NCBI RefSeq assembly: GCF_001598915.1
Contig: NZ_BDAP01000004.1
Span: 372,001-436,000 of the forward strand
DNA length: 64,000 nucleotides
Reading direction: 5' to 3'
Origin: Williamsia muralis NBRC 105860
GTDB taxonomy: Bacteria; Actinomycetota; Actinomycetes; Mycobacteriales; Mycobacteriaceae
In this document: piece after piece, positions 1-64,000 of the stretch
Layout: each line of letters opens with the position of its first letter
Position numbering within the stretch: position 1 is the stretch's first letter
Made by a program: the position numbers and the translations under genes
Notes under the pieces: model-generated
What the model was told of the DNA's origin: nothing
Database searches by the model: none
Seen by the model: the letters and a program-made list of their open reading frames with translations, nothing else

Positions 1-433
1 AATACGGCTGCCTGCGCCGGTCGGTGGGCGAGCCGGGATTGAGTAGACGCAGACCCGTACCCGTCGTGGTGTCCCACGGGATGTGGCTGTGACCGAACAC
101 CAGGACATCGGTGTCGGGGTACGCGACCGACATCCGTTTCTCCCGACCCACTGATGCGCCGGTCTCATGCGTGACCGTGAAACGCAGCCCGCCGAGGGTC
201 ACATCGGCGCGCTCGGGCATGCGTGACCGCAGATCAGGGCCGTCGTTGTTCCCCCAGCACGCGATCAGTCGTTTCGCCCGACGCTCGAGTGCTTCGAAGC
301 TTGCCAGGTCGACCCAGTCACCGGCGTGGATCACCACATCGGCCCGGTCGACTTCATCCCACACGACCGCGGGAAGGTCTTTGGCGCGCTTGGGGATGTG
401 GGTGTCGGCCAGCAGCAACAGTTTCACGACCAC
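1..433 (-). CDS. YfcE/MJ0936-type metallophosphoesterase, 3' end cut by window edge
   Basis: The minus strand reads an open frame from a GTG at 433 (or the in-frame GTG at 427) to the window edge, about 144 residues without its C-terminus. The N-terminus reads LLLLADTHIPKRA, followed by HAGDW, GNND and FGHSH. These are the metal-binding blocks (D-x-H, G-D, G-N-H/D, G-H-x-H) of calcineurin-like phosphoesterases of the YfcE group, which hydrolyse phosphodiesters in the cytosol. The third block has GNND where GNH is usual, as in several YfcE proteins. A short inverted repeat (GAACG-TT-CGTTC, 481-492) lies just upstream. The family is clear and the substrate is unknown. Confidence 0.8.
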   Translation of the reverse strand, partial: MVVKLLLLADTHIPKRAKDLPAVVWDEVDRADVVIHAGDWVDLASFEALERRAKRLIACWGNNDGPDLRSRMPERADVTLGGLRFTVTHETGASVGREKRMSVAYPDTDVLVFGHSHIPWDTTTGTGLRLLNPGSPTDRRRQPY

Positions 434-499
434 AGTTCTACCGCCCGCGGCCGCGGTCTCACCCGGCGATCAGTCGATCTGAACGTTCGTTCTACGCCT

Positions 500-1867
500 T
501 CATCGGCCTGCCGACCACCCGGCAGTGGCGCGGTGGGCATCACCGAGGATCTCCGCGCGATCCTCGGCGAGGACAAAACCGCGCGCGATCGCCTCGTCGG
601 CGGCAGCCGTGTACTGCTCGAGATAGGCCTCGGGTGTGCCGTACATCGTGGTGAGTTCAGACGGGGACAACGGGACGGTGGACCCGAACAGCTGGCAGAT
701 CCGAGACGCCGTGGCCGTGCTGAATCCGCTGAGGACCGACGTCGGGACCTCCACGCTCGGAGTGCGCACTCCCCCGACGACGTTGCCCACCGCATCGGTG
801 ACGAACCGCGGAGTGGGTCCGGTGTCGTCCACCGCCATCTGCTCGGCGGCAGGCGGCTCGCGCCCGTCGCTCACCCAGGCGTCGAGATGACGCAGGGCGG
901 CCCGGACGACAAAACGTTGCTGGCCGTCGTTGACCGCGGTGGGACATCCGAGGAACGTCTCGAAATCACCGATCTGGAATCGGTCGGCGTGCGCACTGCC
1001 TGCGACTTCCCACAGTCGCAGTCGGGCCGAATCGTCTTGTCGGGCAGGGTGGTACCAGAGATGCCCCAAGATGTCGGTCTCGGTTTGCACGAGGATCACC
1101 GGGACGTCGAGATCGTCGCGGATTCGCACGGCTGGTGCGCCCAGAGCGGCGACGAGATCGATGGCCCGACCAGGTTCCCCCAGCGGCATGGTGGCACCTG
1201 CCCGGCTGTGGACGACAAACCCGTCGACGAGACGGTCATGCGGCTGGACACCGTTCGCATACGTGGTCATGGCGAGCGCGGACTGGGACTCACCGACCGC
1301 CAGCACCCGCTGGATGTCGAGGTGGGCCAGCGGGGTCGCAGAGCCGTTTCGCAAGGTGTCGATGATCCTGGAGAAGATCGAATAGCTGTACCCGTCGCCG
1401 GGGTGATGCAGGCCGCCGTACCGCTCCGGGTCGGCACCGACCAGGCCCTTCGGCGCGCCATCACCGACGGCCACCGTCGCCGAACCACCCTGAACGCCGG
1501 AGAACTGCGCCGACACCCCTACCCAGGCGTATCCGCCCCGGACGATCTCCTCGCTCAGATAGGTGTAGTCGGGGGCCGCGTCCTGCCCGCTGCTGACGTT
1601 CAGCCACTCCACCACCAGCGTGCCGTTGAAGCGCTCGGCGTCGGCGGGCGCTCGCGTGACCACGCGGGTGATGAACTCGGCGTCGTCGACCGGCTCGATG
1701 TCGAAACGGCCATCGGCCGGCAGGCCGGCGGCTGAGTACCTCGTCGCCACCCCCGACACCGCGTATTCACCCTCGTCATACCCGGCGCCGGCCAGGTCGG
1801 GGCCGGGCACCGCCGACATCAGCGACAGGCCGGCACCTCCGCTGAGCACCGCGAACTCGGCGCCCAT
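500..1867 (-). CDS. alpha/beta hydrolase domain protein (Abhydrolase_10-like)
   Basis: 455 residues. The start is the ATG at 1867, preceded by AGGAAGG at a good distance; the frame stays open further upstream but only by running into the neighbouring hydrolase gene. Residues around GESQSALAMTTYANG hold the GxSxS nucleophile elbow, and GSAHADRF near the C-terminal third supplies a likely catalytic His. The overall form matches the large actinobacterial alpha/beta hydrolase domain family (Abhydrolase_10), whose substrates are mostly unknown. No signal peptide is evident. It lies 46 bp downstream of a second hydrolase on the same strand, probably in one operon, divergent from the ADH/SDR/IclR/BVMO operon. 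Ester or lactone cleavage after Baeyer-Villiger oxidation is an inference. Confidence 0.75.
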   Translation of the reverse strand: MGAEFAVLSGGAGLSLMSAVPGPDLAGAGYDEGEYAVSGVATRYSAAGLPADGRFDIEPVDDAEFITRVVTRAPADAERFNGTLVVEWLNVSSGQDAAPDYTYLSEEIVRGGYAWVGVSAQFSGVQGGSATVAVGDGAPKGLVGADPERYGGLHHPGDGYSYSIFSRIIDTLRNGSATPLAHLDIQRVLAVGESQSALAMTTYANGVQPHDRLVDGFVVHSRAGATMPLGEPGRAIDLVAALGAPAVRIRDDLDVPVILVQTETDILGHLWYHPARQDDSARLRLWEVAGSAHADRFQIGDFETFLGCPTAVNDGQQRFVVRAALRHLDAWVSDGREPPAAEQMAVDDTGPTPRFVTDAVGNVVGGVRTPSVEVPTSVLSGFSTATASRICQLFGSTVPLSPSELTTMYGTPEAYLEQYTAAADEAIARGFVLAEDRAEILGDAHRATAGWSAGR

Positions 1868-1913
1868 CAGGCGACCTTCCTGTAGCGACCGGGAATCATC
1901 CTCATCGGTGGTG

Positions 1914-2813
1914 TCATGTCCGCGCATCCCCTCGTGCCGTGGTGGCCGGCGACCGGCCGATGCGCGAGAGTATCGCGTCGGCGATGGCCTCCGGATGCTC
2001 GTCGGGCAGCCAGTGCGAGGCATCTGGGATCTCGATGAAGCGATAGTCGCCGCGCACGAACTCACCGCAACGCTCGGCTCCGGCCCTCGCGATCGCGATG
2101 TCGCCCGAACTCCACACGAACGTGGTCGGTACGTCGACGACGGGAACGTCTTCGCTCGCCGGGGTCTGAGCGCGGTACCAGTTCAGAGCGGCGGTCATCG
2201 CCCCCGGCGCGCTGAGGACCCGCACATGTTGGTCGGCCACATCACCGGGAACCGCATCCCCGAAACCCATCCGCAGCGCAGCGGCATCGTCGGCCAGCAG
2301 ATTGAACTCGGGCTCGTCCGGTATCTGGAAGTACTCCATGTACCCCGAACGCTCTCGCTGCTCGGGGTCTTCGCTCTTGGCCCACGCGAAAGCTGCGGGG
2401 TGCGGCACGGATACCGCGGTCAGCGACGAGATCCGTTCGGGATGCCGCGCGGCCACGGTCCATGCGACGGCAGCTCCCCAGTCGTGTCCCACGAGATGCA
2501 CGGTGTCCAGCCCGAGTGCGTCACAGATCGCGATGACGTCCGCGACGAGTTCGTCGAGCTGGTAGTCGTCGACCCCCACAGGGCGGGCGCCGGCCGAGTA
2601 GCCGCGCTGATCAGGTGCGATCGTCGCGTAACCGGCGTCCCGCAGCAGGTCGGCAACAGCTCGCCAGGATGCTCGCGATTCGGGGAACCCGTGCAGCATC
2701 AGCACAGTCCCGGCCGGCGGTGACTCCGGCCGCGACACCAAGATGTCGAATGTCAGATCACCGACGGTCACCTGCTCCGGCGTGGTCCCGCCGCCGTTTG
2801 CCCCATTGGTCAC
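1914..2813 (-). CDS. alpha/beta hydrolase, epoxide-hydrolase-like
   Basis: 299 residues from a GTG at 2813; a GTG at 2834 is an alternative and neither has a strong ribosome site. The motifs HGFPES (oxyanion hole), GHDWGA (nucleophile Asp elbow, as in epoxide hydrolases and haloalkane dehalogenases) and DASHWLPDEHP (catalytic His) occur in the family order. An Asp nucleophile favours epoxide hydrolysis over simple esterase action. The protein appears cytosolic. It is the first gene of a two-hydrolase unit facing the BVMO operon across a 15-bp palindrome, so both directions may share one regulator. The exact substrate cannot be read from sequence. Confidence 0.85.
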   Translation of the reverse strand: MTNGANGGGTTPEQVTVGDLTFDILVSRPESPPAGTVLMLHGFPESRASWRAVADLLRDAGYATIAPDQRGYSAGARPVGVDDYQLDELVADVIAICDALGLDTVHLVGHDWGAAVAWTVAARHPERISSLTAVSVPHPAAFAWAKSEDPEQRERSGYMEYFQIPDEPEFNLLADDAAALRMGFGDAVPGDVADQHVRVLSAPGAMTAALNWYRAQTPASEDVPVVDVPTTFVWSSGDIAIARAGAERCGEFVRGDYRFIEIPDASHWLPDEHPEAIADAILSRIGRSPATTARGDART

Positions 2814-2852
2814 CTGCGGCAGTCTACTGAGCACGCTTCGACCCACCAACGA

Positions 2853-2867
2853 TTTGCACAGTGCAAA
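2853..2867. promoter_or_regulatory. 15-bp perfect palindrome, candidate operator
   Basis: TTTGCACAGTGCAAA has two perfect 7-bp arms around one central base. It sits between the divergent hydrolase and alcohol dehydrogenase genes, upstream of both. An IclR-family regulator is encoded in the rightward operon, and IclR proteins usually bind palindromes of about this length beside their own operon, so it is the likeliest binder (inference). Confidence 0.55.
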
Positions 2868-2917
2868 CACTTTTCGAAAGCGGTTGCGCCACTTGACACT
2901 CAGACGCGGGGTTCTCG

Positions 2918-2946
2918 TTGACAGTACCGCGCTGCTGTGAATTAAT
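2918..2946 (+). promoter_or_regulatory. candidate sigma-70-type promoter for the ADH-BVMO operon
   Basis: TTGACA at 2918-2923 is followed after 17 bp by ATTAAT at 2941-2946, which matches TATAAT at four of six positions. It lies about 70 bp before the ADH start and 50 bp downstream of the palindrome at 2853-2867. Confidence 0.45.
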
Positions 2947-3015
2947 GACGGAACAAATGTGACGTGGGTCGCATCGATGGACGGTGCGCGCACCGTCCGT
3001 GATCGGGGAGCGAAC

Positions 3016-4011
3016 ATGCGGGCAGCTGTGGTCGACACCGGGACGTTCTCGGTGTGCGAGGTCGACGATCCCACACCCGGCCCCGACGATCTGATCCTCG
3101 AGGTGAGCGCGTGCGGCATCTGTGGATCAGACATCAAGACCGCCCCCTTTCTGCCCGCCGGCACGGTCATGGGACACGAGTTCTCCGGCACCGTTGTCGC
3201 TGCCGGGCGCGATGTCGCCGCTCAGTGGCAAATCGGCACGCCGGCGACCGCGATGCCCGTGAGCGGTTGCGGCACATGCCTTTCCTGCGTGTGCGGGGAC
3301 GTGGCCCGATGCACGCGGGTCGAGGCGTTCGGCCTGGGTGGACGCGCAGGCGGATTCGCGGAGTACATCCGGGTCAGCGCCCGCGAGACGGTTCGATTCG
3401 ACGGCGCACCCACCGCGGTCGGCGCGGTCACCGAGCCTCTTGCCGTGGGGTTGCACGCCGTTGCCCGCGGGGCCATCAAGCCCGGCCATCGTGTGCTGAT
3501 CGTCGGCGCGGGGCCGGTCGGTATCGCCATCCTGTTCTGGGCAGTCCGCCAAGGCGTCGACGAGATCGTGGTGTCCGATCCGGTCGCCTCCCGGCGTACC
3601 TCAGCGCTTGTCTATGGCGCGTCCTCGGTTGTCGATCCCGCCGCCGATCACCCAGGTGAGGGTTTCGACGTCGTCTTCGAATGTGTGGGGTCGCGCGGGA
3701 TGATCGCCGCCTGCCTCGAATCCGTCGCACCTCGCGGCCGGATCGTGGTGGCCGGAGTGTGCCTCGAAGAGGACGGCTTCATGCCCGTCGCCGGCGTGGT
3801 GAAGGACATCGACATGAGCTTCGTCTCGTACTACACCAGGCAGGAGTTCACACTCGCCGCAAAACTGTTGCAGCAAAGCAGGATCGACGTCTCCGACTTC
3901 ATCACCGGGCGCGGCGGGCTCGACGACCTCGGTCGGCTGATCGCCGAACTGGGGTCGCCGTCGAATCAGCAGAAAGTACTCATCGAACCGCAGCAGGTGC
4001 TGGTCGGCTGA
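3016..4011 (+). CDS. zinc-dependent medium-chain alcohol dehydrogenase
   Basis: 331 residues. The ATG at 3016 follows GGGGAG and is preferred to the upstream ATG at 2959. The N-terminus carries ACGICGSD (catalytic zinc Cys) and GHEFSGTV (zinc His/Glu). A structural-zinc-like cluster follows, with GCGTCLSCVCGDVARC, and the NAD(P)-binding glycine motif GAGPVG is at about residue 165. Such enzymes interconvert secondary alcohols and ketones or aldehydes in the cytosol. It is the first gene of a tightly spaced operon with an SDR, an IclR regulator and a BVMO. A role in making the ketone used by the BVMO is inferred from context. Confidence 0.88.
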   Translation: MRAAVVDTGTFSVCEVDDPTPGPDDLILEVSACGICGSDIKTAPFLPAGTVMGHEFSGTVVAAGRDVAAQWQIGTPATAMPVSGCGTCLSCVCGDVARCTRVEAFGLGGRAGGFAEYIRVSARETVRFDGAPTAVGAVTEPLAVGLHAVARGAIKPGHRVLIVGAGPVGIAILFWAVRQGVDEIVVSDPVASRRTSALVYGASSVVDPAADHPGEGFDVVFECVGSRGMIAACLESVAPRGRIVVAGVCLEEDGFMPVAGVVKDIDMSFVSYYTRQEFTLAAKLLQQSRIDVSDFITGRGGLDDLGRLIAELGSPSNQQKVLIEPQQVLVG

Positions 4012-4040
4012 CCGGCACCAGCGAGAACACAGGAGCCATC

Positions 4041-4817
4041 ATCAGCACCCATAGCAAGGTCTCGCTTGTCATCGGCGGCGCCTCCGGAATCGGACTCGCG
4101 ACCTCTCGACTGCTGGCCGAAGGCGGCGACACCGTTGTCCTGGCCGACATCAACGCCGAGCAGGCCGCACAGCGGGCAACCGAGATCGGCCCATCGGTCA
4201 CGTCCAAGCGGCTCGACGTGACGGACGAGGAATCCGTCGACCGCGCCTTCACCGAGATCGTGGGCGAACACGGGCAGCTCCACAGCGTCGTCAACTGCGC
4301 CGGACTCACGATCCCCGGCGCCATAACCGACCTGGCCCTGGCTGATTGGCAGACCACCATCGATGTCTGCCTCACCGGGGCGTTCCTGGTGACCAAACAC
4401 TCGGCCAGACACCTCGCGGACGGCGGGAGCCTGATCACCATCGCATCGCTGAACGGCCGGCAGCCGGGAACGGGCATGGCAGCGTACTGCGCCGCGAAAG
4501 CCGGCGTGCTGATGCTGACCGAGGTCGCGGCCCTCGAGCTGGGCGAGCGGAAGATCCGGGTCAACGCGATCTCCCCCGGCCTGGTCGACACCCCACTCGT
4601 TGCGGGCCTGGCCCTGGTTCCTGGTCTCACCGAGGACTACATCGAGAACACACCCCTCGGCCGCAGTGGACAACCGGAGGAAGTGGCGGAGATGGTCGCA
4701 TTCCTTGCCTCAGACCGTGCGTCGTGGGTGAGCGGAGCCGCCTTCGACCTCAACGGCGGCGCGCACACCCGCAGATATCCCGACATCCTCAAACACGTGG
4801 CAGCAATGGGTGTTTGA
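4041..4817 (+). CDS. short-chain dehydrogenase/reductase, probable ATC start
   Basis: 258 residues if translation begins at the ATC at 4041. AGGAG (4031-4035) lies five bases before it, and the resulting N-terminus (fMet-STHSKVSLV) fits an SDR beginning just before its Rossmann motif. No in-frame ATG or GTG exists close by; an in-frame CTG at 4008 lacks a ribosome site. GGASGIG (NAD binding), NCAG, the catalytic Ser in TIASLNGR and YCAAK (catalytic Tyr and Lys) are all present. The C-terminus reads SGAAFDLNGG, as usual for classical SDRs. The gene overlaps the next by one base (TGATG). A role as a second alcohol/ketone dehydrogenase of the operon is inferred. Confidence 0.85.
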   Translation: MSTHSKVSLVIGGASGIGLATSRLLAEGGDTVVLADINAEQAAQRATEIGPSVTSKRLDVTDEESVDRAFTEIVGEHGQLHSVVNCAGLTIPGAITDLALADWQTTIDVCLTGAFLVTKHSARHLADGGSLITIASLNGRQPGTGMAAYCAAKAGVLMLTEVAALELGERKIRVNAISPGLVDTPLVAGLALVPGLTEDYIENTPLGRSGQPEEVAEMVAFLASDRASWVSGAAFDLNGGAHTRRYPDILKHVAAMGV

Positions 4818-5710
4818 TGGTCAGACGTTCACCCCAGACCGAGCGATTGGTCGAGATCGTCGAGTACCTGGCCGACCGCCCCACCGACGGACGCAGCCTG
4901 GCCGACATCTCGCGAACCCTGGGGGCCGACAAGGCGACACTGTTCCCGATGCTGACCGAGCTGACCCGGGTCGGCTGGGTGGTCAAACACCCGACCAAGA
5001 AGACCTACCGGCTCGGACCCCGGCTCGCCCCCGTCGGTGACTCGGCGCGGATCGCCGTCAACGCGATCGCGCCGGCCCGTAAACCCATGTCGCGGTTGGC
5101 CATCGAGTCGGGCAACGTGTGCTGCCTGATCGTGCCGTCCGGTGGCGACCTCGTGGTCGCCGAGGTCGCTCATCCCGAACCGGACGACCGCCCGCTCCTC
5201 GGTGTGCGAGCCGGGGACAAGATCACCCATCGGCCGCCGCTGGGTTCGGTCTTGGTGGCGTGGGCCGACGACTTCGCCATCACCGCGTGGCTGGACCGCA
5301 ATCCCGTTGTCGCCGAGGACTCGAGCCGGTATCGGGCGGTGCTCGACCTCATCCGGAACCGGCGCTTCGCGGTGGAGCAGTATCCGCCCGAGCCCGCGGC
5401 CTTCCGCGACGTGGCGGTCTCGGCGACATCCATCGCCTACGGTTCCGAGCGCGCATCCCGGTTCACCCGAGGCCAGGAGGAACGACTCAACGTCGAGATG
5501 CTCGTCGGTGAGATAGACGACGCCCAGCTCTACCGGCCGCTCTCGGTCAATTCACCTGTGTTCGACCGCGAAGGAACGGTTGTCGGATCGCTGTGCCTGC
5601 TCGACGTGCCGGAAGCGATCACTGGTGGCGAACTCCGCGACATCGGACACCGGCTCCGGGACACCGCAGACGACATCACCGCCGAGCTGGGTGGAGTGGT
5701 ACCGGGGTGA
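4817..5710 (+). CDS. IclR-family transcriptional regulator
   Basis: 297 residues from the ATG at 4817, overlapping the SDR stop in TGATG. The first ~65 residues form the winged helix-turn-helix (RSLADISRTLGADKATLFPMLTEL). The rest is an IclR effector-binding domain of the GAF-like type, with the usual PPLGSVLVAW and SATSIAYG stretches. IclR proteins bind a small metabolite and control the adjacent catabolic operon. Its place inside the operon, with a 15-bp palindrome at 2853-2867, suggests autoregulation and control of both divergent units. The effector is unknown; a ring-cleavage or ketone-derived acid would fit the context. Confidence 0.9.
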   Translation: MVRRSPQTERLVEIVEYLADRPTDGRSLADISRTLGADKATLFPMLTELTRVGWVVKHPTKKTYRLGPRLAPVGDSARIAVNAIAPARKPMSRLAIESGNVCCLIVPSGGDLVVAEVAHPEPDDRPLLGVRAGDKITHRPPLGSVLVAWADDFAITAWLDRNPVVAEDSSRYRAVLDLIRNRRFAVEQYPPEPAAFRDVAVSATSIAYGSERASRFTRGQEERLNVEMLVGEIDDAQLYRPLSVNSPVFDREGTVVGSLCLLDVPEAITGGELRDIGHRLRDTADDITAELGGVVPG

Positions 5711-7173
5711 GCACTGCTCGCCATCCGCAGGCGCATAAATCGGTCGGGACTGCCGTCATCGGAGCCGGATTCTCCGGCATCGCAGTGGCTCTGAAACTGC
5801 AGGCTGCCGGTGAGGGCGGCTTCGTGGTCTACGACAAGGCTGACGCCGTCGGGGGTACATGGCAGGCCAACACGTACCCGGGTGCCGCCTGCGACGCACC
5901 GTCCCATGTCTACAGCTTTTCCTTTGCCCAGCAGGTCGATTGGTCTCGGCGCTTCGCGCCCGGTCCGGAGATCCGTGACTACCTCCAGCGCTGCGTCGAC
6001 GAGGCCGGAATCACCGAACGGTTCCGTCTGGGTGTGGGCGTCACGTCGGCGACGTGGCGCGACAACCGGTGGGAACTCGAGCTGACCGACGGATCCCGGG
6101 TGGACGCGCAGGTTGTGGTCTGTGCGACGGGCCAACTCGACATCCCGGTCGTTCCCGACATCGACGGCCTGGAGATGTTCTCCGGCCCGGCCTTTCACAC
6201 CGCGCGATGGCGGCACGATGTCGATCTCACCGGGAAACGTGTCGCCGTCATCGGCACGGGGGCCAGCGCCGTCCAGGTGATCCCGGCCATCGCAGAGGAG
6301 GTCGAACACCTCACCGTCTTCCAGCGCTCCGCGCCGTTCGTGTTCCCGAAACCGGACGGTTCGTACGGTCCCGGCATCAGCGCGGTGTACCGGCGCTATC
6401 CGCTGCTCAGGAGCGCCGCCCGACAACTGATGTGGCTCTACCTCGAGTTCTTCGGCATGTTCTTCTGGCGCTGGCCCCGAATGCTCACCTCTCTGGCACT
6501 GATCCACCGGATCATGTTGCGGCACACAGTGCGTGATCCAGACTTGCGTACAGCACTCACTCCGGACCACCGGATCGGATGCAAACGGATCCTCATCGCG
6601 GACGGCTACCACGAGAGCCTGCAGCGTCCGAATGTCACCGTGTCCACCGACAGGATCGTCGGTGTCCGGCCCGGTCGGGTCGAGACCGATGCCGGACCAT
6701 GTCCGATCGACGTTCTGGTCTTCGCCACGGGCTTTGCCACGTCCGGTTTTGCCGGCAGCGTGTCGATCACCGGGCGTGACGGAATGACACTGCACGACAA
6801 GTGGGCCGGCGCCCCCGAGGCCTACCTGGGGCTGTCGGTGCCCGACTTCCCCAACCTGTTCTTCATGTACGGTCCCAACACCAACCTCGGCTCGGGGTCG
6901 GTGATCTACCTGATGGAGGCCCAAGCCGACCACGTCGTCGCTGCGGTCAAGCGTCTCCGAAGTGGCGCCCTGGACGTCCTCGAAGTGCGCCGAAAAGTGT
7001 TCGCCGACTTCATGACCGCCCTGCGCACGAGGCAACCGGGGACGGTGTGGGCGTCGGGATGCGACAGCTGGTACAAGCAAGCGGACGGGCTCGACACCCA
7101 CAATTGGCCCTGGTCCATGTCGCGATACCGGCGGATGACCCGCAGGGTGGGCTCGGACGTGTACGGGGCCTGA
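5707..7173 (+). CDS. Baeyer-Villiger-type flavin monooxygenase
   Basis: 488 residues from the GTG at 5707, overlapping the IclR stop by four bases. GAGFSGI near the N-terminus binds FAD, GTGASAVQ in the middle binds NADPH, and FSGPAFHTARW is the BVMO fingerprint (FxGxxxHxxxW). These enzymes insert one oxygen next to a ketone carbonyl, giving an ester or lactone. GGTWQANTYPGAACD is also typical of the group. It is the last gene of the operon, so the order alcohol dehydrogenase, SDR, regulator, BVMO, with divergent hydrolases, gives an alcohol-ketone-ester-acid route. The actual ketone (cyclic, linear or sterol-like) cannot be told from sequence. Confidence 0.92.
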   Translation: MSTARHPQAHKSVGTAVIGAGFSGIAVALKLQAAGEGGFVVYDKADAVGGTWQANTYPGAACDAPSHVYSFSFAQQVDWSRRFAPGPEIRDYLQRCVDEAGITERFRLGVGVTSATWRDNRWELELTDGSRVDAQVVVCATGQLDIPVVPDIDGLEMFSGPAFHTARWRHDVDLTGKRVAVIGTGASAVQVIPAIAEEVEHLTVFQRSAPFVFPKPDGSYGPGISAVYRRYPLLRSAARQLMWLYLEFFGMFFWRWPRMLTSLALIHRIMLRHTVRDPDLRTALTPDHRIGCKRILIADGYHESLQRPNVTVSTDRIVGVRPGRVETDAGPCPIDVLVFATGFATSGFAGSVSITGRDGMTLHDKWAGAPEAYLGLSVPDFPNLFFMYGPNTNLGSGSVIYLMEAQADHVVAAVKRLRSGALDVLEVRRKVFADFMTALRTRQPGTVWASGCDSWYKQADGLDTHNWPWSMSRYRRMTRRVGSDVYGA

Positions 7174-7217
7174 CTTTCTGGCCCGGCTGTTCTGGGCCCG
7201 CCGATCCCTTCTGCCCT

Positions 7218-8807
7218 CTAGTGCACCGCCGTGCTGGCGATGTCGTAAGAGGTGCCGCGCGCCTCCCGGATCCACAGTTCGCCGGTACCCGGGGTCGGCC
7301 CTTCGGCAACCAGGGTGCGCTTGAGCACCTTGTTCGTCGCGGTGGACGGCAGATCTTCTGCCACTCGCACGTACCGCGGCCACGCCTTGGGCGACAGGTC
7401 GGGCTGGGCAGCCAAGAACTCCTCGAACCGCTCCGGGGTGAGCGTGGCGTCGTCCTGCAACACGATCGCGGCCATCACCTGGTCGCCGACCGCGACGTCG
7501 GGAACCGCGTACACGGCAACCCGATTGAGTTCTGGTAATCGCAGCAAGATCCGCTCGATGGGTGCGGCAGCCATGTTCTCTCCGTCGACCCGCATCCAGT
7601 CAGCGGTACGGCCGGCGAGGTAGATCCACCCATCGGCATCGCGGTAGGCCAGGTCTCCCGACCAGAACATCCCGTGACGCATCCGGTCCTCCGTGGCGCC
7701 GGGGTCGTTGTAGTAGCCCGAGAAGAACCCTGCCCCTTCGAGATTGACCAGTTCACCGACCGCCTCATCGGCATTGGCCAGCGCACCCGATTCGTCGAAC
7801 TGCGCCACGGCACATTCTTCGATGGTGGTGGAGTTGTAGATCGCGACCCCCGGGAATCCCTTACCGATCGACCCCAGGGGGGTGCCCTCTTCGCGGGTGA
7901 TGATGACAGCACTTTCGGTGGAGCCGAAACCGTCCCAGACGGTGCAGCCGAAACGCCGGCCGAACTCGATGATGTCGCGGTCGGTGGCCTCGTTGCCAAA
8001 GGCCACCCGGAGCTGGTTGTCTGCATCGTCGGGCCGCTCTTCGGTGGCCAGCACGTACGCCAGTGGCTTGCCGACGTAGTTCATGTACGTTGCGCCGTAT
8101 CGCCGGATGTCGTCGACAAACCGCGACGCCGAGAACGTGGCCGGAGCCATGGCGGCCCCGGCGTTGACGGCCACACTCCAGCCGGCGAGCACCGCGTTGG
8201 AATGGAACAGCGGCATGGAGAGGTAACACGTGTCGGCCGGACCCAGTTCGTACTTCTCCGTCAGCATCTGACCGGCGAACAGCACCATCATGTGAGCCAC
8301 CTGAACCGCTTTGGGATCGCCGCTGGTTCCCGAGGTGAAGATCATCATGAAGGTGTCGGTGACCTGCGCCTCGTGGTGCGGGACAAGAGGTCCCGCGTCG
8401 CGCTTGAGCTGGGTCCACTCCGCCGAGTCCGTGGTGAAGATCCGCACACCCGGCAGTGACAGACCGTCCAGGAGTGGCAGGTGTTCGGCGTCGGTGATCA
8501 GGATCTGGCAGTCCGCACGCACGATGTCGGCAACCAGCCCCGGACCCCGCCGGGTGTTGTTGATACCGCACAGGACGTAGCCGCCCAGACCTGCAGCCGC
8601 CATGGCGCTGAGCATGTCCGGGGTGTTGGCCAGCAGCACACCCACGTGCAGGGGGCGCTCCTTGTCGGCGACGCCGATCAGCGCCGATGCCTGCGCTTCG
8701 GCGTCGGCGATGTGTTCGCTCCAGGTCCACGTCTGGTCGCCGTGCTTCACCGCAACATTCGTGTCGTCAGCGCGTTGGCGGAGAAGTTGCTGAATCGTGT
8801 CGGCCAT
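7218..8807 (-). CDS. acyl-CoA synthetase, FadD17-like
   Basis: 529 residues; the ATG at 8807 follows GAGG. The AMP-binding P-loop reads IFTSGTSGDPKAV, followed by MPLFHSN, GFGSTES (adenine binding) and WSGDLAYRDADG. The C-terminal domain has NKVLKR with the likely catalytic Lys. Length and wording resemble mycobacterial FadD17, a KstR-regulated synthetase linked to sterol side-chain catabolism; that comparison is from memory. It activates a carboxylic acid to its CoA thioester through an acyl-adenylate. It is the third gene of an operon after an FMO and a hydrolase, consistent with loading the acid they release. It converges on the BVMO gene with a 44-bp gap. Confidence 0.87.
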   Translation of the reverse strand: MADTIQQLLRQRADDTNVAVKHGDQTWTWSEHIADAEAQASALIGVADKERPLHVGVLLANTPDMLSAMAAAGLGGYVLCGINNTRRGPGLVADIVRADCQILITDAEHLPLLDGLSLPGVRIFTTDSAEWTQLKRDAGPLVPHHEAQVTDTFMMIFTSGTSGDPKAVQVAHMMVLFAGQMLTEKYELGPADTCYLSMPLFHSNAVLAGWSVAVNAGAAMAPATFSASRFVDDIRRYGATYMNYVGKPLAYVLATEERPDDADNQLRVAFGNEATDRDIIEFGRRFGCTVWDGFGSTESAVIITREEGTPLGSIGKGFPGVAIYNSTTIEECAVAQFDESGALANADEAVGELVNLEGAGFFSGYYNDPGATEDRMRHGMFWSGDLAYRDADGWIYLAGRTADWMRVDGENMAAAPIERILLRLPELNRVAVYAVPDVAVGDQVMAAIVLQDDATLTPERFEEFLAAQPDLSPKAWPRYVRVAEDLPSTATNKVLKRTLVAEGPTPGTGELWIREARGTSYDIASTAVH

Positions 8808-8858
8808 CGTTACCTCGATCTGGTCGGAACTGGACGTTTATCGGACTCGGCTGCGGCG

Positions 8859-9839
8859 TCAGCCGGCGGCCACGGGTTCGGCGGCAGCGGACGACTTTTG
8901 CCGGGGTTCGTCGTTCGCCGGTGTCGCAAGGTGTCGGCGGAGAAACGAGATCTGATGGGCCACGGCCGATTCGAAGCAGTCCTGACCGGGCCACACACCG
9001 AAGTGGTCGCACGGATAGTGGCGCACCTCGGCCCGCGCCGTGAACGCCGCCTTGCCCGCGGCGTACGGGGGTGCACTGCGGTCGAAGTCCGCCACCTGCA
9101 CCAGCACCGGGCACCGCACATCCTTGGCCGACTTATCGGCCCGGAGGCGACCCAGCTCAAGCCCGATGCTCGCGTCGATCTCGTTGCGCCAACTGGGCCC
9201 CGCGATGGCCATGTAGTCCGCGTAAGAACCGTCCAGTGTCAGAGCTGCGACCTCGCCCGGGCTGCCCACGATCGGCATCATGACCCCGTCGCCGCCTCGT
9301 AACCCTGACAGCCGGCTGCGCACGCCTGCCGCAGTGGATTTCGCGATGGCCGACACGGGGTGGTGCGCGAAGGCGAGCCGGCCGGCGGCAGCGCCGTTCA
9401 CCAGCGGTGTGAGCGAGACGACCGCACAGACGTCGTCGCGGCCCGCGGCCGCGGTCAACACGTGTCCCCCGGACAGCGAGACCCCCCACAGCACAATCCG
9501 GTTCGGATCCACACCCGGTAGGGCGGCCGCGGTTGTCATCGCGGCGCGGTAGTCGTCGATCTGGCCGCTGATCGACACCGTCTGCCTCGGTGAGCCGTCG
9601 GAGTCGCCGAAGCCGCGGTAGTCGAACGCCAGCACGTCCATGCCTGCCGCGGCGATCTTCGCGGCGAAAGGCGCCAGCCCGGAATCCTTCGTGCCGCCCA
9701 GCCCGTGCGCCATCACCACCACCGGCCGGCCGGCCGGGCCATCGAGCGCATCAGTGGTTGCGGTGAAGTGCCACGCAGCGCAACGGGTTCCACTCGAATC
9801 GAAGCTGACGTCGCTGAAGGTGTTCTCGGCTGAACTCAT
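8859..9839 (-). CDS. alpha/beta hydrolase
   Basis: 326 residues from the ATG at 9839, one base after the stop of the FMO gene; an in-frame upstream ATG at 9869 lies inside the FMO gene and is less likely. AHGLGG forms the oxyanion hole, FDYRGFGDSDG precedes the nucleophile elbow GVSLSGG, and PCDHFGVW carries the probable catalytic His. The family is a serine alpha/beta hydrolase. Its C-terminus ends in a low-complexity tail rich in Ala, Pro and Glu. It is cotranscribed with an upstream FMO and a downstream acyl-CoA synthetase, which suggests hydrolysis of an ester made by the FMO. Confidence 0.87.
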   Translation of the reverse strand: MSSAENTFSDVSFDSSGTRCAAWHFTATTDALDGPAGRPVVVMAHGLGGTKDSGLAPFAAKIAAAGMDVLAFDYRGFGDSDGSPRQTVSISGQIDDYRAAMTTAAALPGVDPNRIVLWGVSLSGGHVLTAAAGRDDVCAVVSLTPLVNGAAAGRLAFAHHPVSAIAKSTAAGVRSRLSGLRGGDGVMMPIVGSPGEVAALTLDGSYADYMAIAGPSWRNEIDASIGLELGRLRADKSAKDVRCPVLVQVADFDRSAPPYAAGKAAFTARAEVRHYPCDHFGVWPGQDCFESAVAHQISFLRRHLATPANDEPRQKSSAAAEPVAAG

Positions 9840-9840
9840 C

Positions 9841-11187
9841 TCAGGACACCCCCGCCCATGCCGGTGCACCCAATTCTTTGGCGCGGCGCAGCCCCGTCGG
9901 CAATTCCTTCACCCTCATGTCGTGCTCGTAGATGAAGAAATCGACCTGCTGCGTGTGCCGCGGACGATCGAGCATGTGCCCGGTGTACTTCTGCTGGTCG
10001 CTGATGATGACCTCTTCCATTTCGGCCACCGGCGGCAGCCGGTAGCGACCAGCTGCGTACGCCGCGACGAGGCGGGACTGGCACTCGACAAACGGGAACA
10101 GCGTGGGTGTCGACTGGGCGAATCCGACAAACGCCAGATCGTCGATGCCGGGCTTGAACATCCGCTTGTACAGCGGGATGTGGTTGTCGGGAGCGCTCAC
10201 GAAGTCCTCGTCGAAGAACGGGAAGGTGATGTTGTACCCCGTGGCGTAGATGATGATGTCGAAGTCGGACTGTGTGTTGTCGTCGAAATGCACTGTGGCC
10301 CCGTCGAGGCGACTGACATTGGGCTTGGGGATGACATCGCCCGACCCGAGCCGCAGCGGCAGTTCCACCGACTGCGTCGGATGCGCCTCGAAGAACTTGT
10401 GATTGGGAGTGGGCAGCCCGAAGTTCTCCGGTCGCCCCGCACTCAGCGGCTGGCCGAGCTGCACCAGCTTTCGCTGCCATGACAGCGGGATGTGGGGACT
10501 GGTCTTGAAGTACTTGTCCGCAGGTCGGCCCGCGATGTACTTGGGGACGATCCAGGCACCGGACCGGGTGGAGAGTGTCACATGGTTGCTCAATGCCTTT
10601 GACGACAGTTCCACCGCGATGTCGGCCGCGCTGTTGCCGATACCCACCACCAGGATCCGCTTGCCGGTGAACGAGAGCGGGGTCTGCGGATCGACGTAGT
10701 GGTGGGCGTGGATCGACTCACCGGTGAACTCGCCGGGGAAATCCGCCATGCGCGGGTCCCAGTGGTGCCCATTGGCAACCACCAGGAAGTCGAACAGCCG
10801 CGTCTGCCCGTCCTGCGTCTGCAGTTCCCAGCCCCCGGAATCCAGACGCCGGGCATGCTTGACGCCGTTCTCGAACTCGATGTTGTCCTTGAGGTCGAAC
10901 GCCTCGGCGTAGTCCTCGAGATACGACTTGATCTGCGTGTGGTGCGGAAAGTCCGGGTAGTGCTCCGGCATCGGGAAGTCACGGAAAGACAGCCGGTGTT
11001 TCGAAGTGTCGATGTGCAGCGAGCGGTAAGCGCTACTGTGCCCGTTGGGGTTTCCGAACGCCCAATTGCCGCCGACCCGGTCGGACATCTCGAAGCACGT
11101 GTACGGCACGCCGTAGTCGGCCAGCATCTTGCCGGCGGTCAGACCGCTGATTCCGGCGCCGATGATGGCGGTGGTGGGTCCTGGCAT
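9841..11187 (-). CDS. flavin-containing monooxygenase (FMO family)
   Basis: 448 residues; the ATG at 11187 follows AGGAG by five bases. GAGISGL binds FAD, GIGNSAAD binds NADPH, and FTGESIHAHHYVD is the FMO fingerprint (FxGxxxHxxxY/F). YATGYNITFPF is the typical C-terminal ATG motif. Bacterial FMOs of this type oxygenate ketones (Baeyer-Villiger) or nitrogen and sulfur atoms. It is the first gene of an operon with a hydrolase and an acyl-CoA synthetase and is divergent from a TetR gene; two matching dyads lie in between. Ketone oxygenation is favoured because a hydrolase and a CoA ligase follow. Confidence 0.9.
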   Translation of the reverse strand: MPGPTTAIIGAGISGLTAGKMLADYGVPYTCFEMSDRVGGNWAFGNPNGHSSAYRSLHIDTSKHRLSFRDFPMPEHYPDFPHHTQIKSYLEDYAEAFDLKDNIEFENGVKHARRLDSGGWELQTQDGQTRLFDFLVVANGHHWDPRMADFPGEFTGESIHAHHYVDPQTPLSFTGKRILVVGIGNSAADIAVELSSKALSNHVTLSTRSGAWIVPKYIAGRPADKYFKTSPHIPLSWQRKLVQLGQPLSAGRPENFGLPTPNHKFFEAHPTQSVELPLRLGSGDVIPKPNVSRLDGATVHFDDNTQSDFDIIIYATGYNITFPFFDEDFVSAPDNHIPLYKRMFKPGIDDLAFVGFAQSTPTLFPFVECQSRLVAAYAAGRYRLPPVAEMEEVIISDQQKYTGHMLDRPRHTQQVDFFIYEHDMRVKELPTGLRRAKELGAPAWAGVS

Positions 11188-11211
11188 AGCGGCTCCTAGC
11201 GAGCGAAGTAG

Positions 11212-11229
11212 ACAGAAACTAGAACCTGT
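11212..11229. promoter_or_regulatory. TetR-type operator dyad, copy 1
   Basis: ACAGAAACTAGAACCTGT shares the pattern ACAG-N10-CTGT with the second dyad at 11245-11262 (read on the other strand). It lies 24 bp upstream of the FMO start. TAGAACCTGTTCAC (11220-11233), which overlaps it, also resembles a KstR site with one mismatch. Confidence 0.55.
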
Positions 11230-11244
11230 TCACACGGAGAGTAC

Positions 11245-11262
11245 ACAGAATCGAGAATCTGT
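11245..11262. promoter_or_regulatory. TetR-type operator dyad, copy 2
   Basis: ACAGAATCGAGAATCTGT, read on the minus strand, matches copy 1 at most positions including the outer GTAGACAGA block, which occurs as a perfect inverted repeat (11208-11216 and 11258-11266). Centre-to-centre distance is 33 bp, about three helical turns, so two regulator dimers could bind the same DNA face. Confidence 0.55.
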
Positions 11263-11320
11263 CTACGCGTTTTGGTACGTTTGCCCCTGCCCGGCCGACA
11301 ACAGCGAGGACCCATCGCCC

Positions 11321-11923
11321 GTGACCGACACCGCCGATACCCGCAGTGTGCACGACCGGCTTCTCGATGCCGCCGAACAGTGCCTGGCTGCCAAAGGCAT
11401 TCGCGCGACCACCGTGCTCGAGGTCGCCGAGGTGGCCGGCGTGTCGCGGGCATGGCTCTATCGCCACTTCCCGGACAAATCGGCGTTGCTGGGCGGCGCA
11501 ATCGTCCGATTGAACGAGACCTTCTGGGCGGATTCGCACTCCACACTGGCCGAGGTGGAGGGTTTCGACCAGCGGGTGGCCGCCGGCGTGCGCATCGGCC
11601 GCAGCGCATACGACGCTCCCGGAGCCTTGTTGATGAAGCTGCGGGTCAATGAGCCCGAGGAGTTCGCGGCCTGTGCGGGCGCGGGCGTGCAGGGCCTGGT
11701 TCCCGACCTCGCCGCGTTCTGGCGGCCCTACCTCGAGATCGCCCAGGAGAACAACGAACTCCATCCCGACATCGACATCGTCGAGGCCTCGGAATGGGTG
11801 GCGCGTTCGCTCATCAGCATCGCGACCGTTCCCGGCGACACACTCGACCCCGACGACGACGCGGCCGTGCTGAGGTACATCCGCCGATACGTGCTGCCCG
11901 GCTTGCAGTCCGGCCCGACCTGA
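11321..11923 (+). CDS. TetR-family transcriptional regulator
   Basis: 200 residues from a GTG at 11321 with GAGGA ten bases before it. The N-terminal helix-turn-helix reads TTVLEVAEVAGVSRAWLYRHF at about residues 32-52, the usual TetR arrangement. The C-terminal helical domain (effector binding, dimerisation) shows no recognisable signature. It is divergent from the FMO-hydrolase-FadD operon with paired dyads in the gap, so it most likely represses that operon and itself. The ligand is unknown. An SDR gene follows 48 bp downstream and may be cotranscribed. Confidence 0.9.
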   Translation: MTDTADTRSVHDRLLDAAEQCLAAKGIRATTVLEVAEVAGVSRAWLYRHFPDKSALLGGAIVRLNETFWADSHSTLAEVEGFDQRVAAGVRIGRSAYDAPGALLMKLRVNEPEEFAACAGAGVQGLVPDLAAFWRPYLEIAQENNELHPDIDIVEASEWVARSLISIATVPGDTLDPDDDAAVLRYIRRYVLPGLQSGPT

Positions 11924-11971
11924 GACAATCCCGGCGCCTCCGCGGCGACCGGGCAAAACGAGGAGTTCTTC

Positions 11972-12820
11972 ATGTCGAAATCTGTCCTGGTTGTCATCGG
12001 TGTGGGCGGCATGGGTGAAGCGATAGCGAGGCGCTTGGGCACCGGCCGTCCGGTTGTCCTGGCCGACTTCGACGTCGACAGACTCGGGTCACTCGCAGAA
12101 TCGCTGCGACACAGTGGGTACGACGTTCACACGCAACAGGTCGATGTCAGCGACCGCGAGTCACTGAGCCGCCTGGCCGACTTCTCCCTCGGCCTCGGCT
12201 CGATCACCGCGCTCGTGCACACCGCCGGCCTTTCCCCCGCCCAGGCCCCCGCCGCGCGGATCATCGAGGTGGATCTCGTCGGAACGGCGCTGTCGCTGGA
12301 TGTCTTCGGCAGTGTGATCGAACAGGGTGGCGCCGGCGTCTACATCGCCAGCGTCGCCGGCCATATCCTCGGTGCCGCGGTCGACGAAGAGGCAGCAAAG
12401 ATACTTGCGACAGCGCCCGTCGACGAATTGTCCGCAGCCCAAATCCTCGACATCACGGGTCTGCCGGACGATCTGACCCGGGCCCTGACCTACGGCTACT
12501 GCAAACGCGGCAATCAACTACGGGTCCAGTACGCCGCGCCAGCATGGGCTCGTCGCGGCGCCAGGGTGAACTGCATCAGCCCCGGCGTCATCGCCACCGC
12601 CATGGGCTGGGCCGAGTTCAACGCCTCGTTTGCGCATCAGGCGTACGAGGCGATGGTGAACCAATCTGCGGCCGGCCGTTTCGGCACCGCCGAAGACGTG
12701 GCTGCCGCTGCCGAGTTCCTGCTCGACCCTGTGAAGGCCGGCTTCATCACCGGTACCGACCTCCTCGTCGACGGAGGCGTTGTAGCCGGGGTCAAGAGCG
12801 GCGAGTTGTTGTTGGGGTAG
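11972..12820 (+). CDS. short-chain dehydrogenase/reductase with an atypical insertion
   Basis: 282 residues; GAGGAG lies before the ATG. The nucleotide site is VIGVGGMGEAIARRLG, with VGGMG in place of the normal TGxxxGIG. HTAG replaces NNAG, the Ser lies in IASVAGH, and YGYCKRGN gives the catalytic YxxxK. Between Ser and Tyr is an unusually long segment (about residues 135-170) rich in acidic and Ala residues. The C-terminal TGTDLLVDGG is normal. This shape is seen in actinobacterial SDRs annotated for sterol or alcohol oxidation. It follows the TetR gene, so it may belong to the same ketone pathway. Confidence 0.82.
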   Translation: MSKSVLVVIGVGGMGEAIARRLGTGRPVVLADFDVDRLGSLAESLRHSGYDVHTQQVDVSDRESLSRLADFSLGLGSITALVHTAGLSPAQAPAARIIEVDLVGTALSLDVFGSVIEQGGAGVYIASVAGHILGAAVDEEAAKILATAPVDELSAAQILDITGLPDDLTRALTYGYCKRGNQLRVQYAAPAWARRGARVNCISPGVIATAMGWAEFNASFAHQAYEAMVNQSAAGRFGTAEDVAAAAEFLLDPVKAGFITGTDLLVDGGVVAGVKSGELLLG

Positions 12821-12899
12821 GCACTCCGGCCGCCGATGCTGAACTGACAAACGTTGCGAGGCAACCTCGTTCGCCCGAAAAGATGTCAGACTCCGTCTC

Positions 12900-12905
12900 T
12901 ATACT
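12900..12905 (+). promoter_or_regulatory. -10 element placing the RNA start at the ATG (leaderless)
   Basis: TATACT ends seven bases before the ATG at 12912, so transcription would begin at or beside the start codon. No purine-rich ribosome site precedes the ATG and no convincing -35 is seen. Leaderless mRNAs are common in actinobacteria. Confidence 0.45.
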
Positions 12906-12911
12906 GGGGTC

Positions 12912-14270
12912 ATGATGCTGGTCGAGGGGGGAACTCGGATCACACAGTTGGCCGAGGATTTGCTACTGGTTCCACGCGAGGAGAACCGGCGGTTCGCACG
13001 AAAGACTGCAGACGTTGTCGAACTCGCAGACCTGCGGGTGCAGGAAGAACTCGCCATCTCGGGGAACCTGGACAAAGCGGCCCGTATTCCGGTGGCCGAG
13101 GTGTCGATGCTGCTCGACATCTCGCGCACGATGGCCGGGATCTACATCGACAACGGACTGCAACTACGCGACCGTTTCCACAACACGAGGGCGGCGTTCG
13201 AGGCAGGAGACATCGGCTTCACTCATGTCCGCGAGATCGTCACCGCGCTACAAGGCCTGGACAACAACCTGCTGTCCGAACTCGAATCCGAGGCGATTGT
13301 CATTGCCCGACAACGACTTCCTCGAACCACCTTGCGCGACGAACTCGACCGGCTGGTCATCGCCGCCGACCCCCACGGTGCTGCTGAGCGACGCAGATCA
13401 GTAGAGCCGCATCGCGACTATCGGTCGTCTCGAGATCTGAACGGGCTGGCACACGTCTCGGCTACGATCGGCGCCGCCGAAGCTGCCGAACTCGACAGCC
13501 GGATAAGGGCAGTGATGGACTCCGTCTGTGCCCGCGACCGACGTGAACCTCACCAGCGACGAGCTGACGCATTCGTTGCAGTCATGCGGGGCCGGGGCCA
13601 CCTCGATTGCGTCTGCGAGCGCGATGACTGCCCCGAAAAAGACCGCCACCCGGCGCCCGCATCACCCAGACCGTTGATCAAGATCCACACCGACGCCCAA
13701 ACGTTGGCCGGACTGGTCGGACGAGTTCCGATTCTCGAGGGTTACGGTGTCATCGATCCCGCTCTGGCCCAACAACTCGCCGCCGACGCCACCTGGCAAG
13801 GGCTGTTCCAAGAAGCGAACAACTTCGCTCAGGGTCGCCATCGTAAGCCCGGCGCGATGTCGCCACCACCCGGGCTGCTCCCAGCCGACGGCCACGGCGG
13901 ACTTACCGAACCACCACCTGGAGCTCTCACTTACCAGCCCTCACAGGCATTGCGAGAGTTCATCGTCGCGCGCGACGGCACCTGTCGCGCACCCGAATGC
14001 ACGACACCAGCCGCCGATTGCGAAATCGACCACATCATCCCGTTCAACCACGCTGATCCCGAATCAGGCGGATGGACGATCGAGGAAAACCTCGAAGCTG
14101 CCTGCCGCCCGGACCACAAACGCAAAACACTCGGCTACTGGGCATCGCGTATGCACACCGACCGATCGATTACCTGGACAACCCAGTACGGACAAACGTT
14201 TACAACACGTCCGCACGGGTTCACGGCCCGAACGCGAACCACAGCTCAGCTCGCTCTGGCCACCGCGTGA
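12912..14270 (+). CDS. DUF222 / HNH endonuclease domain protein (13E12 type)
   Basis: 452 residues; ATG at 12912 or 12915. The N-terminal two thirds is a DUF222 domain (helical, about residues 20-330). The C-terminus carries an HNH nuclease motif, with FIVARDGTCRAPEC, CEIDHIIPFNH and LEAACRPDHKRKTLGYW. This is the abundant 13E12-repeat family of mycobacteria and relatives. Its biological role is not established; DNA cleavage by the HNH part is inferred. It sits alone between two catabolic units and overlaps the convergent DapB-like gene by 25 bp at the 3' end. No target site or flanking repeat was seen, so mobility is not supported. Confidence 0.9.
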   Translation: MMLVEGGTRITQLAEDLLLVPREENRRFARKTADVVELADLRVQEELAISGNLDKAARIPVAEVSMLLDISRTMAGIYIDNGLQLRDRFHNTRAAFEAGDIGFTHVREIVTALQGLDNNLLSELESEAIVIARQRLPRTTLRDELDRLVIAADPHGAAERRRSVEPHRDYRSSRDLNGLAHVSATIGAAEAAELDSRIRAVMDSVCARDRREPHQRRADAFVAVMRGRGHLDCVCERDDCPEKDRHPAPASPRPLIKIHTDAQTLAGLVGRVPILEGYGVIDPALAQQLAADATWQGLFQEANNFAQGRHRKPGAMSPPPGLLPADGHGGLTEPPPGALTYQPSQALREFIVARDGTCRAPECTTPAADCEIDHIIPFNHADPESGGWTIEENLEAACRPDHKRKTLGYWASRMHTDRSITWTTQYGQTFTTRPHGFTARTRTTAQLALATA

Positions 14271-15328
14271 CGGTTCCGGATCAGGGGCAGATCCGCGATG
14301 GTGACAAAACCCGGTGGTGCGGCGACCACTGCAGCCACCGAGTTGACGGCCTGGCTGGCCGTGGCGACGCTGGCCGCGTTCACGTGTTCTGCCAGAGAGA
14401 CATCACGAACGAAACTGGCCAGTGTGACGATCTGGGCCTGAGCCGATGGGGTGCCCTCGAGTGTGATCGTCCAACCATGCTGAGGCGCCGGCCAATTCGA
14501 AGGCGGGCGCTCCCCCACCGTCCACACGGCCTCCACCTCGACGCGGATGTGCCCCGCTGAGCGACCGATCCACCGCAACCACTGACCTGCCACCGTGCCG
14601 GCCTTGAGCGTGCGACCGAAGACCTCGTGGTCGACGGACGCCGGGATCACCTGCAGGTCGGTCACCACCTCGTCCAGGTCGAGGCCCAGTGCGTCCCCCA
14701 CGAGCCACACCTGTTCCCGGAACAGATCACTGGTGAACTTCAGGCTCTTGCACTCCGGTGTCACCTCGCCGACCGGACTTCCGAACTTCATCTGGTCGAA
14801 CGTTATGTCCAGACTTTCGTACACCGACCAATCCGCCCGCTCCTGAACTTTCACGTCCGTGATGTCGCGCGTCAGCCCGGACAATGCCAAAGGCAACACC
14901 ACTCCGAGGTTGCCGGGGTTGAGGCCCGTGCCGTGCAATGACGTTCCGCCCGCCTCACAGGCCTCGCGTAGACGATCCTTGTCAGGACCGTCAGCACGCG
15001 CGGTGTGAAAGCCGAATGATGTTGTCACGACGTTCTTCCCGGACGCCAAAAGGGCGCACACGTCATCGATCGACGGGCTGCGGGGTGTGTACAGGACACA
15101 ATCGGCGTCCGACTGCAACACTTCGTCGATGCTGGTGGTAGCGGTGACGCCCACGGCCGATCGACCGGCCAACACACCGGCATCGACACCATGCTTGTCG
15201 CTCGAGTACACCCTGACACCGGCCAGTTCGAGATCGGGATGGTCGAGGATGCCGCGCAAGGCCTCGATACCCACTGCCCCGGTGGCCCATTGGATCACGC
15301 GCGTCTTTCCCTCAGCAGCGCCTGGCAT
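14246..15328 (-). CDS. DapB-like NAD(P)-dependent reductase (amine-dehydrogenase-type)
   Basis: 360 residues from the ATG at 15328, preceded by GAAGG. The N-terminus VIQWATGAVGIEALRGI is a Rossmann fold of the dihydrodipicolinate-reductase type. The remainder matches the actinobacterial family annotated as dihydrodipicolinate reductase-like or 2,4-diaminopentanoate-dehydrogenase-like. It lacks the features of a true lysine-pathway DapB and is longer. In Mycobacteriales, members often lie in lipid or sterol catabolic regions; the reaction is unknown. It is the last gene of an operon with two LLM oxidoreductases and a kinase-like protein, and its 3' end overlaps the convergent HNH gene. Confidence 0.75.
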   Translation of the reverse strand: MPGAAEGKTRVIQWATGAVGIEALRGILDHPDLELAGVRVYSSDKHGVDAGVLAGRSAVGVTATTSIDEVLQSDADCVLYTPRSPSIDDVCALLASGKNVVTTSFGFHTARADGPDKDRLREACEAGGTSLHGTGLNPGNLGVVLPLALSGLTRDITDVKVQERADWSVYESLDITFDQMKFGSPVGEVTPECKSLKFTSDLFREQVWLVGDALGLDLDEVVTDLQVIPASVDHEVFGRTLKAGTVAGQWLRWIGRSAGHIRVEVEAVWTVGERPPSNWPAPQHGWTITLEGTPSAQAQIVTLASFVRDVSLAEHVNAASVATASQAVNSVAAVVAAPPGFVTIADLPLIRNRHAVARAS

Positions 15329-15338
15329 CAGCCGACCT

Positions 15339-16394
15339 TCAGCTCGACGGTGATCCGGCTGCCAACGCGATGGTGCCGAGATCGCGGATAGCCGCGCACG
15401 ATCGAGCCACCATCGCCGCGAACATCCGGTCGCCTCGATCGGTGCGACTTCCGTATGCGCACCCGAACACCGACACCAGAGGGCCCTGGACCATCGCGAA
15501 CCGATAGTCGTCCCAGCACGCATCGAGGTCGTAGTCGGCGACCCCGTATGACACAAGTGCTTGGTGGTAGTCCGCGACCAGAGCCGATTCGTGGGCGCGC
15601 CGCTGCTGCGGTGAGAGGCTGGTGCCCAAAAAGTATGCGAGATCGCGTGCCGGCAGCGCCAAACTCAGTGTCTGCCAATCGATGGCCGACACTCCCGGCC
15701 CGCCGTCCGGAGGAAAGAGCAGATTGTCGAGCCGATAGTCGCCGTGTACCAGACCGAAGCGTTCGGCTCGTCCCAGCGTCCAGGCCTCGCAGACGTCCAC
15801 GCATTCCCACAACGTCCGGCGATCCTCCTCGGCGATCAGGTCACCGAGCGCCTCGACGAAGATCTCCGTCGCCGGACCGTAGAGTTCGGCCATCATCTTG
15901 GCATCATCTGGGCCGTTGATGGACATCCCGTCAATGTCGAGCAGAGTCGGGTCGCACCACCGGGGGCCGTGGAGGCCGGCGAGATTGATCACGGCGTCGC
16001 GGGCCTGATCCACAGTGCAGCCTGCCAGCTGGTCGCCCTGTTCGGCGGGACTCATGTCTTCGAGCAGCAGCGTGAAGTCCGCACCGGTCTCCGATGACGC
16101 CGAGTAGAAGCAACGCGGTACCCGGATCGCGACGGTGTCGGCGATCAGAGTGTAGAACCGGACCTCAGAACGGTAGACGCCCGCGAGCATCTCTCGGGTC
16201 GCCGGGTCTGACGCAGGCAACTTCGCGAGAAGCCTTTCCGGCACATCATTTCCGGTGAGGTTCAACCGGAAACACGTACCGATCTGGCCCGTCCCGACCG
16301 CAGCGGCGTCCACCGACTCGACCTCCCGGTCCAGTGCTGCCGACACCCAGCCTGCGGTCAGATCTTCGGCGGAGGTCACGATCTCGGTGATCAC
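15339..16394 (-). CDS. aminoglycoside-phosphotransferase-fold kinase-like protein
   Basis: 351 residues from the ATG at 16394, overlapping the upstream gene by four bases. VHGDYRLDNLLF contains the catalytic Asp and Asn, and AIDWQ the metal-binding Asp, as in APH/choline-kinase-like enzymes. FTLLLEDMSPAEQGDQ resembles the hinge region of the family. Proteins of this type beside acyl-CoA or LLM genes in actinobacteria are not antibiotic-resistance enzymes as a rule; small-molecule phosphorylation is inferred. Its place inside a catabolic operon suggests an unusual phosphorylated or activated intermediate. Confidence 0.82.
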   Translation of the reverse strand: MITEIVTSAEDLTAGWVSAALDREVESVDAAAVGTGQIGTCFRLNLTGNDVPERLLAKLPASDPATREMLAGVYRSEVRFYTLIADTVAIRVPRCFYSASSETGADFTLLLEDMSPAEQGDQLAGCTVDQARDAVINLAGLHGPRWCDPTLLDIDGMSINGPDDAKMMAELYGPATEIFVEALGDLIAEEDRRTLWECVDVCEAWTLGRAERFGLVHGDYRLDNLLFPPDGGPGVSAIDWQTLSLALPARDLAYFLGTSLSPQQRRAHESALVADYHQALVSYGVADYDLDACWDDYRFAMVQGPLVSVFGCAYGSRTDRGDRMFAAMVARSCAAIRDLGTIALAAGSPSS

Positions 16395-17500
16395 GGCAAG
16401 GCCCTTCCGGGGTTGGCGGGCAGGCGGTCGAATCGATCACCCGGGCGGATGGAGCGCCAGGCATCGAGTACCGGCGCGAGCTCGGTCGGGGTGGCCCCGT
16501 GCAGGATCACACTGTCGGCGCCGGCGTTGAACTGGTCAGCGATTCGGTTGGCGCACTGGGCCGCATCGCCGGTGGCCGAGGCCGCAAGCCAATGATCGGG
16601 AAGCAGGGCGCTGATCCTGGTCAAGTCGTCGACTGTGCCCACGGCGTCGAAAGCGCCCGAAAAGCCCTGCACAAAAGGATCATTCCTGAATCGCTCGAGG
16701 TCGGCCAGATCCCAGCCGTTCGACCGGACCAGCACCTCCCCGTAGCCCTGCAGATAGGTCGCCAGCCGACCGACGAGTTTGCGAAGACGCAACTCCTCGG
16801 GGATCGATTCCTCGACGGTCGCAAGCACGGACCAGATTCGGATCGTCGCCGGATCCCGGCCGCTCTCGGCCGCCGACTCGCGGATGATCGCGACCGAACG
16901 TTCGAGTGTCTCGTCGCTGAAGAAAGTATGCAGCACAACGCCGTCCGCGATCCGACCCGCCAGCTTGAGGGTCTGATCACCGATCGCCATCAACATCAAC
17001 GGGATGTCTTCGTCGAACGACGCATCCTGCATCAGGAACGGATACTTCCCCGCCGGGCCATCGTGTCCGACAACCGCCTCGCCCTTCCACAGGGTGCGGT
17101 AGATGCCGGCCGCGTCTTCCATCTGTGCGGAGGTCACCCGGGGAACACCCATCACATCGAACAGGAGATTGAAACCCCGCCCGAGTCCGAGCGCATAGCG
17201 GCCGCCGGTGAGCCTGTGCATCGACGTTGCCATCGTCGCCGTCACCAGCGGATGCCTGGTGTTGTGATTTGTTGCCGCGGTGGCGATCCCGATGTGTCGG
17301 CTCACCGCGCCCGCGGCGCCGGCCAGCACCGCAGCATCTTTGACGTTGAACCGTTCGGACAAGAAGACCGAGCCGAGACCCAGCTTCTCCGCCTGCTGAA
17401 CCTCGTCGACGAGATCGTGCGGGCTCGCAGAATGTCCGGCCAGCCCGTAACAACCGAGTTCGGGAAACTCCGAGGCCTCGACGACCCGCTCGGTGGTCAT
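16391..17500 (-). CDS. LLM-class F420-dependent oxidoreductase
   Basis: 369 residues from the ATG at 17500. It overlaps both the upstream LLM gene and the downstream kinase-like gene by four bases each, which indicates translational coupling. The sequence shows the bacterial luciferase-like TIM barrel, with EKLGLGSVFLSERF, GIATAATNHNTRHPL and LTGGRYALGLGRGFN. This subgroup normally uses F420 as hydride carrier to reduce or oxidise organic substrates. It differs from its upstream neighbour enough that the pair are distinct enzymes and not a recent duplication. The substrate is unknown; sterol or lipid intermediates fit the nearby KstR-like operator. Confidence 0.85.
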   Translation of the reverse strand: MTTERVVEASEFPELGCYGLAGHSASPHDLVDEVQQAEKLGLGSVFLSERFNVKDAAVLAGAAGAVSRHIGIATAATNHNTRHPLVTATMATSMHRLTGGRYALGLGRGFNLLFDVMGVPRVTSAQMEDAAGIYRTLWKGEAVVGHDGPAGKYPFLMQDASFDEDIPLMLMAIGDQTLKLAGRIADGVVLHTFFSDETLERSVAIIRESAAESGRDPATIRIWSVLATVEESIPEELRLRKLVGRLATYLQGYGEVLVRSNGWDLADLERFRNDPFVQGFSGAFDAVGTVDDLTRISALLPDHWLAASATGDAAQCANRIADQFNAGADSVILHGATPTELAPVLDAWRSIRPGDRFDRLPANPGRALP

Positions 17501-18357
17501 ACCGTCGCCGGGCTCAGTCCCAGTTTCCCGGCCAGTTTGGTCAGGTAGGCGCCGGCACGTTCTTCGCTGTCGTCGGGCACTCCGTACAGAACAGTCGTGA
17601 CGCCCAGTTCGCGCCACTTGTCAAGCTTCTCGGCCACCGGCTTGAAGTCGAGCACCACGATCTGCGGATCACCCTCGCGACCGGCGTCGGCCCAGATCTG
17701 CTTGAGCAACACCACCGACGCCTCGATGTCCTGCTCGCCCGGCGTGGTGATCCAGCCACCCGCGCTCTTGGCGATCCACTTGAAGTTCTTCTCGTTGCCC
17801 GCGGCTCCGACGAGGACGGGCGGCGACGGCTGCTGGACGGTTTTCGGCCATGCCCAGCTGGGACCGAAGTTCACGAACTCCCCGGCGAACTCGGCTTCGT
17901 CCTGCGACCACAACGCGGTCATGGCTTCGATGTACTCGCGCAGCATCGTGCGACGGCGCTTCGGCGGCACGTGGTGGTCCGAGAGTTCGTCGAGGTTCCA
18001 TCCGAACCCGACGCCGAGGGTGACCCGGCCACCCGACAGATGGTCCAGCGTCGCGATGATCTTGGCCAGGGTGATCGGGTCGGACTGCACGGGCAGCGCC
18101 ACCGCGGTACCGAGCCGGATCCGGCTGGTCACCGCCGCCGCCCCACTGAGCGACACCCACGGGTCGAGGGTGCGCATGTAGCGGTCGTCGGGCAGCGACG
18201 AGTCGCCGGTCTGTGGGTGGGCGGCATCCCGCTTGGTGGGGATGTGACTGTGCTCCGGTACGAAGTACGCGTCGAAACCGGCGTTTTCCACCAAAGGTGC
18301 CAACGTGGCCGGAGCCAAGCCCCGGTCGCTGGTGAACTGGACGATCCCGAAGTCCAT
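17497..18357 (-). CDS. LLM-class F420-dependent oxidoreductase
   Basis: 286 residues from the ATG at 18357, with AGGAGG four bases upstream. It is the first gene of a four-gene operon. The luciferase-like fold is shown by FDAYFVPEHSHIP, IRLGTAVALPVQSDPI and LSGGRVTLGVGFGWN, and the C-terminal VTTVLYGVPDDSEE is typical of F420-dependent members. PEHSHIP at the barrel strand end is characteristic of actinobacterial TIGR03619-like F420 enzymes. The upstream region holds a 17-bp palindrome and a KstR-like site that overlaps where a -35 box would lie, so control by a sterol-responsive repressor is plausible. Confidence 0.87.
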   Translation of the reverse strand: MDFGIVQFTSDRGLAPATLAPLVENAGFDAYFVPEHSHIPTKRDAAHPQTGDSSLPDDRYMRTLDPWVSLSGAAAVTSRIRLGTAVALPVQSDPITLAKIIATLDHLSGGRVTLGVGFGWNLDELSDHHVPPKRRRTMLREYIEAMTALWSQDEAEFAGEFVNFGPSWAWPKTVQQPSPPVLVGAAGNEKNFKWIAKSAGGWITTPGEQDIEASVVLLKQIWADAGREGDPQIVVLDFKPVAEKLDKWRELGVTTVLYGVPDDSEERAGAYLTKLAGKLGLSPATV

Positions 18358-18380
18358 CGTGCCTCCTGCTGCAGCTCCAA

Positions 18381-18397
18381 ACCGGTCATGGACCGGT
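18381..18397. promoter_or_regulatory. 17-bp palindrome before the LLM operon
   Basis: ACCGGTCATGGACCGGT has perfect 7-bp arms around ATG and lies 24 bp before the start of the first LLM gene, downstream of a possible -10 (TAGACT on the minus strand, 18414-18409). It could be an operator or a leader hairpin; the binder is unknown. Confidence 0.45.
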
Positions 18398-18411
18398 GCC
18401 TGGACACCAGT

Positions 18412-19518
18412 CTAGGCAGACAGACAGTAACACGTTCTATATTTGGCCAACTTGTGCAGACCTGGGCCGTCCGCAAGCGGATCGGCGTCGCGGAAGATGC
18501 CGTTGGCAGGCGTCGTACGGCTCAGCGCGTCCACCGCCAGCACCACCGCCGCCGAGGTCCAGCAGCTTTTCTCCACCGGCCACCGCTTGCCGTCGGCGAA
18601 CACCAGACCGGTCCAGTACGAGCCGTCCGGATCTCGCAGATGCTGCATGTCCGAGAGCAAAGCGGTCGCGTCCGCGACGTCACCGAGTGCATCTAGAGCC
18701 AAGACCAGCTCACAGGTCTCGGCGCCGGTCACCCACGGGCGATGATCGACACAACGGATGCCCAGGTCGGTGACAACGAAGTCGTCCCACCGCTGTGCGA
18801 TCAGTTCCTGCCCGGCACGGCCGCGGACGGCACCGCCGAGCACCGGGTAGTACCAGTCCATCGAGTACTCGGACTTCGGGGCGAACAGTTCGGGGTGGCT
18901 CTGCAGCGCGTGTCCGAGCCTGGTCTGCGCGGCCTCCCACGCCTCGGCCGGCTGGCCCAGCTCCTCGGCGATCGATACCGCGCATCCGAGTGCCTGGTGG
19001 ATGCTCGAGTTCCCCGTGATGAGAGCCTCGTGATAGATCCCCGGGTAGGTACCGGACGACTGATCGGGCAGTGGATATGTTGCGCCCCAGTAGATCTGGC
19101 CATCGGGCGCCTGGAACTTGATCACCAGGTCGATGGCGGAGCACACCATCGGCCACATCTTCTGCAGGAACCGGTCATCACCGGTGATCAGGTAGTGATG
19201 CCACACCCCGACCGCCACGTAGGCGCAAAAGTTGCTGTCGGTGTTGTGGTCGGTCACCGTGCCCAGCACGGTGCGGATCGCCCACGACCCGTCCGCGCGC
19301 TGGGTACGCCGCGACCATTCGTACGCCGCCTCTGCCTCGGCGATCAAGCCGGTGGCGCTGAGCGCCATCGCCGACTCGATGTGGTCCCAGGGGTCGGTCT
19401 GACCGCCCGGGAACCAGGGCATCGCGCCGGTGCTTTCCTGCATCGCCGCGATCGCCCGCCCGGTGGCCAGGCATTCTTCGGCGCTGATCAGGTCCGCGAG
19501 TTCAGGGATCGGCGTCAT
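18412..19518 (-). CDS. six-hairpin (prenyltransferase/glycosidase-like) protein
   Basis: 368 residues; the ATG at 19518 lies two bases after the stop of the methyltransferase gene. Repeated helical segments with Trp, Tyr and Gly (for example SAMALSATGLIAEAEAAYEW and SNFCAYVAVGVWHHYL) suggest an alpha/alpha toroid of the squalene-cyclase/prenyltransferase or glucoamylase-like kind, and databases label relatives as prenyltransferase. No DDxD-type prenyl motif is visible, so a glycan-acting role is equally possible. It is the last gene of an operon with a GT4 glycosyltransferase and a methyltransferase, which favours a role in a methylated glycan or glycolipid. The actual activity is unknown. 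Confidence 0.7.
   Translation of the reverse strand: MTPIPELADLISAEECLATGRAIAAMQESTGAMPWFPGGQTDPWDHIESAMALSATGLIAEAEAAYEWSRRTQRADGSWAIRTVLGTVTDHNTDSNFCAYVAVGVWHHYLITGDDRFLQKMWPMVCSAIDLVIKFQAPDGQIYWGATYPLPDQSSGTYPGIYHEALITGNSSIHQALGCAVSIAEELGQPAEAWEAAQTRLGHALQSHPELFAPKSEYSMDWYYPVLGGAVRGRAGQELIAQRWDDFVVTDLGIRCVDHRPWVTGAETCELVLALDALGDVADATALLSDMQHLRDPDGSYWTGLVFADGKRWPVEKSCWTSAAVVLAVDALSRTTPANGIFRDADPLADGPGLHKLAKYRTCYCLSA
18426..18439 (-). promoter_or_regulatory. KstR-like operator, one mismatch
   Basis: On the minus strand TAGAACGTGTTACT matches the KstR consensus TnnAACnnGTTnnA at all fixed positions but the last. It lies upstream of the LLM operon and covers the expected -35 region relative to TAGACT. 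It overlaps the 3' end of the next gene. Confidence 0.45.
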
Positions 19519-19520
19519 GC

Positions 19521-20276
19521 TCAGTCGGAGACGGAGCCGGAGCCGGACGCGGAGGTCGGAAGATCAGCCGGTTTGCGCAGGTAGATGATCACACTCTTGC
19601 CGAAGACCGGGTTGAGCACCTGCTCGCCGACGCGGGTGAGCTTGGGCGCCGACATCATGTCCCACACCAGGAGCTTGTGGTAGGCCTTGACCAGTGGATT
19701 GTCGTTGTTCTCCACTCCGACAGCACATTTGAGCCACCAGTAAGGCGCGTGCAGCGCGTGGGCGTGACCGGTGCCGGTCACCTCCAGACCCGCGGCACTG
19801 AGCTTTCCGGCCAGTTCCGACGCCTTGTAGATGCGCACGTGCCCACCCTCGTTGGCGTGGTACTCGTCAGAAAACGTCCAGCACACTTTTTCCGGCCAGT
19901 ACCGCGGCACGGTCACGGCGGCCAGACCGCCGGGCGCCAGGATCCGGGCCATCTCGGAGATGGCGTCGGTGTCGTCGGGGATGTGTTCGAGGATCTCCGA
20001 CATGAGCACCACGTCGAACTCCCCGTCACCGAAGGGGAGCCGCAGCGCGTCACCGACCTCGGCGCGGGCCTTGGCCGAAGCCGGTACCTGCCCCTCGGCG
20101 ATCATCGCGTCGAACATCTCGGCCACTTCGGACATGTCGCTCTCGGACTGATCGAATGCGATCACATCGGCACCGCGCCGGAACATCTCGAACGAGTGCC
20201 GCCCCTGCCCCGCACCGATATCGATGGCCTTGGTGTTCGGTCCTACGCCCAGTCGATCAAAATCAACGGTTAGCAA
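19521..20276 (-). CDS. class I SAM-dependent methyltransferase, TTG start
   Basis: 251 residues from a TTG at 20276, preceded by GAGGAGG at five bases. The frame is open upstream only within the glycosyltransferase gene, which it overlaps by 14 bp. AIDIGAGQGRHSFEMFRRG is motif I (SAM binding), and LRLPFGDGEFDVVLMSEILEHI includes the acidic and post-I motifs, as in Methyltransf_11 enzymes. It is cytosolic and transfers a methyl group to an unknown acceptor. Between a GT4 glycosyltransferase and a six-hairpin protein, a sugar or glycolipid acceptor is the best inference. The gene order recalls the mycobacterial Rv0224c/Rv0225 pair, a comparison from memory only. Confidence 0.88.
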   Translation of the reverse strand: MLTVDFDRLGVGPNTKAIDIGAGQGRHSFEMFRRGADVIAFDQSESDMSEVAEMFDAMIAEGQVPASAKARAEVGDALRLPFGDGEFDVVLMSEILEHIPDDTDAISEMARILAPGGLAAVTVPRYWPEKVCWTFSDEYHANEGGHVRIYKASELAGKLSAAGLEVTGTGHAHALHAPYWWLKCAVGVENNDNPLVKAYHKLLVWDMMSAPKLTRVGEQVLNPVFGKSVIIYLRKPADLPTSASGSGSVSD

Positions 20277-21528
20277 CGCTGCCTCCTCGAGCAAACTGAT
20301 CGATCGCTTTTTGATAGTTCTCAGCCGTTTTCGCGGCGACCGCCGCCCAGCTGTAACGCTCTTCCACCCTTGCCCGGCCACCTTCGCCGAGGCGGGTGCG
20401 CAGCTCGGAGTCGTCGAGCAGTCTGCCCAGCGCCTCGGCCAGGGCACCTGAATCCATCGGCGGTACCAGCAGCGCCGCTTCTTCCTGCTCGCCCACCACT
20501 TCCGGGATCGCCCCGGCGCGCGTGGCGACCAGCGGCGTACCGCAGCTCATCGCCTCCACCGCCGGCAACGAGAAGCCTTCGTAAAGCGAAGGCACACAAG
20601 CCACTTCGGCCGATGCCAGGAGTTCGGCGAGCTCGTCGTCGTCCAGGCCGGACACCACCTGCACGCTGTCGCGGATGGACAGCTGATCGATCCGGGTGTC
20701 CGACGGACCGCCCTCGACCAACTTGGACACCAGGACCAGTTCGACCTGCCGTTCCGCCCGCACCTTCGCGACCGCCTCGAGAAGGTACGAGACCCCCTTG
20801 AGCGGGGCATCAGCACTGGCAACACAGACGATGCGCCCGGCGACCCGCTCCGGCGACGGCCGGAACTGTTCGGTGTTCACGCCCAGCGGGATGGTGGTGA
20901 GCCGGCCCTCCGGAATGGCGAAGGCCTTGCGGATGTCGACCTCGCTGCTGCGAGATACCGTGAGCAGCCGGGGAATTCGCCGGGCGACGCGGCCCTGCAT
21001 CCGCAGGAATGCGTGCCAGCGGCGGGCCGTCAGCTTGCGCCACCCCTTGGCGGCTTTCACGGCGAGTTCTCGATCACGGGTGATCGGGTGGTGGATGGTC
21101 GCGACCACGGGCAGACCACTGCGTTCGATCTGCAGCAGGCCGTACCCCAGGCACTGGTTGTCGTGCACCACGTCGAAATCGTCGGTGCGGCGGCGCAGGA
21201 GACGAGCCGCACGAAGACTGAACGTCAGCGGCTCAGGGAATCCTGCCGTCCACATCGTGAGCACCTCGAGCGCATCGATCCAGCTCTTGATCTCCCACGG
21301 CCATGGCGTCCGGAACGGATTCACGTCGTTGTAGAGGTCGAGGCTCGGCACCTTGGTCAGGGTGACGCCGGCAGCGACCGCCTCATCGTCGAGATCGGGG
21401 TAGGGCTGCCCGGAGAAGACCTCGACCTGATGGCCCAGCAACGCGAGTTCCCGCGAAAGGTGGCGCACGTAGACGCCCTGTCCTCCGCAGTGTGGCTTAC
21501 TCCGGTAAGACAGCAGTGCTATGCGCAT
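20263..21528 (-). CDS. GT4-family glycosyltransferase
   Basis: 421 residues from the ATG at 21528. The N-terminal domain opens with RIALLSYRSKPHCGGQGVYV, the glycine-rich acceptor loop of GT-B enzymes. The C-terminal domain has SLYEGFSLPAVEAMSCGTPLVAT, the GT4 EX7E donor site (Glu in YEGF and in VEAM). Such enzymes use a nucleotide sugar with retention of configuration. It is probably peripheral at the membrane or cytosolic, with no TM segment. It is the first gene of an operon with a methyltransferase and a six-hairpin protein. Cell-envelope or storage glycolipid synthesis is likely; the sugar and acceptor are unknown. Confidence 0.9.
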   Translation of the reverse strand: MRIALLSYRSKPHCGGQGVYVRHLSRELALLGHQVEVFSGQPYPDLDDEAVAAGVTLTKVPSLDLYNDVNPFRTPWPWEIKSWIDALEVLTMWTAGFPEPLTFSLRAARLLRRRTDDFDVVHDNQCLGYGLLQIERSGLPVVATIHHPITRDRELAVKAAKGWRKLTARRWHAFLRMQGRVARRIPRLLTVSRSSEVDIRKAFAIPEGRLTTIPLGVNTEQFRPSPERVAGRIVCVASADAPLKGVSYLLEAVAKVRAERQVELVLVSKLVEGGPSDTRIDQLSIRDSVQVVSGLDDDELAELLASAEVACVPSLYEGFSLPAVEAMSCGTPLVATRAGAIPEVVGEQEEAALLVPPMDSGALAEALGRLLDDSELRTRLGEGGRARVEERYSWAAVAAKTAENYQKAIDQFARGGSVANR

Positions 21529-21655
21529 TGGGACCTTTCATACCGGGCCATTCTTGGCCGTAACGTTAGCTGCCCGGTACCTGCCTCGCTCATCGGCGAA
21601 AAAGGGGGCACACCGATGACGTCGGTCCTCGGACCGCGCCGCATGACCGCGACCA

Positions 21656-23371
21656 CTAGGCCCTTGCCGCCGATTCCATCGCCTCGATGGTGACGAACTT
21701 GATCCGGCGCCTTCCTGCTTCCTTGCCCGCGGTCCGTTCGGCGAGGTCGATCTTCTTCCACCCCGACCCGTCCACCCGGCCCGCGCCACGTTCGGCGATG
21801 AGATCCGGGATCTGCTCGCGCGACTTGGCAGGTTCGGAAAGTCTGCCCTCGGTGAAGTCGGCTATCACGGCCAACGCCGTCTCCTGACCGCAGATCCGGT
21901 TCATGCCGATGCCACCGGTGGCGCCTCGCTTGATCCAGCCCGCTACGTACACACCTTCCACGGGACTGCCGCCACGGGCGTCGAGCACGCGGCCCGACTC
22001 GTTGGGGACAACACCCTGGGCTCCGTCGAACGGCAGGCCGTCCAGCGGCAGACCGGTGTAGCCGATGGCGCGCAACACCATGCCGGCCTTCAGGTCGAAC
22101 TCTTCACCGGTCGGCGTGATCGCGACACGTCCCGATGCAGGCCTGGGCGATTGGCCGGCGTGATCGGCACTTTCGTCTGGCGAGTTCACGAACTCATTGC
22201 GCACGCAGCGGACGGTTTCGACGCCGTCCGACCCTTCGATGGCCACCGGTGAGACGAGGTATCGGAACACCACGCGCTTGTTGCCGTCGGTCGGGGTGCG
22301 CTGTGCGAACTCCTCGGCAATGCGCACCTTTGTTGCGATGGTCGAGTCGAGGGTGCCGGCGTCGCGGGCTTCCTGGCTCGCGGCATCCAGCACGAGCTCA
22401 TCGGGGTCGATGATGACGTCCACCCCGGGCATGTCCCCCATCGCGAGGAACTCGGAGTTCGTGTACGCGCCCTGTGCGATACCGCGCCTGCCCAACAGCA
22501 CGACCTCTCGGACGTTGCTGGAGCGCAGCTTGTCCAGCGCGTGATCTGCGATGTCGGTCTTGGCAAGCCGGTCGGGGTCGTCGAGGAGGATCCGGGCGAC
22601 GTCGAGCGCCACGTTGCCGTTGCCGACGATCACCGCGCGCTCGGCCGACAGGTCGAAGTCGCGGTCCGCGTGATCGGGGTGACCGTTGTACCAGGCCACG
22701 AAGTCGGTGGCGGCGATGGAGCCGGGCAGGTCTTCACCGTCGATACCGAGGTGCTTGTCCGTGGAGGCGCCGTGGGCGTAGATGACCGCACCGTAGTGGT
22801 CCAGCAACTCATCGTGATCGAGGTGCTTGCCCACCTCCACGTTGAGGTAGTACTCAAACGTGCGCTTGGCGGCAGTGGCCGCGAACGTCTTCTCCACGCC
22901 CTTGGTAGACGGATGGTCCGGCGCCACACCCGCGCGCACGAGCCCGTACGGCGTCGGCAGACGATCGAACATGTCCACCTTGATGGCGGAGTGCTTCACG
23001 AGTTCTTCGGCGGCGTAGAACGCAGCGGGCCCAGCACCCACGATCGCGACGTGGAGTTCCTTGCCTGCCGGCAGTGGGGGCTTCTTGCGGGGTGCGACCA
23101 GACCACCCGACACGTCGTGGTCGGTGTAATAGTCGGCATTGATCTGCAGGTAACGCTCTTGGCCCTCGTCGAGCGAGTCGTCGGGGAAGATCGCCTCCAC
23201 CGGGCACTCATCGATGCAGGCACCGCAGTCGATGCAGGTGTCGGGATCGATGTACAACATTTCCGCGCTGGCGAACTCGGGTTCATCCGGTGTCGGATGA
23301 ATACAGTTCACCGGGCAGACACTGATGCAACTGGCATCGTTGCAGCAAGGCTGCGTGATCACGTGCGCCAT
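21656..23371 (-). CDS. fprB: ferredoxin-ferredoxin NADP reductase fusion (FprB type)
   Basis: 571 residues. Residues 1-70 are a ferredoxin with CCNDASCISVCPVNC and CIDCGACIDECP, the Cys pattern of 7Fe/8Fe ferredoxins. From about residue 105 an adrenodoxin-reductase-like FAD/NADP domain follows, with VAIVGAGPAAFYAAEEL, PTPYGLVRAGVAPDH and NGNVALDVARILL. The C-terminus holds GWIKRGATGGIG. FprB proteins pass electrons from NADPH to ferredoxin partners such as P450 or Rieske oxygenases. The gene lies 38 bp downstream of a perfect KstR-type site on its own strand, so induction during sterol catabolism is likely. The thioesterase gene is divergent. Confidence 0.93.
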   Translation of the reverse strand: MAHVITQPCCNDASCISVCPVNCIHPTPDEPEFASAEMLYIDPDTCIDCGACIDECPVEAIFPDDSLDEGQERYLQINADYYTDHDVSGGLVAPRKKPPLPAGKELHVAIVGAGPAAFYAAEELVKHSAIKVDMFDRLPTPYGLVRAGVAPDHPSTKGVEKTFAATAAKRTFEYYLNVEVGKHLDHDELLDHYGAVIYAHGASTDKHLGIDGEDLPGSIAATDFVAWYNGHPDHADRDFDLSAERAVIVGNGNVALDVARILLDDPDRLAKTDIADHALDKLRSSNVREVVLLGRRGIAQGAYTNSEFLAMGDMPGVDVIIDPDELVLDAASQEARDAGTLDSTIATKVRIAEEFAQRTPTDGNKRVVFRYLVSPVAIEGSDGVETVRCVRNEFVNSPDESADHAGQSPRPASGRVAITPTGEEFDLKAGMVLRAIGYTGLPLDGLPFDGAQGVVPNESGRVLDARGGSPVEGVYVAGWIKRGATGGIGMNRICGQETALAVIADFTEGRLSEPAKSREQIPDLIAERGAGRVDGSGWKKIDLAERTAGKEAGRRRIKFVTIEAMESAARA

Positions 23372-23409
23372 ACGCCTTCAACCTCAGTACTCTCGGCGTT
23401 CCCCGAAAA

Positions 23410-23423
23410 TGGAACGTGTTCCA
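23410..23423. promoter_or_regulatory. KstR-type operator, perfect consensus
   Basis: TGGAACGTGTTCCA matches TnnAACnnGTTnnA at every fixed position and is fully palindromic in its outer arms. It lies about 39 bp before fprB and about 230 bp before the divergent thioesterase. The rest of the 282-bp gap shows no other clear signal. Confidence 0.7.
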
Positions 23424-23653
23424 ATTTTTACTTGAATTTACCTCAGCCGCCAATACCCGCCGAAGGCAAGCGTAGTTCTCTGCTCACAGGCGGCAACAAT
23501 TCAGACCGCCGACTGAGACACTTTAGGACGTCAGTCCCATTGGCGGTAGTGCCAACCCCGCTTCAGATGAAGCAACCTATGCTGCCCATTTGGGATCGAG
23601 TCCTGCCCGAGGCTCATCCCGCAGCGGACATCGTCCCAACCGAAGGGAACCCG

Positions 23654-24475
23654 GTGAGCCCAGACAAATCGACCATCGATCCGACCGACGTCGCGATGAA
23701 TCCGGCAGATCTACCGGAACTCAAGGAAGGCGCGAGCTACTTCGAGTCGAACTACCGGGTGCGAACCGGTGATGTCGACCAGGAGATGCGTCTGCGCCTC
23801 GACGGCCTGAGCCGCTACCTGCAGGACATCGCGAACGACAACATCGAGGCCACGGCCTTTCACACCAGCGACCCCTACTGGATCGTGCGGCGCACCGTCA
23901 TCGACGTGATCCGCCCGGTGTCGTGGCCGGGCAACGTGACCCTGCAGCGGTGGTGCGGCGCCCTGTCGACCCGGTGGACGAACATGCGCGTGCGGGTGAC
24001 ATCGGTCCACGAGACCAACCGCTTCAACCCCGAGCCCCGCGAGGACGGTCTGATCGAGACCGAGGCGTTCTGGATCAACGTCAACGACCAGGGCATGCCG
24101 ACACGGCTGACCGACGAGGCCTTCGAGATGCTCAGTCAGTCCACCGACGAGCACCGCCTGCGGTGGAAGTCGATGAACACTGCGCCGGTGCCCGAGGCAT
24201 CGGACAGCGACCGTGTTCATGTCTTGCGCGCCACCGACTTCGACCCGTTCAAGCACCTGAACAACGCCGCCTACTGGGCTGCGGTCGAAGACGAGCTCCT
24301 CGACCACCCTGATCTGGTGGACGCCCCGCACCGGGCCGTCATCGAATATCTACGGGCGATCACCCCGGCGGCCACGGTCACCATCCGGCGAGAGCGTGTC
24401 GGCGATCAGCTGCGCATGTGGCTGATCGTCGAGGATCAGGTGGCCGCGACGGTCACCGTCACCAAACGACCCTGA
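23654..24475 (+). CDS. acyl-ACP thioesterase-family protein
   Basis: 273 residues from a GTG at 23654 with GAAGGGA before it; a longer frame exists upstream but only antisense to fprB. The sequence holds two hot-dog repeats: VRTGDVDQEMRLRLDGLSRYLQDIAND in the first, and ATDFDPFKHLNNAAYWAAVEDEL in the second, with the HLNN motif that carries catalytic residues in this family. It hydrolyses acyl-ACP or acyl-CoA thioesters. In mycobacteria such proteins are single copy and of uncertain substrate. It is divergent from fprB and shares the intergenic region with the KstR-type site. Confidence 0.88.
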   Translation: MSPDKSTIDPTDVAMNPADLPELKEGASYFESNYRVRTGDVDQEMRLRLDGLSRYLQDIANDNIEATAFHTSDPYWIVRRTVIDVIRPVSWPGNVTLQRWCGALSTRWTNMRVRVTSVHETNRFNPEPREDGLIETEAFWINVNDQGMPTRLTDEAFEMLSQSTDEHRLRWKSMNTAPVPEASDSDRVHVLRATDFDPFKHLNNAAYWAAVEDELLDHPDLVDAPHRAVIEYLRAITPAATVTIRRERVGDQLRMWLIVEDQVAATVTVTKRP

Positions 24476-24489
24476 CGTGCGTTCAGGGC

Positions 24490-25044
24490 CTACTGTCCGC
24501 CGCCGAGAAGCAGCTCCATGAGCTTGGTCGGGGCGGCGCAGGGGTCGCCGCTCGGCGTGGAACTGCGGGGCTCGACCCACCATGTGTAGACGCCGCGGTC
24601 GGGTGAACGGGCGGTGACGCCACACGCAGCCGGACGGGCCGGATTGCGCTGCGTGAATGCCGTGACGCTGGCGACCTTGATGTTCTCGGTGGTGTAACCG
24701 AGCTCTTTTGCGGTCGACTTCTCGACTTCGATGTCGCCCCACTCGAACCAGTTGAAGGTGACGTCGGTGATGACCGGACCGGCCACCACCCAACGGCAGA
24801 TCGCGCCGAAGAATCCGGGTTCGGCGATCGACCCGCCGACGGCCTTGCCGATCGCCTCCGGCGTCAGCATCTCGCACTCGTACATCAGTCCGTCGAACCG
24901 GTCGGTGTCGACGTTGCCGTCGGACGTACCGTCGCCGCCACCGATCGAGGTGGCGTCGCCGTCGACCGCGCGGGTGCACCCGGCCGACAACGCGACCACT
25001 GCGAGCAGAGCCAGGATCAGGGGGACAACCCTGCGCCGGGTCAT
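24490..25044 (-). CDS. DUF3558 lipoprotein
   Basis: 184 residues from the ATG at 25044, overlapping its upstream neighbour by four bases. The N-terminus has Arg residues, a hydrophobic stretch (VVPLILALLAVVAL) and a lipobox SAGC, so it is probably exported and lipid-anchored. The mature part shows the DUF3558 form with paired Cys (CEML, CRWVV). Function is unknown; related mycobacterial proteins are envelope lipoproteins. It forms a tandem pair with another DUF3558 gene that is divergent enough to be an old duplication. The convergent thioesterase ends 14 bp away. Confidence 0.85.
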   Translation of the reverse strand: MTRRRVVPLILALLAVVALSAGCTRAVDGDATSIGGGDGTSDGNVDTDRFDGLMYECEMLTPEAIGKAVGGSIAEPGFFGAICRWVVAGPVITDVTFNWFEWGDIEVEKSTAKELGYTTENIKVASVTAFTQRNPARPAACGVTARSPDRGVYTWWVEPRSSTPSGDPCAAPTKLMELLLGGGQ

Positions 25045-25700
25045 GACGCGTTCTCGATCGACTGGGCGGACAGCGTCTTCGCGGCGGCGCAGATGTCGTC
25101 GTCGGCCGGGTTGCTCTGACCGTCCGCGGGCAGGCCGTAGGAGATCGACCATTCGAAGAAGTCGGCCCCGAAGGCGATGCCGATCTCGCAGATGCCGCTA
25201 CTCGATCCCATGAAGCCACTGTGACCGTCGATGGTGATGTCCTCGACCGAATCGCGGGACAACTGGATGGTGGCGCGTTCGCGCCCGATGGGGCTGCCGC
25301 GGTACCAGTTGAAGGAGAACTGGGGTCCGAGTTGGTCTTGCGAGGTGACCCACTCGCACACCGACGGGTTGTTCACCGTGTTGGTGAGGCCGGCGACCTT
25401 GGTCACCCGCGCGACGTCCTCGGTGGTGACTCCCCCGCATTCACCGAAGAACGGCCCCTCGCCGGCCTTGCCGGGTGCGCTCTCGGTCTTCGTGGTGGGG
25501 CTGTCGTCGTTCGAACCGCCGTCGGAGCAACCGGTCAGCACGAGCATCGCGGCCGCGAGCAGGATCACCACGTAGCGCAGCGGAGCTCGTCCTCGTCTCA
25601 GACCGGTTCCGGTCGGCTTGCCACCCCTTGAGTCCACAGGTTGCAGTGTAGAGATGCCGCCACCGATGTCGGCGTGTGTCTGCATGCCCCTTGTACCCAT
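25041..25700 (-). CDS. DUF3558 lipoprotein
   Basis: 219 residues at most; starts at 25700 or 25685 are possible, and either gives an N-terminal extension of about 40 residues before the hydrophobic segment LRYVVILLAAAMLVL and the lipobox LTGC. The mature part has Ser/Asn/Asp-rich linker residues and then a DUF3558 domain with Cys in CGGV, CEWV, CEIGI and CAAA. A true start nearer the hydrophobic segment cannot be excluded. It probably faces the outside of the membrane. It is the first gene of the two-lipoprotein unit, with the S4-domain gene six bases upstream on the same strand. Confidence 0.8.
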   Translation of the reverse strand: MGTRGMQTHADIGGGISTLQPVDSRGGKPTGTGLRRGRAPLRYVVILLAAAMLVLTGCSDGGSNDDSPTTKTESAPGKAGEGPFFGECGGVTTEDVARVTKVAGLTNTVNNPSVCEWVTSQDQLGPQFSFNWYRGSPIGRERATIQLSRDSVEDITIDGHSGFMGSSSGICEIGIAFGADFFEWSISYGLPADGQSNPADDDICAAAKTLSAQSIENAS

Positions 25701-25706
25701 GCGACG

Positions 25707-26075
25707 TCAACGTCCGCGCAGTCGGTCGGTCTCTCGCCGTTCCCGCTTGGTCGGTCTGCCGGCTCCGCGGTCACGTAACGGCAGCGCCGACAACAATTCC
25801 TTGGGCGGTGGCGGGGGGCTGCGGTCGATCAGGCACTCGGCGGCCACCGACGGTCCGACACGTTTGGACACCACCCTGGTGACCTCGACGATGCGCTCAC
25901 GCCCCGCTGCCCGAACCCGGACCTCGTCCCCGACGGCGACGTGTTGCGCGGGTTTGGCGGTGGTTCCGTTCACCCGGACATGCCCCGCCCGGCATGCGGA
26001 TGCTGCCGCCGATCGTGTCTTGGTCAGCCGGACCGACCAGATCCAGCTGTCGACGCGGGTACTGGGCTCAGCCAT
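25707..26075 (-). CDS. S4-domain RNA-binding protein (HslR/Hsp15-like)
   Basis: 122 residues from the ATG at 26075; longer frames reach upstream into the small membrane gene. The S4 domain occupies about residues 5-60, with STRVDSWIWSVRLTKTRS and AGHVRVNGTTAKPAQHVAVGDEV. The C-terminal tail is basic (GRPTKRERRETDRLRGR), as in Hsp15. E. coli Hsp15 binds 50S subunits carrying stalled peptidyl-tRNA; a similar ribosome-rescue role is likely. It is followed by the two DUF3558 lipoproteins and preceded by a small membrane protein, all on one strand. Confidence 0.9.
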   Translation of the reverse strand: MAEPSTRVDSWIWSVRLTKTRSAAASACRAGHVRVNGTTAKPAQHVAVGDEVRVRAAGRERIVEVTRVVSKRVGPSVAAECLIDRSPPPPPKELLSALPLRDRGAGRPTKRERRETDRLRGR

Positions 26076-26085
26076 GACGCCGGCC

Positions 26086-26283
26086 CTACTTGCGCAGCAG
26101 CGTCCAGGCCGCGCCGCCTCCCACGACAAGCCCCACGATGAGTGCGAGCCAGAAGTTCGTCAGCAACCACAGGACGCCGAACACCACGATCGCCGGACTG
26201 AGTGCGAACACCACCAGTCCGGGATGGGCGGCGACCGTCTGCCTCACGGCGTTGCGTCTGGCTGGGTCAATCTCTCTGCCCAT
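26086..26283 (-). CDS. small membrane protein, unknown function
   Basis: 65 residues; GAGGAGGAACC before the ATG at 26283 is a strong ribosome site. The N-terminal 20 residues are charged (MGREIDPARRNAVRQ), then two hydrophobic stretches LVVFALSPAIVVFGVLWLL and FWLALIVGLVVGGGAAW form one or two membrane spans. No family is recognised. It lies ten bases upstream of the S4-domain gene and may be cotranscribed. Confidence 0.75.
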   Translation of the reverse strand: MGREIDPARRNAVRQTVAAHPGLVVFALSPAIVVFGVLWLLTNFWLALIVGLVVGGGAAWTLLRK

Positions 26284-26331
26284 GGTTCCTCCTCGACCTC
26301 ACACCCCGGCTTGACGCCCGTGCGTCCGAGT

Positions 26332-27084
26332 CTACGAGCCCACGCGGTGTTGCTCCGGCGCAGAGCGCAGGACCTCGACGTCGTCGAGTGCGTAGGGAGG
26401 CTGCCCGACACCGACGATGCGCACAGAGCCCCAAGGCGTGATCTCCGTGAGACGGGCCGGGACCCCGTCCCGTGTGTCGACGGCGACGAGGACGTCGCGG
26501 GCGCGGGCGTCTTTGAGCTCTCGGACTGATTCGCCGAATGCGATTCCGGCCCAGTGGTAATGGCCGTCGAGGGGGTCGAAATAGCCGCCTACCCGGATGC
26601 GACAGGCGACCGACTCGAGGTCGTGCTCGATGACGGCAGCGCCGTCGTAGATGTCCTCGTCGTCGTGCGCCGACCGGTAGTCGTAGTCCGCGGGGTCGAA
26701 GCGCTTCAGCTTTCGGATCAGCTTGCGTCCGCCGCCGTTATTGGCCGCGGCGTATCCGGCCCACGACCGGGCGATGGGTGCCCGAACTCGCATCTCGACG
26801 GCCCCCGCAACGAACATCTCCTCGATCGCCGAGACGATGTAACCGGCCACCAGCCGCGCGGGTGCGCTTGCGTCGCCCGTGTAGAACACGTTGGGCCGCC
26901 GGGGATCTGCCACCCCCAGGAAGGTGCCTGCCGGGGCCGGCGTCGACGTCACCACCACGTCGGCAGGGTGATCACCGCCGGAGTCCGCGGCCACCTCGAT
27001 CTCCAACGGCGACGCCCGCAGCAGATCACCGACGGCGACGAGTATGGGTCCGGCGCCCTCGAACCCCACCGTCAGCGCACTCAT
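26332..27084 (-). CDS. DUF4873 protein
   Basis: 250 residues from the ATG at 27084, overlapping the AurF-like gene by four bases. The C-terminal ~90 residues match DUF4873 (DGAAVIEHDLESVACRI, GGYFDPLDGHYHWAGIAF). The N-terminal ~130 residues are unrelated to any family I can name. DUF4873 domains are often attached to or beside flavin monooxygenases in actinobacteria. Here the partner is a diiron oxygenase. Function is unknown; an accessory or substrate-handling role is inferred from translational coupling. Confidence 0.8.
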   Translation of the reverse strand: MSALTVGFEGAGPILVAVGDLLRASPLEIEVAADSGGDHPADVVVTSTPAPAGTFLGVADPRRPNVFYTGDASAPARLVAGYIVSAIEEMFVAGAVEMRVRAPIARSWAGYAAANNGGGRKLIRKLKRFDPADYDYRSAHDDEDIYDGAAVIEHDLESVACRIRVGGYFDPLDGHYHWAGIAFGESVRELKDARARDVLVAVDTRDGVPARLTEITPWGSVRIVGVGQPPYALDDVEVLRSAPEQHRVGS

Positions 27085-27968
27085 TCGAGAAATCCGGCCC
27101 GGCGCCACAGCCTGCGCGAGAACCTCGTCATGAGCCCGTTCTCCTCGAGGAACGCGGCCAGGCTCGAGAACCCGACGATCTGCATCTGCTGGAAGTTCGG
27201 ATTGCTTCGGGCCGCGGCCGTCGCCTCCTGCCGGTCGAGGCCGGCTCGCGCGTACATCGCCGAGTTGGTGAACAGATATTTGAAACGCAGTGCGGCGAGA
27301 CCATGCAGGTTGGCCGCCACGAATGTCTCCCAGCGGCTTCGTACGGCGCGACGACGGACCACCGCGTCACGGGCGAATCCGATGTGTCGGGATTCCTCGG
27401 TGACATGGATGCGCATCAGGCGCGACACCAGTGGCTGCAACTCGGGATCGTCGAGCATCTCGCGCTGCAAGGCGTCGAAGATCTCCTCTCCCACCAACGC
27501 CGCGACCCACAACAGCGACCCCCGCATCGCGAAGGGCAGCATCGTCATGATCAACCGCTCCCACCACAGCAATCCGTAGGGCCGGGCGCCGCTTCGTTCG
27601 ATGGCGCGCCCGAACATCACCATGTGCCGGCATTCATCACCCATCTCGGTCAGCGCGTAGTGGGTTTGCGCCGATGCGGGATCTTCGGACAGGAGACGTT
27701 GCAGCAGAGCCCGATTCAGAAGATTCTCGAACCAGATCCCGACCGAGAGGATGTTGGCCATCTCCTGCCGCGAGACCTCGATCCGCTGCTCCTCGGTGAG
27801 TCCGTTCCACTGTTCGGTGCCGTAGAGACTGCACACCCGCGGTGGGAGGAAGTACTTCGCCGGGTCGAGTGGGGCATCCCAATCCAGGTCGACGACCGGC
27901 GAATACGAGCGTTTGACCGAACCCGCCAGCAATCTGTTCGCGATGGCTTCTCGTGCTGGTGCTGACAT
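27081..27968 (-). CDS. AurF-like diiron oxygenase
   Basis: 295 residues from the ATG at 27968. Two ExxH motifs (EMGDECRHMVMFG and TEESRHIGFARDA) and Glu residues in EVSRQEMANIL and GEEIFDALQREM give the ligand set of a ferritin-like diiron oxygenase of the AurF (p-aminobenzoate N-oxygenase) family. Such enzymes oxygenate amines, but many actinobacterial members have unknown substrates. It is coupled to the DUF4873 gene and divergent from a MarR regulator 142 bp away, which probably controls the pair. No biosynthetic cluster is attached, so a catabolic or resistance role is as likely as a natural-product role. Confidence 0.87.
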   Translation of the reverse strand: MSAPAREAIANRLLAGSVKRSYSPVVDLDWDAPLDPAKYFLPPRVCSLYGTEQWNGLTEEQRIEVSRQEMANILSVGIWFENLLNRALLQRLLSEDPASAQTHYALTEMGDECRHMVMFGRAIERSGARPYGLLWWERLIMTMLPFAMRGSLLWVAALVGEEIFDALQREMLDDPELQPLVSRLMRIHVTEESRHIGFARDAVVRRRAVRSRWETFVAANLHGLAALRFKYLFTNSAMYARAGLDRQEATAAARSNPNFQQMQIVGFSSLAAFLEENGLMTRFSRRLWRRAGFLE

Positions 27969-28110
27969 CGAGCCTCCTAGCTCTCAGGTGTTTCCGACGC
28001 TAGGCCCCTGTCCCAAATGTGTCAATGATCACTGTGCCATGCACGGGCGGCAACGGCGCCACGGATGCGGAGACGCGAAAACGCCCGCTCGACTGCTGTT
28101 GAATGGGGGC

Positions 28111-28611
28111 ATGTCCAGCGACGTCAGACCCGACCCGATCGCCGAGGCCCGAAAGAACTGGGAGAACGCCGGCTGGGGTGATGTGGCCGGCGGTATGCAG
28201 GCGGTGACCTCGGTGATGCGGGTGCACCAGATCTTGCTGGCGAGGGTGGAATCGGTACTCAAGCCCTGGGAATTGAGCTTCTCGCGGTTCGAGCTCCTCC
28301 GGCTGCTGGCCTTCAGCCGGCGCGGTGCACTGCCCATCACCAAGGCGAGCGACCGGCTCCAGGTACACGTCACCTCGGTGACCCACGCGATCCGTCGCCT
28401 CGAGGAATCCGGTCTCGTCAGGCGGGTTCCGCACCCCACCGACGGCCGCACCACTCTGGTCGAGATCACCGAATCAGGCCGCACGACAGTCGAAGAGGCG
28501 ACCCTTGCCCTCAACCGAGAGGTCTTCGGCGACGTGGGGATGACCGAGGCGCAATCGGCGGCATTGGTCAAATCGATCAATGCCGTCCGAAAGCACTCGG
28601 GCGACATCTGA
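28111..28611 (+). CDS. MarR-family transcriptional regulator
   Basis: 166 residues from the ATG at 28111. The frame is open upstream to 27913, but that stretch lies over the divergent gene. The winged helix is clear: PITKASDRLQVHVTSVTHAI (recognition helix) and RRVPHPTDGRTTLVEITESG (wing). MarR proteins dimerise and bind palindromes, released by small aromatic or lipid ligands. It is divergent from the AurF/DUF4873 pair and is its likely regulator. No clean palindrome was found in the gap, though GTCAATGATCACTG is weakly dyad-like. It converges on the HsaA-like gene, whose end is 3 bp away. Confidence 0.88.
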   Translation: MSSDVRPDPIAEARKNWENAGWGDVAGGMQAVTSVMRVHQILLARVESVLKPWELSFSRFELLRLLAFSRRGALPITKASDRLQVHVTSVTHAIRRLEESGLVRRVPHPTDGRTTLVEITESGRTTVEEATLALNREVFGDVGMTEAQSAALVKSINAVRKHSGDI

Positions 28612-28614
28612 GCG

Positions 28615-29793
28615 CTAGATCATCGAGCGCATCATGCCCTGGGGCTCACCGCCGAGCTGAGTGAGCGCCGACGCGTGGAAGATCGAACCCGGCACGTGGA
28701 TGGCATGTGCGAGTCCGGCGTGCGCATCACGAAAGAACCTCTGCATGGGGAACTTCCGGTGCAGAGCGCCGCCGCCCGACCGCGCGAAGATCTCGTCGAC
28801 CGCCCGCACCGCCCGCCAGGCAGCAGCGGTCTGGGTGCGCCGTCCGATGGCCCGCTCGTCGAACGAGATCTCTTTGCCCGCCTCGGTTTTGTCGTAGAAA
28901 CGATCCACCGTCTCGAGCAGAGCCGCCCGCGACGCCGCGATCTCGGCGGCCGACTCGCCGATGGCATAGAGGACGTACGGATCCTCTTTGATCTTCTGGC
29001 CCGTGATGGCCACCCGATCCCGTTGCGCCGCAATGTGACACGCCAGCGCACCCTCGGCGATACCGATCACCGCCGACGTGATGCCAAGGGGGAACATACA
29101 ACTGAACGGCATCAGGTAGGTCGACTCGGTGCGACCGGCCGCCCGCGGCGCACTGCCGTCCATCACGTCTGCCGAGTCGAGGGTCCGGTAGGTGGGGATG
29201 AAGGCGCCGTCGACCACCACGTCCTTCGAGCCGGTACCACGCAGGCCCACCACATCCCACGAGTCGTCGATGATGGTGTAGTCGGCGCGGGGCAGGAAGA
29301 CGTGCAGGATGGTCGGCGGCATCACCGGCTTGCCGTCTGCGTCGCCCACGATCGCCCCGAGGACGATCCAATCGCAGTGGTCGGTGCCGGACGAGAACGA
29401 CCAACGGCCTTTGAGTACATACCCGCCGTCGACCGGCTTGGCCACACCCATCGGCGCATAGGGCGAGGCCACCCAGGTGTCGGGATCGTCGCCCCAGATC
29501 TCCTCCTGCACCTTGGGGTCGGCGAACGCCAACTCCCACGGGTGCACTCCGACGATTCCGGACACCCAGCCCGCGGCCCCGTCCATGGCCGCGACGCCCA
29601 TGACCGTCTCGGCGAACTCGCGGGGGTGGACAGCGAGCCCGCCGTGCTCGACCGGTTGCAGGAGCCGGATCACTCCCGACTCCCGCAACCGCTGCGCGGA
29701 GGAATCCGGCAGGCGCATCAACTCGTCGCCTTCGACACCCGCAGCGCGGATCTCCTCGGCATGTTCTTCGATCCGGTCGAGCACCTGACCCAT
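28615..29793 (-). CDS. HsaA-like flavin-dependent hydroxylase (acyl-CoA dehydrogenase fold)
   Basis: 392 residues from the ATG at 29793, five bases after GGAG; a GTG at 29799 is possible. The protein resembles HsaA, the oxygenase subunit that hydroxylates the phenolic steroid intermediate 3-HSA, with GAAGWVSGIVGVHPWELA, VASPYAPMGVAKPVDGGYVL, SSGTDHCDWIVLG, VVGLRGTGSKDVVVDGAFI and QRFFRDAHAGLAHA. It needs a flavin reductase partner (HsaB), and none is adjacent. A perfect KstR-type operator lies 24 bp upstream. It may be HsaA itself away from the main hsa cluster, or a paralogue acting on another phenol. Confidence 0.85.
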   Translation of the reverse strand: MGQVLDRIEEHAEEIRAAGVEGDELMRLPDSSAQRLRESGVIRLLQPVEHGGLAVHPREFAETVMGVAAMDGAAGWVSGIVGVHPWELAFADPKVQEEIWGDDPDTWVASPYAPMGVAKPVDGGYVLKGRWSFSSGTDHCDWIVLGAIVGDADGKPVMPPTILHVFLPRADYTIIDDSWDVVGLRGTGSKDVVVDGAFIPTYRTLDSADVMDGSAPRAAGRTESTYLMPFSCMFPLGITSAVIGIAEGALACHIAAQRDRVAITGQKIKEDPYVLYAIGESAAEIAASRAALLETVDRFYDKTEAGKEISFDERAIGRRTQTAAAWRAVRAVDEIFARSGGGALHRKFPMQRFFRDAHAGLAHAIHVPGSIFHASALTQLGGEPQGMMRSMI

Positions 29794-29816
29794 GACCACT
29801 CCATTCGCAAGAAAAC

Positions 29817-29830
29817 TAGAACACGTTCTA
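29817..29830. promoter_or_regulatory. KstR-type operator, perfect consensus
   Basis: TAGAACACGTTCTA matches TnnAACnnGTTnnA completely and its outer arms are palindromic (TAGAAC/GTTCTA). It lies between the HsaA-like gene and the aldehyde dehydrogenase end, 24 bp before the HsaA-like start, where a repressor would block transcription. Confidence 0.75.
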
Positions 29831-29876
29831 CTCTAGCGAACTCGAGTGGCCGGACGAGGCGAAACGCTTTCCCGGG

Positions 29877-31310
29877 CTAGGCGTTGTCTCCGAAGATCGA
29901 CTTGACCTCCAAGAACTCCTCCATACCGAACTTGCCGAACTCGCGGCCGTTGCCCGACTGCTTGTAACCACCGAACGGTGAATCCATGGCCAACGGGGCA
30001 CCGTTGATGTGCACGGTTCCGGTACGCATCTTGCGGGCGACCTTGCGCGCGCGATCGGTGTCCGCAGACGAGACCATGCCGCCGAGCCCGTAGCTCGAGT
30101 CATTGGCGATGCGGACTGCGTCGTCTTCGTCCTGATACCCGATGAGGACCATCACCGGACCGAAGATCTCTTCGCGGGCGATGGTCATGTCGTTGGTGAC
30201 GTTCGCGAACACCGTCGGTTTCACGAAGTAGCCGACGTCGACGCCGTCCGGGCGGCCCGGACCACCGACGACCACGTCGGCTCCCTCGTCGACACCGGTT
30301 TCGATGAGCCGCTGGATCTTGTCGAACTGAGCTTGCGAGACCACCGGTCCGATCTGCGTGTTCTCGTCCGCGGGCGATCCGACAACGATCTTGGCCGCCG
30401 TCTCCTTGGCGATCCCAGCTGCCTCGTCCATCCGGCCGGCCGGAACGAGGATGCGTGATCCCGCGTTGCACGACTGGCCCGAGTTGACCACCATCGCCGC
30501 GACATCACGCGCCACGGAGTCGGCGAGCGCATCGTCGTCGAGGATGATGTTGGCGGACTTGCCACCGAGTTCCTGCGCCACACGCTTGACCGTGGGAGCC
30601 GCATTCCTGGCCACCTCGATGCCCGCGCGAGTGGACCCGGTGAACGAGACCATGTCGACCTCCGGATGCGAGGACAACGCCACACCCACGGTCGGGCCAT
30701 CACCGTTCACCAGGTTGAACACGCCCGGCGGCACGCCCGCCTCATCGAGGATCTCGGCGAACACCAGTCCGCTGAGCGGGGCGATCTCGGACGGCTTGAG
30801 CACCACGGTGCAACCGGCGGCCAGAGCCGGGGCCACCTTGGCTCCGATCTGGTTCAGCGGCCAGTTCCAGGGGGTGATCAGTGCGCAGACGCCGACCGGT
30901 TCGCGGACCACCGTGGTGGAGTTGACCTTCTCCTCGAACTCGAAGTTCTTCAGTGCTTCCAGGCCGAACATGAGATGCCCCAGGCCCGCCGGCGCCTGCG
31001 CTCCCTGCGCGAGACTCACCGGAGCACCCATCTCGATGCTCACCGCTTCGGCGAGGTCGCCGAGGCGCCGCGAGTACACCTCGATGATCTTCTCCAACAA
31101 CGAGATACGCTCTTCGCGGGTGGTCTCGGAGAACGTCTCGAACGCCTTGCGCGCCGCCGCGACAGCGTGTTCGACATCCTTCTCGTCACCGAGGGCGATC
31201 GTGGCGACGACCTCTTCGGTTGCCGGGTTGATGACGTCGAGGGTCGAGGTGGACACCGGGTCCACCCACTGTCCGTCGATGTAGAACTTCTGCGTGTGGG
31301 TTGGTGCCAT
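29877..31310 (-). CDS. NAD(P)-dependent aldehyde dehydrogenase
   Basis: 477 residues from the ATG at 31310. ITPWNWPLNQI (catalytic Asn), FTGSTRAG (NAD binding), QELGGKSANII (general-base Glu) and NSGQSCNAGSR (catalytic Cys) occur in order, as in ALDH superfamily enzymes. EEIFGPVMV is the usual C-terminal motif. It oxidises an aldehyde to an acid with NAD(P). It lies upstream of the HsaA-like gene on the same strand, but the KstR-type site in between suggests separate control of the latter. The substrate is unknown. Confidence 0.92.
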   Translation of the reverse strand: MAPTHTQKFYIDGQWVDPVSTSTLDVINPATEEVVATIALGDEKDVEHAVAAARKAFETFSETTREERISLLEKIIEVYSRRLGDLAEAVSIEMGAPVSLAQGAQAPAGLGHLMFGLEALKNFEFEEKVNSTTVVREPVGVCALITPWNWPLNQIGAKVAPALAAGCTVVLKPSEIAPLSGLVFAEILDEAGVPPGVFNLVNGDGPTVGVALSSHPEVDMVSFTGSTRAGIEVARNAAPTVKRVAQELGGKSANIILDDDALADSVARDVAAMVVNSGQSCNAGSRILVPAGRMDEAAGIAKETAAKIVVGSPADENTQIGPVVSQAQFDKIQRLIETGVDEGADVVVGGPGRPDGVDVGYFVKPTVFANVTNDMTIAREEIFGPVMVLIGYQDEDDAVRIANDSSYGLGGMVSSADTDRARKVARKMRTGTVHINGAPLAMDSPFGGYKQSGNGREFGKFGMEEFLEVKSIFGDNA

Positions 31311-31455
31311 GGGGGTGCTCCTCGGGATCGTCGGCGGGCGTCCCTCCCATCATTCACGCATCGACCGATTCCGCGGGCAAAACGGCCGTACTAGCGTTCG
31401 GTCGGTCGACTTTCCGCACCCGAAGGCAGCGTTTCAGCGCAACGCCCTACGTCTC

Positions 31456-31481
31456 AGCGCAGCGTCTCAGCGCAGCGTCTC
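31456..31481 (-). repeat. 13-bp tandem repeat across the mmsB stop codon
   Basis: Two perfect copies of AGCGCAGCGTCTC (plus-strand reading) lie back to back, followed upstream by degenerate copies to about 31430. The mmsB stop codon (31467-31469) is inside the array. Confidence 0.7.
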
Positions 31482-32336
31482 GATGATCGCGCTGAAGTCC
31501 TTACCCGCGTTGTCCTGCGCGAAGTCCGCGTACAGGGTGGCCGCATGCTCTCCGAGCGGGGCGGTCGCGCCGGTGGACTCCACCGCCGCCATCGCCAACC
31601 CCAGGTCTTTGTTCATCAGTGCGGTGGCGAATCCCGGCTTGAAGTCGTTGTTGGCCGGCGAGGTCGGCACCGGACCCGGAACCGGGCAGTTGGTGTGCAC
31701 GGCCCAGCAGTTACCGGTGGCGCCGGTGATCACGTCGTACAACGCCTGCGCCTGCAGCCCGAGCTTCTCAGCGAGCACAAAAGCCTCACCGATCGCGATC
31801 TGCTGCACGGCGAGCACCATGTTGTTGCAGACCTTTGCAGCCTGGCCGCTGCCGGGGTCACCGCAGTGGATGACCTTTCCGGCCATCGGCTCCAAAATGG
31901 TCTGTGCGGCGACGAACGCCTCTTCGGTGCCTCCGACCATGAAGGCGAGCGTCCCGGCGTCGGCACCCTTCACACCACCGGAGACCGGGGCGTCGATCTG
32001 CGCGAACCCGTGGTCGTCCGCGTGCTGGTGGATCTTGCGGGCGTCGTCGACCGAGATGGTGGAGCTGTCGATCAACAGCGCACCGGTCTTGGCGCCGGGC
32101 AGGATCTGCTCGTAGCACTCGATGACGGCCTTGCCGTGCGGGAGCATGGTGATCACCACGTCGGCATCGGCAACCGCCTCGATGCCCCCCGCGAACACCT
32201 CCACACCATTTTCCTTGGCAGCCACTGCAGCCTCGGGCGACGGATCGTATCCGTGCACGGTGTGCCCGGCCTTGACCAGGTTCTTTGCCATGGGTCCGCC
32301 CATGTGGCCCAGACCGAGGAACGCGATGGTGCTCAT
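31467..32336 (-). CDS. mmsB: 3-hydroxyisobutyrate dehydrogenase
   Basis: 289 residues from the ATG at 32336, overlapping the acyl-CoA dehydrogenase gene by four bases. AFLGLGHMGGPMAKNL is the NAD-binding and signature motif of beta-hydroxyacid dehydrogenases, DAPVSGGVKGADAGTL binds substrate, and GDPGSGQAAKVCNNM carries the catalytic Lys. It oxidises 3-hydroxyisobutyrate to methylmalonate semialdehyde in valine breakdown. The order mmsA, isobutyryl-CoA dehydrogenase, mmsB matches the mycobacterial Rv0753c-Rv0751c operon. The C-terminus (SAIIETLR) ends inside a 13-bp tandem repeat, so its length may vary between strains. Confidence 0.93.
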   Translation of the reverse strand: MSTIAFLGLGHMGGPMAKNLVKAGHTVHGYDPSPEAAVAAKENGVEVFAGGIEAVADADVVITMLPHGKAVIECYEQILPGAKTGALLIDSSTISVDDARKIHQHADDHGFAQIDAPVSGGVKGADAGTLAFMVGGTEEAFVAAQTILEPMAGKVIHCGDPGSGQAAKVCNNMVLAVQQIAIGEAFVLAEKLGLQAQALYDVITGATGNCWAVHTNCPVPGPVPTSPANNDFKPGFATALMNKDLGLAMAAVESTGATAPLGEHAATLYADFAQDNAGKDFSAIIETLR

Positions 32337-33496
32337 AGGTATTGCCCCTTTGTCGACTTGTCCGCCTCTGCGCGGCCGATCACAACCCGCATGATCTCGT
32401 TGGTGCCCTCCAGTATTCGGTTCACCCGGAGGTCTCGGACGATTTTCTCCAGACCGTACTCACGCAGGTATCCGTATCCACCGTGCAACTGCAGCGCCTG
32501 ATCGGCGACGTCGAAGCAGGTGTCGGTCACATACCGCTTGGCCATCGCGCACAACTCGACCTTGTCGGGATGACCGGCGTCGAGCGCATCGGCGGCCCGC
32601 CACAGGATGAGGCGCGAGGTCTCCAACGACGTGGCCATGTCGGCAAGTGTGAACCGAATCGTCGGTTCGTCGATCAGCTTGCCGCCGAACGCTTCTCGGT
32701 CGGACACGTAGGTGATGGCCTTGTTGTACGCCGCCTGGGCACCACCCAGCGAACATGCGGCGATGTTGATGCGGCCACCGTTGAGTCCGTTCATCGCGAT
32801 GCCGAAGCCCGTACCCTCCACGCCACCGAGGAGATTGGCCGCCGGTACCCGCGCGTCCTCCATGATGACCTGAGCGGTGGGCTGTGCGTTCCAGCCCATC
32901 TTCTGCTCGTTGGCGCCGAACGAGAGTCCAGGCGTGTCGGCCGGCACGATGAACGTCGAGATCCCCTTGGGACCGTCGGCACCCGTACGGGCCATCACGA
33001 TGTACACGTCAGAGACGCCGCCGCCGGAGATGAACTGCTTGACCCCGTTCAGCAGGTAGTCATCGCCGTCGCGAACTGCCTTGGTACGCAACGCCGCAGC
33101 GTCGCTTCCGGCCGCGGGTTCGGTCAGGCAGTAGCTGGCGATGGCCTCCATCGAGGCCATCTTGACCGCCCATGTGGTGCGCTGATCGTCCGTGCCGTAC
33201 GAGTCGACCATCCACGTACACATGTTGTGGATCGACAGAAAGGCCGCCGTGGTGGGATCGGCCTTCGCCAATTCCTCGAAGATCCGTACGCCGTCGATCC
33301 GCCGCAGACCGCTTCCGCCCACGTCTTCGCTCGTGTAGATGCCCGCCATACCGAGTTCGGCGGCCTCGCGAAGCTCCTCGACCGGGAAGTGCTTGCGCTC
33401 ATCCCAGTCGAGGGCGTGTGGCTCGAGCCTCTTGCGCGCGAACGCCGAGGCAGTGTCGACGATGACCTTGTCATCGTCATCCATGTCGAAAGACAC
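32333..33496 (-). CDS. fadE9: isobutyryl-CoA dehydrogenase (FadE9-like)
   Basis: 387 residues from a GTG at 33496 with GAGAGA before it; the ATG at 33484 is an alternative. The long frame upstream runs over mmsA in another frame and is not coding. The protein has the acyl-CoA dehydrogenase layout: SYCLTEPAAGSDAAALRTKA (FAD and substrate), LQLHGGYGYLREYGLEKIVRD and RILEGTNEIMRVVIGR (catalytic Glu in LEGTNEIM). It oxidises isobutyryl-CoA to methacrylyl-CoA with electrons passed to ETF. It is coupled to mmsB by a four-base overlap. Confidence 0.9.
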   Translation of the reverse strand: MSFDMDDDDKVIVDTASAFARKRLEPHALDWDERKHFPVEELREAAELGMAGIYTSEDVGGSGLRRIDGVRIFEELAKADPTTAAFLSIHNMCTWMVDSYGTDDQRTTWAVKMASMEAIASYCLTEPAAGSDAAALRTKAVRDGDDYLLNGVKQFISGGGVSDVYIVMARTGADGPKGISTFIVPADTPGLSFGANEQKMGWNAQPTAQVIMEDARVPAANLLGGVEGTGFGIAMNGLNGGRINIAACSLGGAQAAYNKAITYVSDREAFGGKLIDEPTIRFTLADMATSLETSRLILWRAADALDAGHPDKVELCAMAKRYVTDTCFDVADQALQLHGGYGYLREYGLEKIVRDLRVNRILEGTNEIMRVVIGRAEADKSTKGQYL

Positions 33497-33507
33497 CGGC
33501 CGGTCTC

Positions 33508-35028
33508 TCAGTCCATGGTCGGGATGACGAACTCGGCGCCATCCTTGATGCCGGACGGCCACCGAGTCGTGATGGTCTTGACCTTGGTGTAGAACTGGAT
33601 CGCCGCCGGCCCGTGCTGGTTCAGATCGCCGAATCCGGAGCGCTTCCAGCCACCGAAGGTGTGGTAGGCCACCGGCACGGGGATGGGCACGTTCACGCCC
33701 ACCATGCCGCACTGGACGCGGGCGGTGAAGTCGCGGGCGGCGTCGCCGTCCTGGGTGAAGATCGCGACACCGTTGCCGTACTCGTGCTCGGACGGAAGGG
33801 CCAGGGCCTCTTCGTAATCCGCGGCGCGGACGATGCAGACCACCGGTCCGAAGATCTCGTCGGTGTAGATCGTCTGGTCTTTCTTGACGTGGTCGAAGAG
33901 GGTCGGCCCGATGAAGTAACCCTCTTCCAGGCTCTGACCGTCGTAGGTCAGGTCGTCGGTGGCGCGCTCGCGACCGTCGATGACGAGTTCGGCACCGGCG
34001 TCCACACCCTGCTGGATGTAGTCCTTGACGCGCTCGAGAGCAGCCTTGCTGACGAGGGGGCCGTAGTCGGCCTTGATGTCGAGGCTGTGACCGACGCGCA
34101 GCGCGTTGACCTTGTCGACCAGTTTCTCGCGCAGGCGGTTGGCGGTCGCCTCGCCCACGGGCACGGCCACCGAGATCGCCATGCAGCGCTCGCCGGCGCT
34201 GCCGTAACCGGCACCGATGAGGGCGTCGGCGACCTGGTCGAGGTCGGCGTCCGGAAGGATGATCATGTGGTTCTTGGCGCCACCGAAGCACTGTGCGCGC
34301 TTGCCGTTCGCGGCCGCGCTGGAGTAGATGTACTGCGCGATGTCGGAGCTGCCGACAAAGCCGTACGCCTGGACGTCGTCGTTGTTGAGCAGAGCGTCGA
34401 CGGCTTCCTTGTCACCGTGGATGACCTGGAACACACCTGCGGGAAGTCCGGCCTCGAGGAACAGTTCGGCCAGGCGCACGGGCACCGACGGGTCGCGCTC
34501 GGACGGCTTGAGGATGAACGCGTTTCCGGTCGCCAGCGCGGGGCCGGCCTTCCACAGCGGGATCATCGCCGGGAAGTTGAAGGGGGTGATGCCTGCGACC
34601 ACACCGAGCGGCTGGCGTACCGAGTGCACGTCGATGCCGGTTCCGGCGCCTTCGGTGAACTCACCCTTGAGCAGATGCGGGATACCGATCGAGAACTCGA
34701 TGACCTCGACGCCGCGCTGGATGTCGCCCTTGGCGTCGGGAACGGTCTTGCCGTGCTCCTTGGAGAGCAACTCGGCGAGTTCGTCCATGTGCTCGCCGAC
34801 GAGTGCGACGAACTTCATCATCACGCGAGCGCGGCGCTGCGGGTTCCATGCAGCCCAGATCTTCTGCGCTTCGACGGCGCCGGCGACAGCGGCGTCGACC
34901 TCGGCTGTACTGGCCAGCGGAACGGTCGCCTGCACCTTGCCGGTGCTGGGATCCATCACATCTGCGGTGCGCCCGCTGGTACCGGCGAGCGGTGCGCCGT
35001 CCACGAAATGGTCGATTTGCCTGGTCAT
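33508..35028 (-). CDS. mmsA: methylmalonate-semialdehyde dehydrogenase (CoA-acylating)
   Basis: 506 residues from the ATG at 35028, preceded by GAGGA. GITPFNFPAMIPLWKAGPAL, FVGSSDIAQYIYSSAAANGKR and GSAGERCMAISVAVPVG (catalytic Cys in GERCMA) are diagnostic of MmsA, which converts methylmalonate semialdehyde to propionyl-CoA with NAD and CoA. The C-terminal VNVPIPVPVAYHTFGGWKRS is also family specific. It is the first gene of the valine operon. An 18-bp palindrome lies 46 bp upstream around the likely promoter, so a TetR-type repressor probably controls the operon. Confidence 0.95.
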   Translation of the reverse strand: MTRQIDHFVDGAPLAGTSGRTADVMDPSTGKVQATVPLASTAEVDAAVAGAVEAQKIWAAWNPQRRARVMMKFVALVGEHMDELAELLSKEHGKTVPDAKGDIQRGVEVIEFSIGIPHLLKGEFTEGAGTGIDVHSVRQPLGVVAGITPFNFPAMIPLWKAGPALATGNAFILKPSERDPSVPVRLAELFLEAGLPAGVFQVIHGDKEAVDALLNNDDVQAYGFVGSSDIAQYIYSSAAANGKRAQCFGGAKNHMIILPDADLDQVADALIGAGYGSAGERCMAISVAVPVGEATANRLREKLVDKVNALRVGHSLDIKADYGPLVSKAALERVKDYIQQGVDAGAELVIDGRERATDDLTYDGQSLEEGYFIGPTLFDHVKKDQTIYTDEIFGPVVCIVRAADYEEALALPSEHEYGNGVAIFTQDGDAARDFTARVQCGMVGVNVPIPVPVAYHTFGGWKRSGFGDLNQHGPAAIQFYTKVKTITTRWPSGIKDGAEFVIPTMD

Positions 35029-35074
35029 GGGGTCCTCACAAGTCATCTACTGCCGTGTTGTCCCCGTCACTATA

Positions 35075-35092
35075 TACTAGGACTTCCTAGTA
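35075..35092. promoter_or_regulatory. operator palindrome before mmsA
   Basis: TACTAGGACTTCCTAGTA has perfect 8-bp arms around CT. It lies immediately upstream of TATAGT (minus strand, 35074-35069), a candidate -10 of mmsA, so a bound protein would block the core promoter. A branched-chain-catabolism TetR regulator is likely; no such gene is in the window. Confidence 0.65.
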
Positions 35093-35126
35093 ATGCGAGC
35101 CCCGGCAGCAGATGACCTGTTCGGAA

Positions 35127-35288
35127 CTACCCGGTTTTGCGCCGGAACTGATGCGGGCCACCTTCAGGCCCGTGCTGGCCGGACGCCTTGGATGCCGAAT
35201 CCTTGTGATCACCGGTGGGCAGATCGCGATTCTTCTTGCGCTCCAATGCTTCTCGGAACTTACGTTTGGTCTCTGAATCTTCGGCCAT
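35127..35288 (-). CDS. small DUF5302-like protein
   Basis: 53 residues; AAAGGAG lies seven bases before the ATG at 35288. The protein begins MAEDSETKRKFREALERKK and continues as a hydrophilic chain with GPEGGPHQFRRKTG at the end, closely like the short DUF5302 proteins of Mycobacteriales. It is highly charged and probably disordered; its function is unknown. It lies between mmsA and the flavodoxin gene, on the mmsA strand but upstream of the mmsA operator, so it is a separate unit. It is short enough to be missed by length-limited gene finders. Confidence 0.8.
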   Translation of the reverse strand: MAEDSETKRKFREALERKKNRDLPTGDHKDSASKASGQHGPEGGPHQFRRKTG

Positions 35289-35494
35289 CGACTGCTCCTT
35301 TGCTTGAACATCGTCCCCCGGAGCGTATCGAGCCGAGTCGGCGATGTCAGGTGATTATCCCTGCGCAGACGCGGTCCCCGCGCCGTACCGACACGTAGGC
35401 CACCAGACGGCTCGATCCCCAGGCGGCACGGACTGTGAAGTTGACCCGTGGATCGCTAAAATCGCTGATCGGGCACCCGGCACCTGCCGCAACA

Positions 35495-35505
35495 TAGGGT
35501 ACCCT
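35495..35505 (+). promoter_or_regulatory. TAGGGT -10-like box and AGGGTACCCT palindrome before the flavodoxin
   Basis: TAGGGT (35495-35500) fits the actinobacterial TAnnnT -10 and overlaps the perfect 10-bp palindrome AGGGTACCCT (35496-35505), 36 bp before the flavodoxin ATG. No good -35 is seen. The rest of 35289-35540 shows nothing recognisable. Confidence 0.35.
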
Positions 35506-35540
35506 CAGTTGCCGACGAGACCGGATGGAGAGAGAAAAAG

Positions 35541-35999
35541 ATGTCTGTTGTGATCCTGTACGGCAGCGAGACCGGAACCGCTGAAGTGGTGTCTGATTCC
35601 ATCTCCGACGTGCTGGCCGAGAACCATGACGTGTCGATGTACGACATGTCCGAGTTCGCCGTCGAAGACCTTTCCGCCGAGGACTTCTACGTGGTGGTCT
35701 GCTCGACCTATGGAGAGGGCGAACTGCCCACCGGAGCCGAGCCGTTCGCCGAGGCCCTCGACGACGAGAAGCCCGCCCTCGACGGTCTCCGCTTTGCCAT
35801 GTTCGGCCTCGGCGACAGCGTCTACGACGACACCTACAACCGCGGCGGCGAGATCATGGCCGAAAAGCTCACCGAACTCGGCGCCACCCAGGTGGGCGAG
35901 CACGGGCGCCACGATGCGTCGTCGAAGGTGAGCGCCAAGGTGCAGGCGGCCGAATGGGCGCAGCAGATTTCCCCGCTCATCTCTCCGGCGCTGCGCTGA
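35541..35999 (+). CDS. flavodoxin (MioC-like)
   Basis: 152 residues; GGAGAGAG precedes the ATG. LYGSETGTAE is the FMN phosphate-binding loop, and STYGEGELPTGAEPF and GLGDSVYDDTYNRGG hold the isoalloxazine-contact loops. It is a single-domain flavodoxin resembling MioC and the FMN domain of sulfite reductase. It carries single electrons between NADPH-dependent reductases and a partner enzyme. It stands alone between the small DUF5302-like gene and the GlcD-like oxidase, so its partner is not apparent. Confidence 0.93.
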   Translation: MSVVILYGSETGTAEVVSDSISDVLAENHDVSMYDMSEFAVEDLSAEDFYVVVCSTYGEGELPTGAEPFAEALDDEKPALDGLRFAMFGLGDSVYDDTYNRGGEIMAEKLTELGATQVGEHGRHDASSKVSAKVQAAEWAQQISPLISPALR

Positions 36000-36070
36000 C
36001 GCGGCCCGGGCGCCGGCACTGATCGGCGACTTCGCGGCACCTCCCGACAGCGACGATTACGCTGCGAAAC

Positions 36071-37441
36071 ATGTCGACGAAGACGGTGTTGGACGACCTG
36101 GTAACGGCCCTGCCCGCGGGGACGGTGATCACCGATCCGGACATCGTCGCGGGCTACCGACAGGACCGGGCGTTCGATCCCGACGCGGGTACCGCGATGG
36201 CGGTGGTCCGCGCGACGAGCACCGAGGACGTCGTCGCGACCGTGAGGTGGTGCGCCGCCAACTCCGTACCGGTGATCCCCCGCGGAGCCGGCACCGGTCT
36301 GTCCGGCGGAGCCACGGCCATCGACGGCGGCATCGTCCTGACCACCGAGAAGATGCGCGACATCACCGTCGATCCGGTGACCCGTACGGCGATCTGCCAG
36401 CCCGGACTGCTCAACGCCGAGGTCAAGGCCGCGGTCAAGGAACACGGACTCTGGTATCCGCCGGATCCGTCGTCGTTCGAGATCTGCTCAATCGGCGGGA
36501 ACGCTGCAACCAACGCGGGCGGCCTGTGTTGTGTGAAGTACGGCGTCACGAGCGACTACGTCCTCGGCCTCGAAGTGGTGCTCGCCGATGGGCGCGCAGT
36601 GCGCCTCGGCGGACCGCGGCTCAAGGACAGCGCCGGACTGTCGCTGACCAAACTGTTCGTCGGCAGCGAGGGCACTCTGGGCATCATCACCGAGGTGACC
36701 TTGCGATTGTTGCCGCCACAGCCGCCGGCGTCGACCGTGGTGGGTACGTTCTCGTCGGTGCATGCCGCCTCCGAGGCCGTCCTCGCGATCACGTCGACCA
36801 TCCGGCCCGCGATGCTCGAGTTCATGGACAAGGTCGCGATCAACGCCGTCGAGGACCAGCTGAAGATGGGCCTCGACCGCACCGCCGGTGCCCTGCTCGT
36901 CGCCCAGTCCGATGCGCCAGGCGCTGCCGGAGCCGCCGAGGTCGAGGTCATCGAGCAGGCATTCACCACCTGCGGCGCCACCGAGGTGTTCGCCACTACC
37001 GATTCCGACGAGGGCGAGGCGTTCACCGCTGCGCGGCGGTACGCCATCCCCGCCGTCGAGAAGATCGGTCCCCTGCTACTCGAGGATGTCGGGGTTCCGC
37101 TGCACAAGTTGCCGGATCTGATCGATGGCATCGAGGCCATCGCCGCCGACCGGCGGGTGCTGATCTCCGTCATCGCGCACGCCGGCGACGGCAACACGCA
37201 CCCGCTGATCGTGCACGACCCCAACGATCCCGATGAGACCGAACGAGCCAATCTCGCGTTCGGGGAAATCATGGACCTGGCGATCAGACTCGGCGGCACG
37301 ATCACCGGCGAGCACGGTGTCGGACGGTTGAAGAAGGGGTGGCTGCCCGATCAGCTGGGCCCCGACGTCATCGAGCTGACGCAGCGGATCAAGAACGCGC
37401 TCGATCCCCAGGACATCCTCAATCCCGGGACGATGCTGTAA
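36071..37441 (+). CDS. FAD-linked oxidase, GlcD/D-lactate dehydrogenase type
   Basis: 456 residues from the ATG at 36071. IPRGAGTGLSGGAT and CSIGGNAATNAGGLCCVKYG are the FAD pyrophosphate-binding parts of the PCMH fold. The C-terminal FAD-oxidase domain contains VIAHAGDGNTHPLIVHD (metal-binding His) and TGEHGVGRLKKGWL. The family oxidises 2-hydroxyacids such as glycolate or D-lactate. No separate GlcE or GlcF subunit lies nearby, so it is likely a stand-alone oxidase. Its 3' end converges on the Lpd-like gene. Confidence 0.92.
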   Translation: MSTKTVLDDLVTALPAGTVITDPDIVAGYRQDRAFDPDAGTAMAVVRATSTEDVVATVRWCAANSVPVIPRGAGTGLSGGATAIDGGIVLTTEKMRDITVDPVTRTAICQPGLLNAEVKAAVKEHGLWYPPDPSSFEICSIGGNAATNAGGLCCVKYGVTSDYVLGLEVVLADGRAVRLGGPRLKDSAGLSLTKLFVGSEGTLGIITEVTLRLLPPQPPASTVVGTFSSVHAASEAVLAITSTIRPAMLEFMDKVAINAVEDQLKMGLDRTAGALLVAQSDAPGAAGAAEVEVIEQAFTTCGATEVFATTDSDEGEAFTAARRYAIPAVEKIGPLLLEDVGVPLHKLPDLIDGIEAIAADRRVLISVIAHAGDGNTHPLIVHDPNDPDETERANLAFGEIMDLAIRLGGTITGEHGVGRLKKGWLPDQLGPDVIELTQRIKNALDPQDILNPGTML

Positions 37442-37472
37442 ACCTTGGCCCAGAGAATCTGCAGGCAAACTT

Positions 37473-37530
37473 GCAGGCTTTGTGTCTGTCTGCATGCGTT
37501 GCAGTGCCGGTATCTGGACGAAAAGCCTGC
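37473..37530. repeat. 9-bp inverted repeat between convergent genes
   Basis: GCAGGCTTT (37473-37481) and AAAGCCTGC (37522-37530) are perfect reverse complements 40 bp apart in the 121-bp gap between the GlcD-like and Lpd-like genes. There is no U-run, so a terminator role is uncertain. Confidence 0.35.
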
Positions 37531-37562
37531 GCCTGCCTCACATTCCGCGCGCGGGGCCCGGC

Positions 37563-38960
37563 CTACGACTCAGGCAAGGACTCCAGCAGGCGTAGCCACA
37601 CTTCGCTGACCGTCGGGTACGACGGCACCGCGTGCCACAACGTGTCGACCGGAACCCGGCCCACGATGGCGATCGTCGCCGCATGGACGAGTTCGTCCAC
37701 TTCGGGACCGACAAAGGTGGCGCCGACGATGACACCGGCGGCTTTGTCGATCACCAGCCTCGCCTTGCCGTGGGCGTCGTCGCGGAGCAGCCCGAATCCG
37801 GCCACCGACTCGAAGGCGATCTCGGCAACCGTCACGTCGATCCCGCTGTCGGTCGCTTCACGCTCGGTGAGACCCACGCTCGCGACCTGCGGGTCGGTGA
37901 AGATGACCTGCGGCACCGGAACCCCCTCGGGCACAACCGGGTCGGGGCGCCCCTCGGCACGGGCGGCGATCAGCCGACCCACGTTGCGGGCCTGATACTT
38001 GCCCCAGTGGGTGAGCGCCGGGCCCTTGGACGCGTCGCCCACGAAGAAGAGCCACGACGCCTCGGCATCGACGTCGTCCAGCCCGATGCCGCTGCGGGCA
38101 GGGCGGCGCCCGGTCGCCACCAGGACTTCATCGGCGGTGATCTCGTCACCACCGGCGACCACCGTCGCCGGGTCACCGTGGATGCGGCCGATGCCGGTGT
38201 CCGCGGAGACCGGTCGGCGCACCTCGGTGATGTCGACGTGCTGACGCACATCGATGCCCGCGGCGGTCAGCGCCTCGGCCACCATCTCACCGGCGAAGGG
38301 TTCGGTCTTACCCAGTAGCGATCCGCGCGAGAGCAAGGTGACCTTGCTGCCCAGCGCCGCCATCCATGTAGCGGCCTCGCAGGCCACCACACCGCCGCCG
38401 ACCACGATCAACGAGCCCGGGATCTCCCTGACCCCGGTGGCATCGCGGGACGTCCACGGCTGTGCGTCGGCGAAGAGTTCGGGGATCACGGCGGTGCTGC
38501 CGGTGGCCACGATCACCGCCAGGCGCGCACGCACGGTCTGACATTGGCCCCCGTTGTCGACGGTCACGGTGCGCTCACCGGAGATGACCCCGTGGCCCCG
38601 GAGGACGGCGATGTCGAGGCCGGTCGCCCACTTCTCCTGTCCCCCGTCCTCGTACTGGCTCACCCAGGTGTCGCGGCGACGCAGCAGTTCCTCGGGGTTG
38701 AGTTTCTCGCCGACCTTGATTCCTTCGAGGTTGGATGCCGCGGCATGTACTTCGATCGGACGAAGCAGTGCCTTGCTCGGCATGCAGGCCCAGTAGGAGC
38801 ACTCCCCGCCGAGCAGTTCGTGTTCGACGATGGCGGCGGTTCGGTCAGAACCGGCGGTCGCGTACTGCGCGGCGACCTCTCCTGCGGGGCCGCCTCCGAT
38901 GACGATGACGTCGTACTCGGTGATCGAACTGTCTGTCTCCGCGGTCGATTCAGTCATCAC
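37563..38960 (-). CDS. dihydrolipoamide-dehydrogenase-like flavoprotein lacking the catalytic His
   Basis: 465 residues. IGGGPAGEVAAQYA binds FAD, GGECSYWACMPSKALL has the redox-active Cys pair (CxxxxC), VVGGGVVACEAATWM binds NAD(P), and FVGDASKGPALTH is the second FAD motif. At the C-terminus the usual H-P-T-x-S-E reads SYPTVSE: Tyr 448 replaces the catalytic His, with two extra residues before it. The enzyme is therefore unlikely to be a true lipoamide dehydrogenase of the pyruvate complex. A quinone or other NAD(P)H reductase role, as proposed for some mycobacterial relatives, fits better. It is not linked to 2-oxoacid dehydrogenase genes. Confidence 0.88.
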   Translation of the reverse strand: MMTESTAETDSSITEYDVIVIGGGPAGEVAAQYATAGSDRTAAIVEHELLGGECSYWACMPSKALLRPIEVHAAASNLEGIKVGEKLNPEELLRRRDTWVSQYEDGGQEKWATGLDIAVLRGHGVISGERTVTVDNGGQCQTVRARLAVIVATGSTAVIPELFADAQPWTSRDATGVREIPGSLIVVGGGVVACEAATWMAALGSKVTLLSRGSLLGKTEPFAGEMVAEALTAAGIDVRQHVDITEVRRPVSADTGIGRIHGDPATVVAGGDEITADEVLVATGRRPARSGIGLDDVDAEASWLFFVGDASKGPALTHWGKYQARNVGRLIAARAEGRPDPVVPEGVPVPQVIFTDPQVASVGLTEREATDSGIDVTVAEIAFESVAGFGLLRDDAHGKARLVIDKAAGVIVGATFVGPEVDELVHAATIAIVGRVPVDTLWHAVPSYPTVSEVWLRLLESLPES

Positions 38961-38996
38961 CCCACCCTGCCATCGCCGGCGGGCCGGTTCCAGTCC

Positions 38997-39800
38997 TCAG
39001 GTGCCCCGGATGGCGGAGTGCCGGGCCAGTTCGACCACCGCGACCACCATCACCACAAGCGCCAGCCCCACCACGCCGGCCTCCCACACGCTGACCGAGA
39101 TCCGCTCGGATAGAAGCGCCATGCCCAGCGCCATGGCCACCGCCGGTTCCATCACCGTCATCGCCGGGAACGACGTCTGGAGATCGCCCGAGCCGAAGCC
39201 TCGCTGCTGGGCGTAGATGCCGGCGGCTATGACGATGAGCAGCAGGTAGATCTCGAGATGAAATCCGACCCGGGGCAGATCGTCGGTGGCCTGTCCGATG
39301 ACGGCTTTGATGAGCAGCGCCGAGATCCCGAAGAGAGCTCCGGCGGTGAGCCCATAGAACAGCGACCGCATGTGGTTGTTGCAACTCTCGGCCGCGATCA
39401 CCAAACCGGCGAGGCATGCGAGCACGGCCACCACCGTGAGTACAAAGAACATGGGGTCGGGGCGGCTGTCGGAGGATCTCGGTGAGGCCAGGCAGAGGAA
39501 CACGGCCACACAGCAGGTCAGCGCGCCGCCCCACGCCCATTCGGTGCGTGTGGGCGTTCGATGGTCGAACCACGCTTCGAGCGGCAGTGCGAACAACACG
39601 GCCAGGACGAGCAGGGGTTGGACCAGCAGGATGGAGCCGAGACCCAGGGCTGCTGCCTGCAGGGAGAATCCGCACACCGCCAGACCCGCACCGAGCCACC
39701 AACCCGGTGTGATGGCGCCACTGGCCGCCGATGCACGTTGCCGGAAGACCGTCCCGGTGGCGATGAGGCAGGCGGCAGCGACCGCCAGTACCGCCGACAT
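38997..39800 (-). CDS. DMT-family transporter
   Basis: 267 residues from the ATG at 39800 with GGAG before it; a GTG at 39812 would add four residues. About nine or ten hydrophobic segments are visible, beginning at MSAVLAVAAACLIATGTVF. SFPAMTVMEPAVAMALGMALL is shared almost exactly with the next gene. It is a membrane protein of the drug/metabolite (DMT/EamA-like) class, substrate unknown. It forms a tandem pair with the gene upstream, six bases after that gene's stop. Confidence 0.85.
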   Translation of the reverse strand: MSAVLAVAAACLIATGTVFRQRASAASGAITPGWWLGAGLAVCGFSLQAAALGLGSILLVQPLLVLAVLFALPLEAWFDHRTPTRTEWAWGGALTCCVAVFLCLASPRSSDSRPDPMFFVLTVVAVLACLAGLVIAAESCNNHMRSLFYGLTAGALFGISALLIKAVIGQATDDLPRVGFHLEIYLLLIVIAAGIYAQQRGFGSGDLQTSFPAMTVMEPAVAMALGMALLSERISVSVWEAGVVGLALVVMVVAVVELARHSAIRGT

Positions 39801-39818
39801 GATGTTCTCCACAGGCGA

Positions 39819-40706
39819 CTAGTGGTCGGTCGGGCCCATTGCCGACCCTCCGGGAGCAGGGGCGGGCGCTTTGGGGAACGCCACTTCGAACTCGGTCTCA
39901 CGCTCGGCCGCATGTCTGGCGAGCACGAACACCGCACGCAGCATGATGACCAGCGACAGCCCGGCGATGATGCCGTCGAAGATGTTCACGTCGACGCTTT
40001 CACCGAGCAGCACCACGCCGAGTGCCATGGCCACGGCGGGCTCCATCACCGTCATCGCCGGGAACGACGTCTGCAGATCATGGGCCGCGAAGGCGAGCTG
40101 CTGGGTGATCACCGAGGCGGTGGCGACGAGCAGGATCAGGTAGATCTCCGGGTGGGTCAGGACCTCCACGACGCTTTCCCCGAGCTGGGTCACCACCGCT
40201 TTGAGGAGAAACGCCTGCACTCCGGTGAGCAGCCCCGACGCCGATCCGAACAGCAGCGCGCGGTGATGCGGTGACACGAGTCGGGCAGCGACCACCAGAC
40301 CGATGAGCACCGCGACCACCACGACGATGGTTCCCGCGAGGGTTCCGGCCGACACGTTGTGTCCCCCGGCCTCAGGTCTGGCGATCACCACGAACGCGGC
40401 GATGCAGACGGTGAGGATGATGCCCCACTTCCACTCGTGGAAGTTCAGGCGGCGGTGGTCGAGATAGGCCTCCATCGGCAGTGCGAACAGAACCGACAGC
40501 ACGATCAACGGCTGCACCAGAAGCAACGACCCGAGGCCGAGCGCCACCGCCTGCAACGCGAACCCGGCGGCCGCGATCAGTACTCCGAGCCACCACCGTT
40601 TGGTGATCCCACCCGACGCCGTCGAGGAGCGCTGACGCACGAGTGTCCCTGTTGCGACGAGGAGCGCCGACAGAGTCGCCAGCAGCGCCGGGAGGAACAA
40701 GTGCAC
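39819..40706 (-). CDS. DMT-family transporter, paralogue of the neighbouring gene
   Basis: 295 residues from a GTG at 40706. It has about ten hydrophobic segments, from LFLPALLATLSALLVATGTL onward. LQAVALGLGSLLLVQPLIVLSVLFALPMEA and DLQTSFPAMTVMEPAVAM-type stretches match the downstream paralogue at equivalent places, and 32 nucleotides are identical between the two genes (39148-39179 and 40042-40073). The C-terminal tail is Pro/Ala-rich and charged. Tandem duplication is evident. The unit is divergent from the phosphoketolase gene; the transported compound is unknown. Confidence 0.85.
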   Translation of the reverse strand: MHLFLPALLATLSALLVATGTLVRQRSSTASGGITKRWWLGVLIAAAGFALQAVALGLGSLLLVQPLIVLSVLFALPMEAYLDHRRLNFHEWKWGIILTVCIAAFVVIARPEAGGHNVSAGTLAGTIVVVVAVLIGLVVAARLVSPHHRALLFGSASGLLTGVQAFLLKAVVTQLGESVVEVLTHPEIYLILLVATASVITQQLAFAAHDLQTSFPAMTVMEPAVAMALGVVLLGESVDVNIFDGIIAGLSLVIMLRAVFVLARHAAERETEFEVAFPKAPAPAPGGSAMGPTDH

Positions 40707-40905
40707 TGTGCCGACAATACTTGCCGGACCTGGGGGCGAGCGTGCTCTCGCGGTGGGAGTGTGAGCGAGTCGATCTGGTTGGACAACAAATCCTTGGTGA
40801 CGGCGGCGCGAACTCTCGACATTTGGGTACTCGAGCCGTGGCGGGCCACCCGAGCCCACCCGATAATCAAGTTGCCCTGTCCGCAAACACCCAGAAGGTG
40901 CGCAT

Positions 40906-43290
40906 ATGACGTTGGCCGGATACACCGATTCCGAACTCGAACTCGATCTGCGGTGGTGGTCCGCGACCAACTACCTGACGGTTGCGCAGATCTATCTGCA
41001 GGACAACGTCTTGCTGCGCGAGCCGCTCGGCGTCGAGCACATCAAACCTCGCCTGCTCGGGCACTGGGGTACGAGTCCTGGGCTCTCGATGATCTACACC
41101 CTCCTCAACCGGCGTATCCGCGAGACCGACTCGAAGTGGCTCTACATCACCGGGCCCGGGCACGGCGGCCCGGCGCTGGTGGCAGCGACCTATCTCGAGG
41201 GCACCTACAGCGAGATCTATCCGCACGTGTCCCCGGATGCGGATGGGCTCCGAGCGCTGTGCAGGCAGTTCTCCACGCCGGGTGGCATCCCGAGTCACGT
41301 GAGCGTGCAGACACCGGGTTCGATCCACGAGGGCGGCGAACTCGGGTACGCACTCATCCATGCCGCGGGCGCCGCCTTCGACAGCCCCGATCTGGTGGTC
41401 GCGTGTGTGGTCGGCGACGGTGAGGCCGAGACCGGTCCCCTGGCCGGCTCATGGAAGATCCCGGCGTTCCTCAATCCGGCTCGCGATGGTGCGGTGCTGC
41501 CGATCCTGCACCTCAACGGCGCCAAGATCGCCGGCCCCACGGTCTTCGGCCGGAGCAGTGACGACGACATCGCGGCGTTCCTGTCGGGTCAGGGCTGGGA
41601 GCCCGTCTTCGTCGGCGGCGACGACCCGCACGAGGTGTTCCCGGCCATGGCTCAGGCGATTGCGAACGCGCACGACAAGATCGTCGAGATCCAGACCCGG
41701 GCCCGGGAAGGCAACCCGACCGGCGACAAGTGGCCGGCCATCGTGATGCGCACCCCCAAGGGCTGGACGGGACCCCACGAGGTGGACGGCAAACTGATCG
41801 AGGGCACCCACTGGAGTCATCAGGTCCCGTTGTCGGGGGTCCGCGAGAACCCCGAGCACCTCGCGCTCCTCGAGGAGTGGCTGCGCTCGTACAAGCCGGA
41901 CGACCTGTTCGACAAGTCGGGTGCACTCATCGACGACCTCGCGGACCTGGCACCCAGGGGTGAACTGCGGATGGGTGCGACGCCGTATGCCAACGGCGGC
42001 CGAGCACTGGTTCCCCTCAAGATCCCGCCGCTCGAGTCGTACGCCCTCGACATCGAGGCGCCCGGCGCGCTCGCCTACGAGACCACCAAGGTGCTCGGTG
42101 AGCTGATGCGCGACATCTACCGCGACAACTCGGACGAGAACCACGGCGGATCGTTCCGGCTGTTCAGCCCGGATGAGACCTCCTCGAACCGGCTCCAGGC
42201 GGTGTTCGAGCAGACCGACCGCTGCTGGCAGTTGCCGACCAACGAGAACGACGACAACCTGTCGCCCGAGGGTCGCGTCATGGAGGTTCTCAGTGAGCAC
42301 CTGTGCCAGGGCTGGCTCGAGGGCTATCTACTGACCGGCCGCCACGGTCTTTTCGCCACCTACGAGGCGTTCGCGATGGTGAGCGTCTCCATGCTGGTGC
42401 AGCACACCAAGTGGTTGCAGCACGCCGCCGAATTGCCATGGCGCGAACCGGTGGCATCGCTCAACGTGTTGCTCACCAGCACCTGCTGGCGTAACGACCA
42501 CAACGGTTTCAGCCATCAGGGACCCGGCCTGATCGATGCCGTCATCCCATTGGCCCCCGGCGTGGTGCGCGTCTGGCTGCCACCGGATTCCAACACCCTG
42601 CTCTCGGTGGCCGACCACTGCTTCCGCAGCCGCGACCACGTCAACGTCCTGGTGGTCGACAAGCAGAAGCACCCTCAGTACCTGACCCTCGAACAGGCAC
42701 ACAAACATGCCGAGGCCGGGGCATCGATCTGGGAGTGGGCCGGTACCGAGGGCGAGACCAACGACGCGGACCCCGAACAACCCGACATCGTGCTGGCCGC
42801 CGCGGGCGACGTGCCGACCGAAGAGATCCTGGCCGCTGCACATCTGCTGCGCGAGTGGGTTCCCTGGTTGCGCGTCCGCGTGGTCAATGTCGTCGACCTG
42901 ATGGTGCTGCTGCCCCAGGACGAACATCCCCACGGGCTGCCCGAATCGAAGTTCATCGATCTGTTCACCGCTGAAACCGATGTGGTGTTCGCTTTCCACG
43001 GCTACCCGAGGGCCATCCACCAGCAGCTGCACGGCCGCACTCGCGCCGACCGGTTCCACGTTCGCGGCTTCATCGAACAGGGCACCACCACAACTGCTTT
43101 CGACATGGTGGTGCAGAACAAGATGAGCCGGTACCACCTGGTTCTGGAAGCCCTGCGCAGAACCCGTCGGGTACCAGAACGCAGCCAGGAGCTCGCCGAG
43201 TTCTGCCGATCGCAGCTGCAGCGCCACACCGAGTACGTCACCACCCACTTCGAGGACATGCCGGAGATCCGCGAGTGGAAGTGGTCCTAG
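40906..43290 (+). CDS. xfp: phosphoketolase (xylulose 5-P / fructose 6-P)
   Basis: 794 residues, the normal length, from the ATG at 40906 with AGAAGG before it. YITGPGHGGPALVA and SVQTPGSIHEGGELGYAL hold active-site His residues. VVGDGEAETGPLAGSWK is the thiamine-diphosphate motif, and GRHGLFATYEAF and STCWRNDHNGFSHQGPG are further signature stretches. The enzyme cleaves ketose phosphates with phosphate to acetyl phosphate and an aldose phosphate. No acetate kinase gene is adjacent. The promoter may include GATAAT at 40862-40867. The 199-bp gap upstream is otherwise featureless. Confidence 0.96.
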   Translation: MTLAGYTDSELELDLRWWSATNYLTVAQIYLQDNVLLREPLGVEHIKPRLLGHWGTSPGLSMIYTLLNRRIRETDSKWLYITGPGHGGPALVAATYLEGTYSEIYPHVSPDADGLRALCRQFSTPGGIPSHVSVQTPGSIHEGGELGYALIHAAGAAFDSPDLVVACVVGDGEAETGPLAGSWKIPAFLNPARDGAVLPILHLNGAKIAGPTVFGRSSDDDIAAFLSGQGWEPVFVGGDDPHEVFPAMAQAIANAHDKIVEIQTRAREGNPTGDKWPAIVMRTPKGWTGPHEVDGKLIEGTHWSHQVPLSGVRENPEHLALLEEWLRSYKPDDLFDKSGALIDDLADLAPRGELRMGATPYANGGRALVPLKIPPLESYALDIEAPGALAYETTKVLGELMRDIYRDNSDENHGGSFRLFSPDETSSNRLQAVFEQTDRCWQLPTNENDDNLSPEGRVMEVLSEHLCQGWLEGYLLTGRHGLFATYEAFAMVSVSMLVQHTKWLQHAAELPWREPVASLNVLLTSTCWRNDHNGFSHQGPGLIDAVIPLAPGVVRVWLPPDSNTLLSVADHCFRSRDHVNVLVVDKQKHPQYLTLEQAHKHAEAGASIWEWAGTEGETNDADPEQPDIVLAAAGDVPTEEILAAAHLLREWVPWLRVRVVNVVDLMVLLPQDEHPHGLPESKFIDLFTAETDVVFAFHGYPRAIHQQLHGRTRADRFHVRGFIEQGTTTTAFDMVVQNKMSRYHLVLEALRRTRRVPERSQELAEFCRSQLQRHTEYVTTHFEDMPEIREWKWS

Positions 43291-43355
43291 ATGATCGGCG
43301 CCGCTGTCGGCGCGTCAACTAGTACTCGCAGGGCAGGTGGGGCACCCTGGGACAG

Positions 43356-43670
43356 GTGAGTGGTCTATCCCTATCGGCGCAGGCGGCCCTGCGTGATGAC
43401 CTGGAGCGTCTGATGACGCTGCAGCGTGATCAGATCGACTGGGCCTGCTCAAACATCGACTCGATCAAAGAGCTCGTAGCCTTCGGGCTCGACGAGGTCG
43501 TCGAGCTGCGTGAACTGGCCGAGCTGGAGTGGGACCGGGGAAACGAAGAGATCGCCCAGCACCTCGAGCAGGAAGCGTCCGCCTGGAACCACACGGTGCG
43601 ACTGCTGCGTTCCGCTCTGGCCCGGTGCGGGGCGGATGAGTCGACCGGTCGGCATCGCAAGGTCTCCTGA
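43356..43670 (+). CDS. conserved small helical protein, unknown
   Basis: 104 residues from a GTG at 43356. The predicted chain is almost wholly helical with charged heptad-like spacing (AALRDDLERLMTLQRD, ELAELEWDRGNEEIAQHLEQEA). No family is recognised. Third-position GC is high as in neighbouring genes, supporting coding. It lies 32 bp before the sixA-like gene on the same strand. Confidence 0.65.
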   Translation: MSGLSLSAQAALRDDLERLMTLQRDQIDWACSNIDSIKELVAFGLDEVVELRELAELEWDRGNEEIAQHLEQEASAWNHTVRLLRSALARCGADESTGRHRKVS

Positions 43671-43702
43671 CAGGCGAACGCGGTGACGCTACCGTCGACC
43701 TC

Positions 43703-44188
43703 GTGGCACGAACACTGATCTTGATGCGGCACGGCAAGTCGGCCTATCCCAGCGGTACACCCGACCAGGAACGTCCGCTCGCCGAGCGCGGTCAGCGCGA
43801 AGCAGCGCTGGCGGGCCGGTGGATGGCCGACGACGGACTCACGGTCGACGCCGTATTGTGCTCGACCGCAGTCCGTACGCGTCAGACGTTGCAGCACACC
43901 GGTATCGACGCACCGGCCACATTTGTCGAAGACATCTACGGCGGAGACGCCGACGACGTGTGCGAGGCGATCAGGCTCCACGCGCCCGCGGACGCCGCCA
44001 CGATATTGGTGATCGGGCACGAGCCCGGGATGCCGGACACGGCGATGACGCTGGACCCGGCGGCACACATTCCGCGTTTCCCCACGTCCGCGTACGCGGT
44101 CGTGGAAACCGAGACCGCGTGGGACCAGCTGGGTCTGACGCCGGACTCGACGGCGCACATGACCCGGCTGGCCATCCCGCGGGAATGA
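43703..44188 (+). CDS. sixA: SixA-type phosphohistidine phosphatase
   Basis: 161 residues from a GTG at 43703. LMRHGKSAYP is the RHG catalytic motif, ERPLAERGQREA and STAVRTRQT supply the Arg residues, and VIGHEPGMPDTA holds the second catalytic His, the histidine-phosphatase superfamily pattern of SixA. E. coli SixA removes phosphate from phosphohistidine in phosphotransfer proteins. In actinobacteria its partners are not established. It is monocistronic or paired with the small helical gene. Confidence 0.88.
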   Translation: MARTLILMRHGKSAYPSGTPDQERPLAERGQREAALAGRWMADDGLTVDAVLCSTAVRTRQTLQHTGIDAPATFVEDIYGGDADDVCEAIRLHAPADAATILVIGHEPGMPDTAMTLDPAAHIPRFPTSAYAVVETETAWDQLGLTPDSTAHMTRLAIPRE

Positions 44189-44200
44189 GTCTGCCGGCTT

Positions 44201-45820
44201 CTATTTGACCAGTGCCCGTTCGAGCACGGGCGCGAGATCGAGACCGGTGGGCAACGTGCCGTATGCGCCGGCCCAGTCGCCTGCGAGTCGGGTGGCCGCG
44301 AAGGCTTCCGCCACGGCCGGATGTCCGTGCCGCAGCATCAGCGAGCCCTGTAAGGCGATGCAGATCGACTCGGCGATCCTGCGTGCGGTCGGTTGGCCTG
44401 CCTCTCCCAGCTGGCTCTTCAAGGTGTCCAGGTAGTTGTCGTACCGGGTGTCCATGCCGGTCGCCGACTCCAGTTCGTCGAACAGCGCATCCACCGACTT
44501 GGGTGCCGTGGCCATCGCACGCAGTGTGTCGAGGGCGCTGACGTTCCCGCTGCCCTCCCAGATCCCGTAGAGCGGGGCTTCGCGGTAGAGCCGCGGCATC
44601 CCGGAGTCCTCGACATAACCGTTGCCGCCCAGGCACTCCATCGACTCGGCGACGTGCGCGGTGGCCCGCTTGCACAACCAGTATTTGGTTGCGGGCAGCC
44701 CGATACGTCGCAGCAGGGCCTCGGTGTCGTCGCCGCGTTCGGCTGCGTCGGTGGCCCCCGCCATCCGCATCGACACCATGGTGGCGGCTTCCGCTTCGAT
44801 CGCGAGATCCGCGAGGACGTTCCGCATCAACGGTTGATCGATCAGGTAGTCGCCGAACACCTTCCGGTGCTGGCTGTGGTGCATGGCCTGGGTGAGCCCG
44901 ACACGCATGTTGCCCGCACTGGCCAGCGCGCAGTCGAGCCGGGTGAGGTTGACCATCTCGATGATGGTGCGGACACCGCGTCCCTCCTCGCCCACCAACC
45001 ATGCCGTCGCACCGTCGTATTCGACTTCCGACGACGCGTTGGCGTGGTTGCCGAGCTTGTTCTTCAGTCGTTGCAAGCGCATCCGGTTGCGGGTGCCGTC
45101 GGGCAGCACCCGGGGTAGGAAGAAGCACGAGAGTCCACCGGGAGCTTGGGCGAGCACAAGGAAGAGGTCGGACATCGGGGCGGACGTGAACCACTTGTGT
45201 CCGGTGAGCGTGTAGGAGCCGTCCGAATTGGGTTGAGCTGCCGTCTGGTTCGCGCGGACATCGGAGCCGCCCTGCTTCTCGGTCATCGACATCCCGGCAA
45301 TCAGACCGGACTTGCCCGCCGGGACCGACAGGTTCGGGTCGTAGGTTCGGGAGGTCAGCAACGGCTCGTAGGTGGCGGCCAGGTCGGGATTGTGGCGCAG
45401 GGCCGGCACCACGGCGTAGGTCATCGAGATCGGGCAGACGTGACCCGCCTCGACCGTCCAGACCCCGAGTTTGGCGGCCCGCACCACGTGCGCGCCGGCT
45501 CGACCGTCGGCCCAGGGTGCTCCGTGCAGACCGTGTGTCACAGCGACATCCATCAACCGGTGATAGGCCGGGTCGTATTCGACCTCGTCGACACGGTGAC
45601 CGTACCGATCGTGCGTGCGCAATATCGGCTGGTTCCGGTCGGCGAGTTCACCCCACCGTTGAGCTTCCTCACCGGCAGCGATGGCACCCAGTTCGAAGAT
45701 CTCATCGGCGCCCCAGCCACCACCTTCGCGGGCCAGCGACTCCGACAGCGCCGGGTTGGTCGCCGGGTTGTATCCACTCAGGAGCGGAACTTGATTGGTC
45801 ACCTCATGCGTATCGGCCAT
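44201..45820 (-). CDS. AidB-like acyl-CoA dehydrogenase-fold protein
   Basis: 539 residues, longer than normal acyl-CoA dehydrogenases, from the ATG at 45820. IAGMSMTEKQGGSDVRANQT and TLTGHKWFTSAPMSDLFLVLAQ bind FAD and substrate. ECLGGNGYVEDSGMPRLYREAPLYGIWEGSGNV is the AidB-type C-terminal core, followed by an extra ~100-residue helical region as in E. coli AidB. AidB binds DNA and is induced during alkylation stress. Here it may protect DNA or oxidise an acyl-CoA. No other DNA-repair gene adjoins. Confidence 0.9.
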   Translation of the reverse strand: MADTHEVTNQVPLLSGYNPATNPALSESLAREGGGWGADEIFELGAIAAGEEAQRWGELADRNQPILRTHDRYGHRVDEVEYDPAYHRLMDVAVTHGLHGAPWADGRAGAHVVRAAKLGVWTVEAGHVCPISMTYAVVPALRHNPDLAATYEPLLTSRTYDPNLSVPAGKSGLIAGMSMTEKQGGSDVRANQTAAQPNSDGSYTLTGHKWFTSAPMSDLFLVLAQAPGGLSCFFLPRVLPDGTRNRMRLQRLKNKLGNHANASSEVEYDGATAWLVGEEGRGVRTIIEMVNLTRLDCALASAGNMRVGLTQAMHHSQHRKVFGDYLIDQPLMRNVLADLAIEAEAATMVSMRMAGATDAAERGDDTEALLRRIGLPATKYWLCKRATAHVAESMECLGGNGYVEDSGMPRLYREAPLYGIWEGSGNVSALDTLRAMATAPKSVDALFDELESATGMDTRYDNYLDTLKSQLGEAGQPTARRIAESICIALQGSLMLRHGHPAVAEAFAATRLAGDWAGAYGTLPTGLDLAPVLERALVK

Positions 45821-46083
45821 GGATCAATGATGCGCCTCGGAGAACCCGATGGCCGCAGGAATCCCCACCTGCGCCGATACGCGCACCGCCGGCCCAGAGC
45901 GCCGCCGGAGCCGGGCCTCGGATGAGCGGCGGTCCCGTGTTCTGGCCATACTGAACAAAACCCCGCCACTGTCGGACATGCCGGCGTGTACCAGGAGTAT
46001 CCAGTGCAATTTTCAGCACAAGACGTCGCTGTCGCGCCATCGACGGTCTGTATCGCCTCGACCCAGCTCCGCGACCGGTTGTG

Positions 46084-46824
46084 ATGGCCGGGCCAGACCT
46101 CGTCGAGCCAGGTCCCGGGGCGTCTCGGAACCGCGCTCTGTTCCTGGTGCATGATCACGACCGGGACCGCGGCGTCGCCGACACGGGCACCCTGCGCGAC
46201 CACGTCATCGACCGGGGCTACGACGTCGACATCGTGCACCCTTCCGGAGATCTACCGGAGGTGGCAGGGTTCGATTTTGTTGTCGTGATGGGTTCTTCGG
46301 AAGCGGCATACAACGACTCGGTCCCATGGCTGGCGGCCGAGATCAGCTATCTGCGGGCTGCGCTCGCCGCAAACGTACCGATTCTCGGGGTGTGCTTCGG
46401 TGGCCAGCTGCTCAGCCGGGTTCTCGGCGGCAAGGTCAAGCGGTCGGACCAGCCCGAACACGGTTACGTCACCGTCGACACCGTCGCGCGCGAACTGGTC
46501 GCACGCGGACCGTGGATGCAGATGCACTACGACCGATTCACCCTCCCGCCCGGTGCTCGCGAGATCGCCCGCAACGGAGCAGCGTTGCAGGCCTTCACCT
46601 TTGGCCGGAATCTGGGCGTTCAGTTCCATCCGGAGATCTCACCCGCGGTGTGGGCCACCTGGCAGGCGAGCTGGGCCGCCAACCGTCAGGGTCAACTGGT
46701 CGTCGAACGCGGTATCGACCTGGACAAGATCACGGCCGAGATCACCGCTCGCGCGGCTGAATCGAGAGAGAACTGCGCGACCTTGCTCGACGCCTTCCTG
46801 AAACTGGCTCACGCACCGGTGTAG
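46084..46824 (+). CDS. type 1 glutamine amidotransferase domain protein
   Basis: 246 residues from the ATG at 46084 (a GTG at 46081 is also in frame); no clear ribosome site. VPILGVCFGGQLLSRVLGG holds the nucleophile Cys, and LGVQFHPEISPAVWATW the catalytic His and Glu of class I amidotransferases. MGSSEAAYNDSVPWLAAE precedes. It is a stand-alone glutaminase-type domain, like the GMP-synthase-like family of unknown substrate. Its 3' end overlaps the convergent lipase gene by 16 bp. The 260-bp gap upstream shows no gene or clear signal. Confidence 0.85.
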   Translation: MAGPDLVEPGPGASRNRALFLVHDHDRDRGVADTGTLRDHVIDRGYDVDIVHPSGDLPEVAGFDFVVVMGSSEAAYNDSVPWLAAEISYLRAALAANVPILGVCFGGQLLSRVLGGKVKRSDQPEHGYVTVDTVARELVARGPWMQMHYDRFTLPPGAREIARNGAALQAFTFGRNLGVQFHPEISPAVWATWQASWAANRQGQLVVERGIDLDKITAEITARAAESRENCATLLDAFLKLAHAPV

Positions 46825-47768
46825 GGCGGCACGGCCAGGCAGGGAACGGTTCGGGGATGCGCGGGATCGAGGGCGTTGAGCACAAACGCCGAACTGCGCT
46901 GGTTGGACACGATCGACAGATGATCTGAGCGGTCCTGTGAGCACGTGTCCTGCACAACGATGTTGGTGACCTCGATGCCGGGCGGCCCGGCCAGGATGCC
47001 GCTGGTGTACGGGGTCACGAGCTGGTCGTAGCGGGTGACGATGTTCGTGTAGTCGATGCCCGCGACGTAGGGGCCATCGGGGGCATCGATGGCCGCCGCG
47101 AAGTCACCGTCGCCGGGTGCGGCGGTGCAGTCCGGGCATTCGGTCTCGGGTACCGCAGCGGGCGGCAATCCTAATCGGTCGGCAAACATCTTCACCAACT
47201 CCGACCGGCCCTCGCCGTCGCCGTCCGACCCCTGCCAGTACGGCGCGAGGGACACATACTTGTCGATCTTTCCCGCGCCCCCGTAGTACTTCGCCCAATA
47301 GGTCGGGATCTGTGTGCCCTGCGAATGACCCACGATGTCGACCTGTGCGGCGCCCGTCTTCGCCAGCACGTCGTCGACGAACACCTTGAGCTCCCAGGCG
47401 CTGACGTCCTTGGCGCCCAGCCCGCCGATCCGCGACAACGGCCACTGCTGCGACAACTCGCCATAGGTGAGCGCGAACACGCAGTAACCCTCGTTCTTGA
47501 GCACCGGCACCAGCGAGATCCAGTTGGTCTGCTGACTGCCCGCGGTGCCGTGGACCAGTACCACCGGATCGGGGTGCTGAGCAGACGGCTTGCATGCGTA
47601 ATCGTTGGACCCGGGCAGCGAGCCATCCGGGTTGGCGAGTTCGGCGGGTATGCCGGCCAGGAAGTTGTACTGCACCGGCAGCGGAGCCGCCTGCGCGCTC
47701 GGCGCCGGCCCGACGGTTGCCAGACCGACCAGGACCGCTGTCACCAACGCCTGCTTGAACCACCGCAT
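46809..47768 (-). CDS. secreted lipase/esterase
   Basis: 319 residues with an N-terminal signal peptide (MRWFKQALVTAVLVGLATVG, likely cut after AQA at residue 27). VLVHGTAGSQQTNW is the oxyanion region and VGHSQGTQ contains the nucleophile Ser 149. Paired Cys in the C-terminal part (CPDC, CSQD, CLAV) may form disulfides, as expected outside the cell. The family resembles the Lipase_2 class of triacylglycerol lipases. It probably releases fatty acids from extracellular lipids. It is monocistronic. Confidence 0.9.
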   Translation of the reverse strand: MRWFKQALVTAVLVGLATVGPAPSAQAAPLPVQYNFLAGIPAELANPDGSLPGSNDYACKPSAQHPDPVVLVHGTAGSQQTNWISLVPVLKNEGYCVFALTYGELSQQWPLSRIGGLGAKDVSAWELKVFVDDVLAKTGAAQVDIVGHSQGTQIPTYWAKYYGGAGKIDKYVSLAPYWQGSDGDGEGRSELVKMFADRLGLPPAAVPETECPDCTAAPGDGDFAAAIDAPDGPYVAGIDYTNIVTRYDQLVTPYTSGILAGPPGIEVTNIVVQDTCSQDRSDHLSIVSNQRSSAFVLNALDPAHPRTVPCLAVPPYTGA

Positions 47769-47828
47769 GTGATGCCCTCCCGCTCGCCGATCTCTGCCCG
47801 GAAGTTAGCACCGAAGCGGTGCGGCCAC

Positions 47829-48920
47829 CTACGGGTCGGGCGGAATGTCTTCCGTGGGCATCACCAGATCAAGACGCACCCCCAACAACCGGATCGGGCG
47901 GTCGAGCTCGAACTTGTGCAGCACCTCGAGCATCGCCACCTCGATCACGGTGGCGTCGGTGGTCGGGGCGGGCAGCTTCTTCGACTTCGTCCGGGTGTAG
48001 AACGTCATGGTCCGTACGGTCACGGCCACCCGGAAAGCCACCCGCCCCTCAGACATGACCTGCGCCAACAGTTCCCGGGTCAGCTTCCGAATCGCCTCGT
48101 CGATGTCGGCGCGGGCGGTGAGGTCGGTCGGGAAGGTCTCGACCTTGCTGTGCGACCGCGGAATGTACGGCTCGGCGCTCACCTCGATGTCACCGCCACC
48201 ACGCGAGAGCAGGTACAGCCAATTGCCGAGGTGGGGTCCGAACTCGGCCACCAGCCGCCCGACATCCTCTGCCGCAAGCTGGGCAACGGTATCGATCCCC
48301 AGCTTCTCCAGTTTTGCTGTCGTCTTGGGTCCGACGCTCCAGAGGTCGCCGACACCGCGCTCCCCCATGATGGGCATCCAGTTCTGGTTGTCCAGGGTGA
48401 AGACGTGCTCGGGTGAGCGTTTGGCGAATCCGGTCGCCATCTTGGCGCGCTGTTTGTTGTCGCTGATGCCGACCGCCGACGACAGCCCGCGCTCATCGAG
48501 AATCCGCTGTCGCACGGACTGGGCCAGCTCGGTGATGTCGAGACCGGTCTCCGACGCCGGAACGCCCAGGAACGCCTCATCCCACCCGATCACCTCGACG
48601 GGATATCCGAAGTCTCGAAGCGTCTGCATCACCTCCGCCGATGCCTCGTCGTACGACGTGTGGTCCAGGGGCAGATAGATCGCCTCGGGCATCTTGCGAT
48701 ATGCCGACCGCAACGGCATACCGGCGCGTACCCCCTGATCACGGGCCTCGTACGACGCGCACGTGACGACCTTGCGCGGTTCGGTCGGGTCACCGGTCCC
48801 GCCGACGATGACCGGTGTGCCGATCAGGTCCGGGTTCCGGCGACGCTCCACCGACACCTGGAACTGGTCCAGGTCGACGTGCAGGATCGCGCGGAAGCGC
48901 CGGATCGGTGGTGTGGTCAT
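47829..48920 (-). CDS. dinB: Y-family DNA polymerase, DinB2-like, with Gln at the steric gate
   Basis: 363 residues from the ATG at 48920; the longer upstream frame is unlikely. HVDLDQFQVSVE carries catalytic Asp 16 and Asp 18; GWDEAFLG holds Asp 114 and Glu 115. At the position of the steric-gate Phe of E. coli DinB, Gln 21 is found. Mycobacterial DinB2 has Leu there, which permits ribonucleotide use. GISDNKQRAKMATGFAK and GVGDLWSVGPKTTAKL (helix-hairpin-helix) fit DinB2, and PTDLTARADIDEAIRKL belongs to the little-finger domain. No clamp-binding motif is obvious at the C-terminus. It copies damaged DNA. Confidence 0.9.
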   Translation of the reverse strand: MTTPPIRRFRAILHVDLDQFQVSVERRRNPDLIGTPVIVGGTGDPTEPRKVVTCASYEARDQGVRAGMPLRSAYRKMPEAIYLPLDHTSYDEASAEVMQTLRDFGYPVEVIGWDEAFLGVPASETGLDITELAQSVRQRILDERGLSSAVGISDNKQRAKMATGFAKRSPEHVFTLDNQNWMPIMGERGVGDLWSVGPKTTAKLEKLGIDTVAQLAAEDVGRLVAEFGPHLGNWLYLLSRGGGDIEVSAEPYIPRSHSKVETFPTDLTARADIDEAIRKLTRELLAQVMSEGRVAFRVAVTVRTMTFYTRTKSKKLPAPTTDATVIEVAMLEVLHKFELDRPIRLLGVRLDLVMPTEDIPPDP

Positions 48921-49024
48921 CGTGCCCGACGATATGCGACGACGCCGTCCGCCGTGGCGGGATGTCGCGGTTTTGACATCTTGCCCGACGCCACCGATGG
49001 AGGCTGCTGACGCCTTTAATCCGT

Positions 49025-49156
49025 CCCGATTTAATCGGGCCACTATTTCCGCATTGTGAAATAGGTTGTTGATGTCCAGGGGGAACCGCACCGACCAACG
49101 GGCCAAATCCGATTGGTTCTGCTGTGCAGCAATGTATTTCGTCGCACATACGAAAT
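49025..49156 (+). other. hairpin-rich leader before the ABC/LLM operon
   Basis: The 323-bp gap 48921-49243 holds three perfect inverted repeats with 7-bp arms. They are CCCGATT/AATCGGG (49025-49039), CTATTTC/GAAATAG (49043-49064) and ATTTCGT/ACGAAAT (49136-49156). A shorter one, TTCGG-C-CCGAA, lies at 49167-49177. They lie on the side of the SBP gene. They could be operators or a structured RNA leader; no known riboswitch core was recognised. Confidence 0.5.
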
Positions 49157-49243
49157 GGTGCCGGTCTTCGGCCCGAAACGGCGGCCCTTTTCCCGGGCCC
49201 GAGTCGATCGCGCCTCGACACCGAACAGATGAAAGGAAAAGCA

Positions 49244-50317
49244 GTGAGTCACAAACACCCATGGCGGGTCCGCATCGCGGCAGCGCTGGCACTTCTCGTG
49301 GGGGTGACGACTGCCGCCTGCGGCTCCGCCGACGAGGCCACCGTCACCGCCGACGGCAAGACCGAGCTGCGGTACCTCAGCTTCCCCGCCACTGTTCAAT
49401 TCCCGGAATTGGCAGCCGATCTCGGGTACTTCACCAAGGTCAGCATCAAGGCGGTCGGCGAGACCACCAGCGGCCCGCAGTCGATCCAGGCCGCCGCGAC
49501 TGGCGACACCGATTTCGGGCACGCGTTCAACGGAGCCATCGTCAAGCTGGCGTCAGCGGGTTCACCGATCACCGCCGTCGTCGATTCCTACGGCGCCGAT
49601 GAGAAGACATTCAACGGGTTCTATGTCCTGGAGGACTCCCCGATCCGCACCGCGCGGGACCTGATCGGCAAGAAGATCGGGATCAACACGCTGGGGGCGC
49701 ACTCGGAGTTCGTCATTCGCGAATGGCTTGCCCGTGAGGGACTTTCGAAGGACGAAATCGCGTCGGTCCAGCTGCTGGTGGTGCCGCCGATCAACAACGA
49801 GTCCTCGCTGCGTCAAGGTCAGATCGATGTCGGCGCGTTCAACAGCATCTTCCAGCAGCGCGCGCTGGAGAACGGCGGGATCCGGGAGCTGTTCACCGAC
49901 AGGATCTTCGGCGACTTCAGCTATGGCAGCTACGTGTTCCGTGACGACTTCAAGAAGAAGAACCCGGAGGCCGTGAAGGACTTCGTCCAGGGCACCGCCC
50001 GGGCGATCCGATGGACGCAGGTGACTCCACAGGCAGAGGTTGTCGCACGTTTCAAGGACATCATCACCAAGCGTGGTCGAGGCGAGGATCCCGCTCTGGC
50101 CGAGTACTGGAAGAGCTCGTCCATCCCCACGCCGGGCGGGGTTATCAAGCCCGAGGAGTTCCAGCTGTGGATCGATTGGCTCGTGCGCAACAACGAGCTC
50201 GACAAGGGCAAGCTGACACCGCAGGACATCTTCACCAACGACGACAACCCGTACGCCGACGGCACCTACCAGCCGGACTCGGGGCCTGACGGCGCACCGG
50301 TGGTGGCAGCGAAATGA
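49244..50317 (+). CDS. ABC transporter substrate-binding lipoprotein (SsuA/NrtA/TauA type)
   Basis: 357 residues from a GTG at 49244 with AAAGGA before it; an ATG at 49229 is also in frame. The N-terminus is a lipoprotein signal (WRVRIAAALALLVGV and lipobox TAAC). The mature protein has the periplasmic-binding fold of the sulfonate/nitrate/taurine group, with LSFPATVQFPELAADLGYF, IQAAATGDTDFGHAFNGA and IGKKIGINTLGAHSEFVIREW. It feeds the permease and ATPase encoded next. Sulfonate-type import is inferred from family and the DszA-like enzyme downstream. Confidence 0.9.
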   Translation: MSHKHPWRVRIAAALALLVGVTTAACGSADEATVTADGKTELRYLSFPATVQFPELAADLGYFTKVSIKAVGETTSGPQSIQAAATGDTDFGHAFNGAIVKLASAGSPITAVVDSYGADEKTFNGFYVLEDSPIRTARDLIGKKIGINTLGAHSEFVIREWLAREGLSKDEIASVQLLVVPPINNESSLRQGQIDVGAFNSIFQQRALENGGIRELFTDRIFGDFSYGSYVFRDDFKKKNPEAVKDFVQGTARAIRWTQVTPQAEVVARFKDIITKRGRGEDPALAEYWKSSSIPTPGGVIKPEEFQLWIDWLVRNNELDKGKLTPQDIFTNDDNPYADGTYQPDSGPDGAPVVAAK

Positions 50318-51123
50318 CGACTCCCAAACTGGAATTGCGCGGGGTGCGCAAGTCGTTCACCGCGCCGGGCAAGCCCGAGTTCGTGGCCATCGACGACATC
50401 AGCATCTCTGCGGCCGAAGGCGAGTTCCTTGTCCTCGTCGGCCCCAGCGGCAGCGGGAAGTCCACCCTGCTCGACCTGGTCGGTGGCCTCACCAAGCCCA
50501 CTGCGGGTGAGATCCTGCTGGACGGAAAGCCCATCACCGGACCAGGACTGGACCGGGGCGTGGTGTTCCAGCAGTACGCGCTGCTGCCATGGCGCACGGC
50601 CCGCGCGAACGTGGAGTTCGGCCTCGAGGCCAAGGGCATCTCGCGTCGCCGGCGCAAGGCCATCGCCGATGAATACCTCGGACTCGTCGGTCTCGGCAAC
50701 TTCGGCGACCACTACCCCCACGAGTTGTCGGGTGGCATGAAACAGCGTGTGGCGATTGCGCGCAGCCTCTCGTACGACCCCGAAGTGCTGCTGATGGACG
50801 AACCATTTGCCGCACTCGACGCCCAGACCCGCGAGGGGTTGCAGGGCGAGCTCCTGCGGATCTGGAAGGCCACGGGCAAGACCATCCTGTTCATCACCCA
50901 CGGCATCGACGAGGCCATCTATCTCGGCAACCGGGTTGCCATCCTCACCGAACGCCCCGGTCGGATCAAGGAGATCCTGCCGATTGACATCGACCGGGAT
51001 GCTGTCGACGACATCCGTTCATCTGAGCAGTTCCGCGACTACCGGCACCGGATCTGGCTCTCGTTGCGTCCCGAGGTGGCCGGTGCCGCCGCCGAAACGA
51101 TCGGAGTGGGTAGCCATGTCTAG
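50314..51123 (+). CDS. ABC transporter ATPase (SsuB type)
   Basis: 269 residues; the ATG at 50314 overlaps the SBP gene by four bases. VLVGPSGSGKSTLLDLVGGL is Walker A, LSGGMKQRVAIARSL the ABC signature, EVLLMDEPFAALDAQTR Walker B and D-loop, and FITHGIDEAIYLGNRV the switch region. It belongs to the SsuB/TauB/NrtD group. It powers the import of the substrate bound by the neighbouring lipoprotein. It overlaps the permease gene by eight bases. Confidence 0.94.
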   Translation: MTTPKLELRGVRKSFTAPGKPEFVAIDDISISAAEGEFLVLVGPSGSGKSTLLDLVGGLTKPTAGEILLDGKPITGPGLDRGVVFQQYALLPWRTARANVEFGLEAKGISRRRRKAIADEYLGLVGLGNFGDHYPHELSGGMKQRVAIARSLSYDPEVLLMDEPFAALDAQTREGLQGELLRIWKATGKTILFITHGIDEAIYLGNRVAILTERPGRIKEILPIDIDRDAVDDIRSSEQFRDYRHRIWLSLRPEVAGAAAETIGVGSHV

Positions 51124-51991
51124 TGTCACGTTGGAAAAGGTCTCGAGCCCGGCGCCGGTCAAGGACATCGCATCCCCGGCTCCGGCACCCGTCGCCTCAC
51201 CCACCCGTCGGGTCGGAGGGAGACTGCGCAAGTCCGGCTCCTGGGTCTTCCGGAGTTCGATCGCCCTGGTGCTCCTGGTCGCATTCTGGGAGGTCGCGCC
51301 GCGGATCGGTCTGGTCGACCGAACATTCCTCCCTGAGTTCTCGGTGGTCGCGAAGGCTCTGGTGGACCTGGCCGAGAGTGGCCAACTCTGGGAGCACATC
51401 TCCGCGAGTCTGGGTCGAGCTCTGCGCGGCTTCGCCATCGCAGTGGTGTTCGCCGTGCCGCTGGGCATCCTGATCGGCTGGTACCGGCCTCTTGCGCAGT
51501 ACCTCAGCCCGGTTCTCGAATTGTTCCGCAACACAGCTGCACTGGCCTTGCTCCCCGTCTTCGTGCTCATCCTCGGCATCGGCGAGACCTCCAAGGTCGC
51601 GCTCGTGACCTATGCCTGCATCTTCCCCATCCTGCTCAACACGATCTCGGGTGTGCGGACAGTTGACCCCTTGTTGATCAAATCTGCTCGCTCACTGGGT
51701 CTTCCCGCGTACCGGCTGTTCCAGAAGGTGATCCTGCCCGCGGCCCTGCCGACGATCTTCACCGGCATCCGACTCTCGGCCGCATCGTCGATCCTGGTTC
51801 TCATCGCGGCCGAAATGGTCGGTGCGCGTTCGGGACTCGGCTACCTGATCATGGCGAGCCAGCTCAACTTCCAGATCCCGCAGATGTATGCCGGCATCCT
51901 CACCATCGCGCTCGTCGGTCTCGTCTTCAACTACGTACTCGTTCTGCTCGAACGTCGATTCTCTCGCTGGCGAACACCTGCCGCCAACTGA
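51116..51991 (+). CDS. ABC transporter permease (SsuC type)
   Basis: 291 residues from the ATG at 51116. Six hydrophobic segments are visible, starting with SIALVLLVAFWEVAPRIGL. EMVGARSGLGYLIMASQLNF is the EAA-loop form that docks to the ATPase. The N-terminal 45 residues are a Pro/Ala/Ser-rich cytosolic extension, longer than normal. It belongs to the BPD_transp_1 family of sulfonate/nitrate permeases. It is the third gene of the translationally coupled operon. Confidence 0.93.
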   Translation: MSSVTLEKVSSPAPVKDIASPAPAPVASPTRRVGGRLRKSGSWVFRSSIALVLLVAFWEVAPRIGLVDRTFLPEFSVVAKALVDLAESGQLWEHISASLGRALRGFAIAVVFAVPLGILIGWYRPLAQYLSPVLELFRNTAALALLPVFVLILGIGETSKVALVTYACIFPILLNTISGVRTVDPLLIKSARSLGLPAYRLFQKVILPAALPTIFTGIRLSAASSILVLIAAEMVGARSGLGYLIMASQLNFQIPQMYAGILTIALVGLVFNYVLVLLERRFSRWRTPAAN

Positions 51992-52021
51992 ATCACCCGA
52001 CATCACACTAGGACTGATCAC

Positions 52022-53359
52022 ATGACACGCACCCTGCACCTGAACGCCTTCTTGATGGGCGTCGGCCATCACGAGGCCGCCTGGCGTCATCCACGCACCT
52101 CCGAACACGAAGTGCTCGACGTCGCCCACTTCGTGCGGCTGGGCCAGATCGCCGAACGCGGGAAACTCGACTCGGTGTTCTTCGCCGACGGCCTGGCCGT
52201 GGGACCCAACATCCGCCGCAACACCCAGGCCATCTTCGAGCCGATCACACTGCTGTCCGCCATCGCGGGCGGGACCAGCAAGGTCGGCCTGATCGCCACT
52301 GCCTCAACGGGTTACAACCACCCGTACACGTTGGCGCGTGCCTTCGCCTCGCTCGAACACATCAGCGGGGGCCGTGCCGGATGGAACATCGTCACGTCCG
52401 GTCAGGAACAAGAGGCTCTCAACTTCGGTTATGACTCCATTCCCGACCACGCCGGCCGGTACCGCCGCGCCCAGGAGTTCGTCGACGTCGTGAACCGGCT
52501 GTGGGGCAGCTGGGAGGACGACGCCGTGGTGCTCGACGTCGACAACGCGATCTTCGCCGACCCCGAGCGGGTTCATCCCATCAACCATGTCGGAGAGGCG
52601 TTCAGGGTCCGTGGCCCGCTCAACTCGCCACGATCACCGCAAGGTCGGCCGGTTCTGGTGCAAGCCGGATCATCCGAGGACGGCAAAGACCTCGCAGCCC
52701 GCTACGCGGAGGTGGTCTTCACCGCCCAGCGCACCATAGCGGAGGGCCAGGACTTCTATCGCGACCTCAAGCGCCGTCTCCCGCGTTACGGTCGCGGCGC
52801 CGAAGAGCTCCAGATCCTCCCGGGCATCGTGCCGTTCATCGGCAGCACCGAGCAGGAAGCGCGTGACCTCGAACGTGAGTTCACCGATCTGATCTCACCC
52901 GACTATGCGCTGGGCCAGCTGTCGAACTTCTTCAACGTCGACCTCACCGGCCTCCCACTCGATTCCCGGCTGCCACCCCTACCTCCGGAATCGGAGATCC
53001 AGGGCCACAAGAGTCGATCGACGCTGGTACGTCAACTCGCCGCCTCCGAAGATCTCACGATCCGTGAGTTGATCGGCCGCCTCGGGGGCGGTCGCGGCCA
53101 TCGCACCATCACCGGGACACCGGAGCAGATCGCCGACGACCTCATCGCCTGGGTGGACGCGGGTGCGGCCGACGGCTTCAACGTCATGCCTCCCTACCTG
53201 CCCGGCGGCCTCGAGGACTTCGTCGACCACGTCGTCCCGATCCTGCAGGCCCGCGGCCGCTTCCGCGACGACTACACCGCCTCCACCCTCCGCGGCCACT
53301 ACGGCATCGAACTGCCGGCCGGATCCGTCGAGAAGGAGCCGGCGGCAGCCAGCGCATGA
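52022..53359 (+). CDS. NtaA/SnaA/DszA-family FMN-dependent monooxygenase
   Basis: 445 residues from the ATG at 52022. The luciferase-like fold of the DszA/NtaA branch is shown by AERGKLDSVFFADGLAV, TASTGYNHPYTLARAFASL, HISGGRAGWNIVTS, NFGYDSIPDHAGRYRRAQEF and RGPLNSPRSPQGRPVLVQAG. These enzymes use reduced FMN from a separate reductase. DszA cleaves dibenzothiophene sulfone, NtaA nitrilotriacetate. Here no flavin reductase gene adjoins. Coupled to an importer and an exporter, it probably acts on an imported organosulfur or related compound; identity with DszA is not claimed. Confidence 0.9.
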   Translation: MTRTLHLNAFLMGVGHHEAAWRHPRTSEHEVLDVAHFVRLGQIAERGKLDSVFFADGLAVGPNIRRNTQAIFEPITLLSAIAGGTSKVGLIATASTGYNHPYTLARAFASLEHISGGRAGWNIVTSGQEQEALNFGYDSIPDHAGRYRRAQEFVDVVNRLWGSWEDDAVVLDVDNAIFADPERVHPINHVGEAFRVRGPLNSPRSPQGRPVLVQAGSSEDGKDLAARYAEVVFTAQRTIAEGQDFYRDLKRRLPRYGRGAEELQILPGIVPFIGSTEQEARDLEREFTDLISPDYALGQLSNFFNVDLTGLPLDSRLPPLPPESEIQGHKSRSTLVRQLAASEDLTIRELIGRLGGGRGHRTITGTPEQIADDLIAWVDAGAADGFNVMPPYLPGGLEDFVDHVVPILQARGRFRDDYTASTLRGHYGIELPAGSVEKEPAAASA

Positions 53360-54579
53360 CATCGATCGACGATCCGGCGACAGCGGCCGGACGCGTCGAA
53401 CGACCTCTGAGATCGCTCGCCGGCACCGTCTACCTGCCGGCGACGGCCTACGGGATCGGGCAGGGGGCGGCCGCGCCGGTGATGGTGCTGTCCGCCCTCG
53501 AGCTCGGCGCATCCGCAGCTCTGGCCGGCCTCACCGTGGCGATCATCGGACTCGGCCAGGTCGTCGGTGACACGTGTTCCGGGCAGATCGTCGCCAAGAT
53601 CGGTGAGCGGCGCTCGATCATCGTGGCCAGTCTGCTTGCGGCGTCGGGTGCGCTGGCGTGCCTTCTCGCACCAGCGGTATGGACGTTGTGCCTGGGCATC
53701 TTTGCGGTCGGACTGGCCAATGCGGTGTGGGGCCTCGCGCGGCAGAACTACCTGTCACTGGCCGTTCCGTTCGCCTGGCGGGCGCGGGCGATGTCGCTGT
53801 TCGGCGGCGCGATGCGGCTCGGCTTCTTTGTCGGACCGCTCCTCGGTGCCGGCGCCATCGTCGTGTTCGGTACCCGCGGCGGATTCCTGGTGCAGCTGAC
53901 AGCGATTGTGGTCGCCGGGTCGATGATGGCCCGGCTCCCCGACCCGCCGGGCGCCGGGCCGATGGTGAAGTCGCACAACATCTCCCAGGTCTTCGCGGAG
54001 CACGGTCGGCTGTTGGCGACCCTCGGCGCGGGGTCGCTGTTGCTCGGCGTGGCACGCAGTGCTCGTGACGCGATCTTGCCGTTGTGGGCCAGCCACATCG
54101 GGTTGTCGCCGGCTGTGGCCAGCCTCCTCTTCGGTGTGGGAGCCGCTGCCGACGTACTGTTCGCCTACCCCGCAGGCCATCTGATGGACCGTTTCGGGCG
54201 CACGTTGGTGGCGGTGCCGTCGATTGTGGTGCTGTCGGTGTCGTACCTGCTGTTGCCCTTCACCACAACACTTTTCACGTTCACTGCGGTCGCGGTGGTG
54301 ATGGGTGTCGGGAACGGCCTCGGCAACGGGGTCATCATGACCATCGGTGCAGACGTCGCACCGAGCACCGGCCGGGCCGAGTTCCTCGCCGCATGGCGTC
54401 TGACCCACGACAGCGGCTTTCTCGTCGGCCCGTTGTCGATCGCGTTGTCCGCGGCCGTGTTCCCATTGTCGGCGGCAGTTTTCGCCGTGGCCGCGCTGTC
54501 GGCCGGGGGCGCAGTGCTGTTGAGCAAGTATGTTCCCGAGTACACGAGCATGAGTTCACCGACCACGAGGAGTACATAG
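53356..54579 (+). CDS. MFS transporter
   Basis: 407 residues; ATG at 53356 overlaps the monooxygenase gene by four bases. About twelve hydrophobic segments are visible. GDTCSGQIVAKIGERRSI is the loop 2-3 motif (G-x-x-x-D/R-x-x-G-R-R) of MFS proteins, and AGHLMDRFGRTLV is its repeat in the second half. It likely exports a product or substrate of the operon, or imports a related one. A drug-efflux-like form is seen, but resistance is not supported by context. Confidence 0.88.
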   Translation: MTSIDDPATAAGRVERPLRSLAGTVYLPATAYGIGQGAAAPVMVLSALELGASAALAGLTVAIIGLGQVVGDTCSGQIVAKIGERRSIIVASLLAASGALACLLAPAVWTLCLGIFAVGLANAVWGLARQNYLSLAVPFAWRARAMSLFGGAMRLGFFVGPLLGAGAIVVFGTRGGFLVQLTAIVVAGSMMARLPDPPGAGPMVKSHNISQVFAEHGRLLATLGAGSLLLGVARSARDAILPLWASHIGLSPAVASLLFGVGAAADVLFAYPAGHLMDRFGRTLVAVPSIVVLSVSYLLLPFTTTLFTFTAVAVVMGVGNGLGNGVIMTIGADVAPSTGRAEFLAAWRLTHDSGFLVGPLSIALSAAVFPLSAAVFAVAALSAGGAVLLSKYVPEYTSMSSPTTRST

Positions 54580-55377
54580 ATGGATCTGGGTCTGACCGGA
54601 AAACGGGCACTGGTGACGGGCGGCAGCAAGGGCATCGGCCTGGCGATCGCTCATGCCCTGGCCGCAGAGGGTGCCGACGTCGTGATCGCCGCCCGCGGGG
54701 TCGAGGCGCTGGAGACCGCCGCCGCCGACATCGCCCAGCAGTCCGGCCGGCGAGCCATCGCGATATCCGTCGATACCGGTGACGACGCGTCGGTGCAGAA
54801 CCTCGTGGCCCGTACGGTCGCGGAGCTGGGCGGCATCGACATCCTGGTCAACTCGGCGGCCACACCGTGGAGCGCCGGCAAGCCGACCGACTTCGCGGCA
54901 ACCACCGATGACGTCGTCCGGCGAGAGGTCGAGATCAAGGTGCTCGGGTACCTGCGCACCGCTCGAGCGGTGGCGCCGTATCTGATCGAGCAGGGCTGGG
55001 GCCGGATCATCAACATCAGCGGTCTCGGTGCGAGACAGGCGAACTCCATCGCCCAGACCATCCGCAACGTGAGCGTCGCGGCGTTGACCAAGAACCTCGC
55101 CGACGAGCTGGGTCCGCACGGCATCAATGTCATGGTTGTCCACCCGGGCCGTACCCGGACACAGCGACTCACCGATCAACTCGCGGAGCGGTCGGCGGAG
55201 TCCGGCGTGGCCGTCGCGGACCTGGAGAACGAACTGGCCACCAACTCGATCCGGCGGATCGTCGACGCATCCGAGGTGGCCGACGTGGTCGCATTCTTGG
55301 CCTCACCGCGCAGTGTCGCGATCACCGGGGACGCCATCGCAGCAGGTGGCGGCGTTCCCGGACCGGTGTACTACTGA
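54580..55377 (+). CDS. SDR-fold protein lacking the catalytic Tyr and Lys
   Basis: 265 residues; GAGGAG precedes the ATG at 54580, which directly follows the MFS stop. The NAD-binding TGGSKGIG and NSAA are normal, as is the Ser in NISGLGAR. At the YxxxK position the sequence reads QTIRN, followed by VSVAALTKNLADELGP, so both the catalytic Tyr and Lys are missing. The C-terminus TGDAIAAGGG is normal. It may bind NAD(P) without SDR chemistry, use other residues, or act as a partner. It is the last gene of the ABC/monooxygenase/MFS operon. Confidence 0.88.
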   Translation: MDLGLTGKRALVTGGSKGIGLAIAHALAAEGADVVIAARGVEALETAAADIAQQSGRRAIAISVDTGDDASVQNLVARTVAELGGIDILVNSAATPWSAGKPTDFAATTDDVVRREVEIKVLGYLRTARAVAPYLIEQGWGRIINISGLGARQANSIAQTIRNVSVAALTKNLADELGPHGINVMVVHPGRTRTQRLTDQLAERSAESGVAVADLENELATNSIRRIVDASEVADVVAFLASPRSVAITGDAIAAGGGVPGPVYY

Positions 55378-55407
55378 GACGTCAGAGCTCTGGGCCACAC
55401 TATCGAG

Positions 55408-55698
55408 GTGATCATCACGTTCGACGCCGAGATCTGGACTGCTCCGGAGATGGGAGCGTGGCACTTCGTCTCGCTGCCCGCGGACTCCGCCGACGAGATT
55501 CGGGCAACCGTGGAACCGGGTCCCGGGTTCGGATCGATCCGGGTCTCCGTCTCGATCGATGAGACCGAGTGGCAGACATCGATCTTTCCGGACTCCAAGC
55601 GTGGCACCTATGTGCTGCCGGTGAAGAAGGCGGTCCGGCGAGCGGTCGGAGCCACCGAAGGTGACGTGGTCATGGTGAAGGTGGAGATCATTCGCTGA
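55408..55698 (+). CDS. DUF1905 protein
   Basis: 96 residues from a GTG at 55408. ITFDAEIWTAPEMGAWHFVSLP and VRRAVGATEGDVVMVKVEI match the small beta-barrel DUF1905 family. It is probably cytosolic. The function is unknown. It lies 30 bp after the SDR gene and may be read through from that operon. A purine-rich ribosome site is not clear before the GTG. Confidence 0.8.
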   Translation: MIITFDAEIWTAPEMGAWHFVSLPADSADEIRATVEPGPGFGSIRVSVSIDETEWQTSIFPDSKRGTYVLPVKKAVRRAVGATEGDVVMVKVEIIR

Positions 55699-55785
55699 AA
55701 GTTCACAATTAGGACCGGATGTGTCCGCGATTGCTGAGAACCTTGTTTCAGCAGCAACCGACAGCCACAACCGGAGGAGCACACC

Positions 55786-56157
55786 ATGGACTGGACACTC
55801 GAACTCGTCATCCTGCCCGTCACCGACGTCGACCGCACCCGCGACTTCTACGAGAAGATCGGATTCAACGTTGACCACGATCACGTCGTGTCGGACGACG
55901 TCCGGTTCGTGCAGATGACGCCTCCCGGTTCAGCGTGCTCCATCGCCTTCGGCAAAGGCCTCACCGAGGCCGAACCAGGTTCTGTCAAAGGCCTGCAGGT
56001 CTGTGTTTCCGACATCAACGAGGCCCAGACCCACCTCCGGTCCGTCGGCATCGAACCCGGTGAGGTCGACGTCCAGGCCTGGGGCCACTTCCTTTCGTTC
56101 GACGATCCCGACGGCAATCACTGGGCCGTCCAGTACCTCCCGTACCGCTACGCCTGA
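55786..56157 (+). CDS. VOC-family (glyoxalase/dioxygenase-like) protein
   Basis: 123 residues; GGAGGAG precedes the ATG at 55786. ELVILPVTDVDRTRDFYEKIGF and DPDGNHWAVQYLPYRY are the usual paired beta-alpha-beta-beta-beta modules of VOC superfamily proteins. Candidate metal ligands are Glu/His residues near the module ends, but the first His is absent, so a metal-free binding role is possible. The function is unknown. It is the last rightward gene before the convergent nuclease-like gene, with a strong hairpin between. Confidence 0.87.
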   Translation: MDWTLELVILPVTDVDRTRDFYEKIGFNVDHDHVVSDDVRFVQMTPPGSACSIAFGKGLTEAEPGSVKGLQVCVSDINEAQTHLRSVGIEPGEVDVQAWGHFLSFDDPDGNHWAVQYLPYRYA

Positions 56158-56195
56158 CCGGCTCCCCGCCGCTGGCTCCGCTCGCCCCAACCGAC

Positions 56196-56262
56196 AAAAA
56201 TCGCGCCGCTTGCCTGCGCGTGCGCCGCTTGCAACAGGCGCACATGCCGGTAGGCGGCGCGA
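56196..56262 (-). terminator. intrinsic terminator, nested stem-loop with U-run
   Basis: Outer arms TCGCGCCGC (56201-56209) and GCGGCGCGA (56254-56262) and inner arms GTGCGCC/GGCGCAC (56220-56226, 56237-56243) pair perfectly. On the minus strand they are followed by TTTTT (56200-56196), ending transcription of the nuclease-like gene. It may also slow transcription from the other side. Confidence 0.7.
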
Positions 56263-56270
56263 ATTCACGG

Positions 56271-57230
56271 TCAGGCGGACGGCATCAGCCCGTGTGCGGT
56301 CAGCGCATCCACCAGGATGCGATGCAGACGCTCCGGGTTCTGAAGATCGCTCCAGTTCCAGCGCACCACAACGACTCCGATGCGATGCAGCCTCTGCTCG
56401 CGCCATTTCTCACGCTCGTAGGCCTGCTCGGTGGTTTCGCCTGGCCGAAGGTAGCGGATGTACTTGGCGTAGCCATCGAACTCTCCCGCGACCAGCCCGC
56501 CCCAGTCGAAGTCGGTGCGGGCCACAAAGGTTCCGTCGCCGGTCAGGAAGGTGTGCTGCAAACGAGGCAGCGGGATGTCGCCGAAACTCAGTATCAGAGC
56601 GCGCGACAGTGACTCCCCGATGCTCTCGGACTTCCCGTCTGCCACTGCGAGCGCCGCGCGAGCGACAGAGATGCCGGTACGGCCGACGCTTCGCCGCAAC
56701 ACCGATTCGAGTTCACCACGGGGCACGCCGGCGTGCAGCGCTCCGTCGAGCACACAGACGGCTTGGAAGAATGTCCCGGACCGCGCGACGTCCACTGCCG
56801 TTCTGGCCCGCGAGGTCACGAGGAACTCGCCGATCGTCGCGACCTCGTCGGTCTCCCATGTCGAGCCGTGCACAACGCATGCCCGACCTCTACGGCGGCC
56901 TCCCCCGATTCGGTTCGCGGTGAAATGCACACGGGAAGAGTCACCATCGAGAACCGGCAATCCGTGCAGGACCGCCGCCGACCAGTGACTGATGGCTTTG
57001 TTCGGTTCACCGTTGTCTGCGGCCGCAAGCACTGTGCGCCGATAGACCTCCGTGTCGCGGACATGGCGATCGAGTTGGTCGAGGTCAGACGTGAACGTAT
57101 AGAACCCCCGATACAGCCGACGTAGCTCCCCCGTTTTGACCCGAGCGGCCAGATGCCGGTCGAGTTCGCCGATCTGCAGTGCATCCCGGCGTCGGACGAG
57201 ATTAGGGTCTTCGATCTTCGATTCGCTCAT
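56271..57230 (-). CDS. AbiEi-type N-terminal / nuclease-like C-terminal protein
   Basis: 319 residues from the ATG at 57230. The first ~60 residues resemble the AbiEi antitoxin winged-helix start (LVRRRDALQIGELDRHLAAR, GFYTFTSDL). The C-terminus has ESIGES (E206), TDFDWGG (D240/D242) and AGEFDGYAKY (E250, D252, K256), a PD-(D/E)XK-like pattern. No AbiEii toxin gene adjoins, so it is an orphan. Related actinobacterial proteins are common and of unknown function. DNA cleavage or regulation is possible (inference). A 18-bp inverted repeat lies upstream. Confidence 0.78.
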   Translation of the reverse strand: MSESKIEDPNLVRRRDALQIGELDRHLAARVKTGELRRLYRGFYTFTSDLDQLDRHVRDTEVYRRTVLAAADNGEPNKAISHWSAAVLHGLPVLDGDSSRVHFTANRIGGGRRRGRACVVHGSTWETDEVATIGEFLVTSRARTAVDVARSGTFFQAVCVLDGALHAGVPRGELESVLRRSVGRTGISVARAALAVADGKSESIGESLSRALILSFGDIPLPRLQHTFLTGDGTFVARTDFDWGGLVAGEFDGYAKYIRYLRPGETTEQAYEREKWREQRLHRIGVVVVRWNWSDLQNPERLHRILVDALTAHGLMPSA

Positions 57231-57322
57231 GCACCGAGATTCGAGTTCGCCACCGACGGCGACCGGACCCGTCCGACCGGTAAACCGGCGCCCTGTGGAT
57301 ACCAATCGCCCTGTGTACAAAA

Positions 57323-57394
57323 CGAATTCGCTCCACCTGCCGTCGAACGCGCCGAGTGCACCTGGAGCAGACGCAAGCAGATGGAGCGAATTCG
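57323..57394. repeat. long inverted repeat (18-bp arms, one mismatch)
   Basis: The arms at 57323-57340 and 57377-57394 pair with one mismatch; the inner part GAATTCGCTCCA/TGGAGCGAATTC is perfect. The loop is 36 bp. It lies 93 bp upstream of the AbiEi-like start and beyond the rpoC terminator. There is no U-run. CGCCCTGTG occurs twice nearby as a direct repeat (57289-57297, 57307-57315). Confidence 0.65.
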
Positions 57395-57410
57395 GGGGCG
57401 GGGCGGGGTG

Positions 57411-57448
57411 ACAACACAAAGCGGGCGCCCTCCGAAGAGGACGCCCGC
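57411..57448 (-). terminator. rpoC: rpoC intrinsic terminator
   Basis: On the minus strand GCGGGCGTCCTC and GAGGGCGCCCGC (57448-57437 and 57432-57421) form a GC-rich stem with one mismatched pair and a 4-base loop, followed by TTTGTGTTGT (57420-57411). It begins 15 bp after the rpoC stop. Confidence 0.85.
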
Positions 57449-57463
57449 CTTTGTTGCGTTTAC

Positions 57464-60400
57464 CTACCGGTAGTCGCTGCTGAAGCCGTAATCGTCCAGC
57501 GGGACAGCCGCACCCGACGGGGCACCGAAGGTGCCGTCCGGGCTGTAGTAGGTGTCGTCGTACGACGGCACCGCGTACGCGGCCGCACGTGCTTCTTCGG
57601 TCGGCTGCACCTGGATGTTCCGGTACCGGTTGATACCGGTTCCGGCCGGGATGAGCTTACCGATGATCACGTTCTCCTTGAGACCGATGAGCTTGTCGCT
57701 ACGGCTGTTGATGGCCGCGTCGGTGAGCACACGAGTGGTCTCCTGGAACGACGCCGCCGACAACCACGACTCGGTCGCGAGCGATGCCTTGGTGATACCC
57801 ATCAGCACCGGACGTCCGGCAGCGGGCTCGCCGCCTTCGGCCACGACACGACGGTTGGCCGCCTCGAACTCGGCGCGCTCGGTGAGCGAACCGGGCAGGA
57901 ACTCGGTGGCACCGGAGTCGATGATCGTCACACGACGCAGCATCTGACGAACGATCGTCTCGATGTGCTTGTCGTGGATCGACACACCCTGGCTCCGGTA
58001 GACCTCCTGGACCTCGTTGACGAGGTGCACCTGCACCTGACGCGGACCCATCACACGCAGCACCTCGTGCGGATCGGCAGCACCTTCCATGAGCTGCTGT
58101 CCCACCTCCACGTGGTCGCCGTCGGCGAGCAGACGCTCGCTGCCGTCGTCGTGCTTGAAGACGCGCAGACGCTGACGCTTCGAGATCTTGTCGTAGACAA
58201 CCTCTTCGGAGCCGTCGTCGGGCGTGATCGTCATCTTGTAGAAGCGATCATCGTCCTCGAGCCGGATACGTCCGGAGACCTCGGCGATCGGGGCCTTGCC
58301 CTTGGGGACACGGGCCTCGAACAGCTCCTGCACACGCGGCAGACCACCGGTGATGTCGTCGCCGACGCCACCCTGGTGGAAGGTACGCATGGTCAGCTGG
58401 GTACCGGGCTCACCGATCGACTGGGCCGCGACGATACCGACGGCCTCGCCGATGTCGACGAGCTTGCCGGTGGCCATCGACCGTCCGTAGCAGGTGGCGC
58501 AGACGCCGGTGCCGGTGCTGCAGGTGAGGACCGAACGGACCTTCACCTGCGAGATGCCGGCCTCGAGCAGGGCTTCGATCGCGGGATCACCGAGATCGTG
58601 GCCGCGCTCGATGATCACGTTGCCGTTCTCATCGACAGCGTCGGTGGCCAACGTACGAGCGAACGTCGACGTCTCGACATGGGCGTCACGGATGAGCGAA
58701 CCGTCGGACTGCTTCTCGGCGATGATCGTGTTGATGCCGCGCTCGGTGCCACAGTCGGTTTCGCGCACGATGACGTCCTGCGACACGTCCACCAGACGAC
58801 GGGTCAGGTAACCCGAGTCGGCGGTACGAAGCGCGGTGTCGGCCAGACCCTTACGAGCACCGTGGGTGTTGATGAAGTACTCGGCCACGGTCAGGCCCTC
58901 GCGGAACGAGGACTTGATCGGGCGCGGGATGAACTCACCCTTCGGGTTGGTCACAAGACCCTTCATGCCCGCGAGCGAGCGAATCTGGGTCATGTTGCCC
59001 GCGGCACCGGACTTCACGATCATCGGGATCGGGTTGTCGTCGGGGTAGTGCGCCTCCATGGCGGCACCGACCTCTTCGGTCGCCTGCTTCCAGATCTCCA
59101 CCAGAGCGTCACGACGCTCTGCGCCGGTGAGCGCACCACGCTGGAACTTGCGCTCCAGGCCGTCGGCCCGCTCCTCGTACTTGTCGAGGATCTGCTTCTT
59201 GTCCGGCGAGACCAGCACGTCGGACATGGCGATGGTGACACCCGAGCGGGTCGCCCAGTAGAAACCGGCGTCCTTGAGCTTGTCGACGGTCTGCGCGACA
59301 ACGATCATCGGGTAGCGCTCGGCCATGTCGTTGATGATCGTGGCCTGACGCTTCTTCGGCATCTGCTCGTTGACGAACGGATAGTCGTTGGGCAGCAGCT
59401 CGTTGAACAGCACCCGGCCCAGCGTGGTGTGGATCTCCCACGGGGTGCCGAACTTCCAGCCCTCGGGGAAACGCTCACGCTCGATGGTGGCCGGCGGACG
59501 CTGATGCGTGAGCCGGACCTTGATCGGTGCCTGCACACTGAGCAGCCCACGATCGACAGCCATCTGAGCCTCGGCCGGTGTGGAGTACACGCCACGCTCG
59601 ATGTCGCCATCGGTCGATGCGGTGTACGCGCCGACCGCTTCTTCCTTGAGCGTGGTCAGGTGGAACAGACCGGTCACCATGTCCAGACGCGGCATGGCCA
59701 GCGGACGACCCGACGCGGGCGACAGGATGTTGTTCGAGGACAGCATCAGGATGCGGGCCTCGGCCTGTGCCTCGGCGCTCAGCGGCAGGTGCACTGCCAT
59801 CTGGTCACCGTCGAAGTCGGCGTTGAACGCCTCACACACCAGCGGGTGCAGCTGGATGGCCTTGCCCTCCACGAGCTGCGGCTCGAACGCCTGGATGCCC
59901 AGACGGTGCAGGGTGGGTGCACGGTTGAGCAGCACCGGGTGTTCGGCGATGACCTCTTCGAGCACGTCCCACACGGCGGGGCGCTGACGCTCCACCATCC
60001 GCTTGGCGGACTTGATGTTCTGTGCCTGATTCAGGTCGACGAGACGCTTCATCACGAACGGCTTGAACAGCTCGAGTGCCATCAGCTTGGGCAGACCACA
60101 CTGATGCAGCTTGAGCTGCGGGCCGACGACGATGACCGAACGGCCCGAGTAGTCGACGCGCTTGCCGAGCAGGTTCTGACGGAAACGACCCTGCTTGCCC
60201 TTGAGCAGATCGCTCAACGACTTCAGCGGGCGGTTACCCGGTCCGGTGACCGGACGGCCACGACGACCGTTGTCGAACAGTGCGTCGACGGACTCCTGCA
60301 GCATCCGCTTCTCGTTGTTGACGATGATCTCGGGGGCACCGAGGTCGATCAGTCGCTTGAGGCGGTTGTTGCGGTTGATCACGCGGCGGTACAGGTCGTT

Positions 60401-61420
60401 CAGGTCGGACGTCGCGAAACGGCCACCGTCGAGCTGGACCATCGGACGGAGCTCCGGCGGGATCACCGGCACGGCGTCGAGAACCATGCCCAGCGGGGAG
60501 TTGCCCGACTGGTGGAACGCCGCGACCACCTTGAGCCGCTTGAGTGCACGGAGCTTCTTCTGCCCCTTGCCATTACGGATCGTGTCGCGCAGGATCTCGG
60601 CCTCGGCCGCGATGTCGAAGTCCTCGAGCAGACGCTTGATGGCCTCGGCACCCATGGCTCCGGTGAAGTACTCGCCGTAGCGATCCTGGAGCTCGCGGTA
60701 GAGCTTCTCGTCGATGATCATCTGCTTGGGAGCGAGCTTGACGAACTTGTCCCAGATCTCTTCGAGATCGTCGAGAGCGCGCTGCGCGGTGTCGCGGATA
60801 CGGCGCATCTCGCGCTCGCCGGCATCCTTCACCTTGCGGCGGGCATCGGCCTTGGCGCCTTCGCGCTCCAGCTCTGCCAGGTCCTCTTCGAGCTTCTTGG
60901 CGCGCTCTTCGAGATCGGCGTCGCGCTGATCGGCAACGCCTTTCTTCTCGACCTCCATCTCGGCCTCGAGAGTGGACTTCTCGTTGTGACGCAGTTCGTC
61001 GTCCACCGCGGTGATGACGTAGGCGGCGAAGTAGATGATCTTCTCGAGATCCTTCGGCGCCAGGTCGAGCAGGTAACCCAACCGGCTCGGCACACCCTTG
61101 AAGTACCAGATGTGGGTGACCGGCGCGGCCAGCTCGATGTGACCCATCCGCTCACGACGCACCTTGGCGCGAGTGACCTCTACGCCGCAGCGCTCACAGA
61201 TGATGCCCTTGAAGCGGACGCGCTTGTACTTACCGCAGTAGCACTCCCAGTCCCGGGTGGGACCGAAGATCTTCTCGCAGAACAGGCCGTCCTTCTCTGG
61301 CTTGAGCGTGCGGTAGTTGATGGTCTCCGGCTTCTTCACCTCACCGAAGGACCAGTTGTGGATGTCGTCGGCGGTGGCCAGACCGATCTTGAGTTCATCG
61401 AAAAAGTTGACGTCGAGCAC
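57464..61420 (-). CDS. rpoC: RNA polymerase beta' subunit
   Basis: 1318 residues, the actinobacterial length. The N-terminal zinc ribbon uses C60, C62, C75 and C78 (CYCG, CERC). [12 protein letters not shown] at about residue 535 holds the three catalytic Mg-binding Asp. [13 protein letters not shown] forms the second zinc site, and the C-terminus ends with [12 protein letters not shown]. The ~80-residue charged insert near residue 150 ([19 protein letters not shown]) is the typical actinobacterial insertion. It is cotranscribed after rpoB with a 75-bp gap. Confidence 0.98.
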
Positions 61421-61474
61421 TATTTACCTTTCAGTTGCTCAGTCAGTAAATCTGGACGATCAGTTGGCGAGCCG

Positions 61475-61495
61475 CCTGACCGCTTGCGGGTCAGG
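61475..61495 (-). other. stem-loop between rpoB and rpoC
   Basis: CCTGACC (61475-61481) and GGTCAGG (61489-61495) are perfect 7-bp arms with a 7-base loop just after the rpoB stop. There is no U-run, so it may be a processing or stability element. Confidence 0.5.
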
Positions 61496-64000
61496 TCAGT
61501 TCGCCAAGTCGTCGACAGTGGCGGACTCGTTGCGCGAGAGGTTGATCCCCAGGTTGGCCGCAGCCCGCTCGAGGTCCTCGTCGTCACCGTCACGCATCTC
61601 GATGGCAGCACCGTCGGAGCTGAGCACCTCGACGTTCAGGCACAGCGACTGAAGTTCCTTCAGCAGCACCTTGAACGATTCGGGGATACCCGGTTCCGGG
61701 ATGTTCTCGCCCTTGACGATCGCCTCGTACACCTTCACGCGGCCGACGACGTCGTCCGACTTGATGGTGAGAAGCTCCTGCAGCGTGTATGCCGCACCGT
61801 AGGCCTGCATGGCCCAGCACTCCATCTCGCCGAAACGCTGACCACCGAACTGCGCCTTACCACCCAGCGGCTGCTGCGTGATCATCGAGTACGGACCGGT
61901 CGAACGCGCGTGGATCTTGTCGTCGACCAAGTGGTGCAGCTTGATGATGTACATGTAACCGACCGAGACCGGGTACGGGAACGGCTCACCACTACGACCG
62001 TCGAACAAGGTCGCCTTGCCGTCCGCGTTCACCATGACCTCGCCATCGCGGTTCGGCAGCGTCGAGGCCAGCAGACCTGTCAGCTCCTCTTCGCGAGCGC
62101 CGTCGAACACCGGGGTCGCGGTGTTGGTGTCGGGCTCCACCGAGAGCATGTCCTCGGGCAGCTTCGACGCCCACTCCGGCACGCCCTGGGCAACGTCGAT
62201 GTTCCAGCCGGTCTTGGCGATCCACCCGAGGTGGGTCTCCAAGATCTGGCCGATGTTCATACGACGCGGCACACCGTGGGTGTTCAGGATGATGTCGACC
62301 GGGGTGCCGTCGGGCAGGAACGGCATGTCCTCTTGCGGGAGGATCTTGCCGATGACGCCCTTGTTGCCGTGGCGGCCGGCGAGCTTGTCGCCATCCTGGA
62401 TCTTGCGCTTCTGGGCCACGTACACCCGGACCAGCTCGTTGACACCGGGAGGCAGATCGTCGTCGTCATCACGCGAGAAGACGCGGATGCCGATGACCTT
62501 GCCGGTCTCACCGTGCGGAACCTTCAGCGAGGTGTCGCGCACCTCGCGCGCCTTCTCACCGAAGATGGCGCGCAGCAGACGCTCTTCCGGGGTGAGCTCG
62601 GTCTCGCCCTTGGGCGTGACCTTGCCGACCAGGATGTCGCCGTCGCGGACCTCGGCACCGATGCGGATGATGCCGCGCTCGTCGAGATCGGCGAGCACCT
62701 CATCGGAGACGTTCGGGATGTCCCGGGTGATCTCCTCGGCACCGAGCTTGGTGTCGCGGGCGTCGATTTCGTGCTCTTCGATGTGAATCGAGGTGAGCAC
62801 GTCCTCTTCGACCAGACGCTGGCTCAGGATGATCGCGTCCTCGTAGTTGTGGCCTTCCCACGGCATGATCGCCACGAGCAGGTTCTTCCCGAGGGCCATC
62901 TCACCCTGATCGGTGCAAGGACCGTCGGCCAGTACCTGGCCGACCTCGACACGCTGTCCTTCGTCCACGATCGGACGCTGGTTGGCGCAGGTGCCCTGGT
63001 TGGAGCGGGCGAACTTGCGCATCCGGAAGGTGTCGCGAGTGCCGTCGTCGGCCATCACGGTGATGTAGTCGGCCGAAACCTCTTCCACCACACCGGCCTT
63101 CGACGAGATGATCACGTCACCGGCGTCGATGGCGGCACGCAGTTCCATGCCGGTACCGACCAGCGGCGACTCGCTGCGAACCAGCGGCACCGCCTGACGC
63201 TGCATGTTCGCGCCCATCAGGGCACGGTTGGCGTCGTCGTGCTCGAGGAACGGGATCATGGCCGTGGCGACCGACACCATCTGGCGCGGGCTGACGTCCA
63301 TGTACTCGACCTGGCTGGTCGGGACGAACTCGACCTCCGAGCCCTTCTTGCGGACCAGCACGCGGTCGTCGGAGAGCCGGTTGTCGGTGTCGATGCCCGA
63401 GTTCGCCTGGGCGATCAGGTAGCGATCCTCTTCGTCAGCGGTGAGGTAGTGCACCTCGTCGGTGACGTATCCGTCGACGACCTTGCGGTACGGCGTCTCG
63501 ATGAATCCGAACGGGTTGACCCGCGCGTACACCGACAGCGAACCGATCAGGCCGATGTTCGGGCCCTCAGGGGTCTCGATCGGGCACATACGGCCGTAGT
63601 GCGACGGGTGGACGTCACGGACCTCGAGGCCGGCACGTTCACGGGACAGACCACCGGGGCCCAGCGCCGACAGGCGGCGCTTGTGGGTCAGGCCCGACAG
63701 CGGGTTGTTCTGGTCCATGAACTGCGACAGCTGCGAGGTTCCGAAGAACTCCTTGATCGCCGCGACGACCGGGCGGATGTTGATCAGGGTCTGCGGCGTG
63801 ATCGCCTCGACGTCCTGAGTGGTCATCCGCTCACGGACCACGCGCTCCATGCGGGACAGGCCCACGCGGATCTGGTTCTGGATGAGCTCGCCGACGGTAC
63901 GCAGGCGACGGTTGCCGAAGTGGTCGATGTCGTCGACCTCGACGGGCACCTCGACGCCACCGGGCACGGTCATCGTGCTGGTGACGTTGGGGTCGGCCTC
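61496..64000 (-). CDS. rpoB: RNA polymerase beta subunit, 5' part outside the window
   Basis: The frame is open from the window edge to a stop at 61496, about 834 residues; roughly 330 N-terminal residues lie outside. The rifampicin region [15 protein letters not shown] to [14 protein letters not shown] is wild type at the positions usually mutated in resistance (Asp in FMDQ, His in THKRR, Ser in RRLSA). [22 protein letters not shown] and [18 protein letters not shown] are core catalytic and beta'-contact motifs. It is the first gene of the rpoBC unit visible here. Confidence 0.98.

Follow-up and report, generated by a model that had tools for sequence, protein, structure and literature searches.

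The sugar choice of Y-family DNA polymerases has been understood in terms of two kinds of gate, aromatic (closed) and aliphatic (open), to which a widespread natural glutamine adds a polar class. A 64,000-nucleotide stretch of the genome of Williamsia muralis NBRC 105860 (hereafter the window) encodes a DinB2-like polymerase with such a glutamine, raising the questions of whether this residue truly occupies the gate, how common it is among relatives and what it might mean for the choice between ribo- and deoxyribonucleotides. The features concerned are the following:

47829..48920, minus strand: dinB2-type gene coding for a Y-family DNA polymerase of 363 amino acids (Pfam IMS and IMS_C; NCBIfam NF002883; AlphaFold superposition)
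48873..48875, minus strand: Asp16, the first of the metal-binding aspartates, unchanged across 46 aligned sequences
48858..48860, minus strand: CAG codon of Gln21 at the steric-gate position, that of Leu14 in M. smegmatis DinB2 (phmmer alignment, superposition)
48759..48761, minus strand: codon of Cys54, which aligns with Cys47 of M. smegmatis DinB2 (replaced by Thr in PDB 6jum and 6jun), the inferred "polar filter" position
48576..48581, minus strand: acidic pair Asp114-Glu115, invariant in 46 aligned sequences (alignment A1)

The gene and its gate residue

The protein matches both the IMS and IMS_C domains, scores 513.1 bits against NF002883 (PRK03352, DNA polymerase IV), above the curated cut-off of 330, and is 97% identical to the protein of a W. 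muralis record. Its reading frame starts at the ATG at 48920, which is found at the same place in 9/9 genomes of the genus group (Williamsia); starts further upstream, where the frame is open to a GTG at 49292, were ruled out, as the DNA before this ATG varies between species. A promoter scan predicted a single site, lying within the gene. With the LexA-type SOS box consensus, no box with up to 2 mismatches was found between 48920 and 49250, and the window as a whole has 9 such boxes versus 4.2 expected, a number reached by 2 of 100 shuffles. The gene is flanked by a class 2 lipase-like alpha/beta hydrolase (46809-47768, minus strand) and, divergently, by genes for an NMT1-type substrate-binding protein and an ABC transporter ATPase (49124-51123, plus strand); the domains of these neighbors point to no tie with repair. 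A mobile origin was rejected: at E<=1e-40 the protein hits 6 of 72,556 plasmid records, and at E<=1e-5 68 of 50,697 phage records, all with less than 60% identity, the best among the 15 phage matches listed reaching 34%.

Among solved structures the nearest are those of M. smegmatis DinB2 (4dez and the 6ju series), matched at E about 1e-130. In the phmmer alignment with 4dez, HVDLDQFQVSVE of the window protein pairs gap-free with HVDLDQFLASVE, which places Gln21 opposite Leu14; the same alignment pairs Asp114 with Asp107, for which a D107A mutant was made in the founder paper (Ordonez et al., PMC4176160; this and the other PMC articles are cited throughout from the accessible part of their text). 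The window protein is without the founder's leucine at the gate, a residue that is not clade-defining, because the founder paper also terms isoleucine and valine homologs DinB2-like (PMC4176160). The earlier note had equated Gln21, with its CAG codon on the minus strand, with the steric-gate Phe13 of E. coli DinB. Its choice of residue is upheld by the gap-free pairing with Leu14, and Gln21 lies five residues past Asp16, just as E. coli Phe13 does with respect to Asp8 (PMC4176160). Superposing the AlphaFold model (mean pLDDT 93.6) on 6jul matched 347 residues, model 8..357 versus chain 1..347, with Z 40.5 and rmsd 1.8 A; on Dpo4 1jx4 model residues 10..354 matched 1..341. These superpositions give range ends only, which fit Leu14 and Dpo4 residue 12 as partners of Gln21 on the assumption of an ungapped course before residue 21. 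The E. coli rows (4ir1, model residue 6 on 0; 4r8u, 7 on 2) would need an N-terminal gap to match Phe13, and because they do not give Phe13 gap-free, the E. coli equivalence is taken from the motif spacing.

Distribution and descent of the glutamine gate

To survey the gate we used a family sample of 151 genomes, evenly drawn and including the 9 genus-group genomes, in which a match at about E<=1e-60 was counted as DinB2-like. Conservation of the glutamine in the genus, raised as a question in the earlier note, is complete (9/9 genus-group genomes), and together with its presence in 42 of the 88 DinB2-like proteins of the family sample this confirms that glutamine at the gate is real and beyond chance. 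It is the commonest gate residue of the sample (33 of 79 when our own genus group is set aside), followed by Ile (21), Leu (19) and Val (5), with one protein, L227, unreadable. Glutamine occurs in 10 genus codes and leucine of the Cys/Ser type, named for the residue in the Cys47 column, in 3. It is fixed in codes g1 (9/9), g9 (8/8), g18 (8/8) and g22 (9/9), which are respectively Williamsia, Gordonia, Williamsia and Nocardia by way of proteins identical to named records; W. sterculiae and W. maris bear the name Williamsia yet stand under other genus codes than the genus group. Code g29, taken as Mycobacterium because its proteins group with named Mycobacterium proteins, has seven Leu and two Gln. 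The order sample (150 genomes, overlapping the family sample; E<=1e-55) contributed 46 matches (Ile 20, Gln 13, Leu 11, Val 2), with 5 of the 13 Gln proteins coming from outside the family. The phylum sample (396 genomes, E<=1e-60) yielded 36 matches, 14 within the family and 22 outside; the 16 of these 22 that were read have Ile (11), Val (3) or Leu (2), all with Thr in the Cys47 column and none with Gln.

A Gln-motif scan of genome contigs recovered at least 117 loci, though it is uninformative on proportions because Gln was its selection criterion. The 117 that were read include 109 DinB2-like proteins carrying Gln and Cys, from Nocardia (59), Mycobacterium, Mycolicibacterium or Mycobacteriaceae (19), Gordonia (15), Williamsia (13) and, with one each, Aldersonia, Millisia and Kitasatospora; locus L074 is incomplete at its end, and 7 loci were discarded as polymerases for want of a match to the window protein. 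The Kitasatospora locus (L126, recorded under K. arboriphila NRRL B-24581) has a DinB2 that is cut by the locus end and, over the available part, 99% identical to the window protein. Kitasatospora belongs to a different family, Streptomycetaceae, and the assembly is probably contaminated or mislabelled. The claim of the earlier note that mycobacterial DinB2 enzymes have leucine at the gate is correct for some, such as that of M. smegmatis, and has to be narrowed in view of the 19 mycobacterial loci with Gln among the matches listed, which include M. deserti, M. tusciae, M. moriokaense, M. gastri and M. persicum.

For the phylogenetic analysis 222 distinct proteins were reduced to 199 (>300 residues, E<1e-80) and these to 85 representatives (80% identity, same gate), to which the solved DinB2 and four DinB1/DinB3-like proteins were added, and a maximum-likelihood tree of the 90 rows was computed with the gate and filter columns removed. 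All Cys/Ser-type proteins lie within a 55-row clade (support 100/99; Gln 43, Leu 10, Val 2, the last with Thr), to which both the window protein and the DinB2 of M. smegmatis belong, apart from the DinB1-like and DinB3-like rows, bearing out the earlier description of the window protein as DinB2-like. The gate needs 13 changes on the whole tree. Under an equal-rates model the base of the 55-row clade is assigned Leu at 0.84, the ancestor of Nocardia, Gordonia, Williamsia and Mycobacterium Gln at 0.98 (node support 89/96) and the ancestor of the Mycobacterium DinB2 proteins Gln at 0.94, values that lean on the Gln-enriched sampling of the motif scan. A single origin of Gln was rejected by the AU test, both for all 43 Gln representatives (p 6e-5) and for the 41 that remain without two of family code f4 (p 8e-4).

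A second tree, of 28 Mycobacterium rows (one genome being present as two) and 7 outgroup rows, likewise computed without the gate column, places the Leu proteins including M. smegmatis in one group (91/92) next to Gln proteins, and nested within this Leu group is a Gln group comprising M. gastri, M. persicum, M. innocens and M. ostraviense (100/100). At least two changes are needed, both forced by well-supported branches; the deepest Mycobacterium fork is weakly supported (84/89). In this reconstruction the leucine of M. smegmatis DinB2 appears derived amid Gln proteins, with Gln regained near M. gastri and M. persicum. The usual codons, CAG for 158 of 162 Gln and CTG for 17 of 24 Leu (loci counted with repeats), differ by one base. 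That Leu and Gln interchange on trees free of the gate column, through codons one base apart, suggests that the two residues do similar work.

Surroundings of the gate and companion polymerases

The column of Cys47 in M. smegmatis DinB2 and Cys54 in the window protein is presumably a second sugar check, a "polar filter". The PDB contains the Leu14Tyr, Cys47Thr and double mutant forms of M. smegmatis DinB2, and a review names the absence of a polar filter as a possible cause of the low selectivity of pol eta (PMC7084774). In the family sample all 42 Gln proteins have Cys in this column, the remaining pairs of gate and filter being Leu/Cys (13), Leu/Ser (1), Leu/Thr (5), Ile/Thr (21) and Val/Thr (5); the gate of the 56 Cys/Ser-type proteins is thus Gln in 42, Leu in 14 and aromatic in none. 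We attribute the pairing of Gln with Cys largely to shared descent. An independent-pairs test of linked gate and filter change was not significant, and because the independent pairs are too few the pairing is not to be called co-adaptation. Within these 56 proteins the gate is one of 22 two-residue columns (minor residue at least 5 times) and the sole one with Leu and Gln; column 157 (Gln 38, Leu 16, His 2) and four further columns with both residues at least 5 times indicate that Leu/Gln variation as such is not confined to the gate. Columns 66 (Ala/Ser) and 301 (Thr/Lys) split the Cys/Ser type from the Thr type without exception in the family sample, columns 166, 304, 306 and 352 do so at 0.87 or more per side, and columns 53 and 54 also separate the two.

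The genome has four Y-family matches: the window DinB2, a DinB1-like protein (L002) with Phe at the gate, a DinB3-like one (L001) with Tyr, both names being assigned by gate and similarity, and a weaker match (L004). Canonical DinB (Pol IV, DinB1) has an aromatic gate, and the window protein falls outside this definition with Gln in place of Phe or Tyr. The aromatic-gated L002 and L001 have Gly and Ala in the Cys47 column, where Thr is accordingly not general among aromatic-gated enzymes; since both are without Thr, the column by itself is no predictor of selectivity. RNase HII is encoded in this genome and in 14/14 control genomes, which makes it weak support for ribonucleotide use.

Sugar choice and comparison with known systems

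For the rNTP-using DinB2 of M. smegmatis, sugar selectivity in manganese is 2.7 to 3.8 fold (Ordonez et al., PMC4176160). Its Leu14Phe change squelches rNTP fill-in and lowers dNTP use less, and Leu14Ala has no effect on rNTP fill-in, so that small side chains appear to leave the gate open. M. smegmatis DinB1 and DinB3 are sugar-selective, and DinB1 gains rNTP fill-in through Phe23Leu and less of it through Phe23Ala (PMC4176160). According to work cited in PMC10159617, M. smegmatis with reduced dinB2 dosage becomes sensitive when dTTP is limiting.

We consider it probable that the window enzyme accepts rNTPs like M. smegmatis DinB2, that is, that Gln is permissive; the absence of both an aromatic gate and Thr in the filter column favors such an open gate. 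The poor sugar discrimination that the earlier note suggested is plausible and would be the preferred reading. The gene product would be the Williamsia DinB2, a DNA polymerase working on a template in translesion synthesis or gap filling, with its sugar gate open. The side chain of Gln is smaller than those of Phe and Tyr, and flexible, and Gln21 would occupy the site where these would run into the 2'-OH of an rNTP; the presumed second check would also be missing, with Cys54 for the Thr of Ile/Val-gated relatives. Insertion of rNMPs as well as dNMPs could allow gaps to be filled when dNTPs are scarce. Both the permissiveness of Gln and this cellular role are inferred, and it counts against them that mutagenesis by overexpressed DinB2 in M. 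smegmatis is independent of rNTP use (PMC10159617).

A polar residue might also close the gate: were the Gln amide to lie over the deoxyribose C2', rNTP discrimination would be restored and the Gln branch would be sugar-selective again. The glutamate gate of A-family polymerases, to which such closure would be likened, sits in an unrelated polymerase fold, which weakens the parallel. This glutamate is nonetheless a functional gate (PMC4176160), a point against openness and for closure; moreover, Gln is fixed in g1, g9, g18 and g22 as if selected, and its retention over Leu in most of the group hints that it may act otherwise than Leu. Yet the Leu/Gln exchange in Mycobacterium points to similar function and DinB2 Leu14Ala remains open (PMC4176160), and we regard closure as unlikely. 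Alternatively, Gln could hydrogen-bond the incoming 2'-OH or 3'-OH, with rNTPs accepted or favored, so that its ribo-polymerase activity would exceed that of the Leu form. The chemistry of the Gln side chain is compatible with such a bond, for which Cys54 instead of Thr leaves room, and the 10 genus codes with Gln versus 3 with Cys/Ser-type Leu would suit it; the computed data do not separate it from a merely open gate, and we hold it to be distinctly improbable. The wider proposal, in which Gln was the usual DinB2 gate of Nocardia, Gordonia and Williamsia and of the first Mycobacterium, 2'-OH bonding made these enzymes active ribonucleotide users and the Leu form is derived, with more than one switch, seems to us improbable as a whole. 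Neutral drift, by which Gln would have no effect on sugar choice in a little-used enzyme, might be read from the Gln/Leu variation of column 157 and from dinB knockouts, including dinB2, that grow normally and are not more sensitive to several DNA-damaging agents (summarised in PMC4176160). It is very hard to credit: the gate of the 56 proteins has solely Gln or Leu, even though a single base change in CAG would also give His, Arg, Pro, Lys or Glu, and the acidic residues are among the 61 of 343 columns that show no variation.

A full-text literature search, with subscription papers mostly beyond its reach, found no report of Gln as a natural DinB2-like gate, the residues given being Leu, Ile and Val, and no enzymology of a Gln gate; the word glutamine is absent from the accessible main texts of PMC4176160 and PMC10159617, and a report elsewhere in print is possible. 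The observation is correct and reaches further than the earlier note could tell. It concerns a polar-gated DinB2, whose sugar choice is at present a prediction. The natural Leu/Gln switches among relatives make the effect of the gate testable by single-residue swaps. Should the Gln gate prove open, ribonucleotide use within DinB2 would extend far past the Leu enzymes; should it prove closed, part of the clade would have regained sugar selectivity by a new route.

A-family DNA polymerases differ from the Y-family in fold and family. They too have a polar, non-aromatic gate, Glu (PMC4176160), and the statement of the earlier note that a polar Gln is unlike both the Phe and the Leu gates holds among Y-family gates. 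The Ile/Val-gated actinobacterial DinB homologs (Ordonez et al. 2014, PMC4176160) belong to the same larger clade and likewise have a non-aromatic gate, but they are 44-49% identical to the window protein, have one residue fewer just ahead of the filter column and carry Thr in it (26/26 in the family sample) where the window protein has Cys54. Closest is M. smegmatis DinB2 (MSMEG_2294; MsDpo4 in PDB 4dez and 6jul), which shares with the window protein the clade, the ungapped active-site surroundings, the acidic residues, the cysteine (47 there, 54 here) and a non-aromatic gate, and differs from it in having Leu14 where the Williamsia enzyme has Gln21.
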